A stretch of 64,000 nt of DNA. It comes from Candidatus Saccharimonadota bacterium (lineage in GTDB: Bacteria > Patescibacteriota > Saccharimonadia > Saccharimonadales > Saccharimonadaceae). The notes under the pieces were generated by a model. That model was not told the origin of the DNA, ran no database searches, and saw only the letters and a list, made by a program, of their open reading frames with translations. Both the position numbers and the translations under genes were made by a program. Of the stretch, positions 1 through 64,000 are shown in pieces. How positions within the stretch are numbered: the stretch's first letter is position 1; each line of letters starts with the position of its first letter. Location of the stretch: NCBI GenBank assembly GCA_017431105.1, contig JAFRLS010000034.1, positions 124,001 to 188,000 on the forward strand. The letters are read 5' to 3'.

Positions 1-1793
1 ATGAATTTGTAGGGGTGGTAAATAGCGACGTACAACTTTATGATGCTTTTACTAAAGCTACTTATAGTAGGGCGGCTTATTATTATGACGATTCGGCAAA
101 TCAAGTATTTAAAAAATTAGGAACAAACCGAAATAATTACACAAAAAATTCAAACTTTGATGATGTAATGACTAGGGTTGTGGGGGAGGGAAGCGATATT
201 GATGTAAATAGTGTAGCGTTAATGGAAAAAGAAGTTGAAGAAAATGGTGAGACGAAAAAAATAACTTACTACGATACTGTCGGTGGCAGTATAGATTCTA
301 AAAATGCAGTGGCGATTGATTTTGTGAACGCGGTGGGTGATAAAAATACGGCTGGAGACAGTGAAACAGCCACTTTGAATGCTGCAAATACAATAAATGT
401 GGCTGATACGATGTCAAAAGAGCAAAAGTCGAGCTCACTGTTTTTGGCTTTTATGGAAAATATTAGCAAGATGAAAGCTGGAGAAGGAAACGAATCGAAG
501 ATAAATGACGCGATGAATTATTTATACAGCAAGGAGAGGGTTGAGGTTGTAGATATTGAAACTGGCGAGATAATCGAAGTAGAGGGAAGTATGGTGGAAT
601 CGCCGAGTATGTACGCAGTTCTATCTGGTGAGCGGATAGACACTAATAAAGTAAAAAACTATGCTTCGGACCGGGTTTTAAAAACGGTAGAAAACCAAGT
701 TGGCGCGGAAACTAGTGATGATGTGATATCTGGGTCAGTAGCGTCCGCCAGCTCAAAATTACGTGGATCAATTGGGCGTTATATTAGTGGTGGAGCCGGA
801 GCATCAAATGAGGTATTGGCCGTAGTCGCTCCTACGGTGTCGGGGTCCTTGATAAACAACTCTTTTGGCGATATTAAAGGTATAAGTGGTGGTGAGATGT
901 TGGTAGAAGGCGCTGTGAATGTAGGAAAGGAACTAGCAAAGGCAAGTGGGGCAACGGCTGGTGATGCTGAGGCAGTGAAAGCTTATGCTAAACTAAATTT
1001 AAACATATTAGCTCTTGATGCGGCCGCTGATAGAATGAATAGGAGCCCCTTTGATATTACTTCTAAAAATACTTTTCTTGGGTCGATAGTTTATAAATTG
1101 GCAATTGCAGCAAATAGGCCTGGTTCTCTATTCAGTAACTTTTCTACAATGTCTAGGGTGGTGGCCAGTTCAATCGGGGCACTACTTCCAGTGACCTATG
1201 CAGATGATGAAGCAGAGGCATATCTTGCAAATTTCGGCGATTGTAAGACAATTGGGAGGATCGGGGCGGTGGGCTCGGCTGGTTGTTCGATGATAGCGAC
1301 TTTTGATACATCGACGCTTGAGAATACCTTTAGTGATCCTGGGTTTATTGCCTTCGTAGAAGCTAATACTACTCTAAATAACGGTACGAGGACAATTAAT
1401 CAAAATTCTGTTTTGGCTGATTTTATTAAATTTAATAATGAGAGACAAACTCCTGTCGGCGTGACAGATGGCGGAATTTTAAGCGCTATTAATAGTGGTT
1501 CACAATCAGTGGGATTCTTGCCAGACATTTTAACTATGATAAAAGGCTTCCTTAGTTCATCGGAAAGTAATAAAAGGATTGCTTCTGGTGAGGCGTTTGT
1601 GAATTCGAGCACTAATGGTGATTGGCAAACTTATAAGTATGCACAAAGATATGTGTCGCTCGCGCGAGCCACGGCGGCGCTTCGACAATATGATGGTGAC
1701 GAGACGGCTTATAGTAATTTGAGATTTTTCGAAGGCGCCGAAAATCCTGTCATAGCTTTCTTGCATAATTATTACAGTTTAGCTAAAGACTAA
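1..1793 (+). CDS. 3' part of unknown large protein (truncated by window edge)
   Basis: The reading frame is open from base 3 with no stop upstream, so the internal Met at base 15 is probably not the start and the gene begins outside the window. About 597 residues are visible. The sequence is rich in Ser, Ala, Gly and Asn, with acidic low-complexity stretches in the first 200 residues. A Gly/Ala/Ser/Val-rich middle follows, then a hydrophobic segment (around bases 1150-1200) and two cysteines close together (GDCKTIG and AGCSM). The composition fits an extracytoplasmic or membrane-associated protein. I do not recognise a family. It converges on recF with an 11-bp overlap of the 3' ends. Coding is supported by length and by the end exactly abutting recF; the function is unknown. 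Confidence 0.75.
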   Translation, partial: EFVGVVNSDVQLYDAFTKATYSRAAYYYDDSANQVFKKLGTNRNNYTKNSNFDDVMTRVVGEGSDIDVNSVALMEKEVEENGETKKITYYDTVGGSIDSKNAVAIDFVNAVGDKNTAGDSETATLNAANTINVADTMSKEQKSSSLFLAFMENISKMKAGEGNESKINDAMNYLYSKERVEVVDIETGEIIEVEGSMVESPSMYAVLSGERIDTNKVKNYASDRVLKTVENQVGAETSDDVISGSVASASSKLRGSIGRYISGGAGASNEVLAVVAPTVSGSLINNSFGDIKGISGGEMLVEGAVNVGKELAKASGATAGDAEAVKAYAKLNLNILALDAAADRMNRSPFDITSKNTFLGSIVYKLAIAANRPGSLFSNFSTMSRVVASSIGALLPVTYADDEAEAYLANFGDCKTIGRIGAVGSAGCSMIATFDTSTLENTFSDPGFIAFVEANTTLNNGTRTINQNSVLADFIKFNNERQTPVGVTDGGILSAINSGSQSVGFLPDILTMIKGFLSSSESNKRIASGEAFVNSSTNGDWQTYKYAQRYVSLARATAALRQYDGDETAYSNLRFFEGAENPVIAFLHNYYSLAKD

Positions 1794-2784
1794 CTTTTTC
1801 AACACTCGTAATAATAACTTGGTGGTCTTTAAAGTTTTTGATTAGACACTTGCGACGAGCGTTGTCTAATTCGGAAAAAACATCATCAAGAAGTACGATG
1901 GGTTTTTGATGAAGTTTTTCGTAAATCAAGTTCGCTTCAACAAATTTGAGGGCTAAAATAATGGAGCGGGTTTCGCCTCTTGAGGCAGAACCGTCGGCTA
2001 AACGATTATTGAAGAAGAATTCAAAATCATCACGGTGTACACCAAAATTAGTGTGGCCAAGATATAAATCTTTGTGAAAGTTTTGTTCAAGCATGTTTAA
2101 ATAGAAGTTTTCAGTATCCTTTTTGACCTCTGTTTTATAATGTAAGGTGATTTCGTCGTCGTTTTTAGCGATAGAAGAATAGGTTTGATTTAAGGTTTGG
2201 TTGATTTTTTCTGTAAATTCTTGGCGAAGCGTAAAAATACGGACGCCATATTTAGTAAGAAGTAAATTCCATGGAAAAAGATCAGAAGTAGATAGGTTTT
2301 CCGTCTTCAGAAGCTCGTTTCGTTGATGGAGTGCTTTGTTGTATTTAGAAATAAGATTATTATATTCTTCGCTAACCTGTCCAAAAAGACGATCGAAATA
2401 GTCGCGGTGGCGAGACGGAGAACCACCAATGAGGTTAAGGTCGGATGGTAAAAACAAAATGATTGGATATTTGTTTTTCTTAGGGAGACGATGGGTTTTT
2501 TTATCAAGAATAATAAAGGTTTTGTTTTTGCCATCGAAGGTGGCGGTGCTTTTTTCACCATTATAATATTCGATTTCAATGCGATAAAAATCAGCGTCGT
2601 GTTTAATGATTTCTGAATCGACAGAACGAAAGCTTTTCCCGCGAGTTAAAATGTAAATTGCCTCTAAAACTGAGGTTTTGCCACAGCCGTTTTTACCAAG
2701 AATTAAAGTAGTGTCTTTATTGCAGTCTAGGTGGTACTCGGAGTGGTTTCGGAAATTAGTAAGTGAAATAGTTTTTATTATCAT
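1783..2784 (-). CDS. recF: DNA replication/repair protein RecF
   Basis: RecF is an SMC-like ATPase that loads RecA at gaps in single-stranded DNA. At 333 aa it is slightly short for the family (about 350-370). The Walker A motif GKNGCGKT is near residue 30. The ABC-type signature SASRGETRS is near 265, followed by Walker B as LLDDVFSELD near 298. The start overlaps the dnaN stop by 4 bp (ATGA), implying translational coupling in a dnaA-dnaN-recF transcription unit. The 3' end overlaps the convergent left-edge gene by 11 bp. Order and orientation are those typical of bacterial origins. Confidence 0.96.
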   Translation of the reverse strand: MIIKTISLTNFRNHSEYHLDCNKDTTLILGKNGCGKTSVLEAIYILTRGKSFRSVDSEIIKHDADFYRIEIEYYNGEKSTATFDGKNKTFIILDKKTHRLPKKNKYPIILFLPSDLNLIGGSPSRHRDYFDRLFGQVSEEYNNLISKYNKALHQRNELLKTENLSTSDLFPWNLLLTKYGVRIFTLRQEFTEKINQTLNQTYSSIAKNDDEITLHYKTEVKKDTENFYLNMLEQNFHKDLYLGHTNFGVHRDDFEFFFNNRLADGSASRGETRSIILALKFVEANLIYEKLHQKPIVLLDDVFSELDNARRKCLIKNFKDHQVIITSVEKVSL

Positions 2785-3881
2785 GAGTTAAGTGGCATTA
2801 TGATATGAGTATAATCTTTACTCTTTTTATTACGGAGAAGAATTGGTGAAATACGGTTGGAAAATTCAAAGATAATATCTTTTTCTTGTAAGACATTTAG
2901 TGCATCCATTAAGAAACGAGAATTTATAGTAACTTTGCCTTCTTCTTTAATTTCGGTTTCTATAACGGAGTCATTTTCACCAAGTTCACTGGCGACAGCT
3001 TTAACTGAGAATATGCTTGGTTTTTTAGTTTCACATACAATAGAGCCACTTACATTACGTGCAAAAAGTGCAGCTAATCTAGTAACACGAGTAATCTCTT
3101 CACGGTTTAGTTCAAGTTTAATATTATTATCCTTTGGGATAAGGCGTTTATAGTCTGGGAAACTGGCATCAATAAGCTTTGAAATAATTTCAATTTCACC
3201 TAATCTAAAGCGAACTAAATCATCATTAAAGGAAATTTCGATTTCTTCCATCTCATCATTGATAACTCTTAGGACTTCCTGGAGTGAACTCGTTGGCACT
3301 ATTACATTGATTTCACTTTGGACGTCTTTAATGAGCTTTTTCTCAGCTAGACGATAGCCGTCGGTGGCAGCAATAGCTAAAGTTTTACTATCTGTATTAA
3401 AATATACACCAGTGAGGGCTGGGCGGGTAAGGTCATTAGAGCTCGCAATAATTACTTCGGAAACTCCAGCCTTGAAGTCTTCTATGCCCATTTTAAATAT
3501 AACAGCGTTTTTCTCATTAATCTCTGGTAGTTCCGGAAAGTCATCTGCCAAAGTGCCATTAATAGTTGAAGTATATTTACCAGATGAAATAGTAATCCTA
3601 GTATCTTTAGCTACGATTTTTACTTTTTCTTCTTTTGGGAGGTTAGAAACAAACTCAGCAAGGAGTTTCGCGGGGACAGTAATAACTCCGTCTTTTGAAT
3701 TAGAAACTGGAAGGAAGTCGACAATAGCCATATCTAGATTAGTGGTAACGAGAGAAACTTTTTTATTATTAACCCGAATTAAGACATTATTAAGAACCGG
3801 TAAAGTAACTTTACCTACCGCGATACGACTAATATTGTTTAATGCCTTAGAGAGTTTTTCTTGTGCAACTTCAATTTCCAT
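2781..3881 (-). CDS. dnaN: DNA polymerase III beta subunit (sliding clamp)
   Basis: This encodes the processivity clamp of the replicative polymerase, a homodimeric ring of three similar domains per subunit. The length of 366 aa is standard. Recognisable beta-clamp stretches include RIAVGKVTLPVLNNVLI at the N-terminus, FPELPEINEK mid-protein, and a C-terminal end in HIIMPLNS, matching the family's usual terminal ...MPMR/L region. A Shine-Dalgarno AGAAAGGA lies just before the ATG at 3881. It sits between dnaA and recF on the same strand. The 238-bp gap to dnaA carries DnaA-box-like sequences. Confidence 0.97.
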   Translation of the reverse strand: MEIEVAQEKLSKALNNISRIAVGKVTLPVLNNVLIRVNNKKVSLVTTNLDMAIVDFLPVSNSKDGVITVPAKLLAEFVSNLPKEEKVKIVAKDTRITISSGKYTSTINGTLADDFPELPEINEKNAVIFKMGIEDFKAGVSEVIIASSNDLTRPALTGVYFNTDSKTLAIAATDGYRLAEKKLIKDVQSEINVIVPTSSLQEVLRVINDEMEEIEISFNDDLVRFRLGEIEIISKLIDASFPDYKRLIPKDNNIKLELNREEITRVTRLAALFARNVSGSIVCETKKPSIFSVKAVASELGENDSVIETEIKEEGKVTINSRFLMDALNVLQEKDIIFEFSNRISPILLRNKKSKDYTHIIMPLNS

Positions 3882-4119
3882 TTAAATCCTTTCTAATAAA
3901 TTATTAATAGTTATAGTAATAGGCTTGGTGGAAAAGTGGAAAAGGTTTGGGGTGAATAGGGGATTAATAGTTGTGAATAAAGCTGTGTGAGTTATGGAAA
4001 AAGTTTGTGGAGAAATGATAGTTTTACACGTAAAAATTTTTATAAAAAGTTGTTCACAGAGTTTTACAAACTTTTTTCGCTGGTTGTTAAACAGGTTTTT
4101 ACACAGAATTTCCACATTT
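3882..4119. other. dnaA-dnaN intergenic region, candidate downstream half of oriC
   Basis: This is an AT-rich non-coding spacer with several DnaA-box-like nonamers. TGTGAATAA is at 3972-3980, TTGTTCACA at 4050-4058, TTTTACACA at 4097-4105 and ATTTCCACA at 4108-4116. Each differs from TTATCCACA by about one to three bases. The block at 4028-4050 is almost pure A/T and could be an unwinding element. Placement between dnaA and dnaN matches the downstream half of bipartite origins such as that of Bacillus subtilis. The origin role is inferred. Confidence 0.55.
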
Positions 4120-5463
4120 TTAGCCATAAATTTTCTCCTTGATTTCCTCAATTTGGTCACGGAGGATGAAATTAAGTTTAAGATCTGTTTCGATTTTTTT
4201 AATACCATGCATAACTGTAGTGTGATCTTTAACCCCGACCTCAGTGGCTATTTTAGTGGTGCTCATAGAGAGCTCTTTAGATAATAAAAACATAGCTACT
4301 TGGCGGGCGGTTTTAATGTTGGAAACTCTAGACTTACTACAAAGCTCTTTTGGGGAGAGTTGGTAGTATTTAGCGACCTTTTCAACGATTTGTTTACTAG
4401 AGACAGGGCGGAGCTTAGATGTTTTATTGATACTTGCGGCACCATTATGAATGAGTTCTAGTGGAGTGAGGCCACGAACCTCAGACATAAGGAGTATGGT
4501 AGATAGCTCGCCTTCAAGGTCACGGATATTAGTATTAATATTTTCAGCAATATACTCGATAGCTTCTGGTTCAATTTCGGCCCCCATGAGTTCAGCCTTG
4601 GTTTTAAGGATAGCGCATTTATCTTCAAATTTAGGGAGCTGAAGATCGAAAGCACCAGCCCAGGTAAGACGGGTAGCGAGACGCTCGTCGACGGTTTTAA
4701 TTTGGGATGGGAGACGGTCTGAGGTGATAATGATTTGTTTGTTGAGTTGGTAAAGGTCGTTGAAAATATTAAAGAACTCTTCTTGGGATTTTTCTTTGCC
4801 GACGATAAACTGAAAGTCATCGATAATCAGACAATCGAGTTTCTCGAATTTACGATTAAACTCGCGACCTCTACCGTTCTGGATAGCATCAATAAAATCT
4901 GAATAAAAGTGGGAAATTGGTGTGTATAATATTTTATAATTTGGATTACGTCTTAAGAGCTCATTACCGATGGCTTGAACAAGATGGGTTTTGCCAAGAC
5001 CGGGGCCACCATATAAGAAGAATGGATTATAGCGGGTGCCCGGGGTGTCAATAATGCTTTTAGCGGCGGAAAAAGCGAGATCATTATTGGAGCCAACGAC
5101 GAAATTTTCGATAGTATATTTGCTATTAAGACCATTACTAGATTCAGCGTGTTTTTTAATTGGTTTAATATCTTTAATTAAGCTGTCAGCTGTGATTTCA
5201 CGGGGGCGAATTTTAGATTTAGAGCTAGACTGTACTTCAAAGTCGATAGTTTTGACATTAATATTGTTTTTAGTGAGTGCTTCGGTAATGATGTCCAAAA
5301 ACCGGGTACGGAGTTGTTTGACATAAAAAGAGTTTTTGACACCTATGACAATATAGCCATTGTTGTTTGAGAGAAGGGAAGTGTCTTGAAACCAAGTAGA
5401 GAAATTGGCTGGAGAAACTTTTTGCTCAATTTCCGCTAGAGCATTTTCCCAAACGTTATACAT
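4120..5463 (-). CDS. dnaA: Chromosomal replication initiator protein DnaA
   Basis: DnaA is an AAA+ ATPase that binds DnaA boxes and opens the origin. The protein is 447 aa from the ATG at 5463, which has the strong Shine-Dalgarno AAAGGAGG at 5' spacing of about 5 nt. A 16-codon longer in-frame start at 5511 lies within a DnaA-box region and lacks this signal, so it is rejected. The N-terminal DnaA domain opens MYNVWENALAEIEQ. Walker A GGPGLGKT is at 152-159 and Walker B LIIDD at 212-216. The C-terminal helix-turn-helix has the DHTTVMHG box-contact motif near 413. DnaA-box-like sequences on both sides suggest autoregulation and an adjacent origin. Confidence 0.98.
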   Translation of the reverse strand: MYNVWENALAEIEQKVSPANFSTWFQDTSLLSNNNGYIVIGVKNSFYVKQLRTRFLDIITEALTKNNINVKTIDFEVQSSSKSKIRPREITADSLIKDIKPIKKHAESSNGLNSKYTIENFVVGSNNDLAFSAAKSIIDTPGTRYNPFFLYGGPGLGKTHLVQAIGNELLRRNPNYKILYTPISHFYSDFIDAIQNGRGREFNRKFEKLDCLIIDDFQFIVGKEKSQEEFFNIFNDLYQLNKQIIITSDRLPSQIKTVDERLATRLTWAGAFDLQLPKFEDKCAILKTKAELMGAEIEPEAIEYIAENINTNIRDLEGELSTILLMSEVRGLTPLELIHNGAASINKTSKLRPVSSKQIVEKVAKYYQLSPKELCSKSRVSNIKTARQVAMFLLSKELSMSTTKIATEVGVKDHTTVMHGIKKIETDLKLNFILRDQIEEIKEKIYG

Positions 5464-5683
5464 TAAACCTCCTTTTGAGATAGTATAGCATGAGAAGCGG
5501 AAGTTTTCCACAGGAAATATAGATAAAAAAGTATTGTATAATATATTTTTTGAAAAACAGGGGCGAAAATTTCCACAAGAAAAATTTTCCCTCGGTGTGG
5601 ATGTGGAAAACAGCTTGAAAATTGTGGAAAAATGAGGTATACTATAACAAATATTTGAGAAAAATTAAATATTAAGGAATAAT
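5464..5683. other. dnaA-rpmH intergenic region, candidate oriC with DnaA boxes
   Basis: This divergent spacer holds TTTTCCACA-type nonamers, each one mismatch from TTATCCACA: 5504-5512 (plus), 5602-5610 (minus) and 5623-5631 (minus). Weaker copies are at 5569-5577 (ATTTCCACA) and 5596-5604 (TGTGGATGT, overlapping the next box). Between the first and second boxes, 5521-5556 is very A/T rich, a candidate DNA unwinding element. Divergence of the replication genes on the left from rpmH/rnpA on the right is the classical oriC neighbourhood. Confidence 0.7.
5615..5643 (+). promoter_or_regulatory. Sigma70-type promoter of rpmH
   Basis: TTGAAA at 5615-5620 and TATACT at 5638-5643 are separated by 17 bp, upstream of rpmH with a leader of about 34 nt. 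The last DnaA-box-like nonamer (5623-5631) lies inside the spacer, so DnaA binding would be expected to interfere with this promoter. The regulation is inferred. Confidence 0.65.
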
Positions 5684-5821
5684 ATGCCAAAGAGAACATA
5701 CCAGCCACATAAGCGTCAACGTAAAGTTGAGCACGGTTTCATGAAGAGAAACGCCACGAAAAACGGTCGCAAAGTTTTGGCTCGTCGCCGATTAAAAGGA
5801 CGTGCAAGACTAACAGCTTAA
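5684..5821 (+). CDS. rpmH: 50S ribosomal protein L34
   Basis: L34 is a small, highly basic protein of the large ribosomal subunit. The 45-aa product begins [20 protein letters not shown] and continues with the family's R/K-rich middle and a C-terminal [12 protein letters not shown], a clear full-length L34. The ATG at 5684 follows AAGGA by 5-6 nt. It is first in the rpmH-rnpA-yidC-jag run next to the origin, a widely conserved arrangement. Confidence 0.97.
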
Positions 5822-5822
5822 A

Positions 5823-5845
5823 ATGAGCCCTAAGGGGCTTATTTT
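5823..5845 (+). terminator. Stem-loop after rpmH (weak terminator or attenuator)
   Basis: The arms AGCCC (5826-5830) and GGGCT (5835-5839) extend with ATG/TAT pairs including one G-U, around the loop TAAG. ATTTTAG follows. It begins two bases after the rpmH stop. The T-run is short, so it may only partially terminate. A separate -10 box for rnpA follows immediately. Confidence 0.5.
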
Positions 5846-5862
5846 AGTATATAATATATAGT

Positions 5863-6222
5863 ATGTTGAGTAAAAAATATCGGTTTCACTCACGTGGAGG
5901 AGTGAGATATGTTTACCAAAAGGGAAAGACGGTTCGTAAACCGAAGATGTCGTTAGTTTTTGTGGAAAATGAGCGAAAATATACGAGATTTGCGGTGGTA
6001 ATTTCTAAAAAGGTGATGAAAACCGCGGTGGGGAGAAACCGAATACGCCGAAGAATTTACGAGGTTTTAAGAAAAAACATTAAGTATATACCAAAAGAGA
6101 TGGATTATGTTTTTGTGGTATTTTCAAAGGACGTGATAGAAATGCCACTAAATGAGCTAGAGAAGCTATTAGGGGAGCTAGTCGCCGAAGCTAAAGTGTG
6201 TTATAATAAGGAGAATAAATGA
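5863..6222 (+). CDS. rnpA: Ribonuclease P protein component
   Basis: This is the protein cofactor of RNase P, which assists the catalytic RNA in removing tRNA 5' leaders. The 119-aa length is normal. The diagnostic RNR-type motif is present as AVGRNRIRRRIYEVLR near residues 55-70, preceded by the conserved RFAVVISKKV strand. TATAAT at 5850-5855 leaves only 7 nt before the ATG, and no Shine-Dalgarno is seen, so a leaderless transcript is likely. The 3' end overlaps the yidC start by 4 bp. The RNase P RNA gene itself was not found here. Confidence 0.95.
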   Translation: MLSKKYRFHSRGGVRYVYQKGKTVRKPKMSLVFVENERKYTRFAVVISKKVMKTAVGRNRIRRRIYEVLRKNIKYIPKEMDYVFVVFSKDVIEMPLNELEKLLGELVAEAKVCYNKENK

Positions 6223-7331
6223 AAGATTTGAGTGTGAAAAAAGTTGTAAGTTGGTCTTTGGTGGTGGCTTTTATTGCTGGCTCGATTGCTACTGGTGGGC
6301 CATTCAATTTAATTGATCTAATCGTAGTGCGACCAATAGTTAACATACTATTTGTGATATTTAATTTAGTACACGACTTTGGTTTAGCAATTATTATCTT
6401 CACGATTTTAGTAAAACTTTTAATGTTGCCGTTAACGAAGCGCCAATTAAAGCAGACGCGATTAATGCGGAAGCTTCAGCCAGAGTTGACACAGATTCGT
6501 AAAAACTGCAATGGTAATAAACAATTAGAGTCACTCCAGACAATGGATCTTTATAAAAGATATAATGTAAAACCATTTGCTTCGATTTTGACTTTGATAA
6601 TTCAGCTTCCAATCTTTATTGCAATCTTTTCAGCAATTAGAGTAATTGCGACACCATTACCTCAAGACAACCTAATGAATAGAGCTTATGATATTATAGC
6701 TTACGAAGGTTCTGAGATTGCCAGCCTAGAAGAAAAACAAACAGCGTATTTAGCGGATTTGGCGAACAATGAAATTCCAGCCGAAGAGAAGGTAGAATAT
6801 GATTTTCATCCGCAGCTATTTGGCGTGATTAATATGAGCGCTAAAGCGAGCGACGTAATTAACCCGACCAAGTTTAGTTGGAGTGCGGTGTTTATGTTGG
6901 TCTGTGCGATAGCGGCGGCTATGGCGCAATATTTTGTAACAAAACAGCAGATGCCTTCTGGTAAAGCTGATAAGAGTAAAAAGTTCCGTGATTTAATTAA
7001 AGAAGCTAAGAACGGTAAAGAGATTGATGATAGTGATATCAATAGCTTAACAACTGGTCAAATGTCTAAGATGATGCCACTAATGATGTTTATTATTATG
7101 ATAAATTTGCATGGTGCGTTGGCATTTTACTATTTCCTTAGTAACATGATTACTATTTTCCAGCAGAAGGTTATTTATGCGAAAATGCGTGACGATATGG
7201 ATGACGCGACAGATAAGGCGGTGATTAAGGAATTAAAAAAGATTCAAGAAGCTAAGGTGGTAGAAAATAAAAAAACAGGAACAAAAATAACAAGAATCTC
7301 CGCGAAAGATATTAAAAAGAAAAGGAGATAA
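6219..7331 (+). CDS. yidC: Membrane protein insertase YidC/Oxa1
   Basis: YidC inserts and folds membrane proteins, alone or with SecYEG. The 370-aa protein has an N-terminal transmembrane helix (about 12-30), then the Oxa1 core. That core includes the cytoplasmic hairpin with KRQLKQTRLMRKLQPEL and further helices around 110-130, 215-240 and 285-310. A Lys-rich C-terminal tail ends KDIKKKRR, as in ribosome-binding YidC/Oxa1 tails. A loop after the second helix (residues about 145-200) is rather long and acidic. The Shine-Dalgarno AAGGAG precedes the start, which overlaps rnpA by 4 bp. Confidence 0.95.
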   Translation: MKDLSVKKVVSWSLVVAFIAGSIATGGPFNLIDLIVVRPIVNILFVIFNLVHDFGLAIIIFTILVKLLMLPLTKRQLKQTRLMRKLQPELTQIRKNCNGNKQLESLQTMDLYKRYNVKPFASILTLIIQLPIFIAIFSAIRVIATPLPQDNLMNRAYDIIAYEGSEIASLEEKQTAYLADLANNEIPAEEKVEYDFHPQLFGVINMSAKASDVINPTKFSWSAVFMLVCAIAAAMAQYFVTKQQMPSGKADKSKKFRDLIKEAKNGKEIDDSDINSLTTGQMSKMMPLMMFIIMINLHGALAFYYFLSNMITIFQQKVIYAKMRDDMDDATDKAVIKELKKIQEAKVVENKKTGTKITRISAKDIKKKRR

Positions 7332-7333
7332 TA

Positions 7334-7789
7334 ATGAATAAAGATGAATCAATAAGATTCGCGGCAAAATATTTAGAAGATTTGCTGAGTTTCTTTGGCA
7401 TAAATGTGGCTGTGTATTCAACTATAGACGATGAGGTAATCCAGCTTTCAGTACCATCTACGTCGCTCAACTCTCTTTTGATTGGGCGTAATGCGGATAA
7501 TTTGAGGGCTTTGCAGCATATAGTCTCGATGGCGCTTGTAAACAGAGGCGCTGAGGTAACGCGTGTGAATGTAGATGTAGCAAACTATAAACGCCAAAGA
7601 GCAGAGAGAATTGAAGAAAAGGCAGAGGGATGGATTCGTAAAGTACGCGAAACTGGTGAGCCGATGGAAATTAACCTGAATGCTGCAGATAGGCGCGTAG
7701 TGCATAAGTTGGCGCAGGACTATTCGGATATTAATACCCACTCTGAAGGGGAGGGTAGAGATAGAAAATTGATTATTAGCAAGATTTAA
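7334..7789 (+). CDS. jag: KH-R3H RNA-binding protein Jag/KhpB
   Basis: This single-stranded nucleic-acid-binding protein is normally co-transcribed with yidC and linked to cell-envelope regulation. The 151 aa contain a KH domain (about 35-90, with LLIGRNADNLRALQHIVSMA) and a C-terminal R3H domain (about 90-150, with the RRVVHKLAQDYSDINTHSEG core). The N-terminal Jag-N domain found in many Firmicutes homologues is absent, so this is a short form. AAAGGAG precedes the ATG, two bases after the yidC stop. The gene ends one base before the convergent LCP gene. Confidence 0.9.
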   Translation: MNKDESIRFAAKYLEDLLSFFGINVAVYSTIDDEVIQLSVPSTSLNSLLIGRNADNLRALQHIVSMALVNRGAEVTRVNVDVANYKRQRAERIEEKAEGWIRKVRETGEPMEINLNAADRRVVHKLAQDYSDINTHSEGEGRDRKLIISKI

Positions 7790-7790
7790 A

Positions 7791-9524
7791 TTAATTATTT
7801 AGAGCTTCTTCTGTTTTTTCAGGGGAAGGACCGAGGATAATAACAAAGTCGTAGTCGCGCGTAATGGATTCTGGGGCTTCAGAAATAGACTTGAAATGTG
7901 CATTATTGTAAAACTTTTCTAGCATATCCTTAGTGCCTGGTTTGTTGCCATTGCCATAAATGGTATAGTCGTCTTTAAATTCGATGCCCTCTGGAGCGTT
8001 GTCGATATTGGCAACATAGTATCCAGCTTCAGTGAGTTTGTCGCGTTCAGTAGAGGCGAGGCCGGCCGTGTCGGTAGCGTTGAGTATAATGATAGAAGGT
8101 TCTTCATAGACACGTGGGTCGTTGCTGAGATGGGTAGCAACATAATCTTGTATATCGTCGTAATTGCCAACACCAGCACGTGGGAATACGTAAGAGATGC
8201 CATTATCAAGAGTGCCGGTAGTCATAAAATATATATCATTGGATGGGTCGTAGAGAGAAAGTTGGCGCATGTTGTCAAAATCGAAATCGAAGGTGAGATG
8301 GGCTAGCGATTTCATTTCGTTGATAGAAAAGTTGGTGCGAAGATTGTCGCCGAGAGCAGAGGCAAGATCAATAAAATCAGTGATGGACAGGTTTTTTTCA
8401 AAAATTTTATCTTTAATGCCAATGAGAATTTTTTGTTGGCTAGCACCGCGGGAAAAATCACCGCCCATAGTGCCATGCCTAGCACGAGAAAGACCGAGGG
8501 CTTCTTCACCATTAAGCGTATAAGTGACTCCGGCTTCATAAACAGCGCCAGTCCACCAATCATCATCGATATCTTCATCTAAGGTGACATTGATACCGCC
8601 TAGGATATCAACGATAGAAACGAGTGCTCCCCAGTTGACGTGGGCATAATATTGAAAATCTACACCAAGAATATCGCCAACTTCATACATAAGAGCTTTT
8701 GCAGCGTTACTTTCTTCTTCGGCAGAGATATCATAACCGCCGCCATTACACCAGTATACTTCATTGATTTTGCCAGTAGCGGTACAAGCGGTAAAAGTCT
8801 TAAGGTCACGTGGGAGGGAAAGCATAGCAATATCACCGGTATCCTGGTTTAAGCTAATCATCATAATAGAATCAGTAAGTTGGGCGCCATCGTGGGTGCC
8901 GTTACCTTCGTCGCCAGACATATCGTAACCGCTGGTACCAAAAGCCAAGATGTTAGTACGACCGTTAGCGTCGGTCTTAAGCGGGTCGTAGGTAGGTTCA
9001 ATGAATTTAATAAGATCAAGAACATTGCCTTGGCCTCCGGTGATTTTGGCAATAATATCATTACCCCAGAAAACTGCCCAACTGACTAGGCCGATAAGAG
9101 CTAGAACAACTATTAATAAAATAGTAGTAACAATGCGCCGGGTTTTTGAAGGTTTCTTTTTTTCTGATTTTTTAGATTTTTTCTTATCTTTTTTGGAAAC
9201 TTTGGTAGCCTTCAACTCGCCAGTTGATTCGTCGAAATCAAAAGCCTGAACTGGCTTTAAGAAATCCTCGACTTTTTGTTCACGGGTTTTTGATGGCTTG
9301 GTTGGCTTAGCTGGGTCTGTTTGGCTATCAATTGGTTCTGGAGTTGAAATGGGAAATGCCTCTTGAGCTTCTGGTATAACTTTAGGTTCTTCTGAGACTA
9401 TTTCAGGTTTTTTGGCAACAACTTTAATTTTTTTAGCAGGGGATTTTTTCTTGCTTGGATGAGAAACTGGACGCTCTGAGGCATCGCGAATAGTAAGCCC
9501 ATCGATTGATTTATTTTTCTTCAT
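7791..9524 (-). CDS. LytR-CpsA-Psr (LCP) family cell-wall glycopolymer ligase
   Basis: LCP enzymes transfer glycopolymers from polyprenyl-phosphate carriers to peptidoglycan at the outer membrane face. The 577-aa protein has a Lys/Pro-rich cytoplasmic region (1-130) and one transmembrane helix (about 131-153). The LCP domain spans about 190-385 with the expected charged residues: LTDSIM near 217, SLPRD near 236, and RARHGTMGGDFSRGASQQ near 345-365. A LytR_C-like domain lies near 470-570. TATAAT (9533-9538 on this strand) is 8 nt before the ATG, so a leaderless mRNA is likely. It probably acts on polymers made by the glycan loci that follow. Confidence 0.93.
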   Translation of the reverse strand: MKKNKSIDGLTIRDASERPVSHPSKKKSPAKKIKVVAKKPEIVSEEPKVIPEAQEAFPISTPEPIDSQTDPAKPTKPSKTREQKVEDFLKPVQAFDFDESTGELKATKVSKKDKKKSKKSEKKKPSKTRRIVTTILLIVVLALIGLVSWAVFWGNDIIAKITGGQGNVLDLIKFIEPTYDPLKTDANGRTNILAFGTSGYDMSGDEGNGTHDGAQLTDSIMMISLNQDTGDIAMLSLPRDLKTFTACTATGKINEVYWCNGGGYDISAEEESNAAKALMYEVGDILGVDFQYYAHVNWGALVSIVDILGGINVTLDEDIDDDWWTGAVYEAGVTYTLNGEEALGLSRARHGTMGGDFSRGASQQKILIGIKDKIFEKNLSITDFIDLASALGDNLRTNFSINEMKSLAHLTFDFDFDNMRQLSLYDPSNDIYFMTTGTLDNGISYVFPRAGVGNYDDIQDYVATHLSNDPRVYEEPSIIILNATDTAGLASTERDKLTEAGYYVANIDNAPEGIEFKDDYTIYGNGNKPGTKDMLEKFYNNAHFKSISEAPESITRDYDFVIILGPSPEKTEEALNN

Positions 9525-9528
9525 TATT

Positions 9529-9538
9529 TATAATTATA
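9529..9538. promoter_or_regulatory. Overlapping divergent -10 boxes for LCP gene and lexA-like gene
   Basis: The palindromic decamer TATAATTATA supplies TATAAT for the rightward gene at 9529-9534 (9 nt before its ATG) and TATAAT for the leftward gene at 9538-9533 (8 nt before its ATG). The starts of the two genes are only 19 bp apart. Both transcripts would be essentially leaderless, and the two promoters physically exclude each other. Confidence 0.6.
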
Positions 9539-9543
9539 GCATA

Positions 9544-9870
9544 ATGAAAGTTAAACTTACAAAAAAACAATTAGCAGTTTTGGACTTTTTGCAGGATTTT
9601 ACAGAGGAAAAAGGATACTCACCGTCTTATCGGGAAATTCAGGCCGGACTAGGACTTTCATCAGTTTCAGCGGTCGCAGAACACATTGATAATTTAGTTA
9701 ATAAGGGGGTGATAAAAAAAGTGCCTGGTGCGGCAAGATCATTGGAAATCTTAGACTACAAACATGAAGAGACGGTAGGTTTATTTAAAACAAAAATGTT
9801 AGATTGCTCGGATGAAGAAAAGAAAATTTTAGATCAAGCGGCTGAAATTTTGGGCATAGATGTAGAATAG
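9544..9870 (+). CDS. LexA-like winged-helix DNA-binding protein without peptidase domain
   Basis: The first ~70 residues of this 108-aa protein match the LexA DNA-binding domain, with LTKKQLAVLDFLQDF, GYSPSYREIQ and SVSAVAEHIDNLVNKGVIKK. LexA proteins are about 200 aa with a C-terminal S24 Ser-Lys autoprotease. Here the sequence stops after a ~35-residue acidic helix-like tail, so the self-cleavage domain is missing. It could be a repressor not inactivated by RecA-stimulated cleavage, or a regulator of the divergent LCP gene whose -10 box overlaps its own. Both roles are inference. Confidence 0.85.
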   Translation: MKVKLTKKQLAVLDFLQDFTEEKGYSPSYREIQAGLGLSSVSAVAEHIDNLVNKGVIKKVPGAARSLEILDYKHEETVGLFKTKMLDCSDEEKKILDQAAEILGIDVE

Positions 9871-9898
9871 TTGAAATTTTCTCCAAAATTGTTATGAT
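9871..9898 (+). promoter_or_regulatory. Sigma70-type promoter of the 9919 gene
   Basis: TTGAAA at 9871-9876 and TATGAT at 9893-9898 have 16-bp spacing. A short leader containing AGGAGA (9905-9910) precedes the ATG at 9919. The -35 begins immediately after the stop codon of the LexA-like gene. Confidence 0.5.
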
Positions 9899-9918
9899 TG
9901 TATTAGGAGAATTGTCAG

Positions 9919-10467
9919 ATGGCGCAAAGAAGAAGGCGTAAAAATAGGCGATGGCTTGGTAAAATATTGTTTTTGATGTTGATAATTCTGGCTGGAGTGG
10001 TGTGTTTTTTTGTCTGGGACGGCTATTTTAGAGACAAGGGCACGGATGCGCCAAAAGAGACGGGAAATTTTTCGGAGGAAGTTGTACAAACGACAGAGAA
10101 AGAAACATCAGAAAAGACGGCTGAAGTAATAGAAAAAGAAGAAATAAAACAATATGAAGGTGAAGACCCGAATGAAGCTAATGATTTAACTGGCGTAGTA
10201 ACTTATGCGGGGGTGGTGGGTGACGAATTGGTAATTAGGGTAAATATTGACCAATATTTAGCAAGCGGTAGCTGTGAACTATCTTTATTGCAAGATGGCG
10301 CGGTGGTTTATAGTGATACGGTGGAAATTATAGATTCGGCTTCAACGGCGACTTGTGCTGGATTTAATGTACCGGTGAGTAGTTTAAATGATGGGGAAAT
10401 TGGGATTAGAATAGAATTAGACGCAAATGGTAAAAAAGGCATGATTGCTGGGGAGGTGAGGATTTGA
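9919..10467 (+). CDS. Membrane-anchored hypothetical protein
   Basis: The 182-aa protein is not recognised as a named family. A strongly basic start (RRRRKNRRW) is followed by one transmembrane helix at about 14-33, so the N-terminus is probably cytoplasmic. A Thr/Glu/Lys-rich linker (about 38-75) leads to a C-terminal, probably beta-rich domain of about 100 residues outside the cell. Two cysteines there, in SGSCELSLL and ATCAGFNV, could form a disulfide. The stop overlaps the start of the next gene by one base (TGATG), so the pair is probably co-translated and may act together at the envelope. Confidence 0.85.
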   Translation: MAQRRRRKNRRWLGKILFLMLIILAGVVCFFVWDGYFRDKGTDAPKETGNFSEEVVQTTEKETSEKTAEVIEKEEIKQYEGEDPNEANDLTGVVTYAGVVGDELVIRVNIDQYLASGSCELSLLQDGAVVYSDTVEIIDSASTATCAGFNVPVSSLNDGEIGIRIELDANGKKGMIAGEVRI

Positions 10468-12245
10468 TGTGGGCCGAAAAGTGCGTAAGAAATGAAGTTG
10501 GGAAAAGGCGGGTGAGACGCCGAGATTTTAGAATAAGATTTTTTGTGCTGGGTGTGTTTGCGGCGGTTTTTTTCTTTACATTTTTAACACAAAGTTTTAA
10601 GAAATTAGATGAAGAAGTGGGCGCGGCAAGCCTAGCGAATTTTGATCCGGGATATATTATGTCGGATTACCAAATGGGGAATTACAATTCGATGAGCGAA
10701 GCAGAAATACAGGCGTTTTTAACAGCGAAGAATTCTTGTCCAAACACGAATTATGATGCGTATTTACAACTGTCGGCAAACACGAGATATAAATGGCACT
10801 GGAAAGACGGGCATTTTGTGTGCTTGTCGGAAGAACTATTTGGTGACGGAGAAGTGATTGGGTCTGGTGATACGGCGGCACATATTATTTGGCAAGCGGC
10901 GCAAGATTATAGGATTAATCCACAAGTTTTGTTGGTTCTCTTACAAAAGGAGACTGGCTTAATAACGGATACTATACCAAATGATGGCGATTATCGTAAG
11001 GCGACTGGGTATGGTTGCCCAGATACAGCCCCATGTTCATCGCAGTATTATGGGTTTAAAAACCAGATAAGAAAGGCGGCAGCGTTGTTTAGAACCGTGC
11101 TGGATGGTGGATGGACGAATTATCCGTTAGGTGAAAACTATGTACAATATAACCCAGATCCAGGTTGTGGGGGTTCGGTAGTAAATATTAGGTCGCTAGC
11201 GACTTCGGCTTTGTATCGCTATACGCCATATCAACCAAATGCAGGGGCCTTAGCGGCTGGGTATGGGACAGCATATTGTGGAGCATATGGGAACCGGAAT
11301 TTTTATCTGTATTTTGAAGATTGGTTTGGGGGGATAAAAGATGAGACGGTAAGGTATGTAGCGCTGAATACACCGAGGTACATGGAAGTTAAAGAAACAA
11401 CGAATAGAATTGATCCTAGAAACGGTGAAATTGTCGACGAGATTGCCGGAGGGAGAATTTTGAAGTTTATGACTAAAACCACTTTGAAAGATGGTAGATC
11501 GTGCCTTAGGACTGAGTTTGGTACAAAAAACAAAGAAGATATTTGTATACCTTTTGAATATTTAAAGAATGTGGAATTAAAACCTGATGAAGATTTTGAG
11601 AGCGGCAAAAAAATCATAAAGGCTGGTGCCAAAAAAGTCTTTATTCGGGCGGAAGAGGTGATTGCTACTTATGAAAAGCAGCTAATAAGGGAAATAGCTG
11701 CAAAAATAGAATTTAACGGGAAGACGTATTATATAACAGAATTTGATTGTGGAAGTTTAGAGTATGGATTCGAGGAAGCGGACGTGGAGGACGTACCGGA
11801 GTATCAAAACCTAGACGATGTTAAGATGATGACTTTAAAACAGGATTCCGATAGAATTGATCCGATTACTGGTGGCTACTACAGTGCATTATCCAAGGGT
11901 AATGTTTACAAATTCGCCTCAATGATTGTAGTTGATGGGCTAGAGTATTATAGAACGGAGCACAATACGGTAAACAATATAGAAGCGGCGGTCTTAGGTG
12001 ATGATTTGGTGGAGGTGAACTTTGTAGATTTTAGTGAGCCGAGGTATATGAGGCTAAAAAATCAAACAGAAAGGATTAATCCGGCGACTGGCGAAGTTGT
12101 GGATGTTTTGCAGAAAGGTAGAGTGATTAAATTCACAACGAAGATTTTAATAAACGACAGGTGGTATTATAGGACGGAGCACAATACGCTAAACAATCTT
12201 TGTATGGTGATTGATGCTGAGGACGTTGAAGAAATAGAACAGTAA
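10467..12245 (+). CDS. Secreted/anchored protein with lysozyme-like domain and C-terminal repeats
   Basis: The 592-aa protein starts at the ATG at 10467; a TTG one codon upstream is less likely. A basic N-terminus precedes a transmembrane or signal helix (about 24-43). Residues ~50-290 form an extracellular domain with QVLLVLLQKETGLI, GYGCPDTAPC and QYYGFKNQIRKAA. I recall a similar pattern in secreted actinobacterial proteins of a lysozyme or transglycosylase-like fold, with the Glu of QKETG as the candidate catalytic residue. The C-terminal part has three clear and one degenerate ~65-residue repeats of the type RYMxLKxxTxRIxPxTG...YRTEHNT, possibly for wall binding. Enzyme activity is inferred. 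Confidence 0.8.
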   Translation: MWAEKCVRNEVGKRRVRRRDFRIRFFVLGVFAAVFFFTFLTQSFKKLDEEVGAASLANFDPGYIMSDYQMGNYNSMSEAEIQAFLTAKNSCPNTNYDAYLQLSANTRYKWHWKDGHFVCLSEELFGDGEVIGSGDTAAHIIWQAAQDYRINPQVLLVLLQKETGLITDTIPNDGDYRKATGYGCPDTAPCSSQYYGFKNQIRKAAALFRTVLDGGWTNYPLGENYVQYNPDPGCGGSVVNIRSLATSALYRYTPYQPNAGALAAGYGTAYCGAYGNRNFYLYFEDWFGGIKDETVRYVALNTPRYMEVKETTNRIDPRNGEIVDEIAGGRILKFMTKTTLKDGRSCLRTEFGTKNKEDICIPFEYLKNVELKPDEDFESGKKIIKAGAKKVFIRAEEVIATYEKQLIREIAAKIEFNGKTYYITEFDCGSLEYGFEEADVEDVPEYQNLDDVKMMTLKQDSDRIDPITGGYYSALSKGNVYKFASMIVVDGLEYYRTEHNTVNNIEAAVLGDDLVEVNFVDFSEPRYMRLKNQTERINPATGEVVDVLQKGRVIKFTTKILINDRWYYRTEHNTLNNLCMVIDAEDVEEIEQ

Positions 12246-12247
12246 TA

Positions 12248-13363
12248 TTATTTTATTTTCTTGCCGAGATATCTTTTTACGGAATGGACGAGTAATTTGG
12301 TGGCGCGTTTGACGCCGGGGTTTTTGTTTTCTTCAGACTCGGCAGCGATTTTCTCAAGTTTGATGAGCTCATTTTTTAAATATTCGACGGCGTGATGTTC
12401 GTGATAGGCGTCACTAACCGAATTGGTGAGAAATTCAATCAGGGATAAATCATTGCGTAGCTTATCAAGAGTGGTATTGTCTAAATATGATTTTTGGGAA
12501 TCATATCCAGTATAAGCGGAGCAGGTTTTTACGAGTTCGTCGCGAAGCTTGGTGAAGGTAGTAGGGTTTTTGAGCGGTCGATCAAGACTGATAGTTTTGT
12601 CCTTGATAAAAGATTCTTCGGTATAATGATTTGCTAAATCAATAAGCCCAGCATAGCGGGCAGGCTCTTTCCCGGAAATAGCAATTACTGGAGTGCCGAG
12701 GGCGAGGCCGGGCAAAATTACATGGAGTTTGGTGGTAATGATACAGTGTGCTGATTGGTAAAGTGTAAGCCAATATTGGGCAAGTTTAAAACGAACTTCA
12801 TTAGAGGGGCTACCTGAATGCAGAGTATCAAGTCGGATGATGGGGCGCTTTGTGCGACTTTTAATTTCCTGGTATAGTTCATCGCTGATGCCGGCAGCTA
12901 AAATAAAATTGGATTTTTTGACGTTTTTGTCTGGAAGCAAGGTCAATGTGAGACAGCCAGAAAAATAGGACGGGATACCGAGCGACTGAAGATATTCATA
13001 AGTTGATAAATCTCGTGCACCGACGGGGGTGAATTTCTTGAGGAAATCGACGCTTTCTTGCGAGCTAAAAAGTTTAGTAGAGCCGTTTCTACTATTAATA
13101 TGAATGGAAATAAGTAATGGCTGTAGTGACGGGCTGAAAGGTGGCCAATAAGATTTGCCGTCTTTGATTGAGGGGTCGAGGTACCAACCGTTCATGATGA
13201 TTTTGATTTTTTGTTTGGTTGGTGGAACTGTATCGTCAATATTGTCGCGGTTAATGTAATAATCTACTCTTGGCAAGAAACGTTTTGCGGCAAGAGATTG
13301 GATTTCGTCGCCGATATTTTGTGTATCGTAGCAGAATAAGCCATATTTAACTTGTGTTGTCAT
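12248..13363 (-). CDS. Polysaccharide pyruvyl transferase family protein
   Basis: Members of this family add a pyruvate ketal from phosphoenolpyruvate to sugars of surface polysaccharides. The 371-aa form starts MTTQVKYGLFCYDTQNIGDEIQS, with the family's N-terminal GDE-type motif. It has a C-terminal CIITTKLHVILPGLALGTPVIAIS block containing the KLH and GTPV elements. An upstream in-frame ATG at 13396 would place the start upstream of TACAAT (13374-13379 on this strand), which sits 10 nt before the chosen ATG, so the shorter form is preferred. It is divergent from the large glycosyltransferase at 13423. Confidence 0.88.
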   Translation of the reverse strand: MTTQVKYGLFCYDTQNIGDEIQSLAAKRFLPRVDYYINRDNIDDTVPPTKQKIKIIMNGWYLDPSIKDGKSYWPPFSPSLQPLLISIHINSRNGSTKLFSSQESVDFLKKFTPVGARDLSTYEYLQSLGIPSYFSGCLTLTLLPDKNVKKSNFILAAGISDELYQEIKSRTKRPIIRLDTLHSGSPSNEVRFKLAQYWLTLYQSAHCIITTKLHVILPGLALGTPVIAISGKEPARYAGLIDLANHYTEESFIKDKTISLDRPLKNPTTFTKLRDELVKTCSAYTGYDSQKSYLDNTTLDKLRNDLSLIEFLTNSVSDAYHEHHAVEYLKNELIKLEKIAAESEENKNPGVKRATKLLVHSVKRYLGKKIK

Positions 13364-13422
13364 TATATTTATAATTGTAGCATATCTGATAGGCAAAATA
13401 TCAATATGATATAATATAGCAT

Positions 13423-15576
13423 ATGGGAAATAATATGTGTCTTTCGGTAGTTGTTACCGCCCATAATGAGGGGCTGGTTATACATAAAACCATGAATAGT
13501 GTTTTTGCGGCCTTAGAAAATGTTAAGAAGGCTGGCTATACTTATGAGATTATTGTGCATATAGATAATGGCGATGAAGAGACAAAACAATATTTTGATA
13601 GATATAAGAATCGCAAAAATTTTCGGGTGTTTGAAAATAATTTTGGCGACACGGGGCCTTCAAGGAATTTTGCTTTAAGTAAGGCGAATGGGGAGTATGT
13701 AGCATTTTTGGATGGTGATGATCTGATTTCGGATAATTGGTATTTGAATGCTATAGAAACGCTGGAAAAATCCGATGAAGAAATCGTAGTGCACCCAGAA
13801 GCGATTTTAACATTTGGTATAGAACAGCCAAATATTCTTACTATTCAGAAGGACTCGCTTGGAATTAAAGACGACACACTGGTGCTAATTGGCGAAAATA
13901 AGTGGTGCTCGGTACTAGTTGCTAAAAAAGACACTCTGCTGAAGGTGCCATATCGTGCACTTGGTAGTGGTTATGGACACGAGGACTATGTTTTTAATGT
14001 TGAAGCGTTGGAGAAGGGAATATTGCACAAAGTGGCAAGTGGCACGGTGTTATTTTATCGCCGGACAAATAATTCGAGACTTGCTTCTGGGAATCGAAAT
14101 AATGTAGTGATTCCGTATATGGAGTTTTTCGCTTTTGAAAATATTAAAAAGATAGGCGCGAAGACTGTACAGAAAAATAAGAAAAGGTGGCTGAAGGATT
14201 ATGGTTATAAAACTTATAAAAAAATGCGCGATAATGAAAAGCTGAATAGGTTTATAACTCCGGTTGCTAAAGTTGCCTTAAGAGTTTTAGAAGGTGGACA
14301 GTCTAGGAATAGAAAGAAAATTCCAAGGTATGTTTTGGATGAGTGGGCTAAAATAAATCAAATAGATTCCCAACTTTATCCGTATAAGGATGTTCTAGAT
14401 AGAGTAGGGATATATGATCCGGAAAAAAATATTGAAGTAGGTAATGCGTTTTTTGATATTGCGAAGTATGTTACTAAAATGCCGGAGTATGTTTTTATTG
14501 TGCCGTGGATTGTGCGGGGAGGAGCAGACAAGGTTTTATTTAATTATATTGAAGCGCTAAAACATATACATCCGGAATGGCACTTTGCGGTTATTACTAC
14601 GCTCCCGGCGAAAAACACTTGGGCGAAAAAGTTACCGGGCTATGTGGATTTTATTGATTTTGGTAATATAGTGGCTGGTCTTGCGCCGTATATGCAGGAC
14701 GAACTATTTTCGAGGATGATCATACAATTAAAATGCAAGAATTTGCATATTATTAATTCTGAATATGGTTATGATTGGGTAAGACGACACTTAGATTTAG
14801 TAAGATGCGAGTACAATTTGAACGTGTCGCTTTTTGCTTGGGAATATATTGCGGGAAGTAACATGAAGGCAGTTTATTCTTATGACAACCCGTGTTTATT
14901 TGAAATTTTTTCGGGAGTGAAAAATGTTTTTACCGATAATGAAGCTATGATTAAATATACTATCGAAAAGAACGGGTTTGATAAAGAAAGATTCAGAGTG
15001 CATTATCAGCCGATAGAAAATCAAGTGATGATTGCGCCGAAGCAGGGGTTAGTGAAGAATAAAAAGCTTCGTGTGCTGTGGGCGGGCAGAGTTGTTCCGT
15101 TGAAGTTGCCTGATTTGGTAGCCAGTATTGGTAAGCATTTAGACCCCAAGAAGGTGGTCATAGACGTTTATGGTGAACTTGGTGATGGTGTTAGCGCAAA
15201 GATGTTTGATGACATAGCGGCGGTGAATTATTGGGGGGCTTACGATGGTTTTAAGAGTTTACCAACCGATGAATATGATTTATTGCTATATACGTCATTG
15301 ACGGACGGGATGCCGAATGTAATATTAGAAGCGACGATGGCTGGGCTGCCGATTATTGCTAGCAATGATGGAGGCGTGGGAGAATTTATAAAAAATGGGA
15401 AGACTGGGATACTAATTGAAGACTATTTGAACTATGAGCCTTATGTTGAGGCGATAGAATGGGCCATGGATAATACGGAAAAGTTGAGGGAATATGTAGA
15501 GAATGCGCAGAAGTTGTTGGAGAGTAGGCATAGTTTCAAAAAATTTGTAAGTATAGTAAAAAAAGATATTGGCTAA
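13423..15576 (+). CDS. Two-domain glycosyltransferase (GT2 + GT4)
   Basis: This 717-aa protein carries two glycosyltransferase modules. The N-terminal GT-A fold of family 2 (about 1-230) starts LSVVVTAHNEGLVIHKTMNSV and has the DGDD motif near 100. The C-terminal GT-B fold of family 4 (about 345-717) has LRVLWAGRVVPLKLPDLV and the donor-site TDGMPNVILEATMAGLPIIASNDGG. The two modules could add successive sugars to one acceptor. TATAAT at 13410-13415 is 7 nt from the ATG, so a leaderless mRNA is likely. The end overlaps the convergent flippase gene by 4 bp. Confidence 0.92.
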   Translation: MGNNMCLSVVVTAHNEGLVIHKTMNSVFAALENVKKAGYTYEIIVHIDNGDEETKQYFDRYKNRKNFRVFENNFGDTGPSRNFALSKANGEYVAFLDGDDLISDNWYLNAIETLEKSDEEIVVHPEAILTFGIEQPNILTIQKDSLGIKDDTLVLIGENKWCSVLVAKKDTLLKVPYRALGSGYGHEDYVFNVEALEKGILHKVASGTVLFYRRTNNSRLASGNRNNVVIPYMEFFAFENIKKIGAKTVQKNKKRWLKDYGYKTYKKMRDNEKLNRFITPVAKVALRVLEGGQSRNRKKIPRYVLDEWAKINQIDSQLYPYKDVLDRVGIYDPEKNIEVGNAFFDIAKYVTKMPEYVFIVPWIVRGGADKVLFNYIEALKHIHPEWHFAVITTLPAKNTWAKKLPGYVDFIDFGNIVAGLAPYMQDELFSRMIIQLKCKNLHIINSEYGYDWVRRHLDLVRCEYNLNVSLFAWEYIAGSNMKAVYSYDNPCLFEIFSGVKNVFTDNEAMIKYTIEKNGFDKERFRVHYQPIENQVMIAPKQGLVKNKKLRVLWAGRVVPLKLPDLVASIGKHLDPKKVVIDVYGELGDGVSAKMFDDIAAVNYWGAYDGFKSLPTDEYDLLLYTSLTDGMPNVILEATMAGLPIIASNDGGVGEFIKNGKTGILIEDYLNYEPYVEAIEWAMDNTEKLREYVENAQKLLESRHSFKKFVSIVKKDIG

Positions 15577-15926
15577 AAGTGTAAAGAATATATGATAATT
15601 CCGGCGATAATTAATGTGATGCCTAGAATCTGTTTGGTGCTTAGTTTTTCTTTGAAAAAGATATAACTGAGAATGGCTACGAGGCCATATTCGAGTGCGC
15701 CTAGGATAGCGCCGAGGGTGACAGGGATAACTTTGTAGGCGTAAACGGACATGAAAGTGGCGAGAAAGAAGATGGCGTAGGCACTGATAACTTTTAGATT
15801 AAAATATTGTTTCCAAAAATTTTCAGCTTTAGTATCGTTGGCGGACTTTTTTAGCAAAACTTGAGAAAAAGCCGAAATGATGACACCGGCGAGATAGATG
15901 CCACTGAACAAAACCATTTCACTCAT
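15573..15926 (-). CDS. Small multidrug/EamA-type membrane protein, putative flippase subunit B
   Basis: The 117-aa protein has four predicted transmembrane helices, the size of small multidrug resistance proteins and of the ArnE/ArnF undecaprenyl-sugar flippase subunits. Characteristic stretches are GAILGALEYGLVAILSYIFFKEKLS and TLIIAGIIIYS at the end. The start at 15926 is preferred over a longer frame beginning at 15992 because it gives a normal N-terminus and overlaps the upstream partner by 8 bp. As the last gene of the amino-sugar operon it probably pairs with the preceding gene to move a lipid-linked sugar across the membrane; this is inferred. Confidence 0.85.
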   Translation of the reverse strand: MSEMVLFSGIYLAGVIISAFSQVLLKKSANDTKAENFWKQYFNLKVISAYAIFFLATFMSVYAYKVIPVTLGAILGALEYGLVAILSYIFFKEKLSTKQILGITLIIAGIIIYSLHF

Positions 15927-16296
15927 CTTGTTGCCCCTTTTGTGTTTTTTGGGGTGCGCCAACGATGACAAGAATAACACCACAAAATACAACAGCGATG
16001 CCTATAATCATGGAAGCGGAGACTGCCTCGTTAAAAAAGGCAATACCCCAGATTAGGCTCCAGATGAGCGAGGCGGACTTATTGACGAAGGCGGTGGTTA
16101 GGGGAATTTTTTGAAGAACTTGTTGCCAAATGAGGGCGTAAATTCCAAGGGCTAAGATGACGCCAGCGTAGAATGCGATGAACCCGAATGACATAAATTC
16201 TTGGCCGGCGGCAAATTTGGAGCAGATAGTGCTAAGGGAAAGAGTAAAAACGGCGAGATGCAAAAGTAGGTAGGGCTGGAGTTTTTTAATTGTCAT
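15919..16296 (-). CDS. Small EamA-type membrane protein, putative flippase subunit A
   Basis: The 125-aa protein has four hydrophobic helices. A conserved FVNKSASLIWSLIWGIAFFNEAVSA segment resembles the 'N-x-S/T...E' half-transporter signature of the drug/metabolite superfamily. The C-terminal tail is short and polar. It overlaps the aminotransferase by 11 bp and the next small transporter by 8 bp. Two adjacent, different half-size members are typical of obligate heterodimers such as ArnE/ArnF, which supports a role in flipping the product of this operon. Confidence 0.85.
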   Translation of the reverse strand: MTIKKLQPYLLLHLAVFTLSLSTICSKFAAGQEFMSFGFIAFYAGVILALGIYALIWQQVLQKIPLTTAFVNKSASLIWSLIWGIAFFNEAVSASMIIGIAVVFCGVILVIVGAPQKTQKGQQDE

Positions 16297-17419
16297 TTTT
16301 GAAGAAATCCTTAATGATGGAATAAACTTTTTCTACATCGGCATTTGTCATATTGTAATGGAGAGGGAGACGGAGAAGACGACTTGAGTAATCTTCGGTG
16401 ATTGGCAAATCGCCTGGCTTGCAACCGTATTTTTGGCCAAGTGGGGCGGTATGGAGCGGCAAATAATGGAAAGTGGCGGTAATGTCGTGTTCTTTGAGGT
16501 GATACAGTAGTTTGTTGCGGGCGGTTTCGCTGTTTAGGAGAACGAAGAAGATATGGGCATTGTGTTCGGTATAGCTAGGGATGTGTGGGCGACGAAGCAG
16601 GCCGGAAGATTCAAGCGGTTCTAGAATATCGAAATATTTATTCCATAGACTAAGGCGATGAGATAGGATTTTGTCGAAACGCTGGAGTTGACCATACAAA
16701 ATAGCGGCCAGTACGTCTGACGGCAAAATAGATGAGCCAATCATGTACCAAGAATATTTATTGACTTGACCGTGAAGAAATTGTTTGCGGTTGGTACCCT
16801 TTTCACGAATGATTTCGGCTTCAGCCATTAATTTGTCGTTTTTGATATAAACTGCGCCGCCTTCGCCCATGGCAAAATTTTTAGTTTCGTGAAAACTGAA
16901 GCACGCAATATCTGAATTGAGACCGCAAGGCCTACCTTTATATTTACTGCCGATGGCCTGGGCGGCATCTTCGATGACCATGAGGTTGTGTTTTTGAGCG
17001 ATTTTGTTGATTTTGTCCATGTCGCAGGATATGCCGGCATAGTCTACTGGCACGATAACTTTGGTATTTGGAGTAATTTTATCTTCGATTTTATCTGCAT
17101 CGATATTCATGGTGTACGGATTGATTTCTACGAAAATGGGCTTGGCGCCACGAAGCATAAAAGCATTAGCCGTGGAAGAAAAAGTAAAAGAAGGAACGAT
17201 AAATTCGTCTCCGGGCTGAATTTTTGAAAGAATGGCTGCAAGTTCTAGGGCCGAGCTACCGGAAGTAGTGAGCAGAAAATTGTCGTAACCGTAATTATTG
17301 AACCAGTCGGTGCAAAGTTTGGTGTATTTTTTGTCGCCGGAAAGCAAATTGTTATCGAGAGCATCTAGTACGTATGATTTTTCTTGGTCGGTGATTGATG
17401 GTTCGGTGAAATTAATCAT
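16286..17419 (-). CDS. DegT/DnrJ/EryC1-family sugar aminotransferase (WecE-like)
   Basis: These PLP enzymes convert dTDP-4-keto-6-deoxyglucose to a 4-amino-4,6-dideoxy sugar using glutamate. The 377-aa length is typical. The PLP lysine is in SFHETKN (K180); this FHETKN context is the WecE/RffA version of the motif. The cofactor-site aspartate is in VIEDAAQAIGS (D151), and GTNRKQFLHGQVNKYSW is the usual substrate-loop region. Stop and start overlap neighbours by 11 bp (flippase) and 4 bp (epimerase). With RmlA and RmlB in the same operon, the expected product is dTDP-4-amino-4,6-dideoxygalactose or the gluco isomer; stereochemistry cannot be read from sequence. Confidence 0.9.
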   Translation of the reverse strand: MINFTEPSITDQEKSYVLDALDNNLLSGDKKYTKLCTDWFNNYGYDNFLLTTSGSSALELAAILSKIQPGDEFIVPSFTFSSTANAFMLRGAKPIFVEINPYTMNIDADKIEDKITPNTKVIVPVDYAGISCDMDKINKIAQKHNLMVIEDAAQAIGSKYKGRPCGLNSDIACFSFHETKNFAMGEGGAVYIKNDKLMAEAEIIREKGTNRKQFLHGQVNKYSWYMIGSSILPSDVLAAILYGQLQRFDKILSHRLSLWNKYFDILEPLESSGLLRRPHIPSYTEHNAHIFFVLLNSETARNKLLYHLKEHDITATFHYLPLHTAPLGQKYGCKPGDLPITEDYSSRLLRLPLHYNMTNADVEKVYSIIKDFFKNDN

Positions 17420-18408
17420 AGCGATTTCTCCTCAAAACGGTTGAGCTCCATTTCTTTTTTGTAGTCTTCTAGGTAGGTGAGATAATCATATTGAGGAGTA
17501 TAATGAAGTTCGTCTTTGATATTTTGAATATCCATAACGAAATCGTCGCAGTCTGGCATCTCGGGTTTGTAGATAATTTCAGAAGGATGGTTTTTAGGCG
17601 AAAAAACTTTAATAAAGCCCTTAATTTGGTCTTCCATTGAAGTTTTAACTCCGGTGCCGGCATTATAAATACCACTGTCACGATTTACGAAAAGTGCTTG
17701 GAAAATCATACCACAAAGATCTTTTACGTAAATGATATCTTTGCCGGCTTTTGGATTACCCCAACATTCTATTGGCAGACCTTGCATGGCTCGTTTTATC
17801 ATATAGCGGTAGGAAATTAGCTTTTTTTCGCCGTTGACGTAATAATATTCGTCGGGTGTGTAGAGATAAATGTTGGGAAGACGGAAGACAAAGTCTTTGA
17901 TGCCATATTCAGCGTTGTAGTGTCTCATTAAATCGACGGCGGCGTTTTTGGTAATGCAATAGACTGCGTGGTCACCAGTGAGGATTGGCTTGCGCGGCCA
18001 GTCTGGCTTTAGTGGCTTTTTATCTTTTAGATAGCCGTTTAAGTCTGCCCAGGTTTGTGTATAAATAATACGATCAACTTTGGCCACGCGACAATATTCA
18101 AGAATATTCAAAGTGCCATTGATATTCGTTTTAATGTAGTGTTCGGCGCCGAGTTTGGTATATGCTGGCAATGCGCCGGCAAAGTCTACTACGGCGTAGA
18201 CGTGGTCTTTTGGTAACTTGTCGAAATCTTCTTTTTTGGTGATGTCGACTGATATGTAGGAGATGTTGAAATTTTTATAATTATATTCCGGTTTCCGGCC
18301 GGTTGCGATGATGTCGTATTTAGTAAGATCTAAGTTGGATAGTAGGTGATCGACGAAATAGGCCCCGAGGTTGCCGGTTGCGCCAAAAACAATGATTTTT
18401 TGTTTCAT
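17416..18408 (-). CDS. NAD-dependent epimerase/dehydratase (extended SDR)
   Basis: The 330-aa extended short-chain dehydrogenase has the Rossmann motif GATGNLGAYF at residues 9-18. An acidic VDITKK stretch follows the second strand, and the catalytic dyad is YCITK (YxxxK). The usual catalytic Ser/Thr position falls in YTQTWADLNGY. Such enzymes epimerise, reduce or dehydrate nucleotide sugars. The substrate is unknown, but its position between the dTDP-sugar aminotransferase and a glycosyltransferase, with 4-bp overlaps on both sides, points to a nucleotide- or lipid-linked sugar of this operon. Confidence 0.88.
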   Translation of the reverse strand: MKQKIIVFGATGNLGAYFVDHLLSNLDLTKYDIIATGRKPEYNYKNFNISYISVDITKKEDFDKLPKDHVYAVVDFAGALPAYTKLGAEHYIKTNINGTLNILEYCRVAKVDRIIYTQTWADLNGYLKDKKPLKPDWPRKPILTGDHAVYCITKNAAVDLMRHYNAEYGIKDFVFRLPNIYLYTPDEYYYVNGEKKLISYRYMIKRAMQGLPIECWGNPKAGKDIIYVKDLCGMIFQALFVNRDSGIYNAGTGVKTSMEDQIKGFIKVFSPKNHPSEIIYKPEMPDCDDFVMDIQNIKDELHYTPQYDYLTYLEDYKKEMELNRFEEKSL

Positions 18409-19346
18409 TTTTTCTCCCTGTCGTTAAGTTTTGTGCGGATGATGTATAATGGTCGCTCTTTGACCTGTACGAAAATGTTGCCAACGTAAAGACCGACGAT
18501 GCCGGTGACGGCGATGTTAATGCCGCCCATGAGGCAAATGGCGGCTATGGTGCTAGTCCAACCGGGGACTTGGTCTGGGATGTTGATGTGACAAATTATG
18601 AGAATGATGATAGCAATAAAAGATAAGACACTAAGGTTGATGCCGAATCCGACCAGAAGGCGCAAAAACTTGTCTGACTGCGAGAGTAAGATTTCAAGGG
18701 CGAGTTTGAGACGTTTTTTGAGACTGTAGGAACTCTTGCCGGATTTTCGCTTTGAGTGTTCGACGCTGACGGATGCTTGTTTGAAACCAAGCCACTGTAG
18801 ATACATAACAAAGGCACGGTGTTCTTCGCGCATTTGGCAGTAGGCATTAATGACGTTGCGACGAGCAATACAAAAGTTACAGAGCTCTGGATCGTACTTT
18901 TGTCCTACTGTAAAACTATAGATTTTATAGAAAATTTTGGCAATGAGTATTTTGCGTTTCTTGTCTTTGCGAGAAGAACGTTTAGCAAAGACTATATCAT
19001 ACCCTTCGTTTAATTTGCCAAATAGTTTTGGGATTTCTTCTGGCTTATCTTGTAAATCGCAATCCATAACGATTATGTAGTCGCCGTTGGCATTATCGAG
19101 TCCGGCGAGGATGGCTTTCATTTGGCCGAAGTTGCGAGACAGTTCGATGCCTTTAACATGCTTGTCTTTGGTGCAGAGTTGCTCGATTGTCTCCCAAGAG
19201 TTTTGTGGGCAGGCATCATTTACGAGGATGATTTCGTAATTTTTTGTGATAGTCGTAATGACTTTTGTGAGCCTGGTATAGAGCTCCTCAAGAGCTGCTT
19301 TGCAACCATATACTGGTATAACGATTGAAAATTTAGGATTTTTCAT
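18405..19346 (-). CDS. GT2 glycosyltransferase, polyprenyl-phosphate type (GtrB/ArnC-like)
   Basis: The 313-aa protein has an N-terminal GT-A domain: FSIVIPVYGCKAALEELYTRL, the acidic motif MDCDLQDKPEEI near 95, and RNFGQMKAILAGLDNANGD before it. Two C-terminal transmembrane helices (about 230-290) follow, then a basic tail. This layout is that of DPM1/GtrB/ArnC enzymes, which load a sugar from a nucleotide donor onto undecaprenyl phosphate. Together with the ArnE/ArnF-like pair in the same operon, it suggests loading of the modified amino sugar on a lipid carrier and flipping outward. Overlaps are 14 bp with the fusion gene and 4 bp with the SDR gene. Confidence 0.9.
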   Translation of the reverse strand: MKNPKFSIVIPVYGCKAALEELYTRLTKVITTITKNYEIILVNDACPQNSWETIEQLCTKDKHVKGIELSRNFGQMKAILAGLDNANGDYIIVMDCDLQDKPEEIPKLFGKLNEGYDIVFAKRSSRKDKKRKILIAKIFYKIYSFTVGQKYDPELCNFCIARRNVINAYCQMREEHRAFVMYLQWLGFKQASVSVEHSKRKSGKSSYSLKKRLKLALEILLSQSDKFLRLLVGFGINLSVLSFIAIIILIICHINIPDQVPGWTSTIAAICLMGGINIAVTGIVGLYVGNIFVQVKERPLYIIRTKLNDREKK

Positions 19347-21495
19347 TGAATAGAATCTCCTTTAATTTGTTTGCGATGCCCCGAGAAGATGTGCGATAAA
19401 TTGCGAAGCCCATACGAGTGCTGCTGTCGGTCACCTGGTGGTCAAATTTGTGGACTGGACTTTGGTAGTAGAGCGTATCTTTACAAGTAGAGGCGGCTTG
19501 AGAGATGGTGGCTAGGTCTTTTGGAGAAAGGATGAATTTAATGAATGCAAAATTATTTGAAGAGGGGTTGAACTCTAGTGTATTACCTAAAGCGACGTCT
19601 AGGACCATTTTGACGAAATCGTGATTAGTTGAGAGCTTGACAAGATCGGAGCCAATGCAATCGCCACCCATGCGGGCGCCGATTTCGATAATGCCAAAAT
19701 TGCCGTTTTCGTCAATCTTAAATTCGGTGTGGCTGGCGCCATTTTTGATGTCGAGAGCCGTTAAGGCTTTTTCGATTTCTGCTTTAATTTTTGTTTGGAA
19801 CTTAAGAGGGATGTCAGCTGGCTCGGTGTGGCCGGTTTCAATAAAATGGGGAGCGCCAGTTGTATACTTTTTGGTGAAGGCGAGGAAGTGGTGCTTTCCG
19901 TTTTGTGAAATATATTCGCAACTATATTCGTTTCCTTCAATAAATTCCTCAACAATTGCGGCATGTTCAAAGGATTCGGAAATAGCCACTTTAAGCGCTG
20001 GTGGGATTTTGTCGATAGATTCGACTTTGGTGATTCCGCGTGATCCGGAACGATCAGTGGGTTTTACAATGACAGGGAATTGGAAGTTTTTAAGAAGATG
20101 ACTGTAATCTTTTGCGGATTCGTTTGATATTTTGATGAATTTGGGGACTTTTATGTGATTTTTGGCAAAAATTTCACGCATTTTATATTTATTGGTGCAT
20201 TGTTCAGAGATTGAAGTTGGGTTGCCGGGAAGTTGGAGTTTTTCGGCTAGATAATTGACGGTTAGGGTTGCAAGGTCGGAAGCGATTGAGCAAATGGCTG
20301 CCGGTTTCAGTTCTTGGCATTTTTTGAGGATAGTTTCTTTGTCTGTGATGCTGACGGGGTAGAAATGATTAGCGGTGCGTTCGCCGAAGTCGTTTGCGGC
20401 CCAAGCAAATGCGTGCGTTTCGTAACCCAGGGAGTTTGCTCTCATGATAAGTTTATTCTGGAATTCGTTGGCGCCGATGATAATAATTTTTTTTGGTTGA
20501 TAGGATGAAAGGTAAGCACCAGATTCGATGTCTTGAATCCACGAGGAGTGAGATTTATACCATTTTATGGTTTCTTTGATGCCGGATTCAAAATTATGCG
20601 TAGGGTGCCAACCTAGTTCTTGTTCTGCCTTCGTGGAGTCAATGGCATAGCGCAAATCGTGGCCGGGGCGATCGGTGACGAATTCGATTAATGATTCTGG
20701 TTTGTTTAGCTCGCGGAGGATAGTCTTGACGACTTCAAGATTACTGCGTTCGGAATGACCGCCAAGGTTGTAAATCTCTCCGTCTCTGCCATTACGGACA
20801 ATCATGTCTACACCAATGTTGTGATCGGATACATGAATCCAGTCACGGACATTCTCGCCTTTGCCGTAGACGGGCACTTTTTGGTCTTTCAAAGCACGGC
20901 TAATGACAACGGGGATGAGTTTTTCTGGAAATTGGAAAGGTCCGTAATTGTTGGAACAACGAGAAATTGTAATAGGAAGTTTGAAAGTGCGTGCATAGGC
21001 AAGAACTTCAAGATCGGCGCTGGCTTTTGATGCCGAGTAGGGACTAGAAGCATGAACGGGGGTTTGTTCGGTGAACAGCAAATCGGGACGGCTCAGCGGC
21101 AAGTCTCCATAAACCTCATCGGTTGAGACCTGGTGGAAGCGAGTAACGCCGTATTTGACGGCTGCGTTCATGAGATTTATGGTGCCAAGGATATTGGTCT
21201 CGGCAAAGATGTTTGGATTCTTGATAGAATTATCAACGTGTGATTCGGCGGCGAAATTGACGACGTAGTCAAAGCGTTCAATGTCAAAAAGTCCGTCTAT
21301 AAAATCGATGTTTCTGATATCGCCTTTGATGAAACGGAAATTTGGCTTTGATTTTAGAGCCTTAATGTTGTTGTAATTGCCGGCGTAAGTTAGGGCATCG
21401 AGACAAACAAAAATATCATTGGGATATTTCTCGGTAACATAGTGGAGATAATTGCTACCAATAAATCCAGCACCGCCAGTAACAAGAAATTTCAT
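19333..21495 (-). CDS. Fusion: dTDP-glucose 4,6-dehydratase (RmlB) + ATP-grasp ligase
   Basis: This 720-aa protein joins two enzymes. Residues 1-330 are RmlB, with the Rossmann [11 protein letters not shown] (6-16), the TDE triad (125-127) and YSASK (Y153, K157). They convert dTDP-glucose to dTDP-4-keto-6-deoxyglucose. From about residue 333 an ATP-grasp protein starts as [11 protein letters not shown]. It contains [15 protein letters not shown] (ATP-binding lysine), [13 protein letters not shown] and the metal-site [14 protein letters not shown]-grasp ligases couple a carboxylate to an amine through an acyl phosphate. The natural reading is that this half acylates the 4-amino group made by the operon's aminotransferase, perhaps with an amino acid. 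I know of no standard family with this fusion. The start overlaps rmlA by 4 bp. Confidence 0.92.
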
Positions 21496-22367
21496 TCTGC
21501 CTCTTTCTGGGCGAGCTTAATTAAATATTTGCCATAGTCGGTCTTTTTGAGTTCTTCGCCTAGAGCGAGAAGTTCGCTGGCGGTAATGAAGCCACGACGG
21601 TAAGCAATTTCTTCGAGACAACCAACGTAGAGATTTTGGCGTGTTTGAATGGTTTGGATAAATAGGCTTGCCTCCAGTAGATTTTTAGGGTTACCAGTGT
21701 CAAGCCAGGCGATACCACGAGGTAGTATTTGTACATCAAGAGCGTTTTTTTCTAGATAAACATTGTTTACGGAAGTGATTTCGAGTTCACCACGGGCGCT
21801 AGGTTTGACACGCTTGGCAATTTCGATGACGCGATTGTCGTAGAAATAAAGGCCAGGTACAGCAAAATCTGATTTTGGTTGAGCGGGTTTTTCTTCCAGG
21901 GAAATAGCGTGGCCAGTGTTATCAAACTCCACAACACCGTATTCATGAGGATCTGCAACTTGATAGCCAAAGATTACGGCACCGTCTAGTTTTTTTTGCG
22001 CTGCATTTAAAATACTAGTCATGCCATTACCATAGAAAACATTATCACCAAGTACAAGACAGACATTGTCCTTGCCAATAAATTTTTCTCCGATAATAAA
22101 CGCTTCAGCTAGACCTTTAGCTTCTGGTTGGATAGCATATTCAAATTTTATTCCTAGCTTTTCGCCAGTGCCCAAAAGATTTTGGAAAGCGGGAAGATCA
22201 GTTGGAGTGCAGATAATTAGAATCTCTTTAATGCCCGCTAGTAGTAGCACTGAAATTGGATAATAGACCATAGGTTTATCATATAGTGGCAGCAGTTGTT
22301 TAGAAGTTGATTTTGTGATTGGGTAAAGCCGAGTGCCTTTGCCGCCGGCGAGGACAATGCCTTTCAT
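21492..22367 (-). CDS. rmlA: Glucose-1-phosphate thymidylyltransferase
   Basis: RmlA makes dTDP-glucose from dTTP and glucose-1-phosphate, the first step for dTDP-deoxysugars. The 291-aa length is standard. The signature [20 protein letters not shown] is at residues 6-25. VLGDNVFYG near 110 carries the metal-binding Asp, and [17 protein letters not shown] is the thymidine/sugar pocket segment. It overlaps the membrane protein upstream and the RmlB fusion downstream by 4 bp each, so supply of dTDP-glucose is directly coupled to its use. Confidence 0.96.
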
Positions 22368-24115
22368 TGTGTTGCTCCTTCTTCGTATTCTAAATTAACA
22401 TTACTAGGTAAACCAAAATATAATCTGACGCCATTTTCTACCCATTTGATTCCAGCTAAACCAGTAAAACCGTAAATTTCATTAGCTGGTTTTTTCAGAT
22501 AGAGGATTTGTTCTTCAGATTCATTATTGTAATTGCAGGACGTTTTACAATCTATAATCCTTGTGATGTTTTCATCGTCAATAACTTTATTGCGATGATA
22601 ATTAATTAAAATTTTTGTATAATTTGCAACGGCGAGGCTAGCAAAAACGATCAGAATGAGGACAATCTTTTTATCAGGTAAAAATTCTTTTTTATTCGCT
22701 TTAAATAAATAAAAGATTATAGCGGTCAGTATTATTATAAGAATACAAAGATTGATATTGATGGCTGCAAAGATGAGAAGTAAAAAAGGTAAAATATTGA
22801 TTTTTTCTTGATACGAGATTATGAAAAGATAACCAATAGCTAACCACATGCAAGTGATAGTGTAGAAAGTCGTGCGAAGTGGGCTGTATGGGGCCAGAAG
22901 CATCGAAAACTCGGCGATATAACCAAGGAATAAAGTCGTAAATAATAATGGGTCGTTCTTGTGTCGTTTACAAATAAAGAAAGCGTCAATTAAGCTAGTT
23001 ATAATAGCTAAAAATGTTAGCAAGTAAGGGAATAACCATACTATACCAAGAGTACCATATTGATGAATGTTTAAAAGGTTAATATATTTGAAACAATATT
23101 TAGTGGCAGTGCTGATGCCAGGAATGTTTAGCATACTAATTAAAAATAATAAGGTGAATGCAAGACAATAAATAGAACAAAACAGTCGGATCGTTTTTAT
23201 TTTTTTATTTTTTTCTAGGCGAATATTGGATAGGCTAATAACTGAAATTAACCCTATCGTGAGATAAAGAAATAGTGGTGTTGCTGTGAATTCAGATTGT
23301 GTAGTGTTAAAGATAAGTCCGGTAACAGAATCAAAACGGAAGAGAATTTTTTCAAAGATATTATAACTAGCGAAATCGGTGAATGATTCCATGCGGGCAG
23401 AATTGCCAGGTGCAAAGTAAAAAATACAAAAACCAAGAATACTTAATATTGTTGTAATGATATAGAGTTTTCTGATAGGTTTTTTATTGCAAAATTTCTG
23501 CCATAAGATAAGGGTGAGAGTTACTACTATGGCCATAACACCGCTTTGTGCACTACTCCATCCAGCGAAAAATGCTATGAGCGGGAGCATGACGTAATCG
23601 TATTTTTTAGAGATTTTTTGAATTACACGTGTGTATAGGAAATAAAATAGTAAAAAGGCTTGGAACATAGAGAATAGATAGGCGACGCTACCATCTAGCC
23701 AATAGATGACTTCGCGAGAAATCCAGATTGATAATATAAAAATACATGACCATAAAATTCCGGCAACAAGCCCTTTATAGGTTGGGTGATTTTTACATAA
23801 CATTTTGACAGAGAGGCCGACGAACAATACAAGAAGACTTGTAAGAAAAATTTTCCAGATGACGGAAGGAAATATTAATAGGAAGATTACTATAAATGAA
23901 GTATAGCCTCCACCCCAGGTCATGTAGTGGTTTGTGAAGTAATCCCAAGCGCTTTGTATTCCTCCTGAGCTATACATACCTAATGCATAATCATCTGCAT
24001 AGAGAACCACCTCATTCATTTGGATGAAAAGAGCTACTGAGCAGGTAATCATAATAAGTAGAAATAGCCAATTATGCCTAATGTAGATCTTTATGTTTCC
24101 CAATACTTGTGTCAT
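22364..24115 (-). CDS. Polytopic membrane protein, putative GT-C glycosyltransferase
   Basis: The 583-aa protein has roughly a dozen hydrophobic helices. After the first helix comes an outward loop with [16 protein letters not shown], whose paired Asp resembles the first-loop acidic motif of GT-C enzymes. A similar YADD appears in the GtrII-like protein at 34657. Features such as [16 protein letters not shown] suggest the DUF6056-like membrane protein group. GT-C enzymes use polyprenyl-phosphate sugars outside the membrane, which fits its place as first gene of the amino-sugar operon. TACAAT (24122-24127 on this strand) is 6 nt from the ATG. Activity is inferred. Confidence 0.8.
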
Positions 24116-24173
24116 GGAAATATTGTATCATGGAATGAGATGTATGGCGAAGAATATATGCTAATATATAGAT

Positions 24174-25310
24174 ATGAAGAAAGTTGTGTTTTTGATTCGA
24201 AACGTAGCACCGGAAAAATATGGCGGAGGGGAAACATATCAACTTGAACTCGCAAAGATATTAAAAAAGAATGGTTTTACGCCGATTATTATAACTGCAT
24301 CAAAAAAATTAATAATTGAATCTAAGAAAAGAAAAATCATGATAATTTCGGCGCCATATTTAAAAATGCAGAATTTTAGTGGCCTAAGAAATTTATTGTT
24401 GCCAATATATTATATTTGGCAGTTAAGGTTGTACTTCTGGTATAGAAAGCAGATTTTGAAATACAACCCTGAGGTTATGAATATACAATCACGCGACGAG
24501 TGGATTGCAGCGACTACTGCTGGAAAAAAATTCGGAGTGAAGGTTTTATGGACGGACCATATTGATTTTAGGACATGGGTGTTTACTAATGTGTGCAAAA
24601 AATATAAAAACCAAATTGGAAAATGGATTTTAAGATGTGCAAAGAAAGCAGATAAAATTATAATGATCAGTGATTATGAACGGGAGAATTTGAGAAAGAC
24701 AATAGGGAGAGAAAAGTTACCAAACGTCATAACTATTAAAAATGGACTTAACGACGAATATGTGCGTCATAAACCAAAAGAGAAGAGTTTTTGCTTTTTA
24801 GGGAGAGTGGTAGATTATAAGGGCATAAATGAACTTTTGAAAGCATTTCTGATAGTTTTGAAGAGTGAGCCGGAAGCAACTTTAAATATATATGGTGAAG
24901 GTGAGGAATTGAAGAAAATTCAGATTGAAGCAAAAGACGTAAAACAAATTCATTGTTTTGGGTATACAGATGAGCCTTTAAAAAAGATGTTAGAAAATGA
25001 GATTTTTGTGTTGCCGAGTTATTATGAAGGCTTGTCTTTGTCCTTGATTGCAGCGACTATGATGAAGAAAAGAATTATCGCAACAAATGTTGATGGTAAT
25101 CCAGAGGTAGTGAAGAATATGGTGACTGGTATTTTGGTGCCAGCGAAAAACGTCAAAAAATTAGCGGAAGCAATGCTATGGATGTTAGAAAATCCTAAAA
25201 AAGCAGACAAGATGGCTGAATTAGCGCGTTACAAATATGAAAGAGAGTTTGATTTTGAAAAAATATTTGCAGAAAAAATGTTGTCACTATACAATAGAGA
25301 AAAGGAGTAG
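24174..25310 (+). CDS. GT4 family glycosyltransferase
   Basis: The 378-aa GT-B protein has an N-terminal RNVAPEKYGGGETYQLELAKIL acceptor region. The C-terminal half holds KEKSFCFLGRVVDYKGINELL and the donor-site block LPSYYEGLSLSLIAATMM (the EG...L pattern with a conserved Glu), then NGNPEVV-like VDGNPEVV. It probably adds a hexose to a lipid-linked glycan on the cytoplasmic face. A TAATAT -10-like box is about 6 nt before the ATG. It leads a three-gene unit with galE (1-bp gap) and a GT2 gene. Confidence 0.92.
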   Translation: MKKVVFLIRNVAPEKYGGGETYQLELAKILKKNGFTPIIITASKKLIIESKKRKIMIISAPYLKMQNFSGLRNLLLPIYYIWQLRLYFWYRKQILKYNPEVMNIQSRDEWIAATTAGKKFGVKVLWTDHIDFRTWVFTNVCKKYKNQIGKWILRCAKKADKIIMISDYERENLRKTIGREKLPNVITIKNGLNDEYVRHKPKEKSFCFLGRVVDYKGINELLKAFLIVLKSEPEATLNIYGEGEELKKIQIEAKDVKQIHCFGYTDEPLKKMLENEIFVLPSYYEGLSLSLIAATMMKKRIIATNVDGNPEVVKNMVTGILVPAKNVKKLAEAMLWMLENPKKADKMAELARYKYEREFDFEKIFAEKMLSLYNREKE

Positions 25311-25311
25311 A

Positions 25312-26313
25312 ATGAAGATATTATTAACTGGGGGAACTGGATATATTGGTTCGCATACAGCAGTAGAGTTAATCCAGGCTGGGTTTGAAGTTGAAATTTT
25401 AGACAATCTTGCAAATAGCAAAATTGCAGTTTTGGATAAAATTGCAAAAATTACTGGTGTAAAGCCAAAATTTTATGAGGTAGATTTATTGGATGCATCG
25501 GCTACGGATAAAGTTTTACGTGATGGTAGGTTTGACGCTGTAATCCATCTTGCTGGTTTAAAGGCGGTTGGTGAATCGGTAGAGAAACCGTTAATATATT
25601 ATAAGAATAATGTTTGCGGTACGATCAACCTTTTGGAAAGCATGAAAAGAAACAGTGTTAATAAAATGATTTTCTCGTCTTCAGCAACAGTATATGGTGA
25701 TAAAGATGGTATAAAACTAACTGAGGATATGGAGACTGGTATCGGAATTACAAACCCTTATGGTGAAACAAAATATGTGATTGAAAAAATATTAATGGAC
25801 GTAGCAAATTCTAATAATGATTTTGAGGTAACCATTCTGAGATATTTTAATCCGATAGGAGCACATTCATCTGGTTTAATTGGTGAGGACCCAAATGGTA
25901 TACCGAATAATTTGATGCCAATTATTATGAAAGTTGCGACTGGCGAAATACCTAAATTAATGATCTATGGGGATGATTATAATACACCTGATGGTACCGG
26001 TATGCGTGACTATATTCATGTAGTTGATTTGGCGAAGGGGCACGTAAAAGCTGTTGAAAAACTGAAACCAGGGGTTGAGGTTTATAATCTTGGGACTGGT
26101 GAAGCAACATCGGTTAAAGAAATAGTAAAGGCTTTTGAGGACGTGGCGGGGAAAGAGTTGCCGAATGAAGTCGTGGAAAGAAGAGCCGGAGATTTGGCGA
26201 AGATTTATGCGGATTGCAGTAAGGCTGAAAGAGAGCTAGGGTGGAGTACCGAGCTGAATATTAAAGACGCAATGAGGGATACAATTAATTATTTGAGGCA
26301 CTATGAAGGATGA
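25312..26313 (+). CDS. galE: UDP-glucose 4-epimerase
   Basis: GalE interconverts UDP-glucose and UDP-galactose, and in some cases the N-acetyl forms. The 333-aa protein begins MKILLTGGTGYIGSHTAVEL. The catalytic SSSATVYGD (Ser/Thr) is near 123 and NPYGETKY (Tyr, Lys) near 148. YFNPIGAHSSGLIGEDP and MRDYIHVVDL are the diagnostic GalE blocks. The ATG at 25312 follows AAAGGAG, one base after the upstream stop; a longer in-frame start at 25237 lies inside the preceding gene and is rejected. It supplies UDP-Gal for the surrounding glycosyltransferases. Confidence 0.96.
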   Translation: MKILLTGGTGYIGSHTAVELIQAGFEVEILDNLANSKIAVLDKIAKITGVKPKFYEVDLLDASATDKVLRDGRFDAVIHLAGLKAVGESVEKPLIYYKNNVCGTINLLESMKRNSVNKMIFSSSATVYGDKDGIKLTEDMETGIGITNPYGETKYVIEKILMDVANSNNDFEVTILRYFNPIGAHSSGLIGEDPNGIPNNLMPIIMKVATGEIPKLMIYGDDYNTPDGTGMRDYIHVVDLAKGHVKAVEKLKPGVEVYNLGTGEATSVKEIVKAFEDVAGKELPNEVVERRAGDLAKIYADCSKAERELGWSTELNIKDAMRDTINYLRHYEG

Positions 26314-27223
26314 AACTTTAGTTTCGGTAGTAATACCAGTGTGGAATATTGAAGAGTACGTAGAAAAGTGTTTGCGGTCCTTAGTAAAACAAAGTTACTC
26401 CAATCTGGAAATTATCGTAGTGGACGATGGTTCAACTGATAATTCTGGTAAAATTTGTGATGATATTGCAAGAGAGAATAAAATGGTTAGAGTTTTTCAT
26501 ACTAAAAATGGCGGGTTATCTAGTGCGAGAAATTTTGGGATCAAGAAGGCAAGTGGAGAAATAATATTTTTAGTAGATGGCGATGATTATGTAAAGAGGG
26601 ATTTTATAAAAAAAATGGTGTCGGCTATGAGCGAGGATGTTGATATTGTAGTGTGTGGGTATAATGAAATATTACCAAAGGCAAAGACTATAAGTGGAGA
26701 AGAGGCGACAATAGATTTTCTAGTAAAACAAGAAAACTTAGAAATTGTAGCGTGGAATAAGGCATATAGAAAAAAGTTTTTTAAAAATATTCTGTATCCA
26801 GTTGGTGATAAAAATGAAGATGTGCTCACAACATATAAGCTGCTGGCTATGGCTAGAAAAGTAGCTTATGTAAGGGAACCACTATATGTATATGTTGAGC
26901 GTGGATCTAGTACGATGGCAACCGAAAAAATGGAGGAAAGACTTAAAAATCGCGAGAGGGCAGCAACGGAGGCAATAGAATATTTTTTAAATGATGAAAA
27001 ATTAAAAACAGCAGCAGAAGTTGATTTGCTTTTAGCAAAATATGCTTACATAGATGCGTCGATAAAAAATAAAATTGATAGGGATTTTTTGAAGATAAAT
27101 ATTGAGTGGATTAAAAAAAATAAAAAGAGGTATTATAAAAATGTTTTTTTGACTAACAAGTTGAGATTTTACAATTTATTAGTCAGTGTCGGACTTTACA
27201 AACTATTTAGGACCATAATTTAA
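26303..27223 (+). CDS. GT2 family glycosyltransferase
   Basis: The 306-aa protein opens with VSVVIPVWNIEEYVEKCLRSL, has the nucleotide-sugar motif VDDGSTDNSGKICDD and GGLSSARNFGIKKASG, and the DXD-type VDGDDYV near 92. This is a typical capsule or teichoic-type GT2 with a C-terminal helical tail and no transmembrane domain. It starts 11 bp inside galE, so it is translationally coupled. Its end overlaps the convergent ABC ATPase by 17 bp. Confidence 0.92.
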   Translation: MKDETLVSVVIPVWNIEEYVEKCLRSLVKQSYSNLEIIVVDDGSTDNSGKICDDIARENKMVRVFHTKNGGLSSARNFGIKKASGEIIFLVDGDDYVKRDFIKKMVSAMSEDVDIVVCGYNEILPKAKTISGEEATIDFLVKQENLEIVAWNKAYRKKFFKNILYPVGDKNEDVLTTYKLLAMARKVAYVREPLYVYVERGSSTMATEKMEERLKNRERAATEAIEYFLNDEKLKTAAEVDLLLAKYAYIDASIKNKIDRDFLKINIEWIKKNKKRYYKNVFLTNKLRFYNLLVSVGLYKLFRTII

Positions 27224-27983
27224 GATAAGCGTCAGCAACTTTGTTTGGCGTACCGTCTTTTAGAATTTTTCCGTCGTCGATAAGAATGGCACGGTTACAA
27301 AATTTGCGTACATTATCCATAGAGTGAGTGACAAGAATGACAGTTTGATTCTTATTTTTGAGCGAGGCAAAGTACTCGTTGCATTTTTGTTGAAAAGCGG
27401 CGTCTCCAACGGCGAGCACTTCATCGAGTAGCAAAATGTCGCCGCGAGCGCGAATAGCGATAGAAAATGCAAGTCTAACTTGCATACCACTAGAATAATT
27501 TTTAAGTTTTTGATCTTGAAATTCTTCGAGTTCAGCAAATTTCCAAATATCATTGTACATAGTTTCCATTTCTTTGTTGGAAAAACCAAGTAAAGCGCCG
27601 TTCATATAGACGTTTTCGCGGCCAGTTAATTCTGGGTTAAAACCAACGCCGAGCTCAATGAAGGGGACGAGATTACCATTGATAGTGACCTTGCCTTTTT
27701 CTGGATAATAAATTCCGGCGAGAATTTTAAGTAGGGTGGATTTACCAGAACCGTTACGACCGACAATACCGACAAATTCACCTCTTTTGATTTCTAAATT
27801 AAGGCCTTTTAAGACTTTTTGTTCTTTGTAACCTTTGATACCACGAAGGCGATTGAAAAGAGCTTGTTTAAGACCAAAAGCTTGTTCTGTGGGTAATTTG
27901 AAACTCTTATGGAGATCCTTAACATCAATAGCGATATTGCTATTGGTATTGATTTCTATGCGAGTACCGAGAGTACGCCTCAT
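27207..27983 (-). CDS. ABC polysaccharide exporter, ATP-binding subunit (Wzt/TagH-like)
   Basis: The 258-aa ATPase has Walker A GRNGSGKS (near 75), the signature YSSGMQVRLAFS, Walker B DILLLDEVLAVGD and the switch His in VTHS. FVPFIELGVGFNPELTGRENVYMNG-type sequence (LVPFIELGVGFNPELTG) marks the polysaccharide/teichoic acid exporter subfamily. It powers export of a lipid-linked polymer with the permease gene, whose stop overlaps its ATG by one base. The C-terminal carbohydrate-binding domain of some O-antigen Wzt proteins is absent. Confidence 0.94.
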   Translation of the reverse strand: MRRTLGTRIEINTNSNIAIDVKDLHKSFKLPTEQAFGLKQALFNRLRGIKGYKEQKVLKGLNLEIKRGEFVGIVGRNGSGKSTLLKILAGIYYPEKGKVTINGNLVPFIELGVGFNPELTGRENVYMNGALLGFSNKEMETMYNDIWKFAELEEFQDQKLKNYSSGMQVRLAFSIAIRARGDILLLDEVLAVGDAAFQQKCNEYFASLKNKNQTVILVTHSMDNVRKFCNRAILIDDGKILKDGTPNKVADAYLKLWS

Positions 27984-28792
27984 TAGACTTCCTCCGCAAA
28001 GAATTTAGATTTTCTACGAAAGATAATGGCTCCAGTAATTAACATAACAATAACAAATATTATTGGGATAATTACAAGTGGGCTATTGAGGTAGTTCCAA
28101 GTTGTAATTGTTTGATCAGTGATGAGATTAAAACGAATATCTTGTATGGCTTGAGCAATCGGGTTTAGTAAAATGACTTTGGCAGCCAATATGCTAGATG
28201 TGGCAACCATGGATATTGGATAAATGATTGGGACGGCATAGAAAAGAGCTTGGACTATGACATCCCATATGGAAGTAATATCGCGATATTTAACGTTGAT
28301 AGAACCAAGTAAAAAAGCAATGCCTAGAGAAAGGAGATAAAGCTCAGCGATAGCAGGTATGGCGAGGAGCCAATTCCAACTTGGTGTGACACCATTAATG
28401 AGGGCGAATATAATTATGACCATCAGATTAATGAGCATATTAATGACAGCAGTAAGAGTAGCAGAAACAACAACAATGTATTTTGGAAAGCTGATTTTGC
28501 GAAGAAGGTCGCCACGTACAACGATAGATTGAATTCCTTGGGAAGTACATTCAGTGAAAAAACTCCACATTGTGGTACCACATAGTAAATAAACTGGGTA
28601 GTGAGGAATGTCGTTGCCGATCTTTAAAAGTTTAGCAAAAACTATATATAGTATAGCAAACATCATAAGTGGACGAAGCAAGGCCCACAAATAACCAAGT
28701 ACTGAACCTTGATAACGGAGCTTAAAATCAGTTTTAGTAAGCTCTTTTAAAAGGATTCGATTTTTACGATTCAAGACACGAGGTATATCCAT
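27983..28792 (-). CDS. ABC polysaccharide exporter, permease subunit (Wzm/TagG-like)
   Basis: The 269-aa ABC-2 type permease has about six transmembrane helices. The amphipathic N-terminal segment carries LLKELTKTDFKLRYQGSVLGYLWALLRP, the typical interface region of Wzm/TagG permeases. It forms the membrane channel for the ATPase encoded directly downstream. TAAAAT (28802-28807 on this strand) is 9 nt before the ATG, so the two-gene exporter operon may have a near-leaderless mRNA. Confidence 0.93.
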   Translation of the reverse strand: MDIPRVLNRKNRILLKELTKTDFKLRYQGSVLGYLWALLRPLMMFAILYIVFAKLLKIGNDIPHYPVYLLCGTTMWSFFTECTSQGIQSIVVRGDLLRKISFPKYIVVVSATLTAVINMLINLMVIIIFALINGVTPSWNWLLAIPAIAELYLLSLGIAFLLGSINVKYRDITSIWDVIVQALFYAVPIIYPISMVATSSILAAKVILLNPIAQAIQDIRFNLITDQTITTWNYLNSPLVIIPIIFVIVMLITGAIIFRRKSKFFAEEV

Positions 28793-28857
28793 ACTTTTAT
28801 TATTTTAGCATATTTTGAGAATTTGGGCGAGGTAGGCTATGTGATAAAATACATATT

Positions 28858-30174
28858 ATGAATATGGGAACAAAAATATTAAAATGCTTAGCTATATGGG
28901 TGGGGATAATTGCGGTTTTTATAATGATTTGTCTTCTACTAATCTTTGGCTTATTGAGTAAAGAGAAAGAGTCTGCCGGGGTGGCTAAAACCATTCCTGA
29001 AATGAAGATTGTATTAAAAAATACTACATTAGACGAAATAAATGGGGGGTCGAAGGATATTAAATACGCTGGAAATGAAATGGTTTTGGTCGATGGTGAC
29101 GATGAGTATTATTTTGATGATGTAGAAATTAAGGGGCGTGGTAATGCGTCTTGGTTAATGGACAAGAAGTCATATCGGATTAGGTTATCAGAAAGAGTAG
29201 ATTTGATTGGATTAGGCGAAGTTAAAAAGTGGGGGTTGATTTCTAATAATGTGGATAATAGCTTAATGAGAAATGACCTAGGTCAATTTATTGCAGGTTT
29301 GCTATATGATGATTACCAAATTCATGGAGATTTTGTGAAATTAATAGTGGATGAGAAAAATTTGGGCTTGTATTATATAACCAAATTAGCGTCAATCGGA
29401 AAAAATATGATTGATTTGAAGGGTCAGCTAGGAATCTTGGCGGAAGTAGATAATGCTTATTGTGAAGAGGAAGAGCTTTACAGAAGGTCTCAGACGATGT
29501 CTGACTGCATAACTGCTAAAGATACGGTTGTGGAAGAGAACGTAGAAGAGGCTTTAAATATTTTTATGGGTGACTATAATGAATTTGAAAAAAGTATTAG
29601 CCATGGCGATTTCGAAGTTGCGGCTGAGAGAGTGGATATGGAGTCTTTTGCCAAATATTTCTTATTAAGTGAACTCTCTTCAAACTTGGATGCTTATGTA
29701 ACTAGTTGGTATTTATACAAGAACGATAAGGATGATAAAATTTATTCCGAGATAGGATGGGATTTTGATGGCGCATTTGGAAATAAAGATTGGTGGGGGC
29801 GTGATGAAGGAATTTATTCTCCTATTGGGTTAATGGCACGGATGAAGTATTCGGTTGACGGATGGGATGATACATATAACAATACAAGTAGATGTAAATT
29901 ACTTGATGAAACTTTGATTTCGCCAGTTATATGTTATATGGTGGCTATGCCGAAATTTAGAGATTTGGTCAATGACGTTTATAAAGAAAGGCTTGCAGGA
30001 AAAAAGGAAGAGATAATCTCTTATATTTTGGAAAGGGCAGATTATATTAGGGATGAAGCAATTATAGACAGCAAGCTTTGGGGCAAGGGCGATTTTGATG
30101 AAGAGATTAAATATTTAGTTTGGTGGATGGAAGAAAGAATTAACTATCTTGACGAATTGTTTGGCGGAAATTAA
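28858..30174 (+). CDS. CotH-like (spore-coat kinase family) membrane-anchored protein
   Basis: The 438-aa protein has one N-terminal transmembrane helix (about 9-31) and then an extracellular region resembling CotH: IKGRGNASWLMDKKSYRIRL near 98, VKKWGLISNNVDNSLMRND, and EIGWDFDGAFGN near 302, whose paired Asp corresponds to the CotH metal-binding motif. CotH of Bacillus is a secreted protein kinase acting on coat proteins. In this non-sporulating lineage the target is unknown, perhaps a surface protein. TAAAAT at 28845-28850 is 7 nt from the ATG. The family assignment is by motif; kinase activity is inferred. Confidence 0.82.
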   Translation: MNMGTKILKCLAIWVGIIAVFIMICLLLIFGLLSKEKESAGVAKTIPEMKIVLKNTTLDEINGGSKDIKYAGNEMVLVDGDDEYYFDDVEIKGRGNASWLMDKKSYRIRLSERVDLIGLGEVKKWGLISNNVDNSLMRNDLGQFIAGLLYDDYQIHGDFVKLIVDEKNLGLYYITKLASIGKNMIDLKGQLGILAEVDNAYCEEEELYRRSQTMSDCITAKDTVVEENVEEALNIFMGDYNEFEKSISHGDFEVAAERVDMESFAKYFLLSELSSNLDAYVTSWYLYKNDKDDKIYSEIGWDFDGAFGNKDWWGRDEGIYSPIGLMARMKYSVDGWDDTYNNTSRCKLLDETLISPVICYMVAMPKFRDLVNDVYKERLAGKKEEIISYILERADYIRDEAIIDSKLWGKGDFDEEIKYLVWWMEERINYLDELFGGN

Positions 30175-30189
30175 CTATGGCTAGTGAAA

Positions 30190-31485
30190 TTATTGTTTGG
30201 CGCGTTGTTTAGAACGAACATAGGAAATACGCCAGCGGAGATGAACGAGGTGAAGCCAGAACTTTTCCTGGAGAGTTGGTTTTGGACCAAGCCAAGATTT
30301 GAGATTTTGGTAGGAAGTTTGCCAATTTTGCCAATTGGTAGCTACAGTGCGCATGGTGCTACTGTCGGTGCCGGAGTTATAAATATATAATGGTGATAAT
30401 GTATGGGTGATTTCGCCCTTAGCCTTTTTTAAATAATCGAGAACAAATTTAGTGTCTTCGGCAAAATTGAGGGTTTTATCAAAGTGGCATTGTTTGGCGA
30501 TTTCGGCACGGTACAGTTTGTTAACTGATGAATACATGCGACCATCTATGGCAAGGAGATATAGAATATAAGCGGCTTTAGATTCGTGCTTGTGACGAGA
30601 GCGGATTGGGTTAATATATACATCGCTAGCAGTTTTTTGACGGATGCGTTTATAATGGATGCCGCAGACGGAGAGGGAAGTATTGTCAGAATATATAGAG
30701 AGTAATTTCTCTATGAAAGTATTTTTAATTTCGTCGTCTGAATCTACGAAACCAATGTATTTACCAGTGGCTTTAGTGAGGCCGGTATTTCTTGCCGCAG
30801 ATTGGCCTTGATTCTTTTGGTGGACAACTTTGATGCGTTTGTCTTTTTTGGCGAAGTCATCGGAAATCTTACCGGAATTATCTGTGGAACCATCATCAAC
30901 TAAAATGATTTCGAGATTTTGATAAGTCTGGCCGATGATGGAATTTAAACATTTTGGGAGGTATTTACCAGTATTGTAGATCGGAACGATAACCGAAACT
31001 TTTGGGTTAGAGGCGAGAACGTCGCTGGGAATAGCCGTCGTTACAGAATTACCAAAAACGAGTTTATCGTAAAAGAGATAATTTAGAACCATGGTAACTA
31101 GAGTGGTAAAACAGAAGATGCCGGTACTTTCGACAAAATCATAATCAAAGGGAATATGTAAATTAGTAGAAATACTATGTGCTAGCTCGTAAACTGGCTT
31201 GCAAAAACCAAATAACCAAGTGAAAAATGGTGCTATGATTAAAGCCGAAATACCATTCCAAACGAAAAACATAAAAACGCCATGTTTAGTGACTGGACGT
31301 TCTTTCCAGGTTATTTTGGAGTGTAGAAAGTAGGCTAAGATAGTAGCAAGGACATAGGAAATGATACTGTCGAGCCAGAGTAGCTCGTTCCCATTAAAGA
31401 TGATGCGAGCAAGGAACGTGTAGATAGAAAAGTTGAAGATAGCAAGGATGGTGCCAATAATGGTGAATTTTCCTATACGTTTCAT
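30190..31485 (-). CDS. GtrA-like flippase domain fused to GT2 glycosyltransferase
   Basis: Residues 1-140 of this 431-aa protein have four hydrophobic helices and the GtrA features (KFTIIGTILAIFNFSIYTFLAR, YVLATILAYFLHSKITWKE). GtrA is the proposed flippase for polyprenyl-phosphate glucose. From about residue 160 a GT2 domain follows, with KVSVIVPIYNTGKYLPKCLNSI, LVDDGSTDNSGKISDD and FVDSDDEI. Fusion of the two gives a candidate load-and-flip or flip-and-transfer protein. TATAAT (31494-31499 on this strand) is 8 nt from the ATG. The short opposite-strand ORF inside its 3' end is not real. Confidence 0.9.
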   Translation of the reverse strand: MKRIGKFTIIGTILAIFNFSIYTFLARIIFNGNELLWLDSIISYVLATILAYFLHSKITWKERPVTKHGVFMFFVWNGISALIIAPFFTWLFGFCKPVYELAHSISTNLHIPFDYDFVESTGIFCFTTLVTMVLNYLFYDKLVFGNSVTTAIPSDVLASNPKVSVIVPIYNTGKYLPKCLNSIIGQTYQNLEIILVDDGSTDNSGKISDDFAKKDKRIKVVHQKNQGQSAARNTGLTKATGKYIGFVDSDDEIKNTFIEKLLSIYSDNTSLSVCGIHYKRIRQKTASDVYINPIRSRHKHESKAAYILYLLAIDGRMYSSVNKLYRAEIAKQCHFDKTLNFAEDTKFVLDYLKKAKGEITHTLSPLYIYNSGTDSSTMRTVATNWQNWQTSYQNLKSWLGPKPTLQEKFWLHLVHLRWRISYVRSKQRAKQ

Positions 31486-31502
31486 ATGGTTTTATTATAA
31501 CA

Positions 31503-32870
31503 TTACAGTTCACAGAAGGTGACGTCTTTGTCATAGATTGGTTGGGCGACCCACCAATTAACTATGAAATTAGCTTGAGAAAGGTCGATGATGGGTATAC
31601 GAGTGGGAGCAGTGCGTTCGTAATCAATGCAAATGGCTTTGGTGTCTGAAGTTTTTATTTCTTGGAGGATTTGAGAAGCTTGGAAGTGATATTTAATTAA
31701 TAATACAGTGTGTATTAATAAAATTATGGTGGTAAGAATAGCGATTAATATGCCGAGTGGTTTAGAGTTGATGTGCGGGACAAAAAGCTTAATGATTATG
31801 ATGATACCGGCTAAATAGGCGGGAATAAACAAACGGAATGGAGCTTCGATCAGAGAGGCTCCTAAAATATGAATGACTATAAAGATACTGAAAACGATAA
31901 TGGCATCAACGGTATTTTTTGAGAGGGATAGTAGATGAGTTTTAGTAAAAAGGGCGCGACGATGTTTGGCAAAAATAAAGCAAGCAATGAAGACACACAG
32001 TAACGGTATTATAACAATGCCGAAGTTATAGATCACATGCCAGATTAATTTGGGGATGTTATTAAATATTTCTGAGAGCGCTATGTAATCATATGGTGCC
32101 TCATTAGTGTAGTGATTGATACCGCTACCGGCAAACCAACAAATACAAAAGCCAACAATAGTGCCAAGTAGACCAGCAAAGAACCAAAGCGGTGGGCGAG
32201 TAAGTTTTTTACGTTTAATAATTACATAAATGATAACTGTAATAAGAAAAGCAAGTGGAGTGATGGTAGCGGCCATGCCAAAATATATTCCAAGCAATAA
32301 CATGCCTAGGCTCAAAAGTTTTAGATGTTTAAGTGGTGGAGTTTTCCGAACAAGTTTTAAATACGGAATAGCAAATAATAAAGTGACAAGGGCAAGCGGA
32401 ACATAATTATGAATCATAGAAAATTCGCGGTAGAACGTGTAGCCAAATGGAGTAATAATAAAAGCAACAAAAGTGGCACAGAAGATGAGGGCATCTTTAA
32501 TAATCAATTTTGGTCTACGATTTAATATGAGATATGTAGCGAGATAGAATACGATGGCGGCAAGAGCTACATCGATAATACGAAAAATTGTGTCTATACC
32601 AAAACTATATTGATAGTCATAAAAATTGATGGCCGACCAAGCGTACATATCAGTGATGCGACTATTAAAATTGAAGGCATTTTTTGCGTCCTCGATGACG
32701 TTAATTTCGATGCCATTTTGTAAGTTGCCAGCACCTTGGAAAATATCTTCGCCTGAAGTAGTAATGAGGAAGTAAGAGACTATAAAAAATATGATTGGCA
32801 ATAAATACAAAATTATAGAAAATAGTTTAGATTTAGTAAATCTTTTAGGACTTTTAGATCTCCGCCCCAT
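31503..32870 (-). CDS. Polytopic membrane protein of the glycan locus
   Basis: The 455-aa protein has about ten transmembrane helices. The first outward loop after the initial helix is long (about residues 35-80) and polar. Resemblance to the other multi-helix proteins at 22364 and 34657 is in overall layout, helped by the short DYQYSFGID segment; no firm signature was seen. A GT-C glycosyltransferase or polymer-handling role is possible. TATAAT (32877-32882 on this strand) is 6 nt before the ATG. It lies directly upstream of the GtrA-GT2 fusion gene with a 17-bp gap. Confidence 0.8.
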   Translation of the reverse strand: MGRRSKSPKRFTKSKLFSIILYLLPIIFFIVSYFLITTSGEDIFQGAGNLQNGIEINVIEDAKNAFNFNSRITDMYAWSAINFYDYQYSFGIDTIFRIIDVALAAIVFYLATYLILNRRPKLIIKDALIFCATFVAFIITPFGYTFYREFSMIHNYVPLALVTLLFAIPYLKLVRKTPPLKHLKLLSLGMLLLGIYFGMAATITPLAFLITVIIYVIIKRKKLTRPPLWFFAGLLGTIVGFCICWFAGSGINHYTNEAPYDYIALSEIFNNIPKLIWHVIYNFGIVIIPLLCVFIACFIFAKHRRALFTKTHLLSLSKNTVDAIIVFSIFIVIHILGASLIEAPFRLFIPAYLAGIIIIIKLFVPHINSKPLGILIAILTTIILLIHTVLLIKYHFQASQILQEIKTSDTKAICIDYERTAPTRIPIIDLSQANFIVNWWVAQPIYDKDVTFCEL

Positions 32871-32909
32871 TACTTTATTATAGCATGCCTATGGTATAAT
32901 ATATGGTGT

Positions 32910-33869
32910 ATGAATAGAGTGGTTTCGGTGGTGGTGCCAGTGTTTAATGAAGAAGCGGGGATTGTCGATTTTTTGGATGAACAACTTTTACCGGTGGTGC
33001 GTGGGCTAAAGTATGAAATTGAAGTAGTTTTGGTAAATGACGGGTCTAGTGACAAAACACTTGAAAAAATTAATGGGTGTAAACTAAAAAATAAAATAGA
33101 TTTCAAATTGATTTCGTTAGCACGGAATTTTGGTAAGGAAATTGCTTTGACTGCCGGGGTAAACCATGCAAGTGGCGATGCGGTAGTTATGATTGATGCA
33201 GACGGCCAGCATCCAGTGGAGATGATCCCGAGGATGATTGAAAAGTGGGAAGATGGTGCACAAATTGTGACTGCAGTAAGAGATGAAAACACTACGAAAC
33301 ATAAACTTGGTTCGAAGTTTTATTATGCGATGATGAGGACGTTTGGGAATAAAGACGTAGTAGTGGGGGCAATGGATTTTAGATTGATTGATCGTGGCGT
33401 GGCAGATGAGTTTAACAAATTTACTGAGCGGAATAGATTAACTAGGGGTTTGGTTGACTGGATTGGCATACCGCAAACATATATTAAAGTGAAGACAAAG
33501 GACCGAACAAGCGGCAAACCAACTTACAGCACGAAAAAATTAGCAGCGCTAACGATGGATAGTCTAGCTTCTTCATCGCGGACACCACTGATTATTTTCG
33601 GATATATAGGTATGTTTATTACTATCATCTCGCTAATTTTGGGGTCATTTATTTTGATTCAGCAATATATTTTGGGTGACCCGTTGAAACTGGATTGGAG
33701 TGGGGCAGTGGCAATGAGCGTATTTGTATCATTTTTGGTAGGGTTAGTGTTAATATCGCAGGCGATTACAGCGCTATATATCTCACAGATTCATACTGAA
33801 GCGAAGGGTAGACCACTATATATTATTAATAAAAGGCAGTCGATGGGCATTGATAAGAAGAAAAAATGA
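32910..33869 (+). CDS. GtrB-type GT2 polyprenyl-phosphate glycosyltransferase
   Basis: The 319-aa protein starts VVSVVVPVFNEEAGIVDFLDEQL. It has LVNDGSSDKTLEKI, SLARNFGKEIALTAGVNHASGDAVVMIDADGQHPVE with the DXD-like DADGQ motif, and RLIDRGVADEF. Two transmembrane helices at about 230-290 complete the DPM/GtrB architecture. It should transfer a hexose from a nucleotide donor to undecaprenyl phosphate. TATAAT at 32895-32900 is 9 nt from the ATG. The next gene overlaps by 4 bp. Confidence 0.93.
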   Translation: MNRVVSVVVPVFNEEAGIVDFLDEQLLPVVRGLKYEIEVVLVNDGSSDKTLEKINGCKLKNKIDFKLISLARNFGKEIALTAGVNHASGDAVVMIDADGQHPVEMIPRMIEKWEDGAQIVTAVRDENTTKHKLGSKFYYAMMRTFGNKDVVVGAMDFRLIDRGVADEFNKFTERNRLTRGLVDWIGIPQTYIKVKTKDRTSGKPTYSTKKLAALTMDSLASSSRTPLIIFGYIGMFITIISLILGSFILIQQYILGDPLKLDWSGAVAMSVFVSFLVGLVLISQAITALYISQIHTEAKGRPLYIINKRQSMGIDKKKK

Positions 33870-34660
33870 AAAAAGTATTATTAAGTTTTGATATAGAGGA
33901 GTTTGATTTACCCAAAGAACATGGCGCGGAAATTTCGCTTGATGAAGGAGTGAAGGTATCGGCAGAAGGCTTGGAAAAAATTTTGGAATTGTGCAAAAAA
34001 CGTGAAGTAAAGGCAACGTTTTTCTGCACTGGTAATTTTGCCCTGAAAAGACCAGATTTGATAAGACAGATTGTAAAAGATGGACACGAAGTGGCGTGCC
34101 ATGGGGTGGATCATTTTAATCCGAAATCTACGGATGTAGTTGAATCGAAAAAAATAGTAGAAAAGGTGGCTGGGGCGAAGGCCGTAGGATATCGGCAACC
34201 GCGAATGTCCCCAATTGATTATAAAGAATTATCAAAATGTGGATATAAATATGATTCTAGTGTAAATCCGGCTTTTATTCCGGGGAGATATAATCATTTG
34301 AATACGCCAAGGACGCCATTTATGCGAGAGGATGTTTTAGAAATACCAACATCGGTGGCGACATTTGTGAGAGTGCCATTATTCTGGTTAGCCCTACATT
34401 TGTTTCCGGTAAGAATGTATGTGCGAATGGCGAAAATGTCCATAAAAAAGACAGGATATTTTACGACTTATTTTCATCCATGGGAGTTTGTTAAGCTTAA
34501 TGGTTTTATGAACGTGCCGAAATATATTAAGCGAAATAGTGGAGATAAATTAGTACGACGTTTAGAACAGGTGATAATTAGCCTGAAACAATCTGGGTAT
34601 GATTTTGCAACTTATGACGAGTTTGTTGAAAAGTATTATAGTGCGGAGGACAAAAAATGA
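33866..34660 (+). CDS. Polysaccharide deacetylase (NodB homology domain)
   Basis: This carbohydrate esterase family 4-type protein of 264 aa starts LLSFDIEEFDLP, where D9 and neighbouring acids fit the first catalytic/metal motif. It has ATFFCTGNFALKRPDLI, then the HEVACHGVDHFNP metal-binding His motif near 73-85 and YRQPRMSPIDY as the Arg motif. A C-terminal TYFHPWEF carries a further His. No signal peptide is evident, so it may act on lipid-linked intermediates inside the cell. It overlaps both neighbours by 4 bp in a gtrB-deacetylase-gtrII unit. Confidence 0.9.
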   Translation: MKKVLLSFDIEEFDLPKEHGAEISLDEGVKVSAEGLEKILELCKKREVKATFFCTGNFALKRPDLIRQIVKDGHEVACHGVDHFNPKSTDVVESKKIVEKVAGAKAVGYRQPRMSPIDYKELSKCGYKYDSSVNPAFIPGRYNHLNTPRTPFMREDVLEIPTSVATFVRVPLFWLALHLFPVRMYVRMAKMSIKKTGYFTTYFHPWEFVKLNGFMNVPKYIKRNSGDKLVRRLEQVIISLKQSGYDFATYDEFVEKYYSAEDKK

Positions 34661-36168
34661 AGAAGGTAAAAGAAGAAATAAGTAGATTTTGGAAGAGTAA
34701 TAGGTTTTTGCTGAAACCGTTTTTGACACTTTTAGTAATATATTTGATGGGGGTTTCGGCAATAATACTAGCTGGGGTACATTATGCAGATGATGTGGCG
34801 CGCACAACTTATGGTTATGCGGGTTGGAATGGTTTTAGCCGGTATGTTGATACGGTACTTGCGCATATATTGCACGCGGATGGGTATTTAACAAACATTG
34901 CGCCGTTGCCACAACTTTTGGCGGTGGCGATTTTGGCTTTGGCTAGCGTAATGATGATTTGTGTAGTTTCTGGTAAAGAAGTATTTAAGTTGAAATGGAC
35001 AAAATGGATTTGGCAAGTGGTAGCGGTGGTGCCACTAGCGTTGTCACCGTATATGCTAGAATGTTTGTCTTACCAATATGATGCGCCGTATATGGCAATA
35101 TCGGTATTTTGCGCAGTAGTTCCTCTAACTTTCAGAAAACAAAAAAGATGGATGTATATATTAGCGATTGTGATAGGAATTTTGATGATCTGCATGACTT
35201 ATCAAGCGGCGGTAGGGATTTTCCTGATGTTAGTAGTAATGATAACGATAAAAGAATGGAGTACTAAGAAAAACAATAAAGAGGTTTTGAAGTTCGTATT
35301 AATTTCGGCTGGAGTGTTTTTGTTAACGCTTCTGGTATTCCAAAAGATTTTAATGAAACCACGAGACGCGTATGCGTCGAATAGTTTGCCGGCGATTGAC
35401 GAATTAGCGCCAACCTTCTTTAGTCATTTGGGACAGTATTTTTCGTTAGTGTTTAGTGATTTTAAGATTTTATGGTTGGTGATGATGGGCTTAATTGGCG
35501 TTTTCTTTGTGTTTTTGTTTGTCGTGAATAGCAAGAGAAACAAGGTGGCGAGCTTAGTGATAGCAATGGTGGGTGGTTGTGCGATTATAGTTTTGGCGTT
35601 TGCATTTTATGCAGTGCTAGATAAACCACTTTATGCAACGAGAGCGATGTATCCGTTGGGGGCATCACTTGCGATTATGGGAATATATGTAGCGTCTGGA
35701 GAGAAGAAAATGGGGGTTGTCTTAAAGGTTCCTATGGCTGTGTTAGTTTGGTGTTTTTTTGTGTTTGCGTTTACGTATGGTAACGCATTGAAAGAACAAA
35801 ATAATTATAGAAATATGGTGGCCGATATGGTAATTAGTGATTTAAATGAAATTATGGTAGACGATGCGCCCAGAACCATACAAACAACTGGTAGTATTGG
35901 ATTTTCGCCAGTAATTTTACATATGCCGCAAAATTATAAGATTTTAGATCGACTTTTAATGCCGACTTATAGTAGGTATGTACCATGGATGGCTTATAAG
36001 GTAACGTTACAGAACGGAATTTCTAATTTGGTCTATGACGAGAGTGTAGATTTGGTCAGTATGGGGTTGCCGATGTTAAAAGAAACTGCACTATATAATA
36101 TATATGGTGATAGCAAGAATATTTTGGTGGAATTTAAAGATAAACATGATTTTAATGTAGTGTTTTAG
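34657..36168 (+). CDS. GtrII-like membrane glucosyltransferase
   Basis: The 503-aa protein has about ten to twelve transmembrane helices. After the first helix the outward loop has HYADDVARTTYGYAGW followed by FSRYVDTVLAHILHADGYLTNIAPLPQ, which resembles the GtrII serotype-conversion glucosyltransferase family, where the paired Asp is thought to be catalytic. GtrII-type enzymes attach glucose from undecaprenyl-phosphate glucose to a growing polymer outside the membrane. Together with GtrB at 32910 and a GtrA-containing fusion at 30190 this forms a complete Gtr-like module. Confidence 0.85.
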   Translation: MKKVKEEISRFWKSNRFLLKPFLTLLVIYLMGVSAIILAGVHYADDVARTTYGYAGWNGFSRYVDTVLAHILHADGYLTNIAPLPQLLAVAILALASVMMICVVSGKEVFKLKWTKWIWQVVAVVPLALSPYMLECLSYQYDAPYMAISVFCAVVPLTFRKQKRWMYILAIVIGILMICMTYQAAVGIFLMLVVMITIKEWSTKKNNKEVLKFVLISAGVFLLTLLVFQKILMKPRDAYASNSLPAIDELAPTFFSHLGQYFSLVFSDFKILWLVMMGLIGVFFVFLFVVNSKRNKVASLVIAMVGGCAIIVLAFAFYAVLDKPLYATRAMYPLGASLAIMGIYVASGEKKMGVVLKVPMAVLVWCFFVFAFTYGNALKEQNNYRNMVADMVISDLNEIMVDDAPRTIQTTGSIGFSPVILHMPQNYKILDRLLMPTYSRYVPWMAYKVTLQNGISNLVYDESVDLVSMGLPMLKETALYNIYGDSKNILVEFKDKHDFNVVF

Positions 36169-36170
36169 GG

Positions 36171-36220
36171 TTGACTTTTTTCTCAGACAATGTTACCATA
36201 AGCATTGTAAAGGTTATACA
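36171..36220 (+). promoter_or_regulatory. Promoter region of large surface protein gene
   Basis: TTGACT (36171-36176) and TACCAT (36194-36199) have 17-bp spacing and give a leader of about 25 nt. A second -10-like TATACA at 36215-36220 lies 9 nt before the ATG at 36230 and would give a nearly leaderless mRNA. No clear Shine-Dalgarno is seen. Confidence 0.45.
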
Positions 36221-36229
36221 AAGATAAAA

Positions 36230-39200
36230 ATGCAAAAAATGAAGGCTAATAAGAAGTTTCGTTTATGGGGACGCAAGAGATTTTTTGTGGCTATTGTATC
36301 TGTCGTTTTATGTACGGGCACTTTTTTAGCGGTAGCTATTTATAATAAGAGCAAGGATAGTTTTGCTGATATTGATGCTTCTGTGGAGGACGATATAGCG
36401 GTTGCAAGAAGAATTGCTAAAAAAGCGAAGATTGTCGAAGAAGATGTTGACATGTATAGTACTATGTATTATGCGGGAGCTGCATATAAGGTTGTTTTAC
36501 CAACAAATCCTTTATACGGCAAAGGTAAGTTCTCTTACAAATGGTATCTTAATGGTAGTAATCTGGAGTGCAATGATGGCGTTCTCAAGCCTGCTGAAGA
36601 GTATTGTCGCGCCAAAAATTATGGCTATGGTGAAATTTCGGCTGATATTTATTATGAGTATGACGACAACGGCACTACTAAAAAAGTATTACTTACTGAA
36701 ACTTCTAATGATAGACCAAAATATACTTCAGAGGCTGCCGAGATCTCATATGATTTTGTGGGCAAAGATAATAGCGGAAATACGAAATTCATATTTTTAA
36801 ACAACCCAGAAGCTATTAGCGTAGAGGACATAACAGATGGGTATACTGGTAAATATATTTATAAGACGAGCTTAAAAAAGAATACTGAATTTTATTTTGA
36901 GCATAATCGTGACGGAAATCCGAGTAGTTTGAAGTTCTTTTATGGCATAAAGTTGTGGAATGGTTCGGGAAGCCAGATTACGGTAAGATTTAACAGGTCT
37001 GGCGTTTCGGCTACTGTTGATGGTGGGGCAGCCCCATACGCAAAAGTATGGGAAGAGTATTATAGATATGACGGTATGGTTGAGCGCAGGGAATATACTA
37101 ATGGTGTTTGGCAGTGGTTTGGTTTGCAAGATAAATCAACAACCATAGAGGCTGGAGAGACTAAATATATATGGTTGGTACGTGATGATTCAAAACGAGG
37201 AAATGCTAAATTTATTTTGACAGGTAATGATTCTGGCTCTTTGAATTATCTTGACGCTAATTATGCACCAACATCAGATTCTTGGGCTTTTGATGGTGTT
37301 TTGAATATGACTATTACAGGGGGTGATGCCACAAAAGTGCATTTGGTAGCATTTGCAGCTAAAGATGGTTCGCTTAGTAATTTTGCTGAAGGGAATAATA
37401 ACCAGCTAGGGAGTTTATCAGCTGCTAGCTATAAGGGTACACAGCATACGGGTGAATATGATGGTTTACCAGAAGTAAAAGCAAATATAGAATATGATAT
37501 TAGTAATAATACATCAGCTGGGACATTGAAGACTTATTATAGCACGACTAGTGATGAAACAGATTTAAAATTAATAAATGGCTGGGTCACTAATATAACT
37601 GGCGAGAGAGCTGGGGATAGTCTATATAATAGAATAGCTGCGTATCAGCGTGAACTTATACCTTTGAAGCTTCCAGCAGGACTTCCGAGTTCTTTGGGCT
37701 ACGGGTATGATACTTTACGCCCGTTCGAAAAGAAAATTGTGACAGCAAATTATATAACAAGATATTATGATGTTGTCACAATTAATAATACCAGCGACAA
37801 GCCTAGGACTGTGGCCTATTTTATAAATACAGCTAGCGGTACACTAAGCACTCCTGCGTCTACAACCTTGGCGGCTTTTGTCCAACGGGATGACACTTCT
37901 AGTGGCGTAACTTTTGCTAATGGTTACGATGGAGACGTTTTTCGCCCGATAGAAAATTATACAGTAGCGAATGGGACCACTGTGACGAGGATAAATAATG
38001 CAAGAGTATCTGTGACGCGGCCGACATTTGAATCATTCTCGTTTAGAACAAATATAAAAGTTTGGTCCGCGGAAATACAGCCTGGTGGTTCGGTGACGAT
38101 TCCGGCGGTTTCCTTGATGGGTGGGATGAGTTTTGCTCCGCTGGTTAGGAGGATTTGTATTGATAATGTATGCGAAGAACCTACATATAGTTGGAACGTT
38201 GAAAGTGGTGGAACGGGAGGGGTCACGAGTAAGTTGGGGTGGGATGTGAGCACATCACAAGTTGAGCCGTTAACAAGAGATTATTCTACTTGTACAGTAA
38301 AACTGAAATATTCTGATGATAACTCTTTCAATAGTCATACAATTAGAAGCAATACGGACTTCGTTTTAACCCCTCTTAGAAGTACGTTTAAATTCGCCGG
38401 GTGGTCGCTTAATGGCGACATGGTAAATTTGTTGCCAGCCAATTATGTTTTTAATTGTAGGGCTGGCGAAACTATTACTATCGAGGAGATATTGGGCGAT
38501 ATAGATTCGGGCGTAGAATCCGTGAGCTTTGATGGTCGTGAATATGTTGTCGGAATAAATCCAGGCACTAAAATTGAAAATTTAGATTTGGGATTTAAAA
38601 ATTCGTTCCAGAAATTTGTCCATTTGAGCGATAGGAATGGAGAGAGAGGTGCCCCATATATTGCTGTGACTGGCGATATTGTTGAGGGGATGAATATTGA
38701 GTACAATGGAGGTCTCCCTGCTAAAGTCCTTGAACCTATGGCGCAGTATAATTTAGTAGTAACTGGGGATACTACTGGTGATGGAGTGTTCTCGGTATCA
38801 GATGTCGCAAAGGCTTACAGACATATAACCAATACAGATACAATGACTGGTGGTGATGTTTTGGCAGGAGATGCTAATAATGACCAAAGAGTTAGTAGCA
38901 ATGACGTAAGGAGTCTATATACATCATTAAGAGGCTTAAGCAGCGATGCTCCTGCTCCTACACGTTTGGAGACTAAAATCGGTTTAGGGTCGGTCTCTAT
39001 AAGCTGTGACAATTCCGAACTTAAACCTGGTGAATCTACTAATTGTAGAATAAATGGGCATAGCGACTATGCTATTACGAGCTTGAAACTTGATGTCTCT
39101 AAAATGGGAGCTGTTAGCTTAATATCTAATTATAGTGTGAATAGTGATATTTGGCAGGGCACGGCTGAAGACGGGCACTTTATTCTATACACGAACCAGA

Positions 39201-39715
39201 ATTTAACTGGAGATTTTTCGATAGGGTCTTTTACGGTGACGGTGACGTCGTCTGCTAATAATGGGATAGTCAGGACTAAGAATATAAGTTTTGATGGGGC
39301 ATCGGATTATAAAAATTATGCAGTTCGGGATGCTAGCGAGACTATTGATTTAGATGATAGCGGTGACCAACCTGGCGGCGACCAACCTGGCGGCGACCAA
39401 CCTGGAGGAGATCAGCCTGGAGGCAATGAACCTGGTGGCAATGAGCCTGGTAACGAACCTGGCGGCGACCAACCTGGAGGTGATCAACCTGGCGGCAATG
39501 GGCCTAACAATAATAACAATGAAGATATTGATGTGCCAAATACGGCGTCTGGAGACTCTGAAACTAGTGCGCCTTATACTGGTGCCAATACGAAAACTGG
39601 TGGAGAGGGCGCTTTGTTTGCGGAAATTCTACTTCCTATAGCAATTGCTGGGTTTATTGTGACAGGCTATGTCATGAATCGAAATAGAAAACACATAGAT
39701 TTTGGCAAAAAATAG
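36230..39715 (+). CDS. Large surface protein with dockerin, cohesin-like and Gly-Pro stalk regions
   Basis: This 1161-aa protein has a basic N-terminus, a signal or transmembrane helix at about 18-40, and a long beta-rich ectodomain. A RSTFKFAGWSLNG segment near 720 resembles Listeria-Bacteroides repeats. Residues ~844-905 form a dockerin-like pair of Ca-binding loops, DTTGDGVFSVSD and DANNDQRVSSND. Residues ~910-1040 resemble a cohesin beta-sandwich. A (GGDQP)-type stalk follows at ~1045-1092, then a C-terminal transmembrane helix (about 1128-1150) and a basic tail NRNRKH. No canonical LPXTG is present, so it is probably membrane-anchored. It may be an adhesin or scaffold; domain calls are by motif. 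Confidence 0.85.
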   Translation: MQKMKANKKFRLWGRKRFFVAIVSVVLCTGTFLAVAIYNKSKDSFADIDASVEDDIAVARRIAKKAKIVEEDVDMYSTMYYAGAAYKVVLPTNPLYGKGKFSYKWYLNGSNLECNDGVLKPAEEYCRAKNYGYGEISADIYYEYDDNGTTKKVLLTETSNDRPKYTSEAAEISYDFVGKDNSGNTKFIFLNNPEAISVEDITDGYTGKYIYKTSLKKNTEFYFEHNRDGNPSSLKFFYGIKLWNGSGSQITVRFNRSGVSATVDGGAAPYAKVWEEYYRYDGMVERREYTNGVWQWFGLQDKSTTIEAGETKYIWLVRDDSKRGNAKFILTGNDSGSLNYLDANYAPTSDSWAFDGVLNMTITGGDATKVHLVAFAAKDGSLSNFAEGNNNQLGSLSAASYKGTQHTGEYDGLPEVKANIEYDISNNTSAGTLKTYYSTTSDETDLKLINGWVTNITGERAGDSLYNRIAAYQRELIPLKLPAGLPSSLGYGYDTLRPFEKKIVTANYITRYYDVVTINNTSDKPRTVAYFINTASGTLSTPASTTLAAFVQRDDTSSGVTFANGYDGDVFRPIENYTVANGTTVTRINNARVSVTRPTFESFSFRTNIKVWSAEIQPGGSVTIPAVSLMGGMSFAPLVRRICIDNVCEEPTYSWNVESGGTGGVTSKLGWDVSTSQVEPLTRDYSTCTVKLKYSDDNSFNSHTIRSNTDFVLTPLRSTFKFAGWSLNGDMVNLLPANYVFNCRAGETITIEEILGDIDSGVESVSFDGREYVVGINPGTKIENLDLGFKNSFQKFVHLSDRNGERGAPYIAVTGDIVEGMNIEYNGGLPAKVLEPMAQYNLVVTGDTTGDGVFSVSDVAKAYRHITNTDTMTGGDVLAGDANNDQRVSSNDVRSLYTSLRGLSSDAPAPTRLETKIGLGSVSISCDNSELKPGESTNCRINGHSDYAITSLKLDVSKMGAVSLISNYSVNSDIWQGTAEDGHFILYTNQNLTGDFSIGSFTVTVTSSANNGIVRTKNISFDGASDYKNYAVRDASETIDLDDSGDQPGGDQPGGDQPGGDQPGGNEPGGNEPGNEPGGDQPGGDQPGGNGPNNNNNEDIDVPNTASGDSETSAPYTGANTKTGGEGALFAEILLPIAIAGFIVTGYVMNRNRKHIDFGKK
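39365..39508 (+). repeat. In-frame 15-bp tandem repeats encoding Gly-Pro stalk
   Basis: About ten degenerate units of the form gaccaacctggcggc, encoding DQPGG, NEPGG or variants, run in tandem inside the surface protein gene. The first two units are identical at the DNA level, so copy number could change by slippage or recombination without breaking the frame; one unit is shortened to NEPG. Confidence 0.85.
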
Positions 39716-39727
39716 AATTGACTACCC

Positions 39728-39756
39728 TGGACAAAACTTGAGTTTTTTGGTATAAT
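39728..39756 (+). promoter_or_regulatory. Promoter of uvrA
   Basis: TGGACA at 39728-39733 (one mismatch to TTGACA) and TATAAT at 39751-39756 have 17-bp spacing. The ATG follows 10 nt after the -10 box, giving a leader of only about 3 nt. No LexA-type operator was recognised. Confidence 0.6.
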
Positions 39757-39766
39757 ATACGCGCTT

Positions 39767-42646
39767 ATGGAAGATAATTTTATTCGTGTACGAGGTGCGC
39801 GACAGAATAATTTGGATAATCTTGATGTAGATATCCCTAGAGACAAGTTAGTAATTATTACTGGTTTATCTGGTAGTGGGAAGTCTAGTTTAGCTTTTGA
39901 TACGATTTATGCGGAAGGCCAGAGACGATATGTTGAATCGCTAAGTTCTTATGCGAGGATGTTTCTGGGGGTGATGGATAAACCGGATGTAGATTCGATT
40001 ACAGGTTTGTCGCCAGCGATTTCAATTGACCAAAAATCAACATCGCGAAACCCACGTTCGACTGTGGCAACGGTAACGGAGGTGTATGATTATTTGCGTT
40101 TATTATTTGCGCGCGTAGGGGTGCCGCATTGTCCGATTTGTCATAAAAAAGTGTCGAGGCGTAGTGTAGAAGATATCGTAAATGAAGTAATGAAGCTGCC
40201 GCTAGGCTCAAAATTGATGTTGCTGGCGCCGATTGTGTCTTCGAAAAAAGGTGAGTTTTTGCATATTTCGGAACAGTATTTGGCGAAAGGTTTTTCGCGG
40301 GTGCGAGTGGATGGGATTATCTATGCTTTGGATGAATTCCCGGAATTAAATAAAAATGAACGTCATGATATTGAAATTGTGGTAGATAGGTTTGTGCTGA
40401 GCCCGGAACTTTATTCGAGAATTAGTGGTTCGATTGAGCAAGCGTTGGATTTGGGGCAGGGGATTATTAAGTTACTCAAGATTAACGATACTTCAACTGC
40501 GATTGGCGAGAAGAAAATCAATAATGATAAAACTGAAGTTTTAACTTATTCGCAAAGGTATGCTTGTCCGGATCATCCAGATGAATTAATTCCAGAATTA
40601 ACACCGCGCTTGTTCAGTTTCAATGCGCCAGAAGGGGCCTGCCCGACTTGTACGGGGTTGGGTTCACGGATGGAAGTGGATCCGGAATTAATCTTTAATA
40701 AAAATTTGACGATTGCGGAAGGTGGAATTCGGCCATTTAATCGTGTGCAGCAAGATTCTTGGTGGTTGAAGAGATTGATGCAAGTAGGCGTGAAGCACAA
40801 GTTCAATGTTTATACACCGATTGGTGAGTTGTCGGATGAAGTACAAAAAATTATTTTATATGGTACAGGTGATGAAAAATATCAAATGAAGATTAGTGGG
40901 TCGGGAAGGTTTGCGGATGGTACGGTTTATGAAACGACTTATGAGGGTGTGATCCCGACTTTGGAGAGACGTTATAATGATCCGAAGATATCGGAATTTA
41001 TGAAACATGACATTGAAAGATTTATGCGGGTGAGAGAATGTCAAACTTGTCATGGGGCAAGGTTGAAACCTTCCGTACTTGCTGTGACGGTACATGATTT
41101 GAATATTGTGGATATGTGTAATTTGGATGTGGATACGACGCTTGAAGTTTTGAACCAAGATTTAGGGTTTACAGAAGCTGAAGAAATGATTGCGAAGCCA
41201 ATTCTGAAGGAAATTCGAGAGCGGGTGAAATTTATGCAAGATGTGGGGCTTGGGTATTTGGAGCTGGGGCGAGCGGCGAATACATTGTCTGGCGGTGAAG
41301 CACAAAGGATTAGATTAGCGACGCAAATTGGTTCTGGATTGCAGGGTGTATTATATGTACTAGATGAACCTTCGATTGGTTTGCATCAACGAGATAATAA
41401 TAAGCTGATTGCAACTTTGAAACATTTGCGAGATTTAAAAAATACAGTGCTGGTAGTGGAACATGATGAAGACACGATGTGGTCCTCGGATTACATTATT
41501 GATATTGGGCCTGGGGCAGGCATAAGTGGTGGTAAATTAGTGGCTGCTGGTACGCCAGAAGAAGTGGCAAAAAATCCGGATTCGATTACGGGGCAATATT
41601 TGTCTGGCGCTAAGACGATTCCAGTGCCAAAGAAGCGACGTAAAATTCGTGTTGGGCATGAGCTAATTGTGCGCGGTGCGCGTGAAAATAATTTAAAAAA
41701 TATTGATGTGCATTTTCCGCTTGGCGTAATGACGGTAGTATCTGGTGTGTCTGGCTCGGGCAAGTCGACCTTAGTGAATAATGTGCTCGCTAATGAGCTT
41801 CTGGCGAGACTTCATCGGGCGCAGACCGTATCTGGCGTACATGAAAAAATTGAGGGGATTGAGAAAATCAATAAAGTAATCGTGATTGATCAATCACCGA
41901 TTGGGCGGACGCCGCGTTCGAATCCAGCTACTTATACTGGTGTGTTTAATGCGATACGCGATCTGTTTGCGGCGCAACCAGAAGCGGAAGTGCGAGGATA
42001 TAAAGCAGGAAGATTTTCATTCAATGTGAAGGGTGGGAGGTGCGAACATTGTCAGGGTGATGGTGTAAATAAAATTGAAATGCACTTTTTGCCGGATGTT
42101 TATGTGACGTGCCCGGTGTGTCATGGCAAACGATATAACCATGAGGCTTTGGAGATTAAATACAAAGGTAAGGATATTTCTGAAGTATTGAATATGACGA
42201 TTGATGAGGCGGTAGAGTTTTTTGCCAATATTCCGTCTATTGTGGGGAAACTTCGTACAATACAAGAAGTGGGGCTTGGATATATTAGATTGGGGCAACC
42301 GGCAACGACATTTTCGGGTGGGGAAGCGCAGAGAATTAAATTAGCAACGGAGCTTGCGCGTCGTTCGACTGGCAAAACTTTATATATTTTGGATGAGCCG
42401 ACGACTGGTTTGCATACGGATGACGTGAAGAGGTTGCTCGCGATCTTGAATCGTTTGGTAGATGGCGGTAACTCGATGATAATTATTGAACATAATTTGC
42501 ACGTAATAAAGTCGGCGGACTGGGTGATTGATATGGGGCCGGAAGGTGGTTTGAAGGGTGGACAGATTGTTGCGGAAGGCACGCCGGAAGATTTGGCGAA
42601 GCGTGGCGCTACGCCGACGGGTGAGTATTTGAAAAAATATTTGTAA
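39767..42646 (+). CDS. uvrA: Excinuclease ABC subunit A
   Basis: UvrA is the damage-sensing ATPase of nucleotide excision repair. At 959 aa it is full length. The first Walker A GLSGSGKSS is near 34; zinc motif CPICHKK is near 124; CPTC lies before the insertion domain. The first signature NTLSGGEAQRIRLATQ and DEPSIGLHQRD are near 500-540. The second Walker A GVSGSGKST is near 660; the second zinc finger CEHCQGDG...CPVCHGK is near 760-785. ATFSGGEAQRIKLA and DEPTTGLHTDD end the second ATPase. It probably has its own near-leaderless mRNA. Confidence 0.98.
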   Translation: MEDNFIRVRGARQNNLDNLDVDIPRDKLVIITGLSGSGKSSLAFDTIYAEGQRRYVESLSSYARMFLGVMDKPDVDSITGLSPAISIDQKSTSRNPRSTVATVTEVYDYLRLLFARVGVPHCPICHKKVSRRSVEDIVNEVMKLPLGSKLMLLAPIVSSKKGEFLHISEQYLAKGFSRVRVDGIIYALDEFPELNKNERHDIEIVVDRFVLSPELYSRISGSIEQALDLGQGIIKLLKINDTSTAIGEKKINNDKTEVLTYSQRYACPDHPDELIPELTPRLFSFNAPEGACPTCTGLGSRMEVDPELIFNKNLTIAEGGIRPFNRVQQDSWWLKRLMQVGVKHKFNVYTPIGELSDEVQKIILYGTGDEKYQMKISGSGRFADGTVYETTYEGVIPTLERRYNDPKISEFMKHDIERFMRVRECQTCHGARLKPSVLAVTVHDLNIVDMCNLDVDTTLEVLNQDLGFTEAEEMIAKPILKEIRERVKFMQDVGLGYLELGRAANTLSGGEAQRIRLATQIGSGLQGVLYVLDEPSIGLHQRDNNKLIATLKHLRDLKNTVLVVEHDEDTMWSSDYIIDIGPGAGISGGKLVAAGTPEEVAKNPDSITGQYLSGAKTIPVPKKRRKIRVGHELIVRGARENNLKNIDVHFPLGVMTVVSGVSGSGKSTLVNNVLANELLARLHRAQTVSGVHEKIEGIEKINKVIVIDQSPIGRTPRSNPATYTGVFNAIRDLFAAQPEAEVRGYKAGRFSFNVKGGRCEHCQGDGVNKIEMHFLPDVYVTCPVCHGKRYNHEALEIKYKGKDISEVLNMTIDEAVEFFANIPSIVGKLRTIQEVGLGYIRLGQPATTFSGGEAQRIKLATELARRSTGKTLYILDEPTTGLHTDDVKRLLAILNRLVDGGNSMIIIEHNLHVIKSADWVIDMGPEGGLKGGQIVAEGTPEDLAKRGATPTGEYLKKYL

Positions 42647-42695
42647 TAAAAAGTGATTATGTTGTTGTTCTAAATTTTTATGCTAAAATAGAGGC

Positions 42696-43580
42696 ATGGA
42701 ATCAGGTCAGAACGGTGGGAATGGTGCTTTCGGTGGTTCTTTTTCTGTGCCGCAAAATATTATTAGTGGCAACGATATTATTGTGGGCCAACCAGAAAAT
42801 AAAAAAAGCCATAAGGGTTTGGTAGCTGGTGGGATATTGACGATTTTCTGCGTTGCGATAATAACTTTGCTAGTTTTTATTAATTTTCAAAATAGTGGGA
42901 CGAGTGGCTCTGAAAATCTAGACAAAATGAATGAAGAAATTTCTAATTTTTCGAGCGCTATTATGTATGGCGATGGAAGACGGGTTGATTTGTCTACGAT
43001 GACTTATAGTGACTCGATAAATTATAAGTTTAGATATGAGATAAGGGGTGGTGATCAGGAATATATAAATTCAGTGATAGATAAGTTTAATTCTATAGAT
43101 GATCTAATTCTTGACGATAACAACCTAAACTTAACAGACGAAGATAAATATTATTTGGGAGTTTATGGAGATAAATTACAATTTCTGAAGACATATGTAG
43201 ATAGTTTAAGCGAAGACCCCATGGTTATAATCGATAAACTTGTTGAGGGAGGAAAAGACGAAGCCATTTCTTATATTGAAACTCGCTATAGTGAATATCT
43301 AAATTCTAGCAACTCTAGTTTGCGTGATTATTTCACATATAAAGCTGAATATGAAAAGTTAGCTATTGATGTTTTATCGCGGGCCGATGTCGATGGATGC
43401 ATCAGCGATGATTACACGGTTCTTAACTGTGAAATAAACTCCTTAATAACTGAGGAAGAAACATCGCATTTGCAAGAAATTCAGCGTGAGATGAGTGTGA
43501 TAGTTGACACTAATATTAAATATGTAATCAACGGCTGTTGGAGTATTTATAATATAGTTAATGGGGTAGAGGATGCTTAA
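42696..43580 (+). CDS. Single-pass membrane protein of unknown function
   Basis: The 294-aa protein starts with a Gly/Asn/Ser-rich cytoplasmic stretch (about 1-45) and has one transmembrane helix (about 46-68, GLVAGGILTIFCVAIITLLVF). The extracellular region of ~220 residues is acidic and probably helical, with several YxxS and DxxS motifs and two cysteines in DGCISDDYTVLNCEI. No family was recognised. TAAAAT at 42684-42689 is 6 nt from the ATG. It overlaps the next, VirB6-like gene by 8 bp, so the two probably function together. Confidence 0.85.
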   Translation: MESGQNGGNGAFGGSFSVPQNIISGNDIIVGQPENKKSHKGLVAGGILTIFCVAIITLLVFINFQNSGTSGSENLDKMNEEISNFSSAIMYGDGRRVDLSTMTYSDSINYKFRYEIRGGDQEYINSVIDKFNSIDDLILDDNNLNLTDEDKYYLGVYGDKLQFLKTYVDSLSEDPMVIIDKLVEGGKDEAISYIETRYSEYLNSSNSSLRDYFTYKAEYEKLAIDVLSRADVDGCISDDYTVLNCEINSLITEEETSHLQEIQREMSVIVDTNIKYVINGCWSIYNIVNGVEDA

Positions 43581-46500
43581 GAAAATATTATTTGCATTAG
43601 TGTTGCTGTTTATTAGTATTACATCTGGATTACTCTACTCTAGTGGGGCGTCAGCGCTAGAGCTTAATAGCGACTCTGAAATATATAAGAAGATAATTCG
43701 ACAAAGCATTAAGGCTTGTTATAGAGAGGAACCACTATCTAGCAAGGTCTTTGTAGAAGAATGGCCAAATAATGAGTTTTATGGGTTGTTTGGCGATGCT
43801 TTATGGGTGAGTATGCCGACGGGTTATACACTATTAGAAGATAATTTTGTTACATGCAAAGGGTTAATTTATGGTGACAAAATAGGTAGTGGGGCTAAAG
43901 GTGAATACGCCGGGATTTTGGATCTTTATGGGAAAGATATTTCTGATAAAACAGGTTTAGAAAAAAAGAAAGAATTAGCTGTTGGGTTAGGATATGAAGA
44001 AGCTCCAGAAGTGCCATATAATAAAAATGCTCCTTTATATTATGCTTTAAAATATACATATATGAGTTATCATAAGACAACTACTTTCGTATTTTTGAAG
44101 GATGAGTCAACCGGAGGGCCGTATGATGCTGCCACTTATGTGACTGGCACAAAAGTCAATGAGGATGGGACGGTGGCAGGCAGCTTGGAAATTTTTGCAT
44201 CTGGTAATGGAGCTACTATTGAAGATGCTGGAATTATTTTTAAGGAAAATACTGATAAAACCGGGGGGACACTCTCTATTGCATGTACAGATTTTGTGAA
44301 AAAATGGAAAGAAGGTCTTCTTAATGATATTTTGCTTGGTATGGCCACTACCGCTACTTATACAGATTTTGATTGTGTGGATGGTGATTTGCCTATATCT
44401 TATAATCAAACGATATGGAATGATGGTGATATCGATAATGGCGCCAATGCATCAGGAAACTCAATAATAGGATTTTTAAATAAACATTTGCCATTAGATT
44501 TTTCTACACATATGTCACAATGTAGAGGGGGAAATATGTGCCCTGTAGTTTATGAAGAGACAAACGTTTTTACTGCCGCAGGGACTATTTCTAATGATCC
44601 ATATTACGTAGATAAACCTACTAATATTGCCTTGCCTGGCGAGTATAGAAAAATAGGGAGTTGGGACGATCGAGCCGTAAAGGGCATGGAATATTTTACG
44701 GGTGGTACTAATAGAATTTTTACCGATGCTGAAATATATATATTATATGCTGGATATTTGACGGATTATTATAAAGCGGATTTCCAATGTGGGGCTGATA
44801 AAGCAGAGTATTATGCTGGTAGAGAGGGATATATTAGAGCAAGTAATCTATTGTATGATGGCGAAATGCGGGATGAATGCTATGTTAAAGCGGTTGAAAA
44901 TGCAGACAAAAAAGTTAATGGCGTTAGTTTTTATAGCTTTAATGGGGCCGACCGTGGTGGGGGGATGGTTTTTTATGGGCAAAAGACTTTTGAGGAACTA
45001 TTAGATCAGGTAGCCGATTTAAATGTTGACCCTGAATCTATAGCAGAAGCAAATATTGCTGCTACTAAAACCGATGATGCTCAGTCTGAGCCAGATTTGT
45101 GTTATGGTAATTCTGGGTCTTTAGGGTGGATAGTGTGTCCAGTAATTATACGGTTAAGCGATACGCTGAACACGGTGTATAAAGATATGGTGGAGCCATT
45201 TCTAGTGATTGACGCCGATTTGTTGAAGGAGAATGTTTCCTATGGCGAAAGCGCAACGCATAGGGTGTGGGAAGTCTTTCGTAATATATCTAATATTATC
45301 TTTGTAATTCTGTTTATGATTGTGGTGTTTTCGCAACTTACTGGGGTAGGGATTGACAACTATGGTGTTAAAAAAATCTTACCGAAATTGATTGTGGCTG
45401 CCATTTTAATCAATTTATCTTATTATATTTGTCAGATAGCGGTAGATGTTTCAAATATTCTAGGTAAGGGGTTAAATGATGTATTTACTGAGATAGCAAA
45501 AGGAATCCCGTCTAGCTTTAGTGGAGATTTTAACTCTGGAAACTGGTTTGCAGGAGTATTGAATGGTGCATTGGCAGTGTTAGGCATAGGGACTACCGTG
45601 GGGCTGGTGGCAACGGTGATGGATGGAGGCATATCGGCTATCATCTTGCCTTTATTAATGGGATTAATAACAGCATTTGTTGCAGTGATATTCTTCTTTA
45701 TCTTGTTAGGTATGAGAAAAGCAGGCGTAATAATATTTGTTGCATTATCTCCTCTGGCGTTTGCTTGTTATATGTTGCCAAATACTAAGAAATTGTTCGA
45801 TAAGTGGCTAAAAGGATTTGAGGGACTATTGTTGGTATATCCAATTTCTGGGGCATTAATCGGTGGTAGCGTCTTGGTATCTAGGGTCTTAATACAGACA
45901 GACGACTTTCTCGTTTATTTGATAGGCCTATTATTATTGGTAGTACCATTCTTCTTTGTACCAGTATTACTCAAGGGTTCATTTGCGGCAATGGGGAATA
46001 TTGGGGCAAAGATTTCTGGATTTGGGAAGTTGTTAGGTTCCAGAAGTGGTGGTAGGTTAAACAGATTGATTAGAAATAGTGAAAGATTTAAGAACCATCA
46101 GGCGGAGATTGCAAGGCGCAACCAAGAGAGGAACGCGAATAGCACGATTCGTAGGTTAAATAGTAAGATGGGCCGACGGGGCGGTAGATTGAATGAAAGA
46201 GATACGCGTAGATTAGCTCGGAGCCAGGAGTCATTAGATAGATTACAAAGGGAGGATAAAGCGGCGCGTACCATATTGTCTGAAAGGGAGTTTAGAGATA
46301 GTACTATGCCCGAGTTAGAAGAGGCCTGGAATGATGCATTCGATAATGGTGATTCTGAAAGACTAGACGCACTTACTAACGTGTTAAATACAAAATATGG
46401 TTCAGCTGGGGCAAAGTTTATTGGTGATGCCTTAGCTGGTAAGACGATAGTGGATAAGAATGGGCAAGTAAATCAAAATGCGGTAGCCTCTTTGAGGATG

Positions 46501-47049
46501 TTACAAGACAACATGAACCATAATTCTAGTTTTGCTACTAGTATGAGAAGTAAAGCTTCTGATGCTTATGGTATGATTTCAAATGCCGGCATGTATCATA
46601 ATAGTGCTACTGGAAAAAATGAATATAAGAACTTGAGCCATTTTTCAGCTAATAATAATATTTCTACTGATCTCAAGGATTGGTCTACACAGTCCGCATC
46701 TACTTTGCAACGTGCTGTTAATAGTGGTGCGTTGGATGATGATATGGTCGAAAAACTGCTCACGAGTACTGATCCCGCCATTCAGTCTGGTATACAGAGC
46801 GATACAAAAAAGATGGATGTATTACGAATGGCAAAAAGGCAAGCAGAGGCAAAGCAAGCTGCTGAATCAGCGAGACAACAAGAATCCTTGCGAGTTCAAA
46901 CAGATATATCAAAGAGCTTGCAAAATATAGATGGTACACTAAATAGTCGTGGCGGAAATAGTTTCACTGGTGCTAATGATGAAATTTCAATTCCACATAT
47001 TGACCAAAACATAGGTGGTCCGGACGGCGCGGATGATGTTCCAGAGTAG
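43573..47049 (+). CDS. VirB6/TrbL-like T4SS membrane protein with large ectodomain
   Basis: The 1158-aa protein has a signal peptide (about 1-29, ending ASA-LELN). A Cys-containing extracellular region of roughly 500 residues follows, then a cluster of transmembrane helices (about 565-800). The helices start WEVFRNISNIIFVILFMIVVF and SQLTGVGIDNYGVKKILPK, closely matching the protein at 56258. A basic, helical cytoplasmic tail (about 810-1158) is rich in R, N, Q and S. The membrane core suggests the VirB6 channel component. Compared with its paralogue it has a much larger ectodomain and stands apart from the virB4 locus, next to uvrA. The specific role is unknown. Confidence 0.85.
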   Translation: MLKKILFALVLLFISITSGLLYSSGASALELNSDSEIYKKIIRQSIKACYREEPLSSKVFVEEWPNNEFYGLFGDALWVSMPTGYTLLEDNFVTCKGLIYGDKIGSGAKGEYAGILDLYGKDISDKTGLEKKKELAVGLGYEEAPEVPYNKNAPLYYALKYTYMSYHKTTTFVFLKDESTGGPYDAATYVTGTKVNEDGTVAGSLEIFASGNGATIEDAGIIFKENTDKTGGTLSIACTDFVKKWKEGLLNDILLGMATTATYTDFDCVDGDLPISYNQTIWNDGDIDNGANASGNSIIGFLNKHLPLDFSTHMSQCRGGNMCPVVYEETNVFTAAGTISNDPYYVDKPTNIALPGEYRKIGSWDDRAVKGMEYFTGGTNRIFTDAEIYILYAGYLTDYYKADFQCGADKAEYYAGREGYIRASNLLYDGEMRDECYVKAVENADKKVNGVSFYSFNGADRGGGMVFYGQKTFEELLDQVADLNVDPESIAEANIAATKTDDAQSEPDLCYGNSGSLGWIVCPVIIRLSDTLNTVYKDMVEPFLVIDADLLKENVSYGESATHRVWEVFRNISNIIFVILFMIVVFSQLTGVGIDNYGVKKILPKLIVAAILINLSYYICQIAVDVSNILGKGLNDVFTEIAKGIPSSFSGDFNSGNWFAGVLNGALAVLGIGTTVGLVATVMDGGISAIILPLLMGLITAFVAVIFFFILLGMRKAGVIIFVALSPLAFACYMLPNTKKLFDKWLKGFEGLLLVYPISGALIGGSVLVSRVLIQTDDFLVYLIGLLLLVVPFFFVPVLLKGSFAAMGNIGAKISGFGKLLGSRSGGRLNRLIRNSERFKNHQAEIARRNQERNANSTIRRLNSKMGRRGGRLNERDTRRLARSQESLDRLQREDKAARTILSEREFRDSTMPELEEAWNDAFDNGDSERLDALTNVLNTKYGSAGAKFIGDALAGKTIVDKNGQVNQNAVASLRMLQDNMNHNSSFATSMRSKASDAYGMISNAGMYHNSATGKNEYKNLSHFSANNNISTDLKDWSTQSASTLQRAVNSGALDDDMVEKLLTSTDPAIQSGIQSDTKKMDVLRMAKRQAEAKQAAESARQQESLRVQTDISKSLQNIDGTLNSRGGNSFTGANDEISIPHIDQNIGGPDGADDVPE

Positions 47050-47076
47050 ACTCTTTAGATTTTTCGAAAATTAAGG

Positions 47077-47094
47077 TATAATTGAGAAAAGGAG
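47077..47094 (+). promoter_or_regulatory. -10 box and Shine-Dalgarno of ackA
   Basis: TATAAT at 47077-47082 is followed by AAAAGGAG ending at 47094, 4 nt before the ATG at 47099. This is a conventional led transcript, unlike many neighbours. Confidence 0.55.
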
Positions 47095-47098
47095 TTTT

Positions 47099-48298
47099 AT
47101 GCAAAATATTACAAAAATTTTTTTGGTTCTGAACTCGGGGTCGTCTTCCGAAAAGTTTTCACTTTATGAAGGTGAGGACGAAGTCTGTTCGTTATACTTT
47201 GAAGGTATTGAAGAGAACGGAAAGAAGCAGTTTATTTGTACGATTACGCGAGCAGATGGTTCAGAAGAGGTAATAGATAAGAAATGGAATTCGCTTGATG
47301 CGGCATTCAAAGAAGCTAAGGCAATTTTTGAAAAAGAAGGATTCATTAACGAGGCGCATCCGCTAGATGGTATTTTGGTACGTGTGGTGGCGGCGGGGAA
47401 ATATTTCTCGCAAAATCATATTGTAGACGATGAGACGATGCGCGAACTTGAAAAAGTACGTGTGACGAATCCTCTACATGTGCCGGGTACGGAGCGTGGA
47501 ATTAAGAATGCGCGCGAGACGTTTAAAGGTGTACCAGTATTAATTATGTCTGACTCGGAAGCTTTGACGCGTGATTCACGCAGAGACACAGAGTATGCTT
47601 TGCCAAAAGAGATTATTGACGAATTTGATTTAGGGCGTTGGGGTGCACATGGTGCATCGTATGGCTATATGATGAACAGAATTCCGGAACTTGATTTACT
47701 TGAAAAAAAGATGGTGGTATGTCACTTAGGATCGGGCTGTTCGGTGACGGCCTTAGTAGATGGTAAACCAGCTTATACTTCAATGGGTGAAACGCCACTC
47801 GAAGGTTTAATGTCTTCGACACGCACTGGTTCGATCGATCCAACGATTGGTGCATTACTCGGCGAGAAACTGGGTGCGGCTGAAGCTATTAAGCTAATGA
47901 ATAAACAATCTGGTCTACTTGCGATGGCTGGTTCAAATGATATGCGCGAGATTATTGCGGGTGCTGAAGAAGGTAACCAAGATGCGGCTGCTGCATATAA
48001 CCTATTTGTAGATGGCGTAGTTGGTAAGATTGGTGAATTTGCAGCAAAGATGGGTGGCATTGATGCGATTGTATTTACGGCAACGATTGGTGAACGTTCG
48101 ATCCCGATTCGTAGTTCAATTATTTCAAAGTTGGAGTTTATGGGCTTTAAAATTAAGAATGATGTGAAACTGGATAAATCGAAAGGTTATGCGAATGCGG
48201 CTGAAGAAGATTCAAAGCCAATTTATATTATTCCAACCAATGAAGCGGCTTATATGATTAAGAAAGCGTCTGAGCTCATAGATGGTCTGGAAAAATGA
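47099..48298 (+). CDS. ackA: Acetate kinase
   Basis: Acetate kinase interconverts acetyl phosphate plus ADP and acetate plus ATP, giving substrate-level ATP in fermentative cells. The 399-aa length is standard. The phosphate-binding start LNSGSSSEKFSLY, NPLHVP (usual NPLHNP), RWGAHGASYGYM (usual HGTSH), GSGCSVTAL and SSTRTGSIDP are recognisable. So is the C-terminal IIPTNEAAYMI with the catalytic-site Glu. The usual FDTAFH around the catalytic Asp reads MSDSEA, so the protein is divergent there while keeping an Asp. Phosphotransacetylase is not in the window. The 3' end overlaps the next gene by 17 bp. Confidence 0.93.
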   Translation: MQNITKIFLVLNSGSSSEKFSLYEGEDEVCSLYFEGIEENGKKQFICTITRADGSEEVIDKKWNSLDAAFKEAKAIFEKEGFINEAHPLDGILVRVVAAGKYFSQNHIVDDETMRELEKVRVTNPLHVPGTERGIKNARETFKGVPVLIMSDSEALTRDSRRDTEYALPKEIIDEFDLGRWGAHGASYGYMMNRIPELDLLEKKMVVCHLGSGCSVTALVDGKPAYTSMGETPLEGLMSSTRTGSIDPTIGALLGEKLGAAEAIKLMNKQSGLLAMAGSNDMREIIAGAEEGNQDAAAAYNLFVDGVVGKIGEFAAKMGGIDAIVFTATIGERSIPIRSSIISKLEFMGFKIKNDVKLDKSKGYANAAEEDSKPIYIIPTNEAAYMIKKASELIDGLEK

Positions 48299-48857
48299 TC
48301 AGGTTTCTGAATTAGAAACGAAAAAGATAATTGAGGTTGCAAAAGGGCAATTAAATGCCCATGGTGATTTTGTGGAGTTGGGGTGCTATAAGGGCGACAC
48401 GTCTTTATTGCTGGCGGAAATTTTGAGAGATTCTAATAAAAAACTTTGGATTTATGATTCTTTCGAAGGCCTGCCGAAAAAGAGCATGGAAGATGCGTCG
48501 GTAATGGGAGAAAATTTTAGGGGCGGAGAATTGTTCGCGACAAAAAGGGAAGTTAAAGAAAGATTTTTGCGAGCAGGTTTGCCGGTACCAGTTATAAAAA
48601 AGGCTTGGTTTAGTGAATTAAAAGATGAAGATTTGCCAGAGAAAATAGCTTTCGCATTTTTGGACGGAGATTTTTATGATTCGATTAGAGTTTCACTAAG
48701 GTTGGTAGAAAATAAGATGTGTAGTGGCGGGAAAATTATTATTCATGATTATGATAATGAGGCGTTGCCCGGTGTTAAAAAAGCTGTCGATGAATGGTTG
48801 TTAGAGAAGAGCATAAAAAAGGAAGTTTATCAAAGCATGCTGGTTACTGCACTATAA
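48282..48857 (+). CDS. TylF/macrocin-type SAM-dependent methyltransferase
   Basis: The 191-aa protein has the SAM-binding motif DFVELGCYKGDTSLLLAEIL (near 32-50). The TylF-family WIYDSFEGLP follows near 65, and a metal-site AFLDGDFYDSIRVSL near 126, then GGKIIIHDYDNEALPGVKKAV. These O-methyltransferases methylate sugars or polyketides in known members. Given the glycan-heavy window, a sugar substrate is plausible but inferred. It begins inside ackA (17-bp overlap), so it is co-transcribed. Confidence 0.88.
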   Translation: MVWKNDQVSELETKKIIEVAKGQLNAHGDFVELGCYKGDTSLLLAEILRDSNKKLWIYDSFEGLPKKSMEDASVMGENFRGGELFATKREVKERFLRAGLPVPVIKKAWFSELKDEDLPEKIAFAFLDGDFYDSIRVSLRLVENKMCSGGKIIIHDYDNEALPGVKKAVDEWLLEKSIKKEVYQSMLVTAL

Positions 48858-48866
48858 TATATTATT

Positions 48867-49433
48867 ATGAAGAGTGGAATAACTGAAAAAAGGCTGAAAG
48901 ACAAACGTTTCAAAAAAACCGAAGAGGCAATTCTTCGAGTCTTTTTTGAAACAAAAGAATGTATTAGCGTTAAAAGTTTGGCCATAAAAATTGGCGTGGC
49001 AAGATCTACGATATATTGTCATCATAAATCGATACGGGAGATTTTGCCGGATTATGAAAAGTATATTTTAAAAAAATATTCAAAAATGGTACGACAATTG
49101 GCACATAAAAAGGAGAAAAAGTCTAGAGTGTTATACATTAATATATTGTTGTTTGTTTTACGTAATAAAAGAATATTTGAAATTTTATTAAAGCATAGAA
49201 ATAAAATTGTGTTTGAGGAGATGATTTTAAGGATAAAACCAATGATTGAAGGGGAGATGGGGTTGCCGGAAAATTCAGAGAAACTTTATAAGGTTTTTGC
49301 GAGCGAGATAGCGGCGCTAATAGAGGGGTGGGGCGAGGAAGATTTTGCCGAGAAAAATATGAGCATGGTGTTATCGGATATAGTGTTTTTGACCAAGACG
49401 GCAAGGACGAGATTGGTGGAGCTACTAGATTAA
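48867..49433 (+). CDS. TetR-like transcriptional regulator
   Basis: The 188-aa protein has a basic N-terminus and a helix-turn-helix at about 20-55 (RFKKTEEAILRVFF, SVKSLAIKIGVARSTIYCHHKSI), the TetR_N pattern of T-I-Y-C/Y-H. A helical C-terminal domain probably binds ligand and mediates dimerisation. TATAAT at 48853-48858, inside the end of the methyltransferase gene, is 8 nt before the ATG. Its stop codon is next to the CIRCE element of groES, but TetR proteins do not bind CIRCE, so the link is positional. Confidence 0.85.
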   Translation: MKSGITEKRLKDKRFKKTEEAILRVFFETKECISVKSLAIKIGVARSTIYCHHKSIREILPDYEKYILKKYSKMVRQLAHKKEKKSRVLYINILLFVLRNKRIFEILLKHRNKIVFEEMILRIKPMIEGEMGLPENSEKLYKVFASEIAALIEGWGEEDFAEKNMSMVLSDIVFLTKTARTRLVELLD

Positions 49434-49460
49434 TTGGCACTCGAATGTTTACAGTGCTAA
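49434..49460 (+). promoter_or_regulatory. CIRCE operator (HrcA-binding site) of groESL
   Basis: TTGGCACTC (49434-49442), a 9-nt spacer and CAGTGCTAA (49452-49460) match the consensus TTAGCACTC-N9-GAGTGCTAA with one mismatch per arm. HrcA represses chaperone operons through this element. It overlaps the predicted -35 (TTTACA 49448-49453) and begins right after the upstream stop codon. hrcA is not in the window. Confidence 0.9.
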
Positions 49461-49475
49461 TTTTTGTGCTATAAT
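49448..49475 (+). promoter_or_regulatory. Promoter of groES-groEL
   Basis: TTTACA at 49448-49453 and TATAAT at 49470-49475 have 16-bp spacing. Transcription should start near 49482. The CIRCE right arm covers the end of the -35, so HrcA binding would block polymerase. Confidence 0.75.
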
Positions 49476-49497
49476 GAAGGTAGAAAAGGAGATATTT

Positions 49498-49752
49498 ATG
49501 GCACTTAAACCTTTAAAAGATAGGGTCGTGGCGATAGTAGAGAAGCCACTTGAGAAGACTAAATCTGGAATTTTGTTAGGGGAGGCTAAAGAAAAACCAG
49601 CTTATGCTGTAGTGGAGTCGGTTGGGCCAGAGGTAAAAAGCGTAAAAAGGGGCGATAAAATTGTCTACAAGGAGTATTCTACCACCGATATAAAATTAGA
49701 TGATAAAGATTATATAATCGTTAAAGAAGAAGACGTATTGGCTACTTTATAG
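49498..49752 (+). CDS. groES: Co-chaperonin GroES
   Basis: GroES is the lid of the GroEL folding chamber. The 84-aa protein begins MALKPLKDRVVAIVEKPLEKTKSG; the mobile loop with KTKSGILLGEAKEKP is at 19-34, and GPEVKSVKRGDKIVYKEY follows. It is slightly shorter than the usual 94-97 aa. The start at 49498 follows AAAAGGAG; an in-frame ATG at 49474 lies within the -10 box and cannot be in the mRNA, so it is rejected. groEL follows after 17 bp. Confidence 0.96.
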   Translation: MALKPLKDRVVAIVEKPLEKTKSGILLGEAKEKPAYAVVESVGPEVKSVKRGDKIVYKEYSTTDIKLDDKDYIIVKEEDVLATL

Positions 49753-49769
49753 GTTAAAAAGGAGAAAAA

Positions 49770-51383
49770 ATGGCAAAAAAAATTTATTATGAAGAAGAAG
49801 CACGCGAGAAGGTGTTGTCTGGCGCAAAACAATTGTATGATGCAGTAAGGGTAACTTTTGGGCCAAAGGGAAAGAATGTAATTATTGAGAAAGAGTATGG
49901 CGCACCAGTAATTACACATGATGGCGTGACAGTGGCGGAAGCAGTAGAACTTGATAACAAAGATGATAAGTTAGGTGAAGCAGTGGGCGCAAAATTGATC
50001 AAGACCGCTGCGCAAAAATTAAATAAGGTAGCTGGTGATGGTACTACTACTGTAACTGTGCTTACATATAATATATTAAACGAGGCAAATAAATTAATTG
50101 CGGCTGGGATAAACCCGATGGAGCTTAGGCGGGGAATAGAAAAAGCTGGTGCGGAAATTGTGGCAGAAATTGATAAAGTTTCTGAAAAGATTGCCGGCGA
50201 TGATAAAAAAGTTGCTGAGGTGGCGACAATTTCGGCTGGTGATGAAAAAATTGGTGAGCTGATTGCGGAAGTGATTTCGAAGATTGGTAAAGATGGCGTA
50301 GTGACTGTGGAGGCAGGACAGGGCCTAGAAATGGAACAAGAAATTGTTGAAGGTTTTAGTTATGATAAAGGTTTTGCTTCGGCGTTCTTTGTGACGGACG
50401 TGAATCGTCAGGAAGCGGTGTTTGATAAACCAGTAGTATTGGTAACGGATCGTAAAATTTCGGCAGCAAGTGATATTTTGCCACTTCTCGAAAAATGCGC
50501 ACAGGCTGGTAAGAAAGATTTGGTGATTATTGCAGAAGATGTAGAAGGTGAGGCGTTATCGCTTCTAGTATTGAATAAGCTGAAAGGCGTGTTTAATTCA
50601 TTAGTGCTAAAAGCGCCGTCGTTTGGTGATCGCCGTAAAGAGATTATGGAAGATATAGCCATTTTGACCGACGCAACGGTAGTCTCGAATGATAAAGGTT
50701 TGAAATTAGAGGAAATTGGGCTTGAAGTGCTTGGCTCGGCTGCGAAAGTGATTGCGACTAAAGATGAAACTACAATTATCAAAGGTGCCGGTAGCGCGAA
50801 GGCAGTAGCGGCGAGAATTGAGCTGATTCACGCGCAGGCAGAATTAGCAAAAACTGATTATGAGCGTGAAGAGTTTGAAAAGCGTGCAGCGGCACTTTCT
50901 GGCAAGGTGGCAGTCATAAAAGTCGGTGGCGCTACAGAAACCGAGATTGACGAGAAGAAATTCCGTGTGGACGATGCAGTAGCAGCAACGAAAGCAGCTT
51001 TGGCGGAGGGAATTGTAGCCGGCGGTGGCGTAACCCTTGTAAATTTGGCTGGTAAACTAAAGAATGAAGACGATGGTGCTAGAATTGTGAAAAATGCTTT
51101 GAAAACGCCATTTGTGCATATTGTTGAGAACGCTGGGCTTAATGCACAGGCACTTCTATCTGAAGTTGAGAAAGCTAAAGATGGTTTTGGCGTGAATGTG
51201 ATGGCGCCAGAAAAGGGATTAGTAGATTTGAAGAAGGCTGGCGTGATTGACCCGGCTAAAGTAACGAAGGAAGCCGTAAAAAATGCAACTTCAATTGCGG
51301 CAACGGCGATTACGATGGGAGCGTTAATTTGCGAAATCCCAGAAGAGAAACCTGCGACTCCTGATATGAGTGGGATGTATTAG
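49770..51383 (+). CDS. groEL: Chaperonin GroEL
   Basis: This is the 60-kDa chaperonin subunit, 537 aa, close to the family norm. The equatorial ATP site has FGPKGKNVIIEKEYGAP and AGDGTTTVTVL (near 85). The apical domain carries KISAASDILPLLEKC and SFGDRRKEIMEDIAILT. The C-terminal equatorial part has VAGGGVTLVN and ITMGALICEIPEEK. The tail ends DMSGMY rather than the Gly-Gly-Met repeat. A strong Shine-Dalgarno AAAAAGGAG precedes it. A perfect terminator closes the operon. Confidence 0.98.
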   Translation: MAKKIYYEEEAREKVLSGAKQLYDAVRVTFGPKGKNVIIEKEYGAPVITHDGVTVAEAVELDNKDDKLGEAVGAKLIKTAAQKLNKVAGDGTTTVTVLTYNILNEANKLIAAGINPMELRRGIEKAGAEIVAEIDKVSEKIAGDDKKVAEVATISAGDEKIGELIAEVISKIGKDGVVTVEAGQGLEMEQEIVEGFSYDKGFASAFFVTDVNRQEAVFDKPVVLVTDRKISAASDILPLLEKCAQAGKKDLVIIAEDVEGEALSLLVLNKLKGVFNSLVLKAPSFGDRRKEIMEDIAILTDATVVSNDKGLKLEEIGLEVLGSAAKVIATKDETTIIKGAGSAKAVAARIELIHAQAELAKTDYEREEFEKRAAALSGKVAVIKVGGATETEIDEKKFRVDDAVAATKAALAEGIVAGGGVTLVNLAGKLKNEDDGARIVKNALKTPFVHIVENAGLNAQALLSEVEKAKDGFGVNVMAPEKGLVDLKKAGVIDPAKVTKEAVKNATSIAATAITMGALICEIPEEKPATPDMSGMY

Positions 51384-51387
51384 AAAC

Positions 51388-51427
51388 CACAACAAAAAAC
51401 GTGCCCTCCGGCACGTTTTTTGTTGTG
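51388..51427. terminator. Bidirectional rho-independent terminator after groEL
   Basis: A perfect 18-bp stem (51388-51405 with 51410-51427) around a CTCC loop has a G/C core GTGCC/GGCAC flanked by A-runs and T-runs. The symmetry gives a T-run on both strands, serving groEL and the convergent gene ending at 51429. Confidence 0.95.
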
Positions 51428-51428
51428 A

Positions 51429-52046
51429 TTACATCTTATCGATGGACTCTACGAGGTAGAGAAGAGCTTCGGCGCGTTCGCGTTCGTCGGCAATTTCGGC
51501 TGCAGCGTGATAAGCTGGTTCGAGTACGGTGTAATCGCGGAGATTTTCAAACATATCGCGATAAATGTGGAATTTTTGAGATGGAGAAAGATTGACTTTA
51601 TCCATGATTGGAACAAGGTCACGAAGGGCGGCTTCCTTAACTTGATGCATGCCGAGATTGGATTGGGCTGGAGCGGTTTCAATTGCTGGCGCAATGGGTT
51701 CAGGAATAGTCGGTTCTGGTACAACTGGTTCGGGTGCGATTGGTTCGGGGGCAACTATCTCTGGTGATGCGGGGGCAGTATAATAGTCGTAGTTTGGAAT
51801 TTCTGGGGCAGGGGCAACAGGCGCACCTAAGTCTGGAGCACTTTCAAGAGGTGCAGTTGGGGTTGGCACAACTGGCTGTGGTTCTGGGAATGGTCCAACT
51901 GGTTCAGCTAAGGTACCATCATCATCTTCCGGGACAGAAGACGGGGCAGCAACTGGGTCAGAAAAAACTGGATCTGTGTTAGCGTTGTTGGTAATGTCGT
52001 CTATAGCTTTTTGTAGATCATTATCTACGGTTGAATTTTGATTCAT
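51429..52046 (-). CDS. Pro/Glu-rich hypothetical protein
   Basis: The 205-aa protein has a short acidic start and then a long Pro/Glu/Ala/Val-rich, probably disordered linker (about 25-130) with repeated PEPIAPEPVVPEP-type units. A compact C-terminal helical segment of about 70 residues follows (KEAALRDLVPIMDKVNLSPSQKFHIYRDMFENLRDYTVL...YLVESIDKM). No transmembrane helix or signal peptide is seen. Function is unknown; the layout suggests a tethered helical binding domain. AAGGTGG lies 7 nt before the ATG and TATAAT (52065-52070 on this strand) upstream of it. Confidence 0.85.
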   Translation of the reverse strand: MNQNSTVDNDLQKAIDDITNNANTDPVFSDPVAAPSSVPEDDDGTLAEPVGPFPEPQPVVPTPTAPLESAPDLGAPVAPAPEIPNYDYYTAPASPEIVAPEPIAPEPVVPEPTIPEPIAPAIETAPAQSNLGMHQVKEAALRDLVPIMDKVNLSPSQKFHIYRDMFENLRDYTVLEPAYHAAAEIADERERAEALLYLVESIDKM

Positions 52047-52096
52047 AAAATGCCCACCTTTAATATTATACTTATGTTTATAATAGCACGATAGAA

Positions 52097-52564
52097 CTAA
52101 ATACGCAAGAAGTTTACGATTTTATCTAGGAAGTCCAATTTAACTTCTTCCATTGGCAAGTGGTTGCCGAGTTGGTCAACGATGGCCTCGCCACTACCTT
52201 CAGGGAAATAAATTTTGACTTGCAGGCCGAGGCGTTTCTTAGGGATGAGAACGGCTGAGTAATGAGAGCCTTCCTTTAAAATGCCAAAAGCGCGATACTC
52301 TTCGTATTTATGAAGGTTTTTTTCTTCTTTGAGTCCGGAATTGCTTAATTCATAATGGATTTTGCGGGGTGGGCGGGAAGAATAGACTAAAAGTGTAATG
52401 ACGCTAAGAATGATGAGCGCAAGGAAAGTCCAACCTTGGAATAGTACTGCCAAAGCTGAGAGGCCGGCTGCGACCAGAAATAAGCCAATATACCACCAGA
52501 AATTGTGATCACGAATAATATATTCTTCTGCTTCCCAAGAGACAGGTTTTAAAGTTTTTGCCAT
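52097..52564 (-). CDS. Two-helix membrane protein of unknown function
   Basis: The 155-aa protein begins MAKTLKPVSWEAEEYIIRDHNFWW, followed by two adjacent transmembrane helices (about 25-68). The cytoplasmic region of ~85 residues starts RPPRKIHYELSNSGL and looks PH-like or beta-rich. I do not recognise a named family. The start at 52564 is chosen over a longer frame at 52636, which would run into the tRNA; TATAAT (52571-52576 on this strand) is 6 nt before the chosen ATG, predicting a leaderless mRNA. Confidence 0.82.
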   Translation of the reverse strand: MAKTLKPVSWEAEEYIIRDHNFWWYIGLFLVAAGLSALAVLFQGWTFLALIILSVITLLVYSSRPPRKIHYELSNSGLKEEKNLHKYEEYRAFGILKEGSHYSAVLIPKKRLGLQVKIYFPEGSGEAIVDQLGNHLPMEEVKLDFLDKIVNFLRI

Positions 52565-52622
52565 AAGTTTATTATAGCATAGTTTTACAAAAAAGAGGGA
52601 AATATGGTAGAATGAGATGTAC

Positions 52623-52715
52623 GGAGGGTTACCCAAGTGGCTGAAGGGGACGGTTTGCTAAATCGTTAGGCTGGGGCGACCTGGCGCGGGAGTTCGAATC
52701 TCCCACCCTCCGCCA
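52623..52715 (+). tRNA. tRNA-Ser (anticodon GCU)
   Basis: The 93-nt tRNA has a class II long variable arm. The acceptor stem GGAGGGT pairs with ACCCTCC; discriminator G and an encoded CCA follow at 52712-52715. The anticodon loop TTTGCTAAA gives GCT, reading AGC/AGU serine codons. The T-arm GGGAGTTCGAATCTCCC is canonical. A near-identical copy of the last 21 bases lies 77 bp downstream. Confidence 0.96.
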
Positions 52716-52738
52716 TTTTTGTTTCACAGAAACTTGAA

Positions 52739-52792
52739 AAAGCGAGATATCGGTTCTCGCTTCGTTCGAAGCGAATCTCCCGCCCTCCGCCA
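52739..52792 (+). repeat. Hairpin plus duplicated 3' end of tRNA-Ser
   Basis: A stem of AGCGAGA (52741-52747) with TCTCGCT (52755-52761) is followed by the palindrome GCTTCGTTCGAAGC (52759-52772). The segment 52772-52792 matches 20 of 21 bases of the tRNA 3' end (52695-52715), including CCA. There is no second tRNA body. It may be a residue of tRNA duplication or of integration at the tRNA 3' end. Confidence 0.75.
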
Positions 52793-52830
52793 GGATTGAT
52801 TTCAAATAGAGTGTGTGATATAATGTGGGT

Positions 52831-53253
52831 ATGAGAAAGTTTTTGAGAGTTATTTTACCAATATTAATATGTGGCGTTTTTGCGGTCGCAATGGTAGCGA
52901 ACGTGTCGGCGTTGACTTTGCAAGAAGGTGCGGAGGCCGCACGATGTGATGGTTGTCCGACAGATTTGTTTGGCAATACTGGCGTGTTTCGCCAAGTGAC
53001 TAATACGATTCTTTATATTGTTGGTATTATTGCTGTTATTATGTTAATCATTGGCGGTATTAAGTATGTGGTTTCTGGTGGTGATTCTAAAAAGGTGACT
53101 GATGCAAAAAATACGGTGCTCTATGCAATTATTGGCTTAGTTGTATGTTTCTTGGCATTTGCGATTGTAAACTTTGTAATTTCGGCGTTGCCAGCTTCTA
53201 ATGAAGCTGAGTCTGAGGCGGCGTCATTGATCCAAGCTGCTTATTGCAAGTAA
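52831..53253 (+). CDS. VirB2/TrbC-like pilin protein (copy 1)
   Basis: The 140-aa protein has a signal peptide (about 1-27, ending VSA-LTLQ), a short exposed region with CDGC, and two transmembrane helices. The helices are separated by a cytoplasmic SGGDSKKVTDAKNTV loop. This hydrophobic hairpin with the S-x-GD-xx-K loop is shared by the proteins at 54561, 54947 and 55396. In T4SS such proteins form the pilus or a surface filament. TATAAT at 52819-52824 is 6 nt before the ATG; the GTG at 52825 is rejected as start. The end overlaps the convergent comF gene by 30 bp. Confidence 0.88.
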   Translation: MRKFLRVILPILICGVFAVAMVANVSALTLQEGAEAARCDGCPTDLFGNTGVFRQVTNTILYIVGIIAVIMLIIGGIKYVVSGGDSKKVTDAKNTVLYAIIGLVVCFLAFAIVNFVISALPASNEAESEAASLIQAAYCK

Positions 53254-53886
53254 TACGACGACGATTTTGGAAACTCCAGCTTGCTGGAGTTTTTTGACGG
53301 CAGCTTTCATGCTGGCGCCGGTGGTCCAAACATCGTCTAGTAAAATATAAGTGATGTTAGAGTCGACCTTGGTCTTATTGGAAATAAAATAGGCAGATTT
53401 GGCTTGGGCGAGGCGAGTTTTGCGATTTGCGCCAACCTGGACAGTGTTTTTATTACGGATGAGAATTTTTTGGACTTTTAAATGGCGAATTTTGGCAAGG
53501 TGCTTAGCAAGAAGAAGCGTATGGTCTAAACCGCGAGCGCGAATATGCTGTGATACGGTAGGAAGAGGAACGACGATTGAATTTGGCGGGAAATCCGGGA
53601 GGGAAGCGTTTAAGAGTTCGGCGAGTTTGGTGGCGAGAGCGCGAGTGGAATTATATTTAAAGTCGTGAATTAGTGTATCTAAAAGACCAGAACGCTGATC
53701 TATGGTATAGACAGAAGGAAACTTTTTAGGTAGATTTTTGAGATTAGGTGTAGAACGTTGTTTAATTATGTTATTTTTACAACAGTCACAAAGGATTGTG
53801 CCGAGACATCCACAACCCCTACAGGAGTGGGGGGCGATGAGGTCTAGAGGGTTTAAAATTGTTGTGTTTTTTACAATAAAATTCAT
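53224..53886 (-). CDS. ComF family phosphoribosyltransferase-like protein
   Basis: The 220-aa protein has an N-terminal zinc-ribbon, CRGCGCLGTILCDCC (near 18-32). A C-terminal PRTase domain contains VPLPTVSQHIRARGLDHTLLLAKHLAK and the PRPP loop ITYILLDDVWTTGASM. ComF proteins (Bacillus ComFC, Haemophilus ComF) are needed for natural DNA uptake. The start at 53886 is chosen; a 16-codon extension lies across the hsp20 promoter. The final 30 bp overlap the convergent pilin gene. Competence in this organism is inferred only from this family. Confidence 0.9.
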   Translation of the reverse strand: MNFIVKNTTILNPLDLIAPHSCRGCGCLGTILCDCCKNNIIKQRSTPNLKNLPKKFPSVYTIDQRSGLLDTLIHDFKYNSTRALATKLAELLNASLPDFPPNSIVVPLPTVSQHIRARGLDHTLLLAKHLAKIRHLKVQKILIRNKNTVQVGANRKTRLAQAKSAYFISNKTKVDSNITYILLDDVWTTGASMKAAVKKLQQAGVSKIVVVLLAISSLDQ

Positions 53887-53893
53887 ATTTCTC

Positions 53894-53922
53894 TTGATTT
53901 TACTACTGGGATGCTTTATAAT
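53894..53922 (+). promoter_or_regulatory. Sigma70-type promoter of hsp20
   Basis: TTGATT at 53894-53899 and TATAAT at 53917-53922 have 17-bp spacing and lead to a ~22-nt leader with GGAGG (53942-53946) before the ATG at 53951. No CIRCE-like repeat is seen here, so its control differs from groESL. Confidence 0.7.
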
Positions 53923-53950
53923 AAAGCATAACAATATAAGTGGAGGAAAT

Positions 53951-54445
53951 ATGGCTCGTACAAACAGTGACGATTTGCTGATGGAGGATGATCTCGCCGC
54001 TGCTTTCTTGGGAGGCGATGAAGAAGTCGTGGCCCCAAAAGAGGCGGAGGAAGAAGAAGTTCCTCAAGAATCTAGCGAACCAGTAGAAGATGAGTGGGAA
54101 AATGCCGACGATTTCCCAGGACAACTCGCTGTAGATGTCTACGAAACCGCCGATAAACTAGTAGTTAAGGCTCGGACTGCCGGTATATCGAAATCTGACC
54201 TCGATGTTAGTATTTCCGACAATATTTTGACGATTTCTGGTGTGCTTTCTGGTGGTGAAGATGAGCAAACAACTAGGTGGCATATCCAAGAATGTTATTG
54301 GGGTGAGTTTTCCCGTACGATTGCTTTGCCGGTGCAAGTACGTGAAGATGAGAATAGCGTGAAAGCTGAGCTTAAAGATGGTGTATTAACGATTACCTTC
54401 GAAAAGGAAAAGGCTGAAGCGCCAAAGAAGATTGCGATCCAATAA
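53951..54445 (+). CDS. Hsp20/alpha-crystallin small heat-shock protein
   Basis: Small heat-shock proteins hold unfolding proteins in large oligomers. The 164-aa protein has a very acidic N-terminal arm (about 15-55, with EAEEEEVPQESSEPVEDEWEN). The alpha-crystallin domain spans about 57-155, with VDVYETADKLVVKARTAGISKSDLDVSI, the NILTISG strand and the signature AELKDGVLTITFEKE. The start at 53951 is fixed by GGAGG 4 nt upstream; the longer open frame extends back through comF and the promoter. A terminator follows. Confidence 0.93.
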   Translation: MARTNSDDLLMEDDLAAAFLGGDEEVVAPKEAEEEEVPQESSEPVEDEWENADDFPGQLAVDVYETADKLVVKARTAGISKSDLDVSISDNILTISGVLSGGEDEQTTRWHIQECYWGEFSRTIALPVQVREDENSVKAELKDGVLTITFEKEKAEAPKKIAIQ

Positions 54446-54464
54446 AAGTTCTACAAGGATAGAT

Positions 54465-54494
54465 AAGTCGTTCCTGCTTAGGAGCGACTTTTTT
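54465..54494 (+). terminator. Rho-independent terminator of hsp20
   Basis: AAGTCGTTCC (54465-54474) pairs with GGAGCGACTT (54481-54490) including one G-U, around TGCTTA, followed by TTTT. It lies about 20 bp after the hsp20 stop. Confidence 0.85.
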
Positions 54495-54515
54495 GAGCGT
54501 TATTTGTCTTGGTAA

Positions 54516-54547
54516 AAAAATATCCCTCGTAAAGGAGGGATATTTTT
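54516..54547. terminator. Bidirectional terminator between hsp20 and pilin genes
   Basis: AAAAATATCCCTC (54516-54528) pairs perfectly with GAGGGATATTTTT (54535-54547), loop GTAAAG. A- and T-runs on both flanks allow use on either strand, in particular for the leftward pilin operon ending at 54561. Confidence 0.8.
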
Positions 54548-54560
54548 ATTAAAGAATCTA

Positions 54561-54857
54561 TTATTGATTAATGGCGCCAATGACGAAGTTGGTAATGGCG
54601 AAGGCAAGGACACAAATAACCATGCCGATTATGCCATAGAGAATGATATCCTTAGCTTTTTTGACTTTGCCAGCATCGCCAGAAGAAGTCATATAATTAA
54701 TACCACCAATGATGATAAGGATGACACATACTATGCCGAGCATACCGATTACAGCGTTGATGATGTTCGTCACGGTTTTTTCAATGTCGCCGGAATCACC
54801 ATTAGCTAAATTGTTTATTTGCGTTTTTGTCGCTAGCGTTATTAGAGTTTCTTTCAT
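54561..54857 (-). CDS. VirB2/TrbC-like pilin protein (copy 2)
   Basis: The 98-aa protein is the shortest of the set. A polar N-terminus of about 28 residues without an obvious signal peptide is followed by two transmembrane helices (about 30-55 and 70-93). The loop is SSGDAGKVKKAKDII. The core is very close to the copy at 54947 (identical SSGDAGKVKKAKD), suggesting recent duplication. It starts after an AAAGG Shine-Dalgarno and is the last of three leftward pilin-like genes. Confidence 0.88.
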   Translation of the reverse strand: MKETLITLATKTQINNLANGDSGDIEKTVTNIINAVIGMLGIVCVILIIIGGINYMTSSGDAGKVKKAKDIILYGIIGMVICVLAFAITNFVIGAINQ

Positions 54858-54946
54858 GATTGCCTTTACTTAATTTAATTTGATTTTAACATTTTTTAAA
54901 AGAATGTACAAGTGGTATTTATTATGTTTTGTTTGAGGTTGCTTTG

Positions 54947-55375
54947 TTATGGCGTGCTTGTACTATTAGTCGTAGAGTTGGATTCATTGATGGCGTTAAT
55001 AGCAAAGTTAGCGATAGCGAAGGAGAGTGCGCATACGGCAAGACCAATGCAGGCATAAAGAATTGTATCTTTAGCTTTTTTGACTTTGCCAGCATCGCCA
55101 GAAGAGGTCATATAGCCAACGCCACCGATGACGATAAATATAACTGCAACTAGACCTAGCATGCCTATAATGGCGTTTATAATATTTATAACGACAGAGT
55201 CTATGGCTTGAGTACTAGCTCCATCGCAGCCGGCAGCGTCCTTAACTGCTTGTGGGACATTGCAATCGGTATCGCAAACGCTTTTGCAATCTGCATAAAC
55301 TGGGCTTAGCATAGTGATGGCTGGTATAAATATAGCCAACATAACTATGATGATTTTAGTGATTTTAGATTTCAT
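54947..55375 (-). CDS. VirB2/TrbC-like pilin protein (copy 3)
   Basis: The 142-aa protein has a signal peptide (about 1-28, ending VYA-DCKS) and a Cys-rich exposed segment with CKSVCDTDC and AAGCDG. The two-helix pilin core follows with the SSGDAGKVKKAKDTI loop. A Ser/Thr/Asn-rich tail ends STTNSTSTP. The four or five extracellular cysteines differ from copy 2 and suggest a disulfide-stabilised surface part. A strong AAAGGAGGA Shine-Dalgarno precedes the start, 20 bp downstream of the tandem copy. Confidence 0.88.
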   Translation of the reverse strand: MKSKITKIIIVMLAIFIPAITMLSPVYADCKSVCDTDCNVPQAVKDAAGCDGASTQAIDSVVINIINAIIGMLGLVAVIFIVIGGVGYMTSSGDAGKVKKAKDTILYACIGLAVCALSFAIANFAINAINESNSTTNSTSTP

Positions 55376-55395
55376 ATTCCTCCTTTGTTTTTAAA

Positions 55396-56112
55396 CTATG
55401 GTGTAGGCGTCGTGCCATTACTAATAATGCCAGATACGACTGAGACGATGATTTCGGATAAACCAACGATGGCAAGGCCTATAAGTGCATAAGTTATGGT
55501 GTTTTTGGACTTTTGGAGTTTATTGGCGTCACCTGAGGAGGTTATGTAACCGACACCACCAATTACTAAGAATATTGCGGAAACCACGCCAGCAATGCCG
55601 ATCACCCAGCCGACGAGATTTGTGACGAGAGTTTCGGGGGCACTATTAATACAGGCAGAATTATCCGATGCACAATCTGCAAGACTGGTATCGCCAATTA
55701 AGGCTATGCGAATAGCTCCTAAGATTATGGTAGATAAAGTAACGATGGCGAGGCCGATGAAGGCGTGAGTGAGGGTTTTTTTGCCAGAAGAAACTTTATT
55801 TGGGTCGCCGGAGGAGAACATATATAAATAACCGCCATAGATGACGTAACCGATTACTAGGTACGCCGCCACGACGCTAATATCTAGAAGTATATTGGTA
55901 GCTATTTTCCATATATTAGCCGCCAATTCTTTTTCGCTTGTTGGCGTTTCAACATCGCAGTCCCAAGAGGTGAGACCTAAAAAATTAGGGCAAGGATCGC
56001 CGTTTATGCGATTGTCGGCGTATGCTGGTGTTTTATTAGCTATGTTTATTAATGTGAAAGTAGATATTAGTATGGCTGCAAATACGAGTAGTTTTTTCAA
56101 AAAATTTTTCAT
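55396..56112 (-). CDS. Tandem-duplicated VirB2/TrbC-like pilin protein (copy 4)
   Basis: The 238-aa protein has a signal peptide (about 1-32, ending AYA-DNR). Two consecutive pilin-like helix hairpins follow. The first loop is FSSGDPNKVSSGKKTL (about 100-115) and the second TSSGDANKLQKSKNTI (about 190-205), giving four transmembrane helices. Between them lies an exposed segment with CASDNSACINS. The duplicated form looks like an intragenic fusion of two pilin units and may cap or anchor a filament. It is first of the leftward three-gene set. Confidence 0.87.
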   Translation of the reverse strand: MKNFLKKLLVFAAILISTFTLINIANKTPAYADNRINGDPCPNFLGLTSWDCDVETPTSEKELAANIWKIATNILLDISVVAAYLVIGYVIYGGYLYMFSSGDPNKVSSGKKTLTHAFIGLAIVTLSTIILGAIRIALIGDTSLADCASDNSACINSAPETLVTNLVGWVIGIAGVVSAIFLVIGGVGYITSSGDANKLQKSKNTITYALIGLAIVGLSEIIVSVVSGIISNGTTPTP

Positions 56113-56192
56113 TGCATAATCCGTTGATTAACTTAACTTAATATTAGCATAAAAAAACAAAAAGGCCAACGGGGATTTTTAGGTAAATACTC

Positions 56193-56246
56193 TTGACAAA
56201 AACGCTTATGCGTGCTATAATTAAAACACGCCTTAAAAGGGAGGCG
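56193..56246 (+). promoter_or_regulatory. Strong promoter and leader of the T4SS operon
   Basis: TTGACA at 56193-56198 and TATAAT at 56216-56221 with 17-bp spacing match the sigma70 consensus exactly, the strongest promoter seen here. In the leader, CGCCT (56229-56233) can pair with AGGCG (56242-56246), and part of the Shine-Dalgarno-like GGGAGG (56239-56244) lies in that stem. The ATG at 56258 is 13 nt beyond it. Confidence 0.8.
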
Positions 56247-56257
56247 ATATTTTTACT

Positions 56258-59200
56258 ATGATAGCAAAAAGATTTTCAAAAAATCGTTTAATAAAGACCA
56301 TTTTTGGTTGTCTTTTTGCTATTGTAAGCTTGTTTTCATTGGCTGCACCTGCGGGTATAGTATATGCTGATGAAGAGCCTGTGGAAGAACCAGTACATAT
56401 TGAGCTTGGCACGGATGCAGATAGAACTACACATGAAACGGAAGGGGTTGTTGAGAAAAAACCAGAGACAGGAGCTTCTTGTGAAGACAGTTTAGGTGAA
56501 TTGGGGTGGTGGGTATGTCCACAAACTGGCAAGATTGCTAAGGCAGTGGATTGGCTATACGATAAGATAGAGGATATTTTAGTAATTAATCCGGTAGAGG
56601 CTAAGGATGGTTCGCCGATTTATGAAATCTGGAAATATGCAAGAGGAATTACTAACATAATATTTATTATATTCTTGTTAGTGGTGATCTATTCACAATT
56701 AACGGGCGTAGGTATTTCTAATTATGGGATTAAGAAGGTGCTGCCTAAGTTAATCGTGACGGCGATTTTGGTGAATTTAAGCTTTATTATTTGTTCTTTG
56801 GCGGTGGATGTTTCGAATATTGTTGGTGATAGTATTAGAGGGGTGTTTACGGCGATTGAAGAAACGACTTTGACGAATTTTCAGGTGACTGACGATATGC
56901 GTGTAACGTTGGCAGAGATGTATTCGGCGTTGGCGGGTGGAGAAGCACTAGCAATTGGCGCAGCTTTTATTGGGTTTGAAACTGGGGCAATTTGGATGTT
57001 AATACCAGTGGTGCTTGGGGCAATAGTAGCAGTAGCTTCTGGTTTAATCACGATTGCGCTCCGTCAGGCAGTGGTGATACTTTTGATTATGATTGCACCA
57101 CTTGCAATTGTGGCTTATATGTTACCGAATACCGAACAATGGTTTAAAAAATGGAAACAACTCTTTACGAAGATGTTGGTATTTTATCCAATGTTTTCGC
57201 TTTTGTTTGGGGCATCTAGTTTGGCGGGGTGGGCGATTATAGCAAGTGCTAGCGATGGTTTTGGATTGTTGCTTGGTGTGGCAGTACAAATTTTCCCACT
57301 GTTTTTCTCATGGAATTTGATGAAGATGTCTGGCACATTCTTAGGCACGGTCAACGCGAAAATTCGGAATTTGGCGGCGAAACCGCTTGCTTCGAATCGA
57401 GCATGGGCAGAATCGCGTCGCATGAATAGAAGAGCAAACACTTTGGCAAATGGGATTACTCCGTCTGCTGGGTTGATGCGATATATGGAAAAAAGGCGCG
57501 CGTTAAGAGAAGAGGATACGAAGAATGCTGCGATGATTACTTCTGGCAGGACAACGATGTATGTACAACGAAAGATTGCAGACAGTAAGATTGGAGATAT
57601 GGAAAGCTCTTCTAAAAGGACGTCGCGCTATACGCGTAATGCTAAATTGGCACGGAATTATTCATTAAAGGAGAAGAACGCAGTTTCGCACACTGAACAC
57701 GTGTTAAATAATTATAACAAGTATTTCGATCATGGGAGTCTTGATGAAAGGATTGGCAAACAAGCTCAAGATGCCTGGATTGATTACGGGCGTGCAGCGT
57801 ATCTGAAAGATATTGACGAAGAAAACGATATTAATTTCTTGGTTGATAGATACCTAAAGATTAACGAACGTGACGAAAATAATAATCCTAAATTTGAAGA
57901 CGAGTTTAATAAATATATCAGATCTGTTACTGGGCCAAATGGTGAACAACGTTTGATGGCTAAGATTATTGCACAGGCAGCAAAGGTTGAATCTAAACAA
58001 CGAGCTGAATTCAATATCATGTATGCAAAGTGGGGGCACAATGGTTATAATAAAAGGGCTTTTCGTGATTGGATTGTTGGATATAAGACTAATGATGATG
58101 GTTGGGCAGTAGATGAAAATGGCAAACGTCTACTTGTTTTAGGCAAGGATGGTAAGCCAATAAAAGACGAAAATGGTAATAATGTGCCGTTAGAGGTTGT
58201 ACAAGGTGATGCTCTCACGAAGGCTCCAGAACGTTTAGTGCTTTATGATAAAAGAGATGAAAATGGGTTGTATTATGACTTTAAGGATCAAAATGGCAAT
58301 ATTATAGCAAGAGTTCATCGTGGTATTGGCGATGATGGCAAAAATCATGATGATGCAGCGTTTATAAAAGAGACTCTTTCGAATTACGATATCCCAATTG
58401 CAGACCCTATCAACAATATTTATTCTATTCTTGCTGGTGTGAAAGCATGGGATGGCAAAGAAGGTGAGCGTGGAGATATTAATGTTTTGAATGGCCATAG
58501 TGATATTGGTCTTGCTAGGTATAGCACTACGATTGGACGTGCTATGAAGGAGTATAAAGGGAATGCAGCATGGGCTGGCTCGATGTTTAATTCTGGTATT
58601 GGCAATCGCCAAATCAAGAACTCTTCACAGCATGCAATCTGGGTATTGGATAGTATTGTAAAAACATTGAAGCCAGGAGCGTTTAATACGCAAAACCCAG
58701 CTTCGGTTGAATATGTGAGATCGATTTTGGATCCAAATAATTGGAAAGAAATTTTTACGGAAAAAGAATTGATAAATGCCGTGAATATTAATAACAAGCT
58801 TTATGGTGGTGAAAATTGGAAATATGATGAAGAAGGGAACGTTGTGCGTCGTCCGGATGGTGAGATTGACTATGAAACAGTGCCGAATCCAACTTATGAA
58901 CAACGTTTGAACACTTTGAAGCGTAAACTTTTGATTCCGGCGATGCAAAAAATATTGCCAGCATTTGATAGGCTCAGGACAAGCAATACTGCGGATAATC
59001 AGAAACCTGGTACTGCAGATGAGCAATACAAGTTCTTGAAGATGGTTCAAGACAGATGGGAACATAACCCAACGATTCCGTTTGATCCAACACTAGTTGA
59101 TCAGGATCTTCAATCTGAGGCGCGAGCTTTCCGTAAAAGAAAGCATGATAAAGATGGCAATTTAATATATGATTCTGCATCTGATGATAGGGCTCCTGAT

Positions 59201-59401
59201 AATCTTCTAGAGTCATTAAGAACAGCCTACGATAGAGCTATGACGCCAGAAGACTTGAGAAGCGAAATATTCGCTATATTAAGAAGTAATGATAGATATA
59301 GTAGAGCATTGATGCGGTTTGACGAACTATGCAATGAAAATCCTGATGCAACGATGCAGGAAATTAGTAACTGGTTTAACGACTTAGACGTTTTAGTATA
59401 A
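56258..59401 (+). CDS. VirB6/TrbL-like T4SS membrane protein
   Basis: The 1047-aa protein has a signal peptide (about 1-32, ending VYA-DEEP) and a short exposed region to about residue 125 with CEDSLGELGWWVCP. About six to seven transmembrane helices follow (about 128-360), including SQLTGVGISNYGIKKVLPK and IMIAPLAIVAYMLPNTEQWFKKW. A ~680-residue basic, helical cytoplasmic tail follows, with a calcium-loop-like series such as DEDG/DENG repeats around 610-680. VirB6 proteins line the inner-membrane channel of T4SS. It is the first gene in the unit leading to PrgI and VirB4. Confidence 0.88.
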   Translation: MIAKRFSKNRLIKTIFGCLFAIVSLFSLAAPAGIVYADEEPVEEPVHIELGTDADRTTHETEGVVEKKPETGASCEDSLGELGWWVCPQTGKIAKAVDWLYDKIEDILVINPVEAKDGSPIYEIWKYARGITNIIFIIFLLVVIYSQLTGVGISNYGIKKVLPKLIVTAILVNLSFIICSLAVDVSNIVGDSIRGVFTAIEETTLTNFQVTDDMRVTLAEMYSALAGGEALAIGAAFIGFETGAIWMLIPVVLGAIVAVASGLITIALRQAVVILLIMIAPLAIVAYMLPNTEQWFKKWKQLFTKMLVFYPMFSLLFGASSLAGWAIIASASDGFGLLLGVAVQIFPLFFSWNLMKMSGTFLGTVNAKIRNLAAKPLASNRAWAESRRMNRRANTLANGITPSAGLMRYMEKRRALREEDTKNAAMITSGRTTMYVQRKIADSKIGDMESSSKRTSRYTRNAKLARNYSLKEKNAVSHTEHVLNNYNKYFDHGSLDERIGKQAQDAWIDYGRAAYLKDIDEENDINFLVDRYLKINERDENNNPKFEDEFNKYIRSVTGPNGEQRLMAKIIAQAAKVESKQRAEFNIMYAKWGHNGYNKRAFRDWIVGYKTNDDGWAVDENGKRLLVLGKDGKPIKDENGNNVPLEVVQGDALTKAPERLVLYDKRDENGLYYDFKDQNGNIIARVHRGIGDDGKNHDDAAFIKETLSNYDIPIADPINNIYSILAGVKAWDGKEGERGDINVLNGHSDIGLARYSTTIGRAMKEYKGNAAWAGSMFNSGIGNRQIKNSSQHAIWVLDSIVKTLKPGAFNTQNPASVEYVRSILDPNNWKEIFTEKELINAVNINNKLYGGENWKYDEEGNVVRRPDGEIDYETVPNPTYEQRLNTLKRKLLIPAMQKILPAFDRLRTSNTADNQKPGTADEQYKFLKMVQDRWEHNPTIPFDPTLVDQDLQSEARAFRKRKHDKDGNLIYDSASDDRAPDNLLESLRTAYDRAMTPEDLRSEIFAILRSNDRYSRALMRFDELCNENPDATMQEISNWFNDLDVLV

Positions 59402-59480
59402 AGCATCTCGATTTATGAGATTTAAATATTAAAATTATTCTTATGCTTATTTTTAGGGGTTATGTTATAATATATAGTAT

Positions 59481-60371
59481 ATGGCGGAATATAAGGTGCC
59501 TCAGGATGTTGAGGCAGACGATAAGCTTATCGGGCCGTTTAGTTTTCGGCAGTTTGTTTATCTTTTGATTGCGGCTGGTTTGATTGCGTTAGCCGTAGGT
59601 CTTTTTAATATTTTTCCGCTACTTACGATTATCCCGGTTCCGTTTGTATTGTTTTTTCTGATATTAGCTTTACCACTTAAAAAGGATCAGCCGATGGAGA
59701 CTTATCTTGCGGCGATAGTGTCTTATTATTTGAAGCCACATAACCGACTTTGGACGCCAGGACAAAGAGAATCAACAATTTTGATTACGGCACCGAAGAT
59801 TGTGGAGGAGGTACGTACAAGAGATATCTCGCAAGAAGAAGCAACACATAGATTGTCATTTTTGGCAGATATCGTAGATACGGAGGGGCAAGCAATTAAA
59901 GGTGCAATTCCGAATTCAATGCGTGAGGAAATAGTGGCGGAAGCGAGCGCGACAAACGATATGTTCGATGACTATAAGGCAGTTACGTTAAATGAGACGA
60001 TTGAACAGAATAAAATCGAGCGGCATGAGGAAGTAATACGTGAGATGCGTGAGGCGATAAACCGCAACGAAAATATTGGTGTTGCTGGTGCAGTAATACA
60101 AAATGACCATGGGAAGATAGAAACGCCAGCCGTAGAGGCGGTGAGTATGAAAGCGCCAAGGCCAGAACAAATGACAGAACCAGCGGAAGAACATAGTGCA
60201 GTGATAGTAATGCCAGAACCAACTTCGCAAGAAAAAAAGCCGACAAATCCGCTGAAACCTAGTATAATGGAGCTAGCAAACAATTCTGATTTTACTGTCG
60301 CGACGATTGCAAAAGAAGCTAACCGTATAAAGAGAAAGGACGATGGCGAAGTTTTTATATCGCTGCACTAA
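59481..60371 (+). CDS. PrgI family T4SS protein with long cytoplasmic tail
   Basis: PrgI-like small membrane proteins accompany VirB4 in Gram-positive-type conjugation systems. Residues 1-100 of this 296-aa protein match the family: YKVPQDVEADDKLIGPFSFRQFVYLL, two helices at about 26-68, then YLAAIVSYYLKPHNRLWTPGQR. An additional ~190-residue polar tail, not usual for ~100-aa PrgI proteins, is rich in Glu, Ala and Pro and may bind other T4SS parts. TATAAT at 59466-59471 is 9 nt from the ATG, so a separate near-leaderless start exists within the operon. Confidence 0.88.
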   Translation: MAEYKVPQDVEADDKLIGPFSFRQFVYLLIAAGLIALAVGLFNIFPLLTIIPVPFVLFFLILALPLKKDQPMETYLAAIVSYYLKPHNRLWTPGQRESTILITAPKIVEEVRTRDISQEEATHRLSFLADIVDTEGQAIKGAIPNSMREEIVAEASATNDMFDDYKAVTLNETIEQNKIERHEEVIREMREAINRNENIGVAGAVIQNDHGKIETPAVEAVSMKAPRPEQMTEPAEEHSAVIVMPEPTSQEKKPTNPLKPSIMELANNSDFTVATIAKEANRIKRKDDGEVFISLH

Positions 60372-60374
60372 ATT

Positions 60375-61244
60375 ATGAATCCACAACAACCACAACAAAT
60401 TTTGCCAAATCAGAACCAGTCGCAAGCACCACAGATGATAGTCCCAGGCGACGGGCAGAATAGGATAGCCATGAACGATCCTAGCACTCAGAATTTGGGT
60501 ATGGTAGCAATGGCGGCGCAACAGGCCGCACCGACATCTCCGAATAAAGAAGTGCCGACTTCTACGCAGGCAACTTTGTTGATATCTGAGTTACGTGATA
60601 ACGTAGTAATTATGAAAGATGGCTCTTTTAGGGCTGTGGTGGCCTGCAAATCGATAAACTTTGATTTAATGTCTGACGTAGAACGTGAAGCAGTAGAATA
60701 TTCGTATCAAAATTTCTTAAATTCGTTAAAATTTACAACGCAAATATTGGTGCGTTCACAAAGAGTTGATATTGGGCCGTATATTGAGAAATTGTCTGAG
60801 ATTAGGCGCAACAATGATAATATGCTGCTTGGCGTCTTGATGGATGATTACATTAACTTTATTGATGTTCTGTCGCAAGAAGCGAATATCATGGATAAGG
60901 CATTCTTTATTGTAGTACCGTATTATTCGTCGCCGGATGCAGAGAAAGTATTGCAACAAACTAAGAATTTCTTTAAATCTTTTTCGAAATCGAAAGCGCC
61001 AGAAGTGACAAGAATTGATCGGGCGACTTACGATAAGGCTTTGTCGGAGCTTGCGAATAGAGTGGATTCTGTAATGTCTGGGTTGTTCCAAATTGGTATG
61101 CATTCAGTTAGGTTAAACACTAGGGAATTAGCGGAGCTTTATTATAATTTCAATAATCCAGATACTGCAGTAAGAGAGCCTTTGGTTGATTTTTCCAAAC
61201 TTGCGACAATGTATGTAAGAAAGGGAGAGAAGCAAAATGGGTAA
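60375..61244 (+). CDS. TraC/VirB4-N-terminal-like T4SS protein
   Basis: The 289-aa protein has a Gln/Pro/Asn-rich start (about 1-65), then a folded region with TQATLLISELRDNVVIMKDGSFRAVVAC. That segment resembles the N-terminal domain of VirB4/TraC ATPases. Further on it has SLKFTTQILVRSQRVDIGPYIEKL and FFIVVPYYSSPDAEKVL. It lacks Walker motifs. The gene lies 3 bp after prgI and overlaps virB4 by 8 bp, so it probably acts as a separate N-terminal partner of VirB4. That role is inferred. Confidence 0.82.
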   Translation: MNPQQPQQILPNQNQSQAPQMIVPGDGQNRIAMNDPSTQNLGMVAMAAQQAAPTSPNKEVPTSTQATLLISELRDNVVIMKDGSFRAVVACKSINFDLMSDVEREAVEYSYQNFLNSLKFTTQILVRSQRVDIGPYIEKLSEIRRNNDNMLLGVLMDDYINFIDVLSQEANIMDKAFFIVVPYYSSPDAEKVLQQTKNFFKSFSKSKAPEVTRIDRATYDKALSELANRVDSVMSGLFQIGMHSVRLNTRELAELYYNFNNPDTAVREPLVDFSKLATMYVRKGEKQNG

Positions 61245-63066
61245 GAAGAAAATGACGCCAGCAGAAATTGCGGCACAAGCCGAAGCGATGGAGGCGGCGG
61301 AGATTCAACAGGCGTTTGAGCAGGGTACTAATACTTTAAGAGATTTAATTTCTCCGTCGGCAATCGAGATTCATTCAGATTATTTCAGATTAGGGACAAA
61401 ATACGGCCGAACATTATACATATATGGTTATCCTCGCTCAATATATACGGGCTGGATCTCGCCAATTATTAATATTGATGAAGTAGTTGATGTGTCGATG
61501 TATATCTACCCAGTGGAGTCGGCAGTAGTGATGAAGAACTTACGTACGAAAGTGACGCAACTTGAGGCCTCGATGAATCTAAATGCAGAAAAAGGCAAAG
61601 TACGTGACCCGGAGCTAGAAGCGGCGATTAATGATGCCGAGGATCTACGCGATCAATTGCAGGTGGGGGCACAGAGGTTTTTCCGTTTTGGGCTTTATAT
61701 AACGTTATGGGCGGATTCTTTAGATGAGTTAAAATTTGTACAACAGAAAATCGAGACGATTTTTGGCCAGCAGATGATTTTTTCGAAAGTAGCAAATTCA
61801 CAACAGGAGCAGGGACTTAACTCGACAATGCCACAATGTACTGATCAGCTGCAGATTCGACGCAATATGAATACGGGTGCAATTTCGACCTCATTCCCAT
61901 TTACATCGGCGGATTTGACGCAGGATAAAGGTATTCTGTATGGCATAAACATGCATAATAATGGATTGGTGATTTTCGATAGATTTAGTTTGGAAAATGC
62001 TAACATGGTGGTGTTTGCAAAGTCTGGTGCTGGTAAATCTTTTAGCGTGAAGCTGGAAGCTTTACGGTCAATGATGGTAGGAAGTGAAATTTTAATTATT
62101 GACCCTGAGAATGAGTACCAGAAGTTATGTGATGCGGTGGGTGGATCATATATTAGATTATCGTTAAACTCAGACGTAAGAATTAATCCGTTTGATTTGC
62201 CAAAGGTGGTGGATTCGGAAGATGCGAATGATGCATTGCGTGCAAATTTGGTAACTTTACACGGTTTATTTAGGTTAATGCTTGGCGGTAACCAAGTAAC
62301 AGCTGGTGGCCAGGTAGTGCCGGCCTTGACGGCTAACGAAGAGGCGGATCTAGATCAGGCTTTGATCGATACATATGCGAGAGCCGGAATTACTTCAGAT
62401 CCTTTGACTCATCAATCCACGCCGCCAACGATTTTGAATTTGTATGATACTTTGCTCCATATGGAGGGTACAGGACCGCAATTGGCGCAGAGATTGCGTA
62501 AATATACAACCGGTACGTTTGCGGGGATTTTTTCACAACAGTCGAACGTAGATATTAACAATCAGATGGTAGTATTCAATATTCGCGACCTTGAGGATGA
62601 GCTTAGGCCAGTGGCGATGTATATTGTGCTTTCGCATATTTGGAATATCGTGAGAGCGGAACAGAAAAAGCGGTTACTCATCGTGGATGAAGCGTGGCAA
62701 TTAATGAAGTATGATGATTCGGCTAACTTTTTGTTTTCTTTGGCGAAACGTGCACGTAAATATTATTTAGGCCTAACGACGATTACGCAAGACGTAGAAG
62801 ATTTCATGAGCTCCAAAATGGGGCGGGCGATTGTAGCGAACTCATCCATGCAGCTACTACTAAAGCAGTCTGCTTCGGCAGTAGATGTGCTATCCGATGT
62901 GTTTAAATTAACCGAGGAAGAGAAACGGCGTTTGGCTAATTTCCCGGTGGGGCAGGGCTTGTTCTTCGCTGGGCAAAACCATGTACATATCCAGATAATT
63001 GCGAGCGAGACGGAAGAAGGTTTGATTACCACGAATCCAAATGTGAAACAAGGGCCGGGACAGTAA
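61237..63066 (+). CDS. virB4: VirB4-family T4SS ATPase
   Basis: VirB4 ATPases energise pilus assembly and substrate transfer. The 609-aa protein has an Ala/Glu-rich N-terminus and a mixed domain to about 240. Walker A AKSGAGKS is near 261 and the conserved IIDPENEYQKL follows. Walker B is LLIVDEAWQLMK near 479-490, then the C-terminal TTITQDVEDFM and sensor region. Overlap with the TraC-like gene (8 bp) implies coupled translation. It ends 3 bp before the lysozyme gene. Confidence 0.95.
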   Translation: MGKKKMTPAEIAAQAEAMEAAEIQQAFEQGTNTLRDLISPSAIEIHSDYFRLGTKYGRTLYIYGYPRSIYTGWISPIINIDEVVDVSMYIYPVESAVVMKNLRTKVTQLEASMNLNAEKGKVRDPELEAAINDAEDLRDQLQVGAQRFFRFGLYITLWADSLDELKFVQQKIETIFGQQMIFSKVANSQQEQGLNSTMPQCTDQLQIRRNMNTGAISTSFPFTSADLTQDKGILYGINMHNNGLVIFDRFSLENANMVVFAKSGAGKSFSVKLEALRSMMVGSEILIIDPENEYQKLCDAVGGSYIRLSLNSDVRINPFDLPKVVDSEDANDALRANLVTLHGLFRLMLGGNQVTAGGQVVPALTANEEADLDQALIDTYARAGITSDPLTHQSTPPTILNLYDTLLHMEGTGPQLAQRLRKYTTGTFAGIFSQQSNVDINNQMVVFNIRDLEDELRPVAMYIVLSHIWNIVRAEQKKRLLIVDEAWQLMKYDDSANFLFSLAKRARKYYLGLTTITQDVEDFMSSKMGRAIVANSSMQLLLKQSASAVDVLSDVFKLTEEEKRRLANFPVGQGLFFAGQNHVHIQIIASETEEGLITTNPNVKQGPGQ

Positions 63067-63069
63067 TAA

Positions 63070-64000
63070 ATGAAAGTAAAGGCAGTTTTTCAAAAATTTA
63101 TAGTAGTTGCCCTGTCTATGATATTGGTAGTTTCGTCACCGGCTTCAACTTATGCTAAGTTGTCGGCGGAAATGTTGGATATGTTTGCGCAGAATGATGT
63201 CATGTTTTATGATCCAGATGAAACCGAGAGAAATCTTTGTAGTTCTTCTAGCTCGACTGGGGATTGTTATATTGCTGGCTCGAATTGGGATGAGAGAATG
63301 TGGTCTGCTTTAAGACATGTGGGGTTTACGCCAGAACAAACAGCCGGTGTTCTTGGTAATATAGCTCACGAAGCAAATACGCCCGTAAGACAGGAAATCT
63401 CTTACAATATGGCTAGGGAGAACGGCTGTCTTACAGAAGAAGGTTTAGCATATGATATTGAAATTGATTTTACTACTGTAGAGGGAGGTTTACATCACGA
63501 TAGTTGTATGCAGAATTATTCTGACGCTTATAAAAAAGGTTCTAATGTTCAGGGTGTGGGCATTGGTCTTGCCGGATGGACGTGGCCTACTATCCGCCAG
63601 GCTTATTTGAAAATATTGACTGACCTTGGTTTGGAAAAATATTTTAAAGGCGAGGCATGGAGAACTTATGGTTCATATGCGACGGACGACGAGCTTAGAG
63701 AGGCAATAAAAAATGAAACTGGGTCGGAGGACGATTATTATGCTTTATGGTGTGCTGCCATAGGATTTATGTGGAGCGAACTAAAGGACAAAGAGTTTAT
63801 GAATCAAACAACTGTGGCTGAATATGCCGGTTGGGATGCGGCGAATTACGAGAGGTGTGCTGGTGGTTGTGAGGTGGGCGGGGACCAATATAATTTGCGT
63901 ATTGCAACTGCAGAAGAATACTATGAGAAGTATGAGGATGGCTATTTTGATGCAGTAGAGAATGGTTCTTTGCCATCCGAAATAGAATCTGTAGGTGGAG
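63070..64000 (+). CDS. Secreted phage-type lysozyme-like peptidoglycan hydrolase (cut by window edge)
   Basis: The ORF starts at ATG 63070 and stays open to the window end, so about 310 N-terminal residues are visible. A signal peptide (about 1-29, ending TYA-KLSA) is followed near residue 77 by a domain with MWSALRHVGFTPEQTAGVLGNIAHEAN and GVGIGLAGWT. This resembles the phage tail lysozyme fold (Phage_lysozyme2 type), with Glu of AHEAN as likely catalytic acid. Several Cys residues suit an exported protein. Its place directly after virB4 matches the VirB1-like wall-opening enzyme of T4SS. The C-terminus and total length are unknown. Confidence 0.85.
   Translation, partial: MKVKAVFQKFIVVALSMILVVSSPASTYAKLSAEMLDMFAQNDVMFYDPDETERNLCSSSSSTGDCYIAGSNWDERMWSALRHVGFTPEQTAGVLGNIAHEANTPVRQEISYNMARENGCLTEEGLAYDIEIDFTTVEGGLHHDSCMQNYSDAYKKGSNVQGVGIGLAGWTWPTIRQAYLKILTDLGLEKYFKGEAWRTYGSYATDDELREAIKNETGSEDDYYALWCAAIGFMWSELKDKEFMNQTTVAEYAGWDAANYERCAGGCEVGGDQYNLRIATAEEYYEKYEDGYFDAVENGSLPSEIESVGG

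Follow-up and report, generated by a model that had tools for sequence, protein, structure and literature searches.

The window, that is, the whole 64,000-nucleotide stretch of gut-type Saccharibacteria DNA analysed here, lies in a genome of 0.88 Mb. Positions 36230–39715, which sit in a contig of 199.5 kb, hold a single open reading frame that begins with ATG, contains no frameshift or internal stop, and encodes a predicted surface protein of 1161 residues. The gene and all of the features described for its product are on the forward strand. Directly upstream, and separated from the gene by 61 bp, the interval 32910–36168 carries a GT2-like glycosyltransferase gene and a polysaccharide-deacetylase-like gene, both called by eye, together with a gene for a GtrII-type transferase called from a PF14264 match. 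These upstream genes are possibly involved in surface glycan or glycoprotein modification. Weak TrbL/VirB6 matches in two very large proteins (43573–47049 and 56258–59401) suggest a type IV secretion-like system near the surface protein gene.

The N terminus of the protein contains a hydrophobic segment (residues 18–38; 36281–36343; hydropathy up to 2.55), either a signal peptide or a signal anchor, and the following ~ 750 residues (36–785; 36335–38584) are predicted to form the displayed ectodomain. The ectodomain was scanned whole and in pieces and gave no Pfam match above the cut-off, leaving it without an assigned family. Near relatives were found only for the dockerin, the anchor and a stretch covering residues 548–664, and no close orthologue of the protein was found in the named genome collection or in viral contigs. 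Toward the C terminus, a PGGDQ/PGGNE linker recognised from its sequence (residues 1043–1112; 39356–39565) is followed by APYTGAN, a sortase-like PxTG motif (residues 1114–1120; 39569–39589), a transmembrane (TM) helix (residues 1129–1149; 39614–39676; hydropathy 2.09) and a basic tail, such that the protein ends in APYTG, the TM helix and NRNRKHIDFGKK. The APYTG motif is not a canonical LPxTG; a PxTG plus TM tail is common to this and other surface proteins of the genus, and three matches to sortase PF04203 were found in the genome. By its PxTG-like motif, TM helix, basic tail and the presence of sortase in the genome, the protein thus has the sequence features of a sortase-anchored surface protein, one that would be exported, retained by its TM helix and perhaps linked by sortase. 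The initial annotation had described the protein as membrane-anchored, and the hydrophobic segments at residues 18–38 and 1127–1150 support this.

Between the ectodomain and the anchor lie the two modules that are the main subject of this study. An X-module-like beta region (residues 776–845; 38555–38764), modelled as strands by AlphaFold2 (AF2) with a pLDDT of about 55–86 and aligning loosely with the predockerin region of relatives, leads into a dockerin at residues 846–900 (38765–38929), which was delimited by PF00404, by AF2 modelling and by structural superposition. The two calcium loops quoted in the initial annotation were located at residues 847–858 (38768–38803) and 881–892 (38870–38905), and when the protein sequence was shuffled 2000 times, two such loops at the same spacing arose only once. 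The PF00404 match is borderline, scoring 25.5 bits in the genome search and 23.7 bits with the excised region, above the cut-off of 22.9, but 19.9 bits, below it, in the whole-protein scan. A profile built from the other dockerins of the family, with this one left out, retrieved it with an E-value of 2.4e-13. The AlphaFold model of the region (pLDDT 93–97) superposed on the Clostridium thermocellum dockerin 2ccl_B over 62 residues with an rmsd of 0.9 Å (VIA Z 11.6), and on 1ohz_B with Z 11.2. With the fold and both loops present in the model and sequence, the module is assigned as a genuine dockerin, and the earlier dockerin call therefore stands. Loop 1 has T at position 3. A search with PF00404 and a further dockerin search found no second dockerin in the genome.

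A short polar linker of 18 residues (903–920; 38936–38989) separates the dockerin from a beta-rich domain at residues 917–1042 (38978–39355), which has a cysteine pair, Cys926/Cys939. The maximum hydropathy of the linker over 17 residues is 0.31; it is not hydrophobic, and there is no second signal peptide between the dockerin and the following domain. This second domain had been called a cohesin-like beta-sandwich. No match to the cohesin family PF00963 was found in the excised domain, nor anywhere in the genome, which is estimated to be 95% complete, and 22 of 200 shuffles scored as high as the domain itself against a profile of the family's PF00963-type cohesins. Structure prediction across residues ~ 840–1040 had been proposed as a check of both modules; it returned the dockerin fold with high confidence, while the second domain was modelled as beta-rich with a core pLDDT mostly of 43–76 and a pTM of 0.47, in a run where this domain had no alignment support (the partner rows had misaligned to the dockerin). 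Searching with this low-pLDDT model, to look for the nine-stranded jelly-roll fold of cohesins, recovered several cohesins at Z 5.7–6.4, including 6kgd, 2vo8, 2jh2, 1aoh and 2xdh (Z 5.8–6.4), but an alpha-2-macroglobulin domain (Z 6.8) and other noncohesin sandwiches matched equally well. Profile–profile comparison of the domain family with cohesins or with immunoglobulin (Ig)-type partner domains gave weak relationships only, and a PDB sequence search with this type of domain gave nothing convincing. The domain is therefore described here as cohesin-like by position and size, and not as a cohesin recognised by Pfam.

A clearer relationship was found with proteins of relatives. The domain is 32–34% identical to the first domain of a separately encoded anchor protein (L077), and domain plus linker aligned to the same anchor at 34% identity with an E-value of 6.2e-10; phmmer against the L077 anchor gave 4.7e-9. 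A looser likeness was seen to the anchor domains of L011, L016 and L017, with which the cysteines are shared, and a profile made from separately encoded partners alone retrieved the domain with an E-value of 2.7e-7. These matches indicate that the domain is homologous to the first domain of anchors encoded right after dockerin genes. Since these two modules are the products of adjoining genes in relatives, the second domain very probably belongs to the type that partners the dockerin. The earlier claim is supported in that a dockerin and a domain of its likely partner type occur in one surface-anchored protein, and what remains of the cohesin-like beta-sandwich is a beta-rich domain homologous to anchors that follow dockerin genes. 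This type of domain is rare, with matches in 4 of 394 genomes of the family, the present one counted, and two of the four are weak (L181 resembles Big_2, and the L182 match lies in an unrelated region). Matches to the Ig-type partner profile in the present genome fall in two long open reading frames.

A recurrent gene order was found in relatives. PF00404 was detected in 35 of 199 sampled family genomes and PF00963 in 7 of 199. Across this Saccharibacteria family, gut Bacilli and Clostridia, secreted peptidases, muramidase-like enzymes and adhesins were found to carry dockerins at their very C terminus, and in nearly all family hits 1–24 residues separate the end of the dockerin from the stop codon. 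The gene that follows usually starts −12 to +43 nt from the dockerin gene, overlaps of −3 or −12 nt being common, and its product has a signal peptide, a partner domain of ~ 110 residues, in many cases a Cadherin-like domain (PF12733), and a TM helix at the C terminus. In the family set, a same-strand open reading frame started within 60 nt of 35 of 44 nonredundant dockerin-terminated frames, and 26 of these 35 matched the partner profiles; a scan of the named genomes gave partner-profile matches after 27 of 44 dockerin-terminated frames. The profiles were trained partly on the same downstream genes, and these counts are thus descriptive and not an independent test. The dockerin proteins encoded upstream of partner genes include peptidases of families S8 (L011, L014, L057, L109), C1 (L113, L087) and M6 (L145), glucosaminidases (L146, L158, L161), an amidase (L159), leucine-rich repeat proteins and a protein with 18 cadherin-like repeats (L056). 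No description of such dockerin/anchor gene pairs was found in the open literature searched.

The partner domains fall into three kinds, namely the Pfam cohesin (L048–L050, L053 and others), a short cysteine-paired domain and a Big_2/Ig domain; a Big_2 match was obtained for 8 of 44 partner domains. In four Saccharibacteria loci (L111–L114) the arrangement is extended to a three-gene relay, in which a dockerin-terminated protein (a C1 peptidase in L113) is followed by an adaptor comprising an Ig partner domain plus a dockerin, and then by an Ig-type TM anchor. The relay in L111–L116, with its adaptor carrying a second dockerin, resembles adaptor scaffoldins. The AF2 model of the L113 adaptor (pLDDT 94.8) matched the Ig-like domain of the S-layer protein SbsC with Z 11.4 and 33% identity. 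No cohesin was among the matches listed for this model, a result with which a relation to cohesins is still compatible, and the comparisons run gave no convincing sequence or fold link between Ig-type partners and cohesins. Because the Ig domain occupies the same genomic position as the cohesin, these data suggest that it may serve as a dockerin receptor.

Where the parts are encoded separately, the effector would be secreted with a dockerin at its end and received by the outermost domain of the anchored protein encoded by the next gene, and this capture would hold the effector on the cell. The protein studied here has the same order of parts as the two-gene cassettes (L011, L077, L113, L109), with effector, dockerin, partner domain, linker and TM anchor. 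The cassettes, however, are spread over two or three genes, each product having its own signal peptide, whereas here a single chain with a short linker lacks the internal signal peptide. We therefore favour the interpretation that the protein is a covalently fused, one-chain form of the two-gene surface-display cassette, probably latched in cis, and consider this reasonably likely to be correct. Such a fusion had not been noticed in the initial annotation. The fusion would be the derived state, having arisen by loss of the stop codon and of the partner's signal peptide, which would leave the effector joined covalently to the partner domain, linker, PxTG motif and TM helix. Contact between the dockerin and partner domain within one chain may then form a calcium-dependent clasp between ectodomain and stalk, with the ectodomain displayed at the surface and presumably working at contact with other cells.

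A second protein of this design (L089) was found in another species of the genus. It comprises a lysozyme-like start just under the Pfam cut-off, a dockerin, an Ig-type domain (E-value of 4.1e-10), PETG and a TM helix. The two fusions probably arose independently, because their partner domains differ in kind. An artefact of assembly or read-through was rejected, given that the joint is without the partner's signal peptide and that this second fusion exists. Two further candidate fusions (L165, L168) were also rejected, since the tail that follows the dockerin is an enzyme/SH3-like region and a partner gene still follows.

The internal symmetry of the dockerins was compared in a set of 38 found with less bias, from which L040, L043 and L044, small EF-hand-like open reading frames that are probably cytosolic, were set aside. 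Two-fold internal symmetry, which is typical of type I dockerins though not strictly required, is absent from the dockerin of the fused protein in the window. Among the secreted dockerins of this set, the F-helix BLOSUM symmetry score was lowest for L089 (−18, with 0 of 10 identities) and second lowest for the window dockerin (8, with 2 of 10), where the median was 6 of 10 identities. The third-lowest score, 12, belonged to an unpaired dockerin (L022), likewise with only 2 of 10 identities. Both fused dockerins have thus lost the two-fold helix symmetry that most free dockerins keep, a post hoc comparison with n = 2 in which kinship was ignored. Apart from position 3 of loop 1, both fused dockerins retain all calcium ligand positions. 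In type I dockerins, symmetry underlies two binding orientations (PMC12484212); a fused dockerin would need at most one. Because the two-fold symmetry is lost and the anchor is covalent, a cis latch or a spacer is likelier than multivalent assembly.

That assembly had been the idea of the initial annotation, in which molecules would link up, dockerin to the partner domain of a neighbour, into chains or patches on the cell surface. In its favour, the dockerin is modelled with confidence and has largely intact calcium loops, Saccharibacteria adaptors with a partner domain and a dockerin in one chain imply relay assembly, and ANME archaea have proteins with a dockerin plus several cohesins (PMC9012536). 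The relay adaptors, however, have no anchor and show the opposite order of modules, and every copy of the window protein is already anchored, so that binding in trans would add little; together with the loss of F-helix symmetry, this makes trans assembly unlikely. A similarly unlikely explanation is that the dockerin binds nothing after the fusion, the partner domain serving as a stalk. Covalent fusion does make binding unnecessary, and both the loss of helix symmetry in the two fused dockerins and the T at position 3 of loop 1 would fit this reading, but the other calcium ligand positions have all been kept in both proteins and the partner domain retains its likeness to the L077 partner. It is very improbable that the dockerin's partner is a cohesin carried elsewhere, by a different protein of the cell or by another bacterium, with the next domain an unrelated stalk, since, although dockerin-type modules normally have separate partners and this domain is not a Pfam cohesin, the nearly complete genome has no PF00963 cohesin and the domain is homologous to anchors that follow dockerins.

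The fused protein shares with the C. thermocellum type I cellulosome the dockerin fold, the calcium loops and the display of a dockerin on an anchored receptor, but its dockerin is asymmetric and is the only one in the genome. A cellulosome comprises a scaffoldin with cohesins and several dockerin proteins, and neither was found in this genome; the initial annotation had placed the protein outside any cellulose-degrading context, and the genome search agrees with this. Archaea, Archaeoglobus fulgidus among them, also have noncellulosomal dockerin and cohesin-type domains, which occur together in one extracellular protein or are encoded side by side. In ANME archaea, noncellulosomal proteins carry both modules in one chain (PMC9012536), and the combination is not new as a concept. 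The archaeal cohesins, however, are identifiable as cohesins and more than one may be present, whereas the window protein has one partner-type domain, with the dockerin first and a PxTG-TM anchor. Among Saccharibacteria, the cultured Southlakia epibionticum has an essential dockerin-domain protein, SEML1_0315, for which host glycan binding was suggested and whose description in the main text mentions no cohesin (PMC10633639). Both SEML1_0315 and the window protein are dockerin proteins of the Saccharibacteria cell envelope. Within the open literature searched, the recurrent gene pair with differing receptor types and the Saccharibacteria fusions seem to be undescribed.

Saccharibacteria are very small, and the cultured ones are mostly epibionts on other bacteria. 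To our knowledge, what holds their enzymes and adhesins at cell contact is largely unknown. The cassettes and the fusion together point to a little-described use of dockerins unrelated to cellulose, that of retaining proteins on the cell surface. The logic of the gene pair predicts a docking protein for each dockerin, the data suggest that dockerins may work with an Ig receptor that is not a cohesin, and the natural fusions offer a compact model of dockerin–partner recognition in cis. A broader scheme can be put forward only tentatively, in which gut Saccharibacteria and Firmicutes share a dockerin display system, possibly by exchange, many lineages have replaced the cohesin receptor with a Big_2-type Ig domain, and the window protein represents a single-chain version latched onto itself. 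If this scheme were true, the Ig-type partner would be a new dockerin receptor.

Several further arrangements were observed among the relatives. Many Firmicutes dockerin proteins (L126–L142) have no adjoining partner gene, and their partner may be encoded elsewhere. Two giant dockerin-ending frames (L075 and L038, with open frames of 7672 and 2615 residues) have no partner gene within 60 nt. S8 peptidase-dockerin proteins of one type (L014 and L109, and also L108, L110 and L117–L119) are found both in Saccharibacteria and on contigs that carry a gut Bacilli label; L014 and L109 are 33% identical over 1152 residues, each with an anchor gene following, a likeness that suggests either that the cassette was transferred horizontally or that contigs were mis-binned. 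Finally, the order of genes is reversed in L060, where a gene for a PF00963 cohesin immediately precedes the dockerin-terminated gene and overlaps it by a few bases.

Follow-up and report, generated by a model that had tools for sequence, protein, structure and literature searches.

Arrays of VirB2 pilin genes are known from Patescibacteria, where 441 arrays of 2-11 pilin genes have been counted in 383 assemblies (PMC12102498), and the genes described here share with those arrays, the Saccharibacteria relative S. epibionticum having a pilin array of the same kind, the Pfam family, the neighbourhood and the phylum. According to PMC10633639, the pilin series of S. epibionticum, whose cultured strain ML1 is amenable to genetics, is essential, and in the only Patescibacterium examined by Tn-seq epibiotic growth requires the T4SS; a review finds the presence of several, divergent T4SS pilins remarkable (PMC12857230). 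Pilin arrays, and the finding that one cultured species cannot do without them, are thus on record; what is new here is comparative, namely fixed orthologous classes, and the accessible portion of PMC12102498 mentions neither orthologous classes nor multi-hairpin fusions nor class-1 chimeras. The VirB2/TrbC pilins of diderm conjugation systems are likewise short exported two-helix hairpins adjoining VirB6 and VirB4. In contrast to those, the genes addressed here give weak, below-cut-off TrbC matches and fall into several dedicated classes in place of a single one, with fusions among them and one class without signal peptide. The Mbov_0395 pilin-like family of mycoplasma ICEs (NF045849) is matched by one of the proteins (pilin B) well above and by another (pilin D) just above cut-off, whereas this family is described by a single-hairpin model of 80 positions and the Saccharibacteria genes constitute a class series with ectodomains.

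The window, which is the whole stretch of 64,000 nucleotides analysed, derives from a Saccharibacteria genome, that of a tiny gut bacterium of the type that lives on other bacteria. The four pilin-like genes of the original prediction are real open reading frames, all of which match PF18895 (T4SS_pilin) above the cut-off of 26.6 bits. Pilin A (52831..53253, plus strand, 140 aa, 55.7 bits) consists of a signal peptide followed by one hairpin; pilin B (54561..54857, minus strand, 98 aa, 44.9 bits) is, as anticipated, devoid of an evident signal peptide, its hairpin beginning at residue 29; pilin C (54947..55375, minus strand, 142 aa, 42.3 bits) combines a signal peptide and four Cys, the predicted Cys-rich segment, with one subsequent hairpin. 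Pilin D (55396..56112, minus strand, 238 aa, 63.9 bits over two stretches) indeed harbours two hairpins in one chain, also seen in its predicted structure (pLDDT 81.9). The loop S-x-GD-xx-K is common to all five hairpins as read from the translations, and A, C and D fit an architecture in which a signal peptide precedes a hairpin of two (predicted) helices, B departing from it by its lack of an evident signal peptide.

The kinship with VirB2/TrbC that had been proposed for these hairpins stood the profile search in part: the PF18895 matches are clear, while PF04956 (TrbC/VirB2) was matched weakly by three of the four proteins, with 22.4, 22.0 and 15.8 bits for A, B and C against a cut-off of 27.9 (E 0.00015 to 0.016), and pilin D was absent from the PF04956 matches listed in the Pfam search. 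Owing to these below-cut-off scores, the pilins are not filed under PF04956. NF045849, with a cut-off of 40, scored 54.2 for B and 40.6 for D, with A and C below at 35 bits, so that PF18895, plus NF045849 for two of the proteins, are the only families above cut-off. A sequence-profile search of the PDB (A4 and A5) matched no solved structure, and fold searches (PDB by VIA-align with both models; BFVD with pilin A) returned just generic helical hairpins; VirB2 is not among the fold-search matches listed, which says nothing either way. The matches of all four proteins to the pilin family PF18895 also make it exceedingly improbable that they are Sec-secreted effectors, a label given to part of the region in strain TM7x, for which some papers name a T4SS effector cluster (PMC10768705 and PMC12592800), as VirB2 arrays are moreover said to include the so-called Sec secreted array of TM7x (PMC12102498).

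The pilin set lies beside the VirB6-PrgI-VirB4 operon as predicted, yet it is split, a phosphoribosyltransferase gene (53224..53880, minus strand) and an HSP20 small heat-shock protein gene (53951..54445, plus strand, PF00011 69.4 bits) separating the first pilin from the remaining three. The product of the former, whose Pfam matches to UPRTase (24.1) and to Pribosyltran (18.7) are weak and do not reach the cut-offs, we presume to be ComF-like from the look typical of that family; both genes are conserved neighbours, the ComF-like one recurring between pilins. Nor does the set read as one block into VirB6, since the three minus-strand pilin genes are divergent from it. The operon comprises a VirB6-like gene (56258..59401, plus strand, 1047 aa; PF04610 20.3 bits, below the cut-off of 25.9), a PrgI/VirB3-like gene (59481..60371, plus strand; PF12666 44.7 bits, cut-off 27), a TrsD-like gene representing the VirB4 N-terminal part as a separate gene (60375..61244, plus strand; NF041427 TrsD 31.8, below the cut-off of 200) and the VirB4 ATPase gene (61237..63066, plus strand; NF045971 384.4 bits, cut-off 325). 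The pilin genes thereby adjoin VirB6, VirB3 and VirB4, the neighbourhood of VirB2-like pilins in the broad sense, and with VirB4 and PrgI above cut-offs and VirB6, below its own, nearby, this gene neighbourhood fits an MPF-FATA monoderm T4SS. At least one further pilin is encoded outside the window, a class-1 gene on contig C41 at ~64 kb (L013:9973-10362). A second array with the same gene order is found on contig C1 (L012) and a tRNA-Ser(gct) gene lies beside both arrays; with a bin contamination of 7.7%, the C1 array is tentatively read as belonging to a second strain rather than as a second copy.

Across the GTDB family, the hairpins sort into about seven classes with a fixed gene order. 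From the hairpin alone, the class was called correctly in 99/108 cases upon leaving out one genome at a time, class 4 often being mistaken for class 5 (10/16 right), and the closest hairpin in another genome occupied the same slot in 92/108 (mean 15.7, maximum 33 in 1000 shuffles). For these reasons the pilins look like old, specialised subunits and not like copies kept for variation. As an alternative, the array might be a stock of variants, interchangeable and retained for variation of antigens or host range, a role suggested, with Bartonella and Anaplasma as analogues, for VirB2 arrays (PMC12102498); this would agree with the faster divergence of the pilins between the two loci of the bin, where B, C and D share 50-58% as opposed to 93% for VirB4. 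This reading is already disfavoured and we consider it unlikely, as same-slot hairpins are more identical across genera (0.55) than paralogs within one genome (0.40) and the slot is predicted far above shuffles. Several subunit types instead of one pilin, as originally proposed, are thus supported by the conserved orthologous classes, together with class-specific Cys pairs and class differences in signal-peptide status and in the size of the ectodomain; a division into shaft, tip and anchor, as in the original prediction, would be conjecture. Elsewhere in the taxonomic order, other families show the series class 1, class 2, then class 3 or a short pilin; outside this order the classes fade, and the class models revealed no recognisable gene order in other phylum-level lineages.

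Within the window, pilin A, the pilin beyond ComF, is assigned to slot 7 by models built on sister arrays (126 bits, next best 88), while family-wide models prefer class 6 (115) over class 7 (107). Pilin B is of a tail class, nearest slots 5/6 (slot 6 101, slot 5 97 with the sister models; class 3 90, class 4 87 with the family-wide models), and pilin C of a tail class between 4 and 6 (class 4 82, class 5 77 family-wide; slot 6 94, slot 5 89 with sister models); as judged by these sequence models, placement of B and C in one single class is not possible.

The two hairpins of pilin D had been ascribed to an internal tandem duplication. One chain with two hairpins and the motif IGLAIV-x-LS-xx-I in the second helix of both are what a duplicated single hairpin would leave, a scenario which nevertheless appears very improbable, as each hairpin falls into a class of its own and relatives have two separate adjacent genes for these classes in this slot. 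Hairpin 1 scores 86 with the sister model of slot 2 (next 46), and hairpin 2 scores 44 with that same model as compared to 67 for slot 4 and 63 for slot 3; as slot 4 is preferred over slot 3, the assignment to class 3 is based on position and relatives, not on its own sequence alone. Among multi-hairpin ORFs of close relatives, the first hairpin is class 2 in 42/42, and the second scores higher for class 3 than for class 2 in 42/42 (median +31 bits) and for class 3 over every tail class in 39/42. Pilin D is therefore better explained as a fusion of neighbours, class 2 with a signal peptide (~71-134) and class 3 without (~163-226). Strong fusions also occur beyond the clade of the window (L016, L022, L033, L065), and three-hairpin fusions are found too. 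In unfused arrays the gene ends at the class 2-class 3 junction abut or overlap (median -1 nt, n=31), and on a FastTree species tree fused and split tips are interspersed, with 7 Fitch changes over 102 loci and fused tips that have split sisters. The lack of a signal peptide in class 3 could by itself be what favours fusion.

We consider it likely that the four genes account for four out of roughly seven specialised VirB2-like subunits in the Saccharibacterium chromosomal T4SS, pilin D representing the class 2-class 3 fusion; together the subunits may form a mixed pilus or short channel. Kept identity and order of the classes, together with the fusion of neighbours, suggest a structure of several dedicated parts and not one part copied. 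By comparison, the classes appear old, with differences among them in signal peptide, Cys pairs and ectodomain. In class 2, the signal peptide would put the ectodomain on the outer side and the loop on the inner, a topology in which class 3, without signal peptide, can follow, and the fusion might hold two adjacent subunits at 1:1. Assembled on VirB6-PrgI-VirB4, the subunits could provide the mixed pilus or short channel for host-bacterium contact. With fixed classes, 'many pilins' become named parts which can be deleted individually, and the recurrent fusion predicts which two subunits touch.

Conceivably, though less likely, the subunits make no pilus at all and serve instead either as a ring or pore embedded in the membrane below VirB6 or as simple two-helix anchors of surface domains. 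The resemblance of multi-hairpin fusions to rotary-ATPase proteolipid rings and the anchorage of large ectodomains by class 1 point in this direction, as does the fact that the subunits are known here from genes; signal peptides and ectodomains with Cys agree with exposure but do not decide.

Class 1 has moved beside rpoD in this genus, of which 14/60 genomes also contain it in ORFs 300 residues long or longer, some of these ORFs being enzyme-like; at least one genome (L233) shows GDSL-lipase-like domains at the class-1 place beside rpoD, candidate class-1 enzymes in some genomes being esterase/lipase-like or NlpC/P60-like, and dispersed extra class-1 copies are present in other genomes. Tentatively, class 1 might be a carrier, an 'evolved pilin' whose hairpin occupies a position in the pilus or channel of the T4SS and whose exposed part varies and in some genomes is an enzyme brought to the wall of the host cell. 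Structural subunits bearing an enzyme domain are known as evolved VgrG/PAAR proteins of the T6SS, to which the enzyme-bearing class-1 ORFs of the genus would be analogous without homology; unlike in those, class 1 of the window genome is a short pilin and delivery is a supposition here. If class 1 carries enzymes, an epibiont T4SS could bring hydrolases to the host surface.

Codon adaptation as a proxy for expression was rejected because of confounding by strand, the low-value pilin genes all residing on the minus strand, opposite to the plus-strand reference genes. The spacer upstream of the HSP20-proximal pilin is long in most arrays (median 68 nt, n=97; 89 nt preceding pilin B, 54858..54946, minus strand) compared to the remaining pilin junctions (median -1 nt, n=250). 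Promoter-like sites (at least 10 of 12) occur in 21/44 of these spacers before the last pilin outside the group of the window (shuffled mean 1.3, maximum 5), while within this group 3/28 is not significant (shuffled mean 1.06, maximum 3), so that no promoter is put forward for the window. Structures resembling terminators were observed in 10/44 last-pilin spacers outside the group and in 1/28 inside.

The four open reading frames of the pilin array, A (52831-53253, plus strand), B (54561-54857, minus strand), C (54947-55375, minus strand) and D (55396-56112, minus strand), match the T4SS pilin family PF18895 above its cut-off, D with two stretches (D1 and D2), and the S-x-GD-xx-K loop is present in 5/5 hairpins, so the observation of four pilin-like genes with a shared hairpin holds. 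At the level of the single subunit, AlphaFold2 models D as two long hairpins with a leader helix (pLDDT 81.9, pTM 0.57) and A as one hairpin (pLDDT 75.8, pTM 0.51). VirB6, PrgI, a TrsD-like gene and VirB4 adjoin the pilin genes, and ComF-like and HSP20 genes separate pilin A from B, C and D, an interruption which recurs in relatives. The spacer before the last pilin (54858-54946) is long in the window and in relatives, some of which carry terminator-like hairpins and promoter-like sites there. Located 3' of VirB4 are a protein resembling phage lysozyme and C39 peptidase (63070-63999, continuing on the same genome into L014:3070-5187) and a CHAP protein (L014:5967-7334); these resemble the essential peptidase and lysozyme genes that are reported to follow virB4 in S. 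epibionticum (PMC12102498).

Pilin hairpins fall into classes (c1 to c7) defined by gene position, or slot, in the array. Models trained on 16 arrays picked for regular layout to the exclusion of all others, in which VirB6 and HSP20 flank six genes of one hairpin each, the third without signal peptide, and the pilin beyond ComF (slot 7) added where present, assigned 99/108 hairpins correctly when the tested genome was left out (c1 16/16, c2 16/16, c3 15/16, c4 10/16, c5 15/16, c6 15/16, c7 12/12). For 92/108 hairpins the closest one from another genome occupied the same slot, compared with a mean of 15.7 and a maximum of 33 in 1000 within-genome shuffles, a significance that is overstated because the genera are related to one another. 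Hairpin identity is 0.55 within a slot between genomes, 0.38 between slots and 0.40 between paralogs of one genome. What the same-slot result does show is precisely that the slots share ancestry. Conservation is highest in slots 6 (0.70) and 7 (0.69) and lowest in slot 3 (0.44); at least two ectodomain cysteines occur in class 1 (15/16 proteins), class 2 (16/16) and class 4 (16/16), and none in class 3 (0/16).

Some relatives carry class 2 and the signal-peptide-less class 3 as two genes that abut (median -1 nt, 31 pairs); in others both hairpins lie within one open reading frame. Clear fusions outside the window's clade are found at four loci of relatives (L016, L022, L033 and L065), where hairpin 1 is class 2 at 85-96 bits and hairpin 2 class 3 at 84-94 bits versus class 2 at 38-52; L012, L015, L024, L026, L074 and the window are less clear. 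Among 80 named loci, 53 hold a multi-hairpin frame, 16 hold pilins without one and 11 show no pilin, in most cases because the contig or flank runs out. With slot models built from 11 split sister arrays, hairpin 1 was slot 2 in all 42 multi-hairpin frames of L075-L125; hairpin 2 scored higher with slot 3 than with slot 2 in 42/42 (median +31.2 bits) and than with every tail slot in 39/42. The D2 hairpin of the window scores 67 with slot 4, 63 with slot 3 and 44 with slot 2, so D2 is not a copy of hairpin 1 and is class 3 by position, and the internal tandem duplication proposed in the original prediction gives way to fusion. Three hairpins share a frame in L076, L080, L092, L096 and L074. A FastTree of 102 loci shows 7 changes between fused and split (mean 32 and minimum 24 after shuffling), where a locus, in outgroups too, counts as split by one simple criterion, the presence of a short gene with a single hairpin and no signal peptide. 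L024, L065 and L074, absent from that tree, are placed as additional fused tips by a smaller one. The several subunit types proposed for the filament or channel are supported at the level of evolution and not at that of function.

The lone pilin of the window's genome (L013:9973-10362), which lies beyond the window at about 64 kb on contig C41, belongs to class 1 (80.5 bits; the next class scores 44). It adjoins rpoD, a linkage seen across the genus. Class-1 matches occurred in 40/40 genomes in a genus protein search and in 60/60 genus genomes in a profile search; RpoD lay in the same fragment at 28/30 kept class-1 loci (30 genomes), and the two remaining genomes have it at another class-1 locus. 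At least one class-1 match of at least 72 bits in an open frame of at least 300 residues was found in 14/60 genus genomes (26 frames). Among 14 such frames, from six genomes, examined for extra domains, the sole enzyme domain above the Pfam cut-off is Abhydrolase_2 (34.9 vs 23; L235, which is also the L076 protein). Matches short of the cut-off are to GDSL lipase in two frames (22.1 and 21.3 vs 23.6, with GDS, GTND and D-x-LHP motifs present), NlpC/P60 in two, an esterase-like domain in one and Big_2 in two; in 7/14 Pfam recognised no extra domain. The hairpin lies beyond residue 150 in 12/59 confidently assigned class-1 proteins (family, class and named-locus sets). Such long proteins are explained equally well as plain membrane anchors and as members of a pilus.

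Earlier reports describe 441 arrays, with variation proposed as their role (PMC12102498), a T4SS, pilins included, essential in one species (PMC10633639), and six pilins conserved in structure and divergent in sequence (PMC12857230); genes of this region in TM7x are termed effectors (PMC10768705; PMC12592800). In the parts of this literature that the search covered, we found neither fixed classes nor fusions nor class-1 chimeras mentioned.

PF18895 is matched in 59/61 genomes of the family sample, 40/41 of the class sample and 57/59 of the phylum sample, each including the window's own genome; among 14 control genomes, Haloferax volcanii alone had a match. Among named records, the VirB4 sequences nearest to that of the window come from MAGs of Candidatus Saccharibacteria, many of them recovered from the gut of ruminants. 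The window's genome (879,622 bases, 43 contigs, 95.4% complete, 7.7% contaminated) has 11 matches, namely five in the window, five in the same order on contig C1 and the lone one on C41. Between the two arrays, VirB4 is 93% identical, PrgI 70%, pilin A 73% and the other three pilins, B to D, 50-58%; given the contamination of the bin, we infer that the C1 array comes from a second strain. VirB6 is just 40% identical (56258-59401 vs L012:5325-8810, on C1) despite the 93% in VirB4. Beside pilin A and a tRNA-Ser on C1 lies what we take, from the look of the sequence, to be a serine-recombinase-like gene, with further genes presumably resembling an integrated element (L012:11911-14028). A second type of T4SS cluster, at L018, L019, L023, L037, L057, L061, L062, L068 and L072, consists of a pilin of 112-190 aa, a pilin-headed frame (mostly 426-499 aa; 144 aa in L068), and short genes for the N-terminal and C-terminal parts of VirB4. 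In the very large frames at L177 (1239 aa) and L157:10646-12790 (714 aa), pilin hairpins lie close to one terminus of the protein, N or C.
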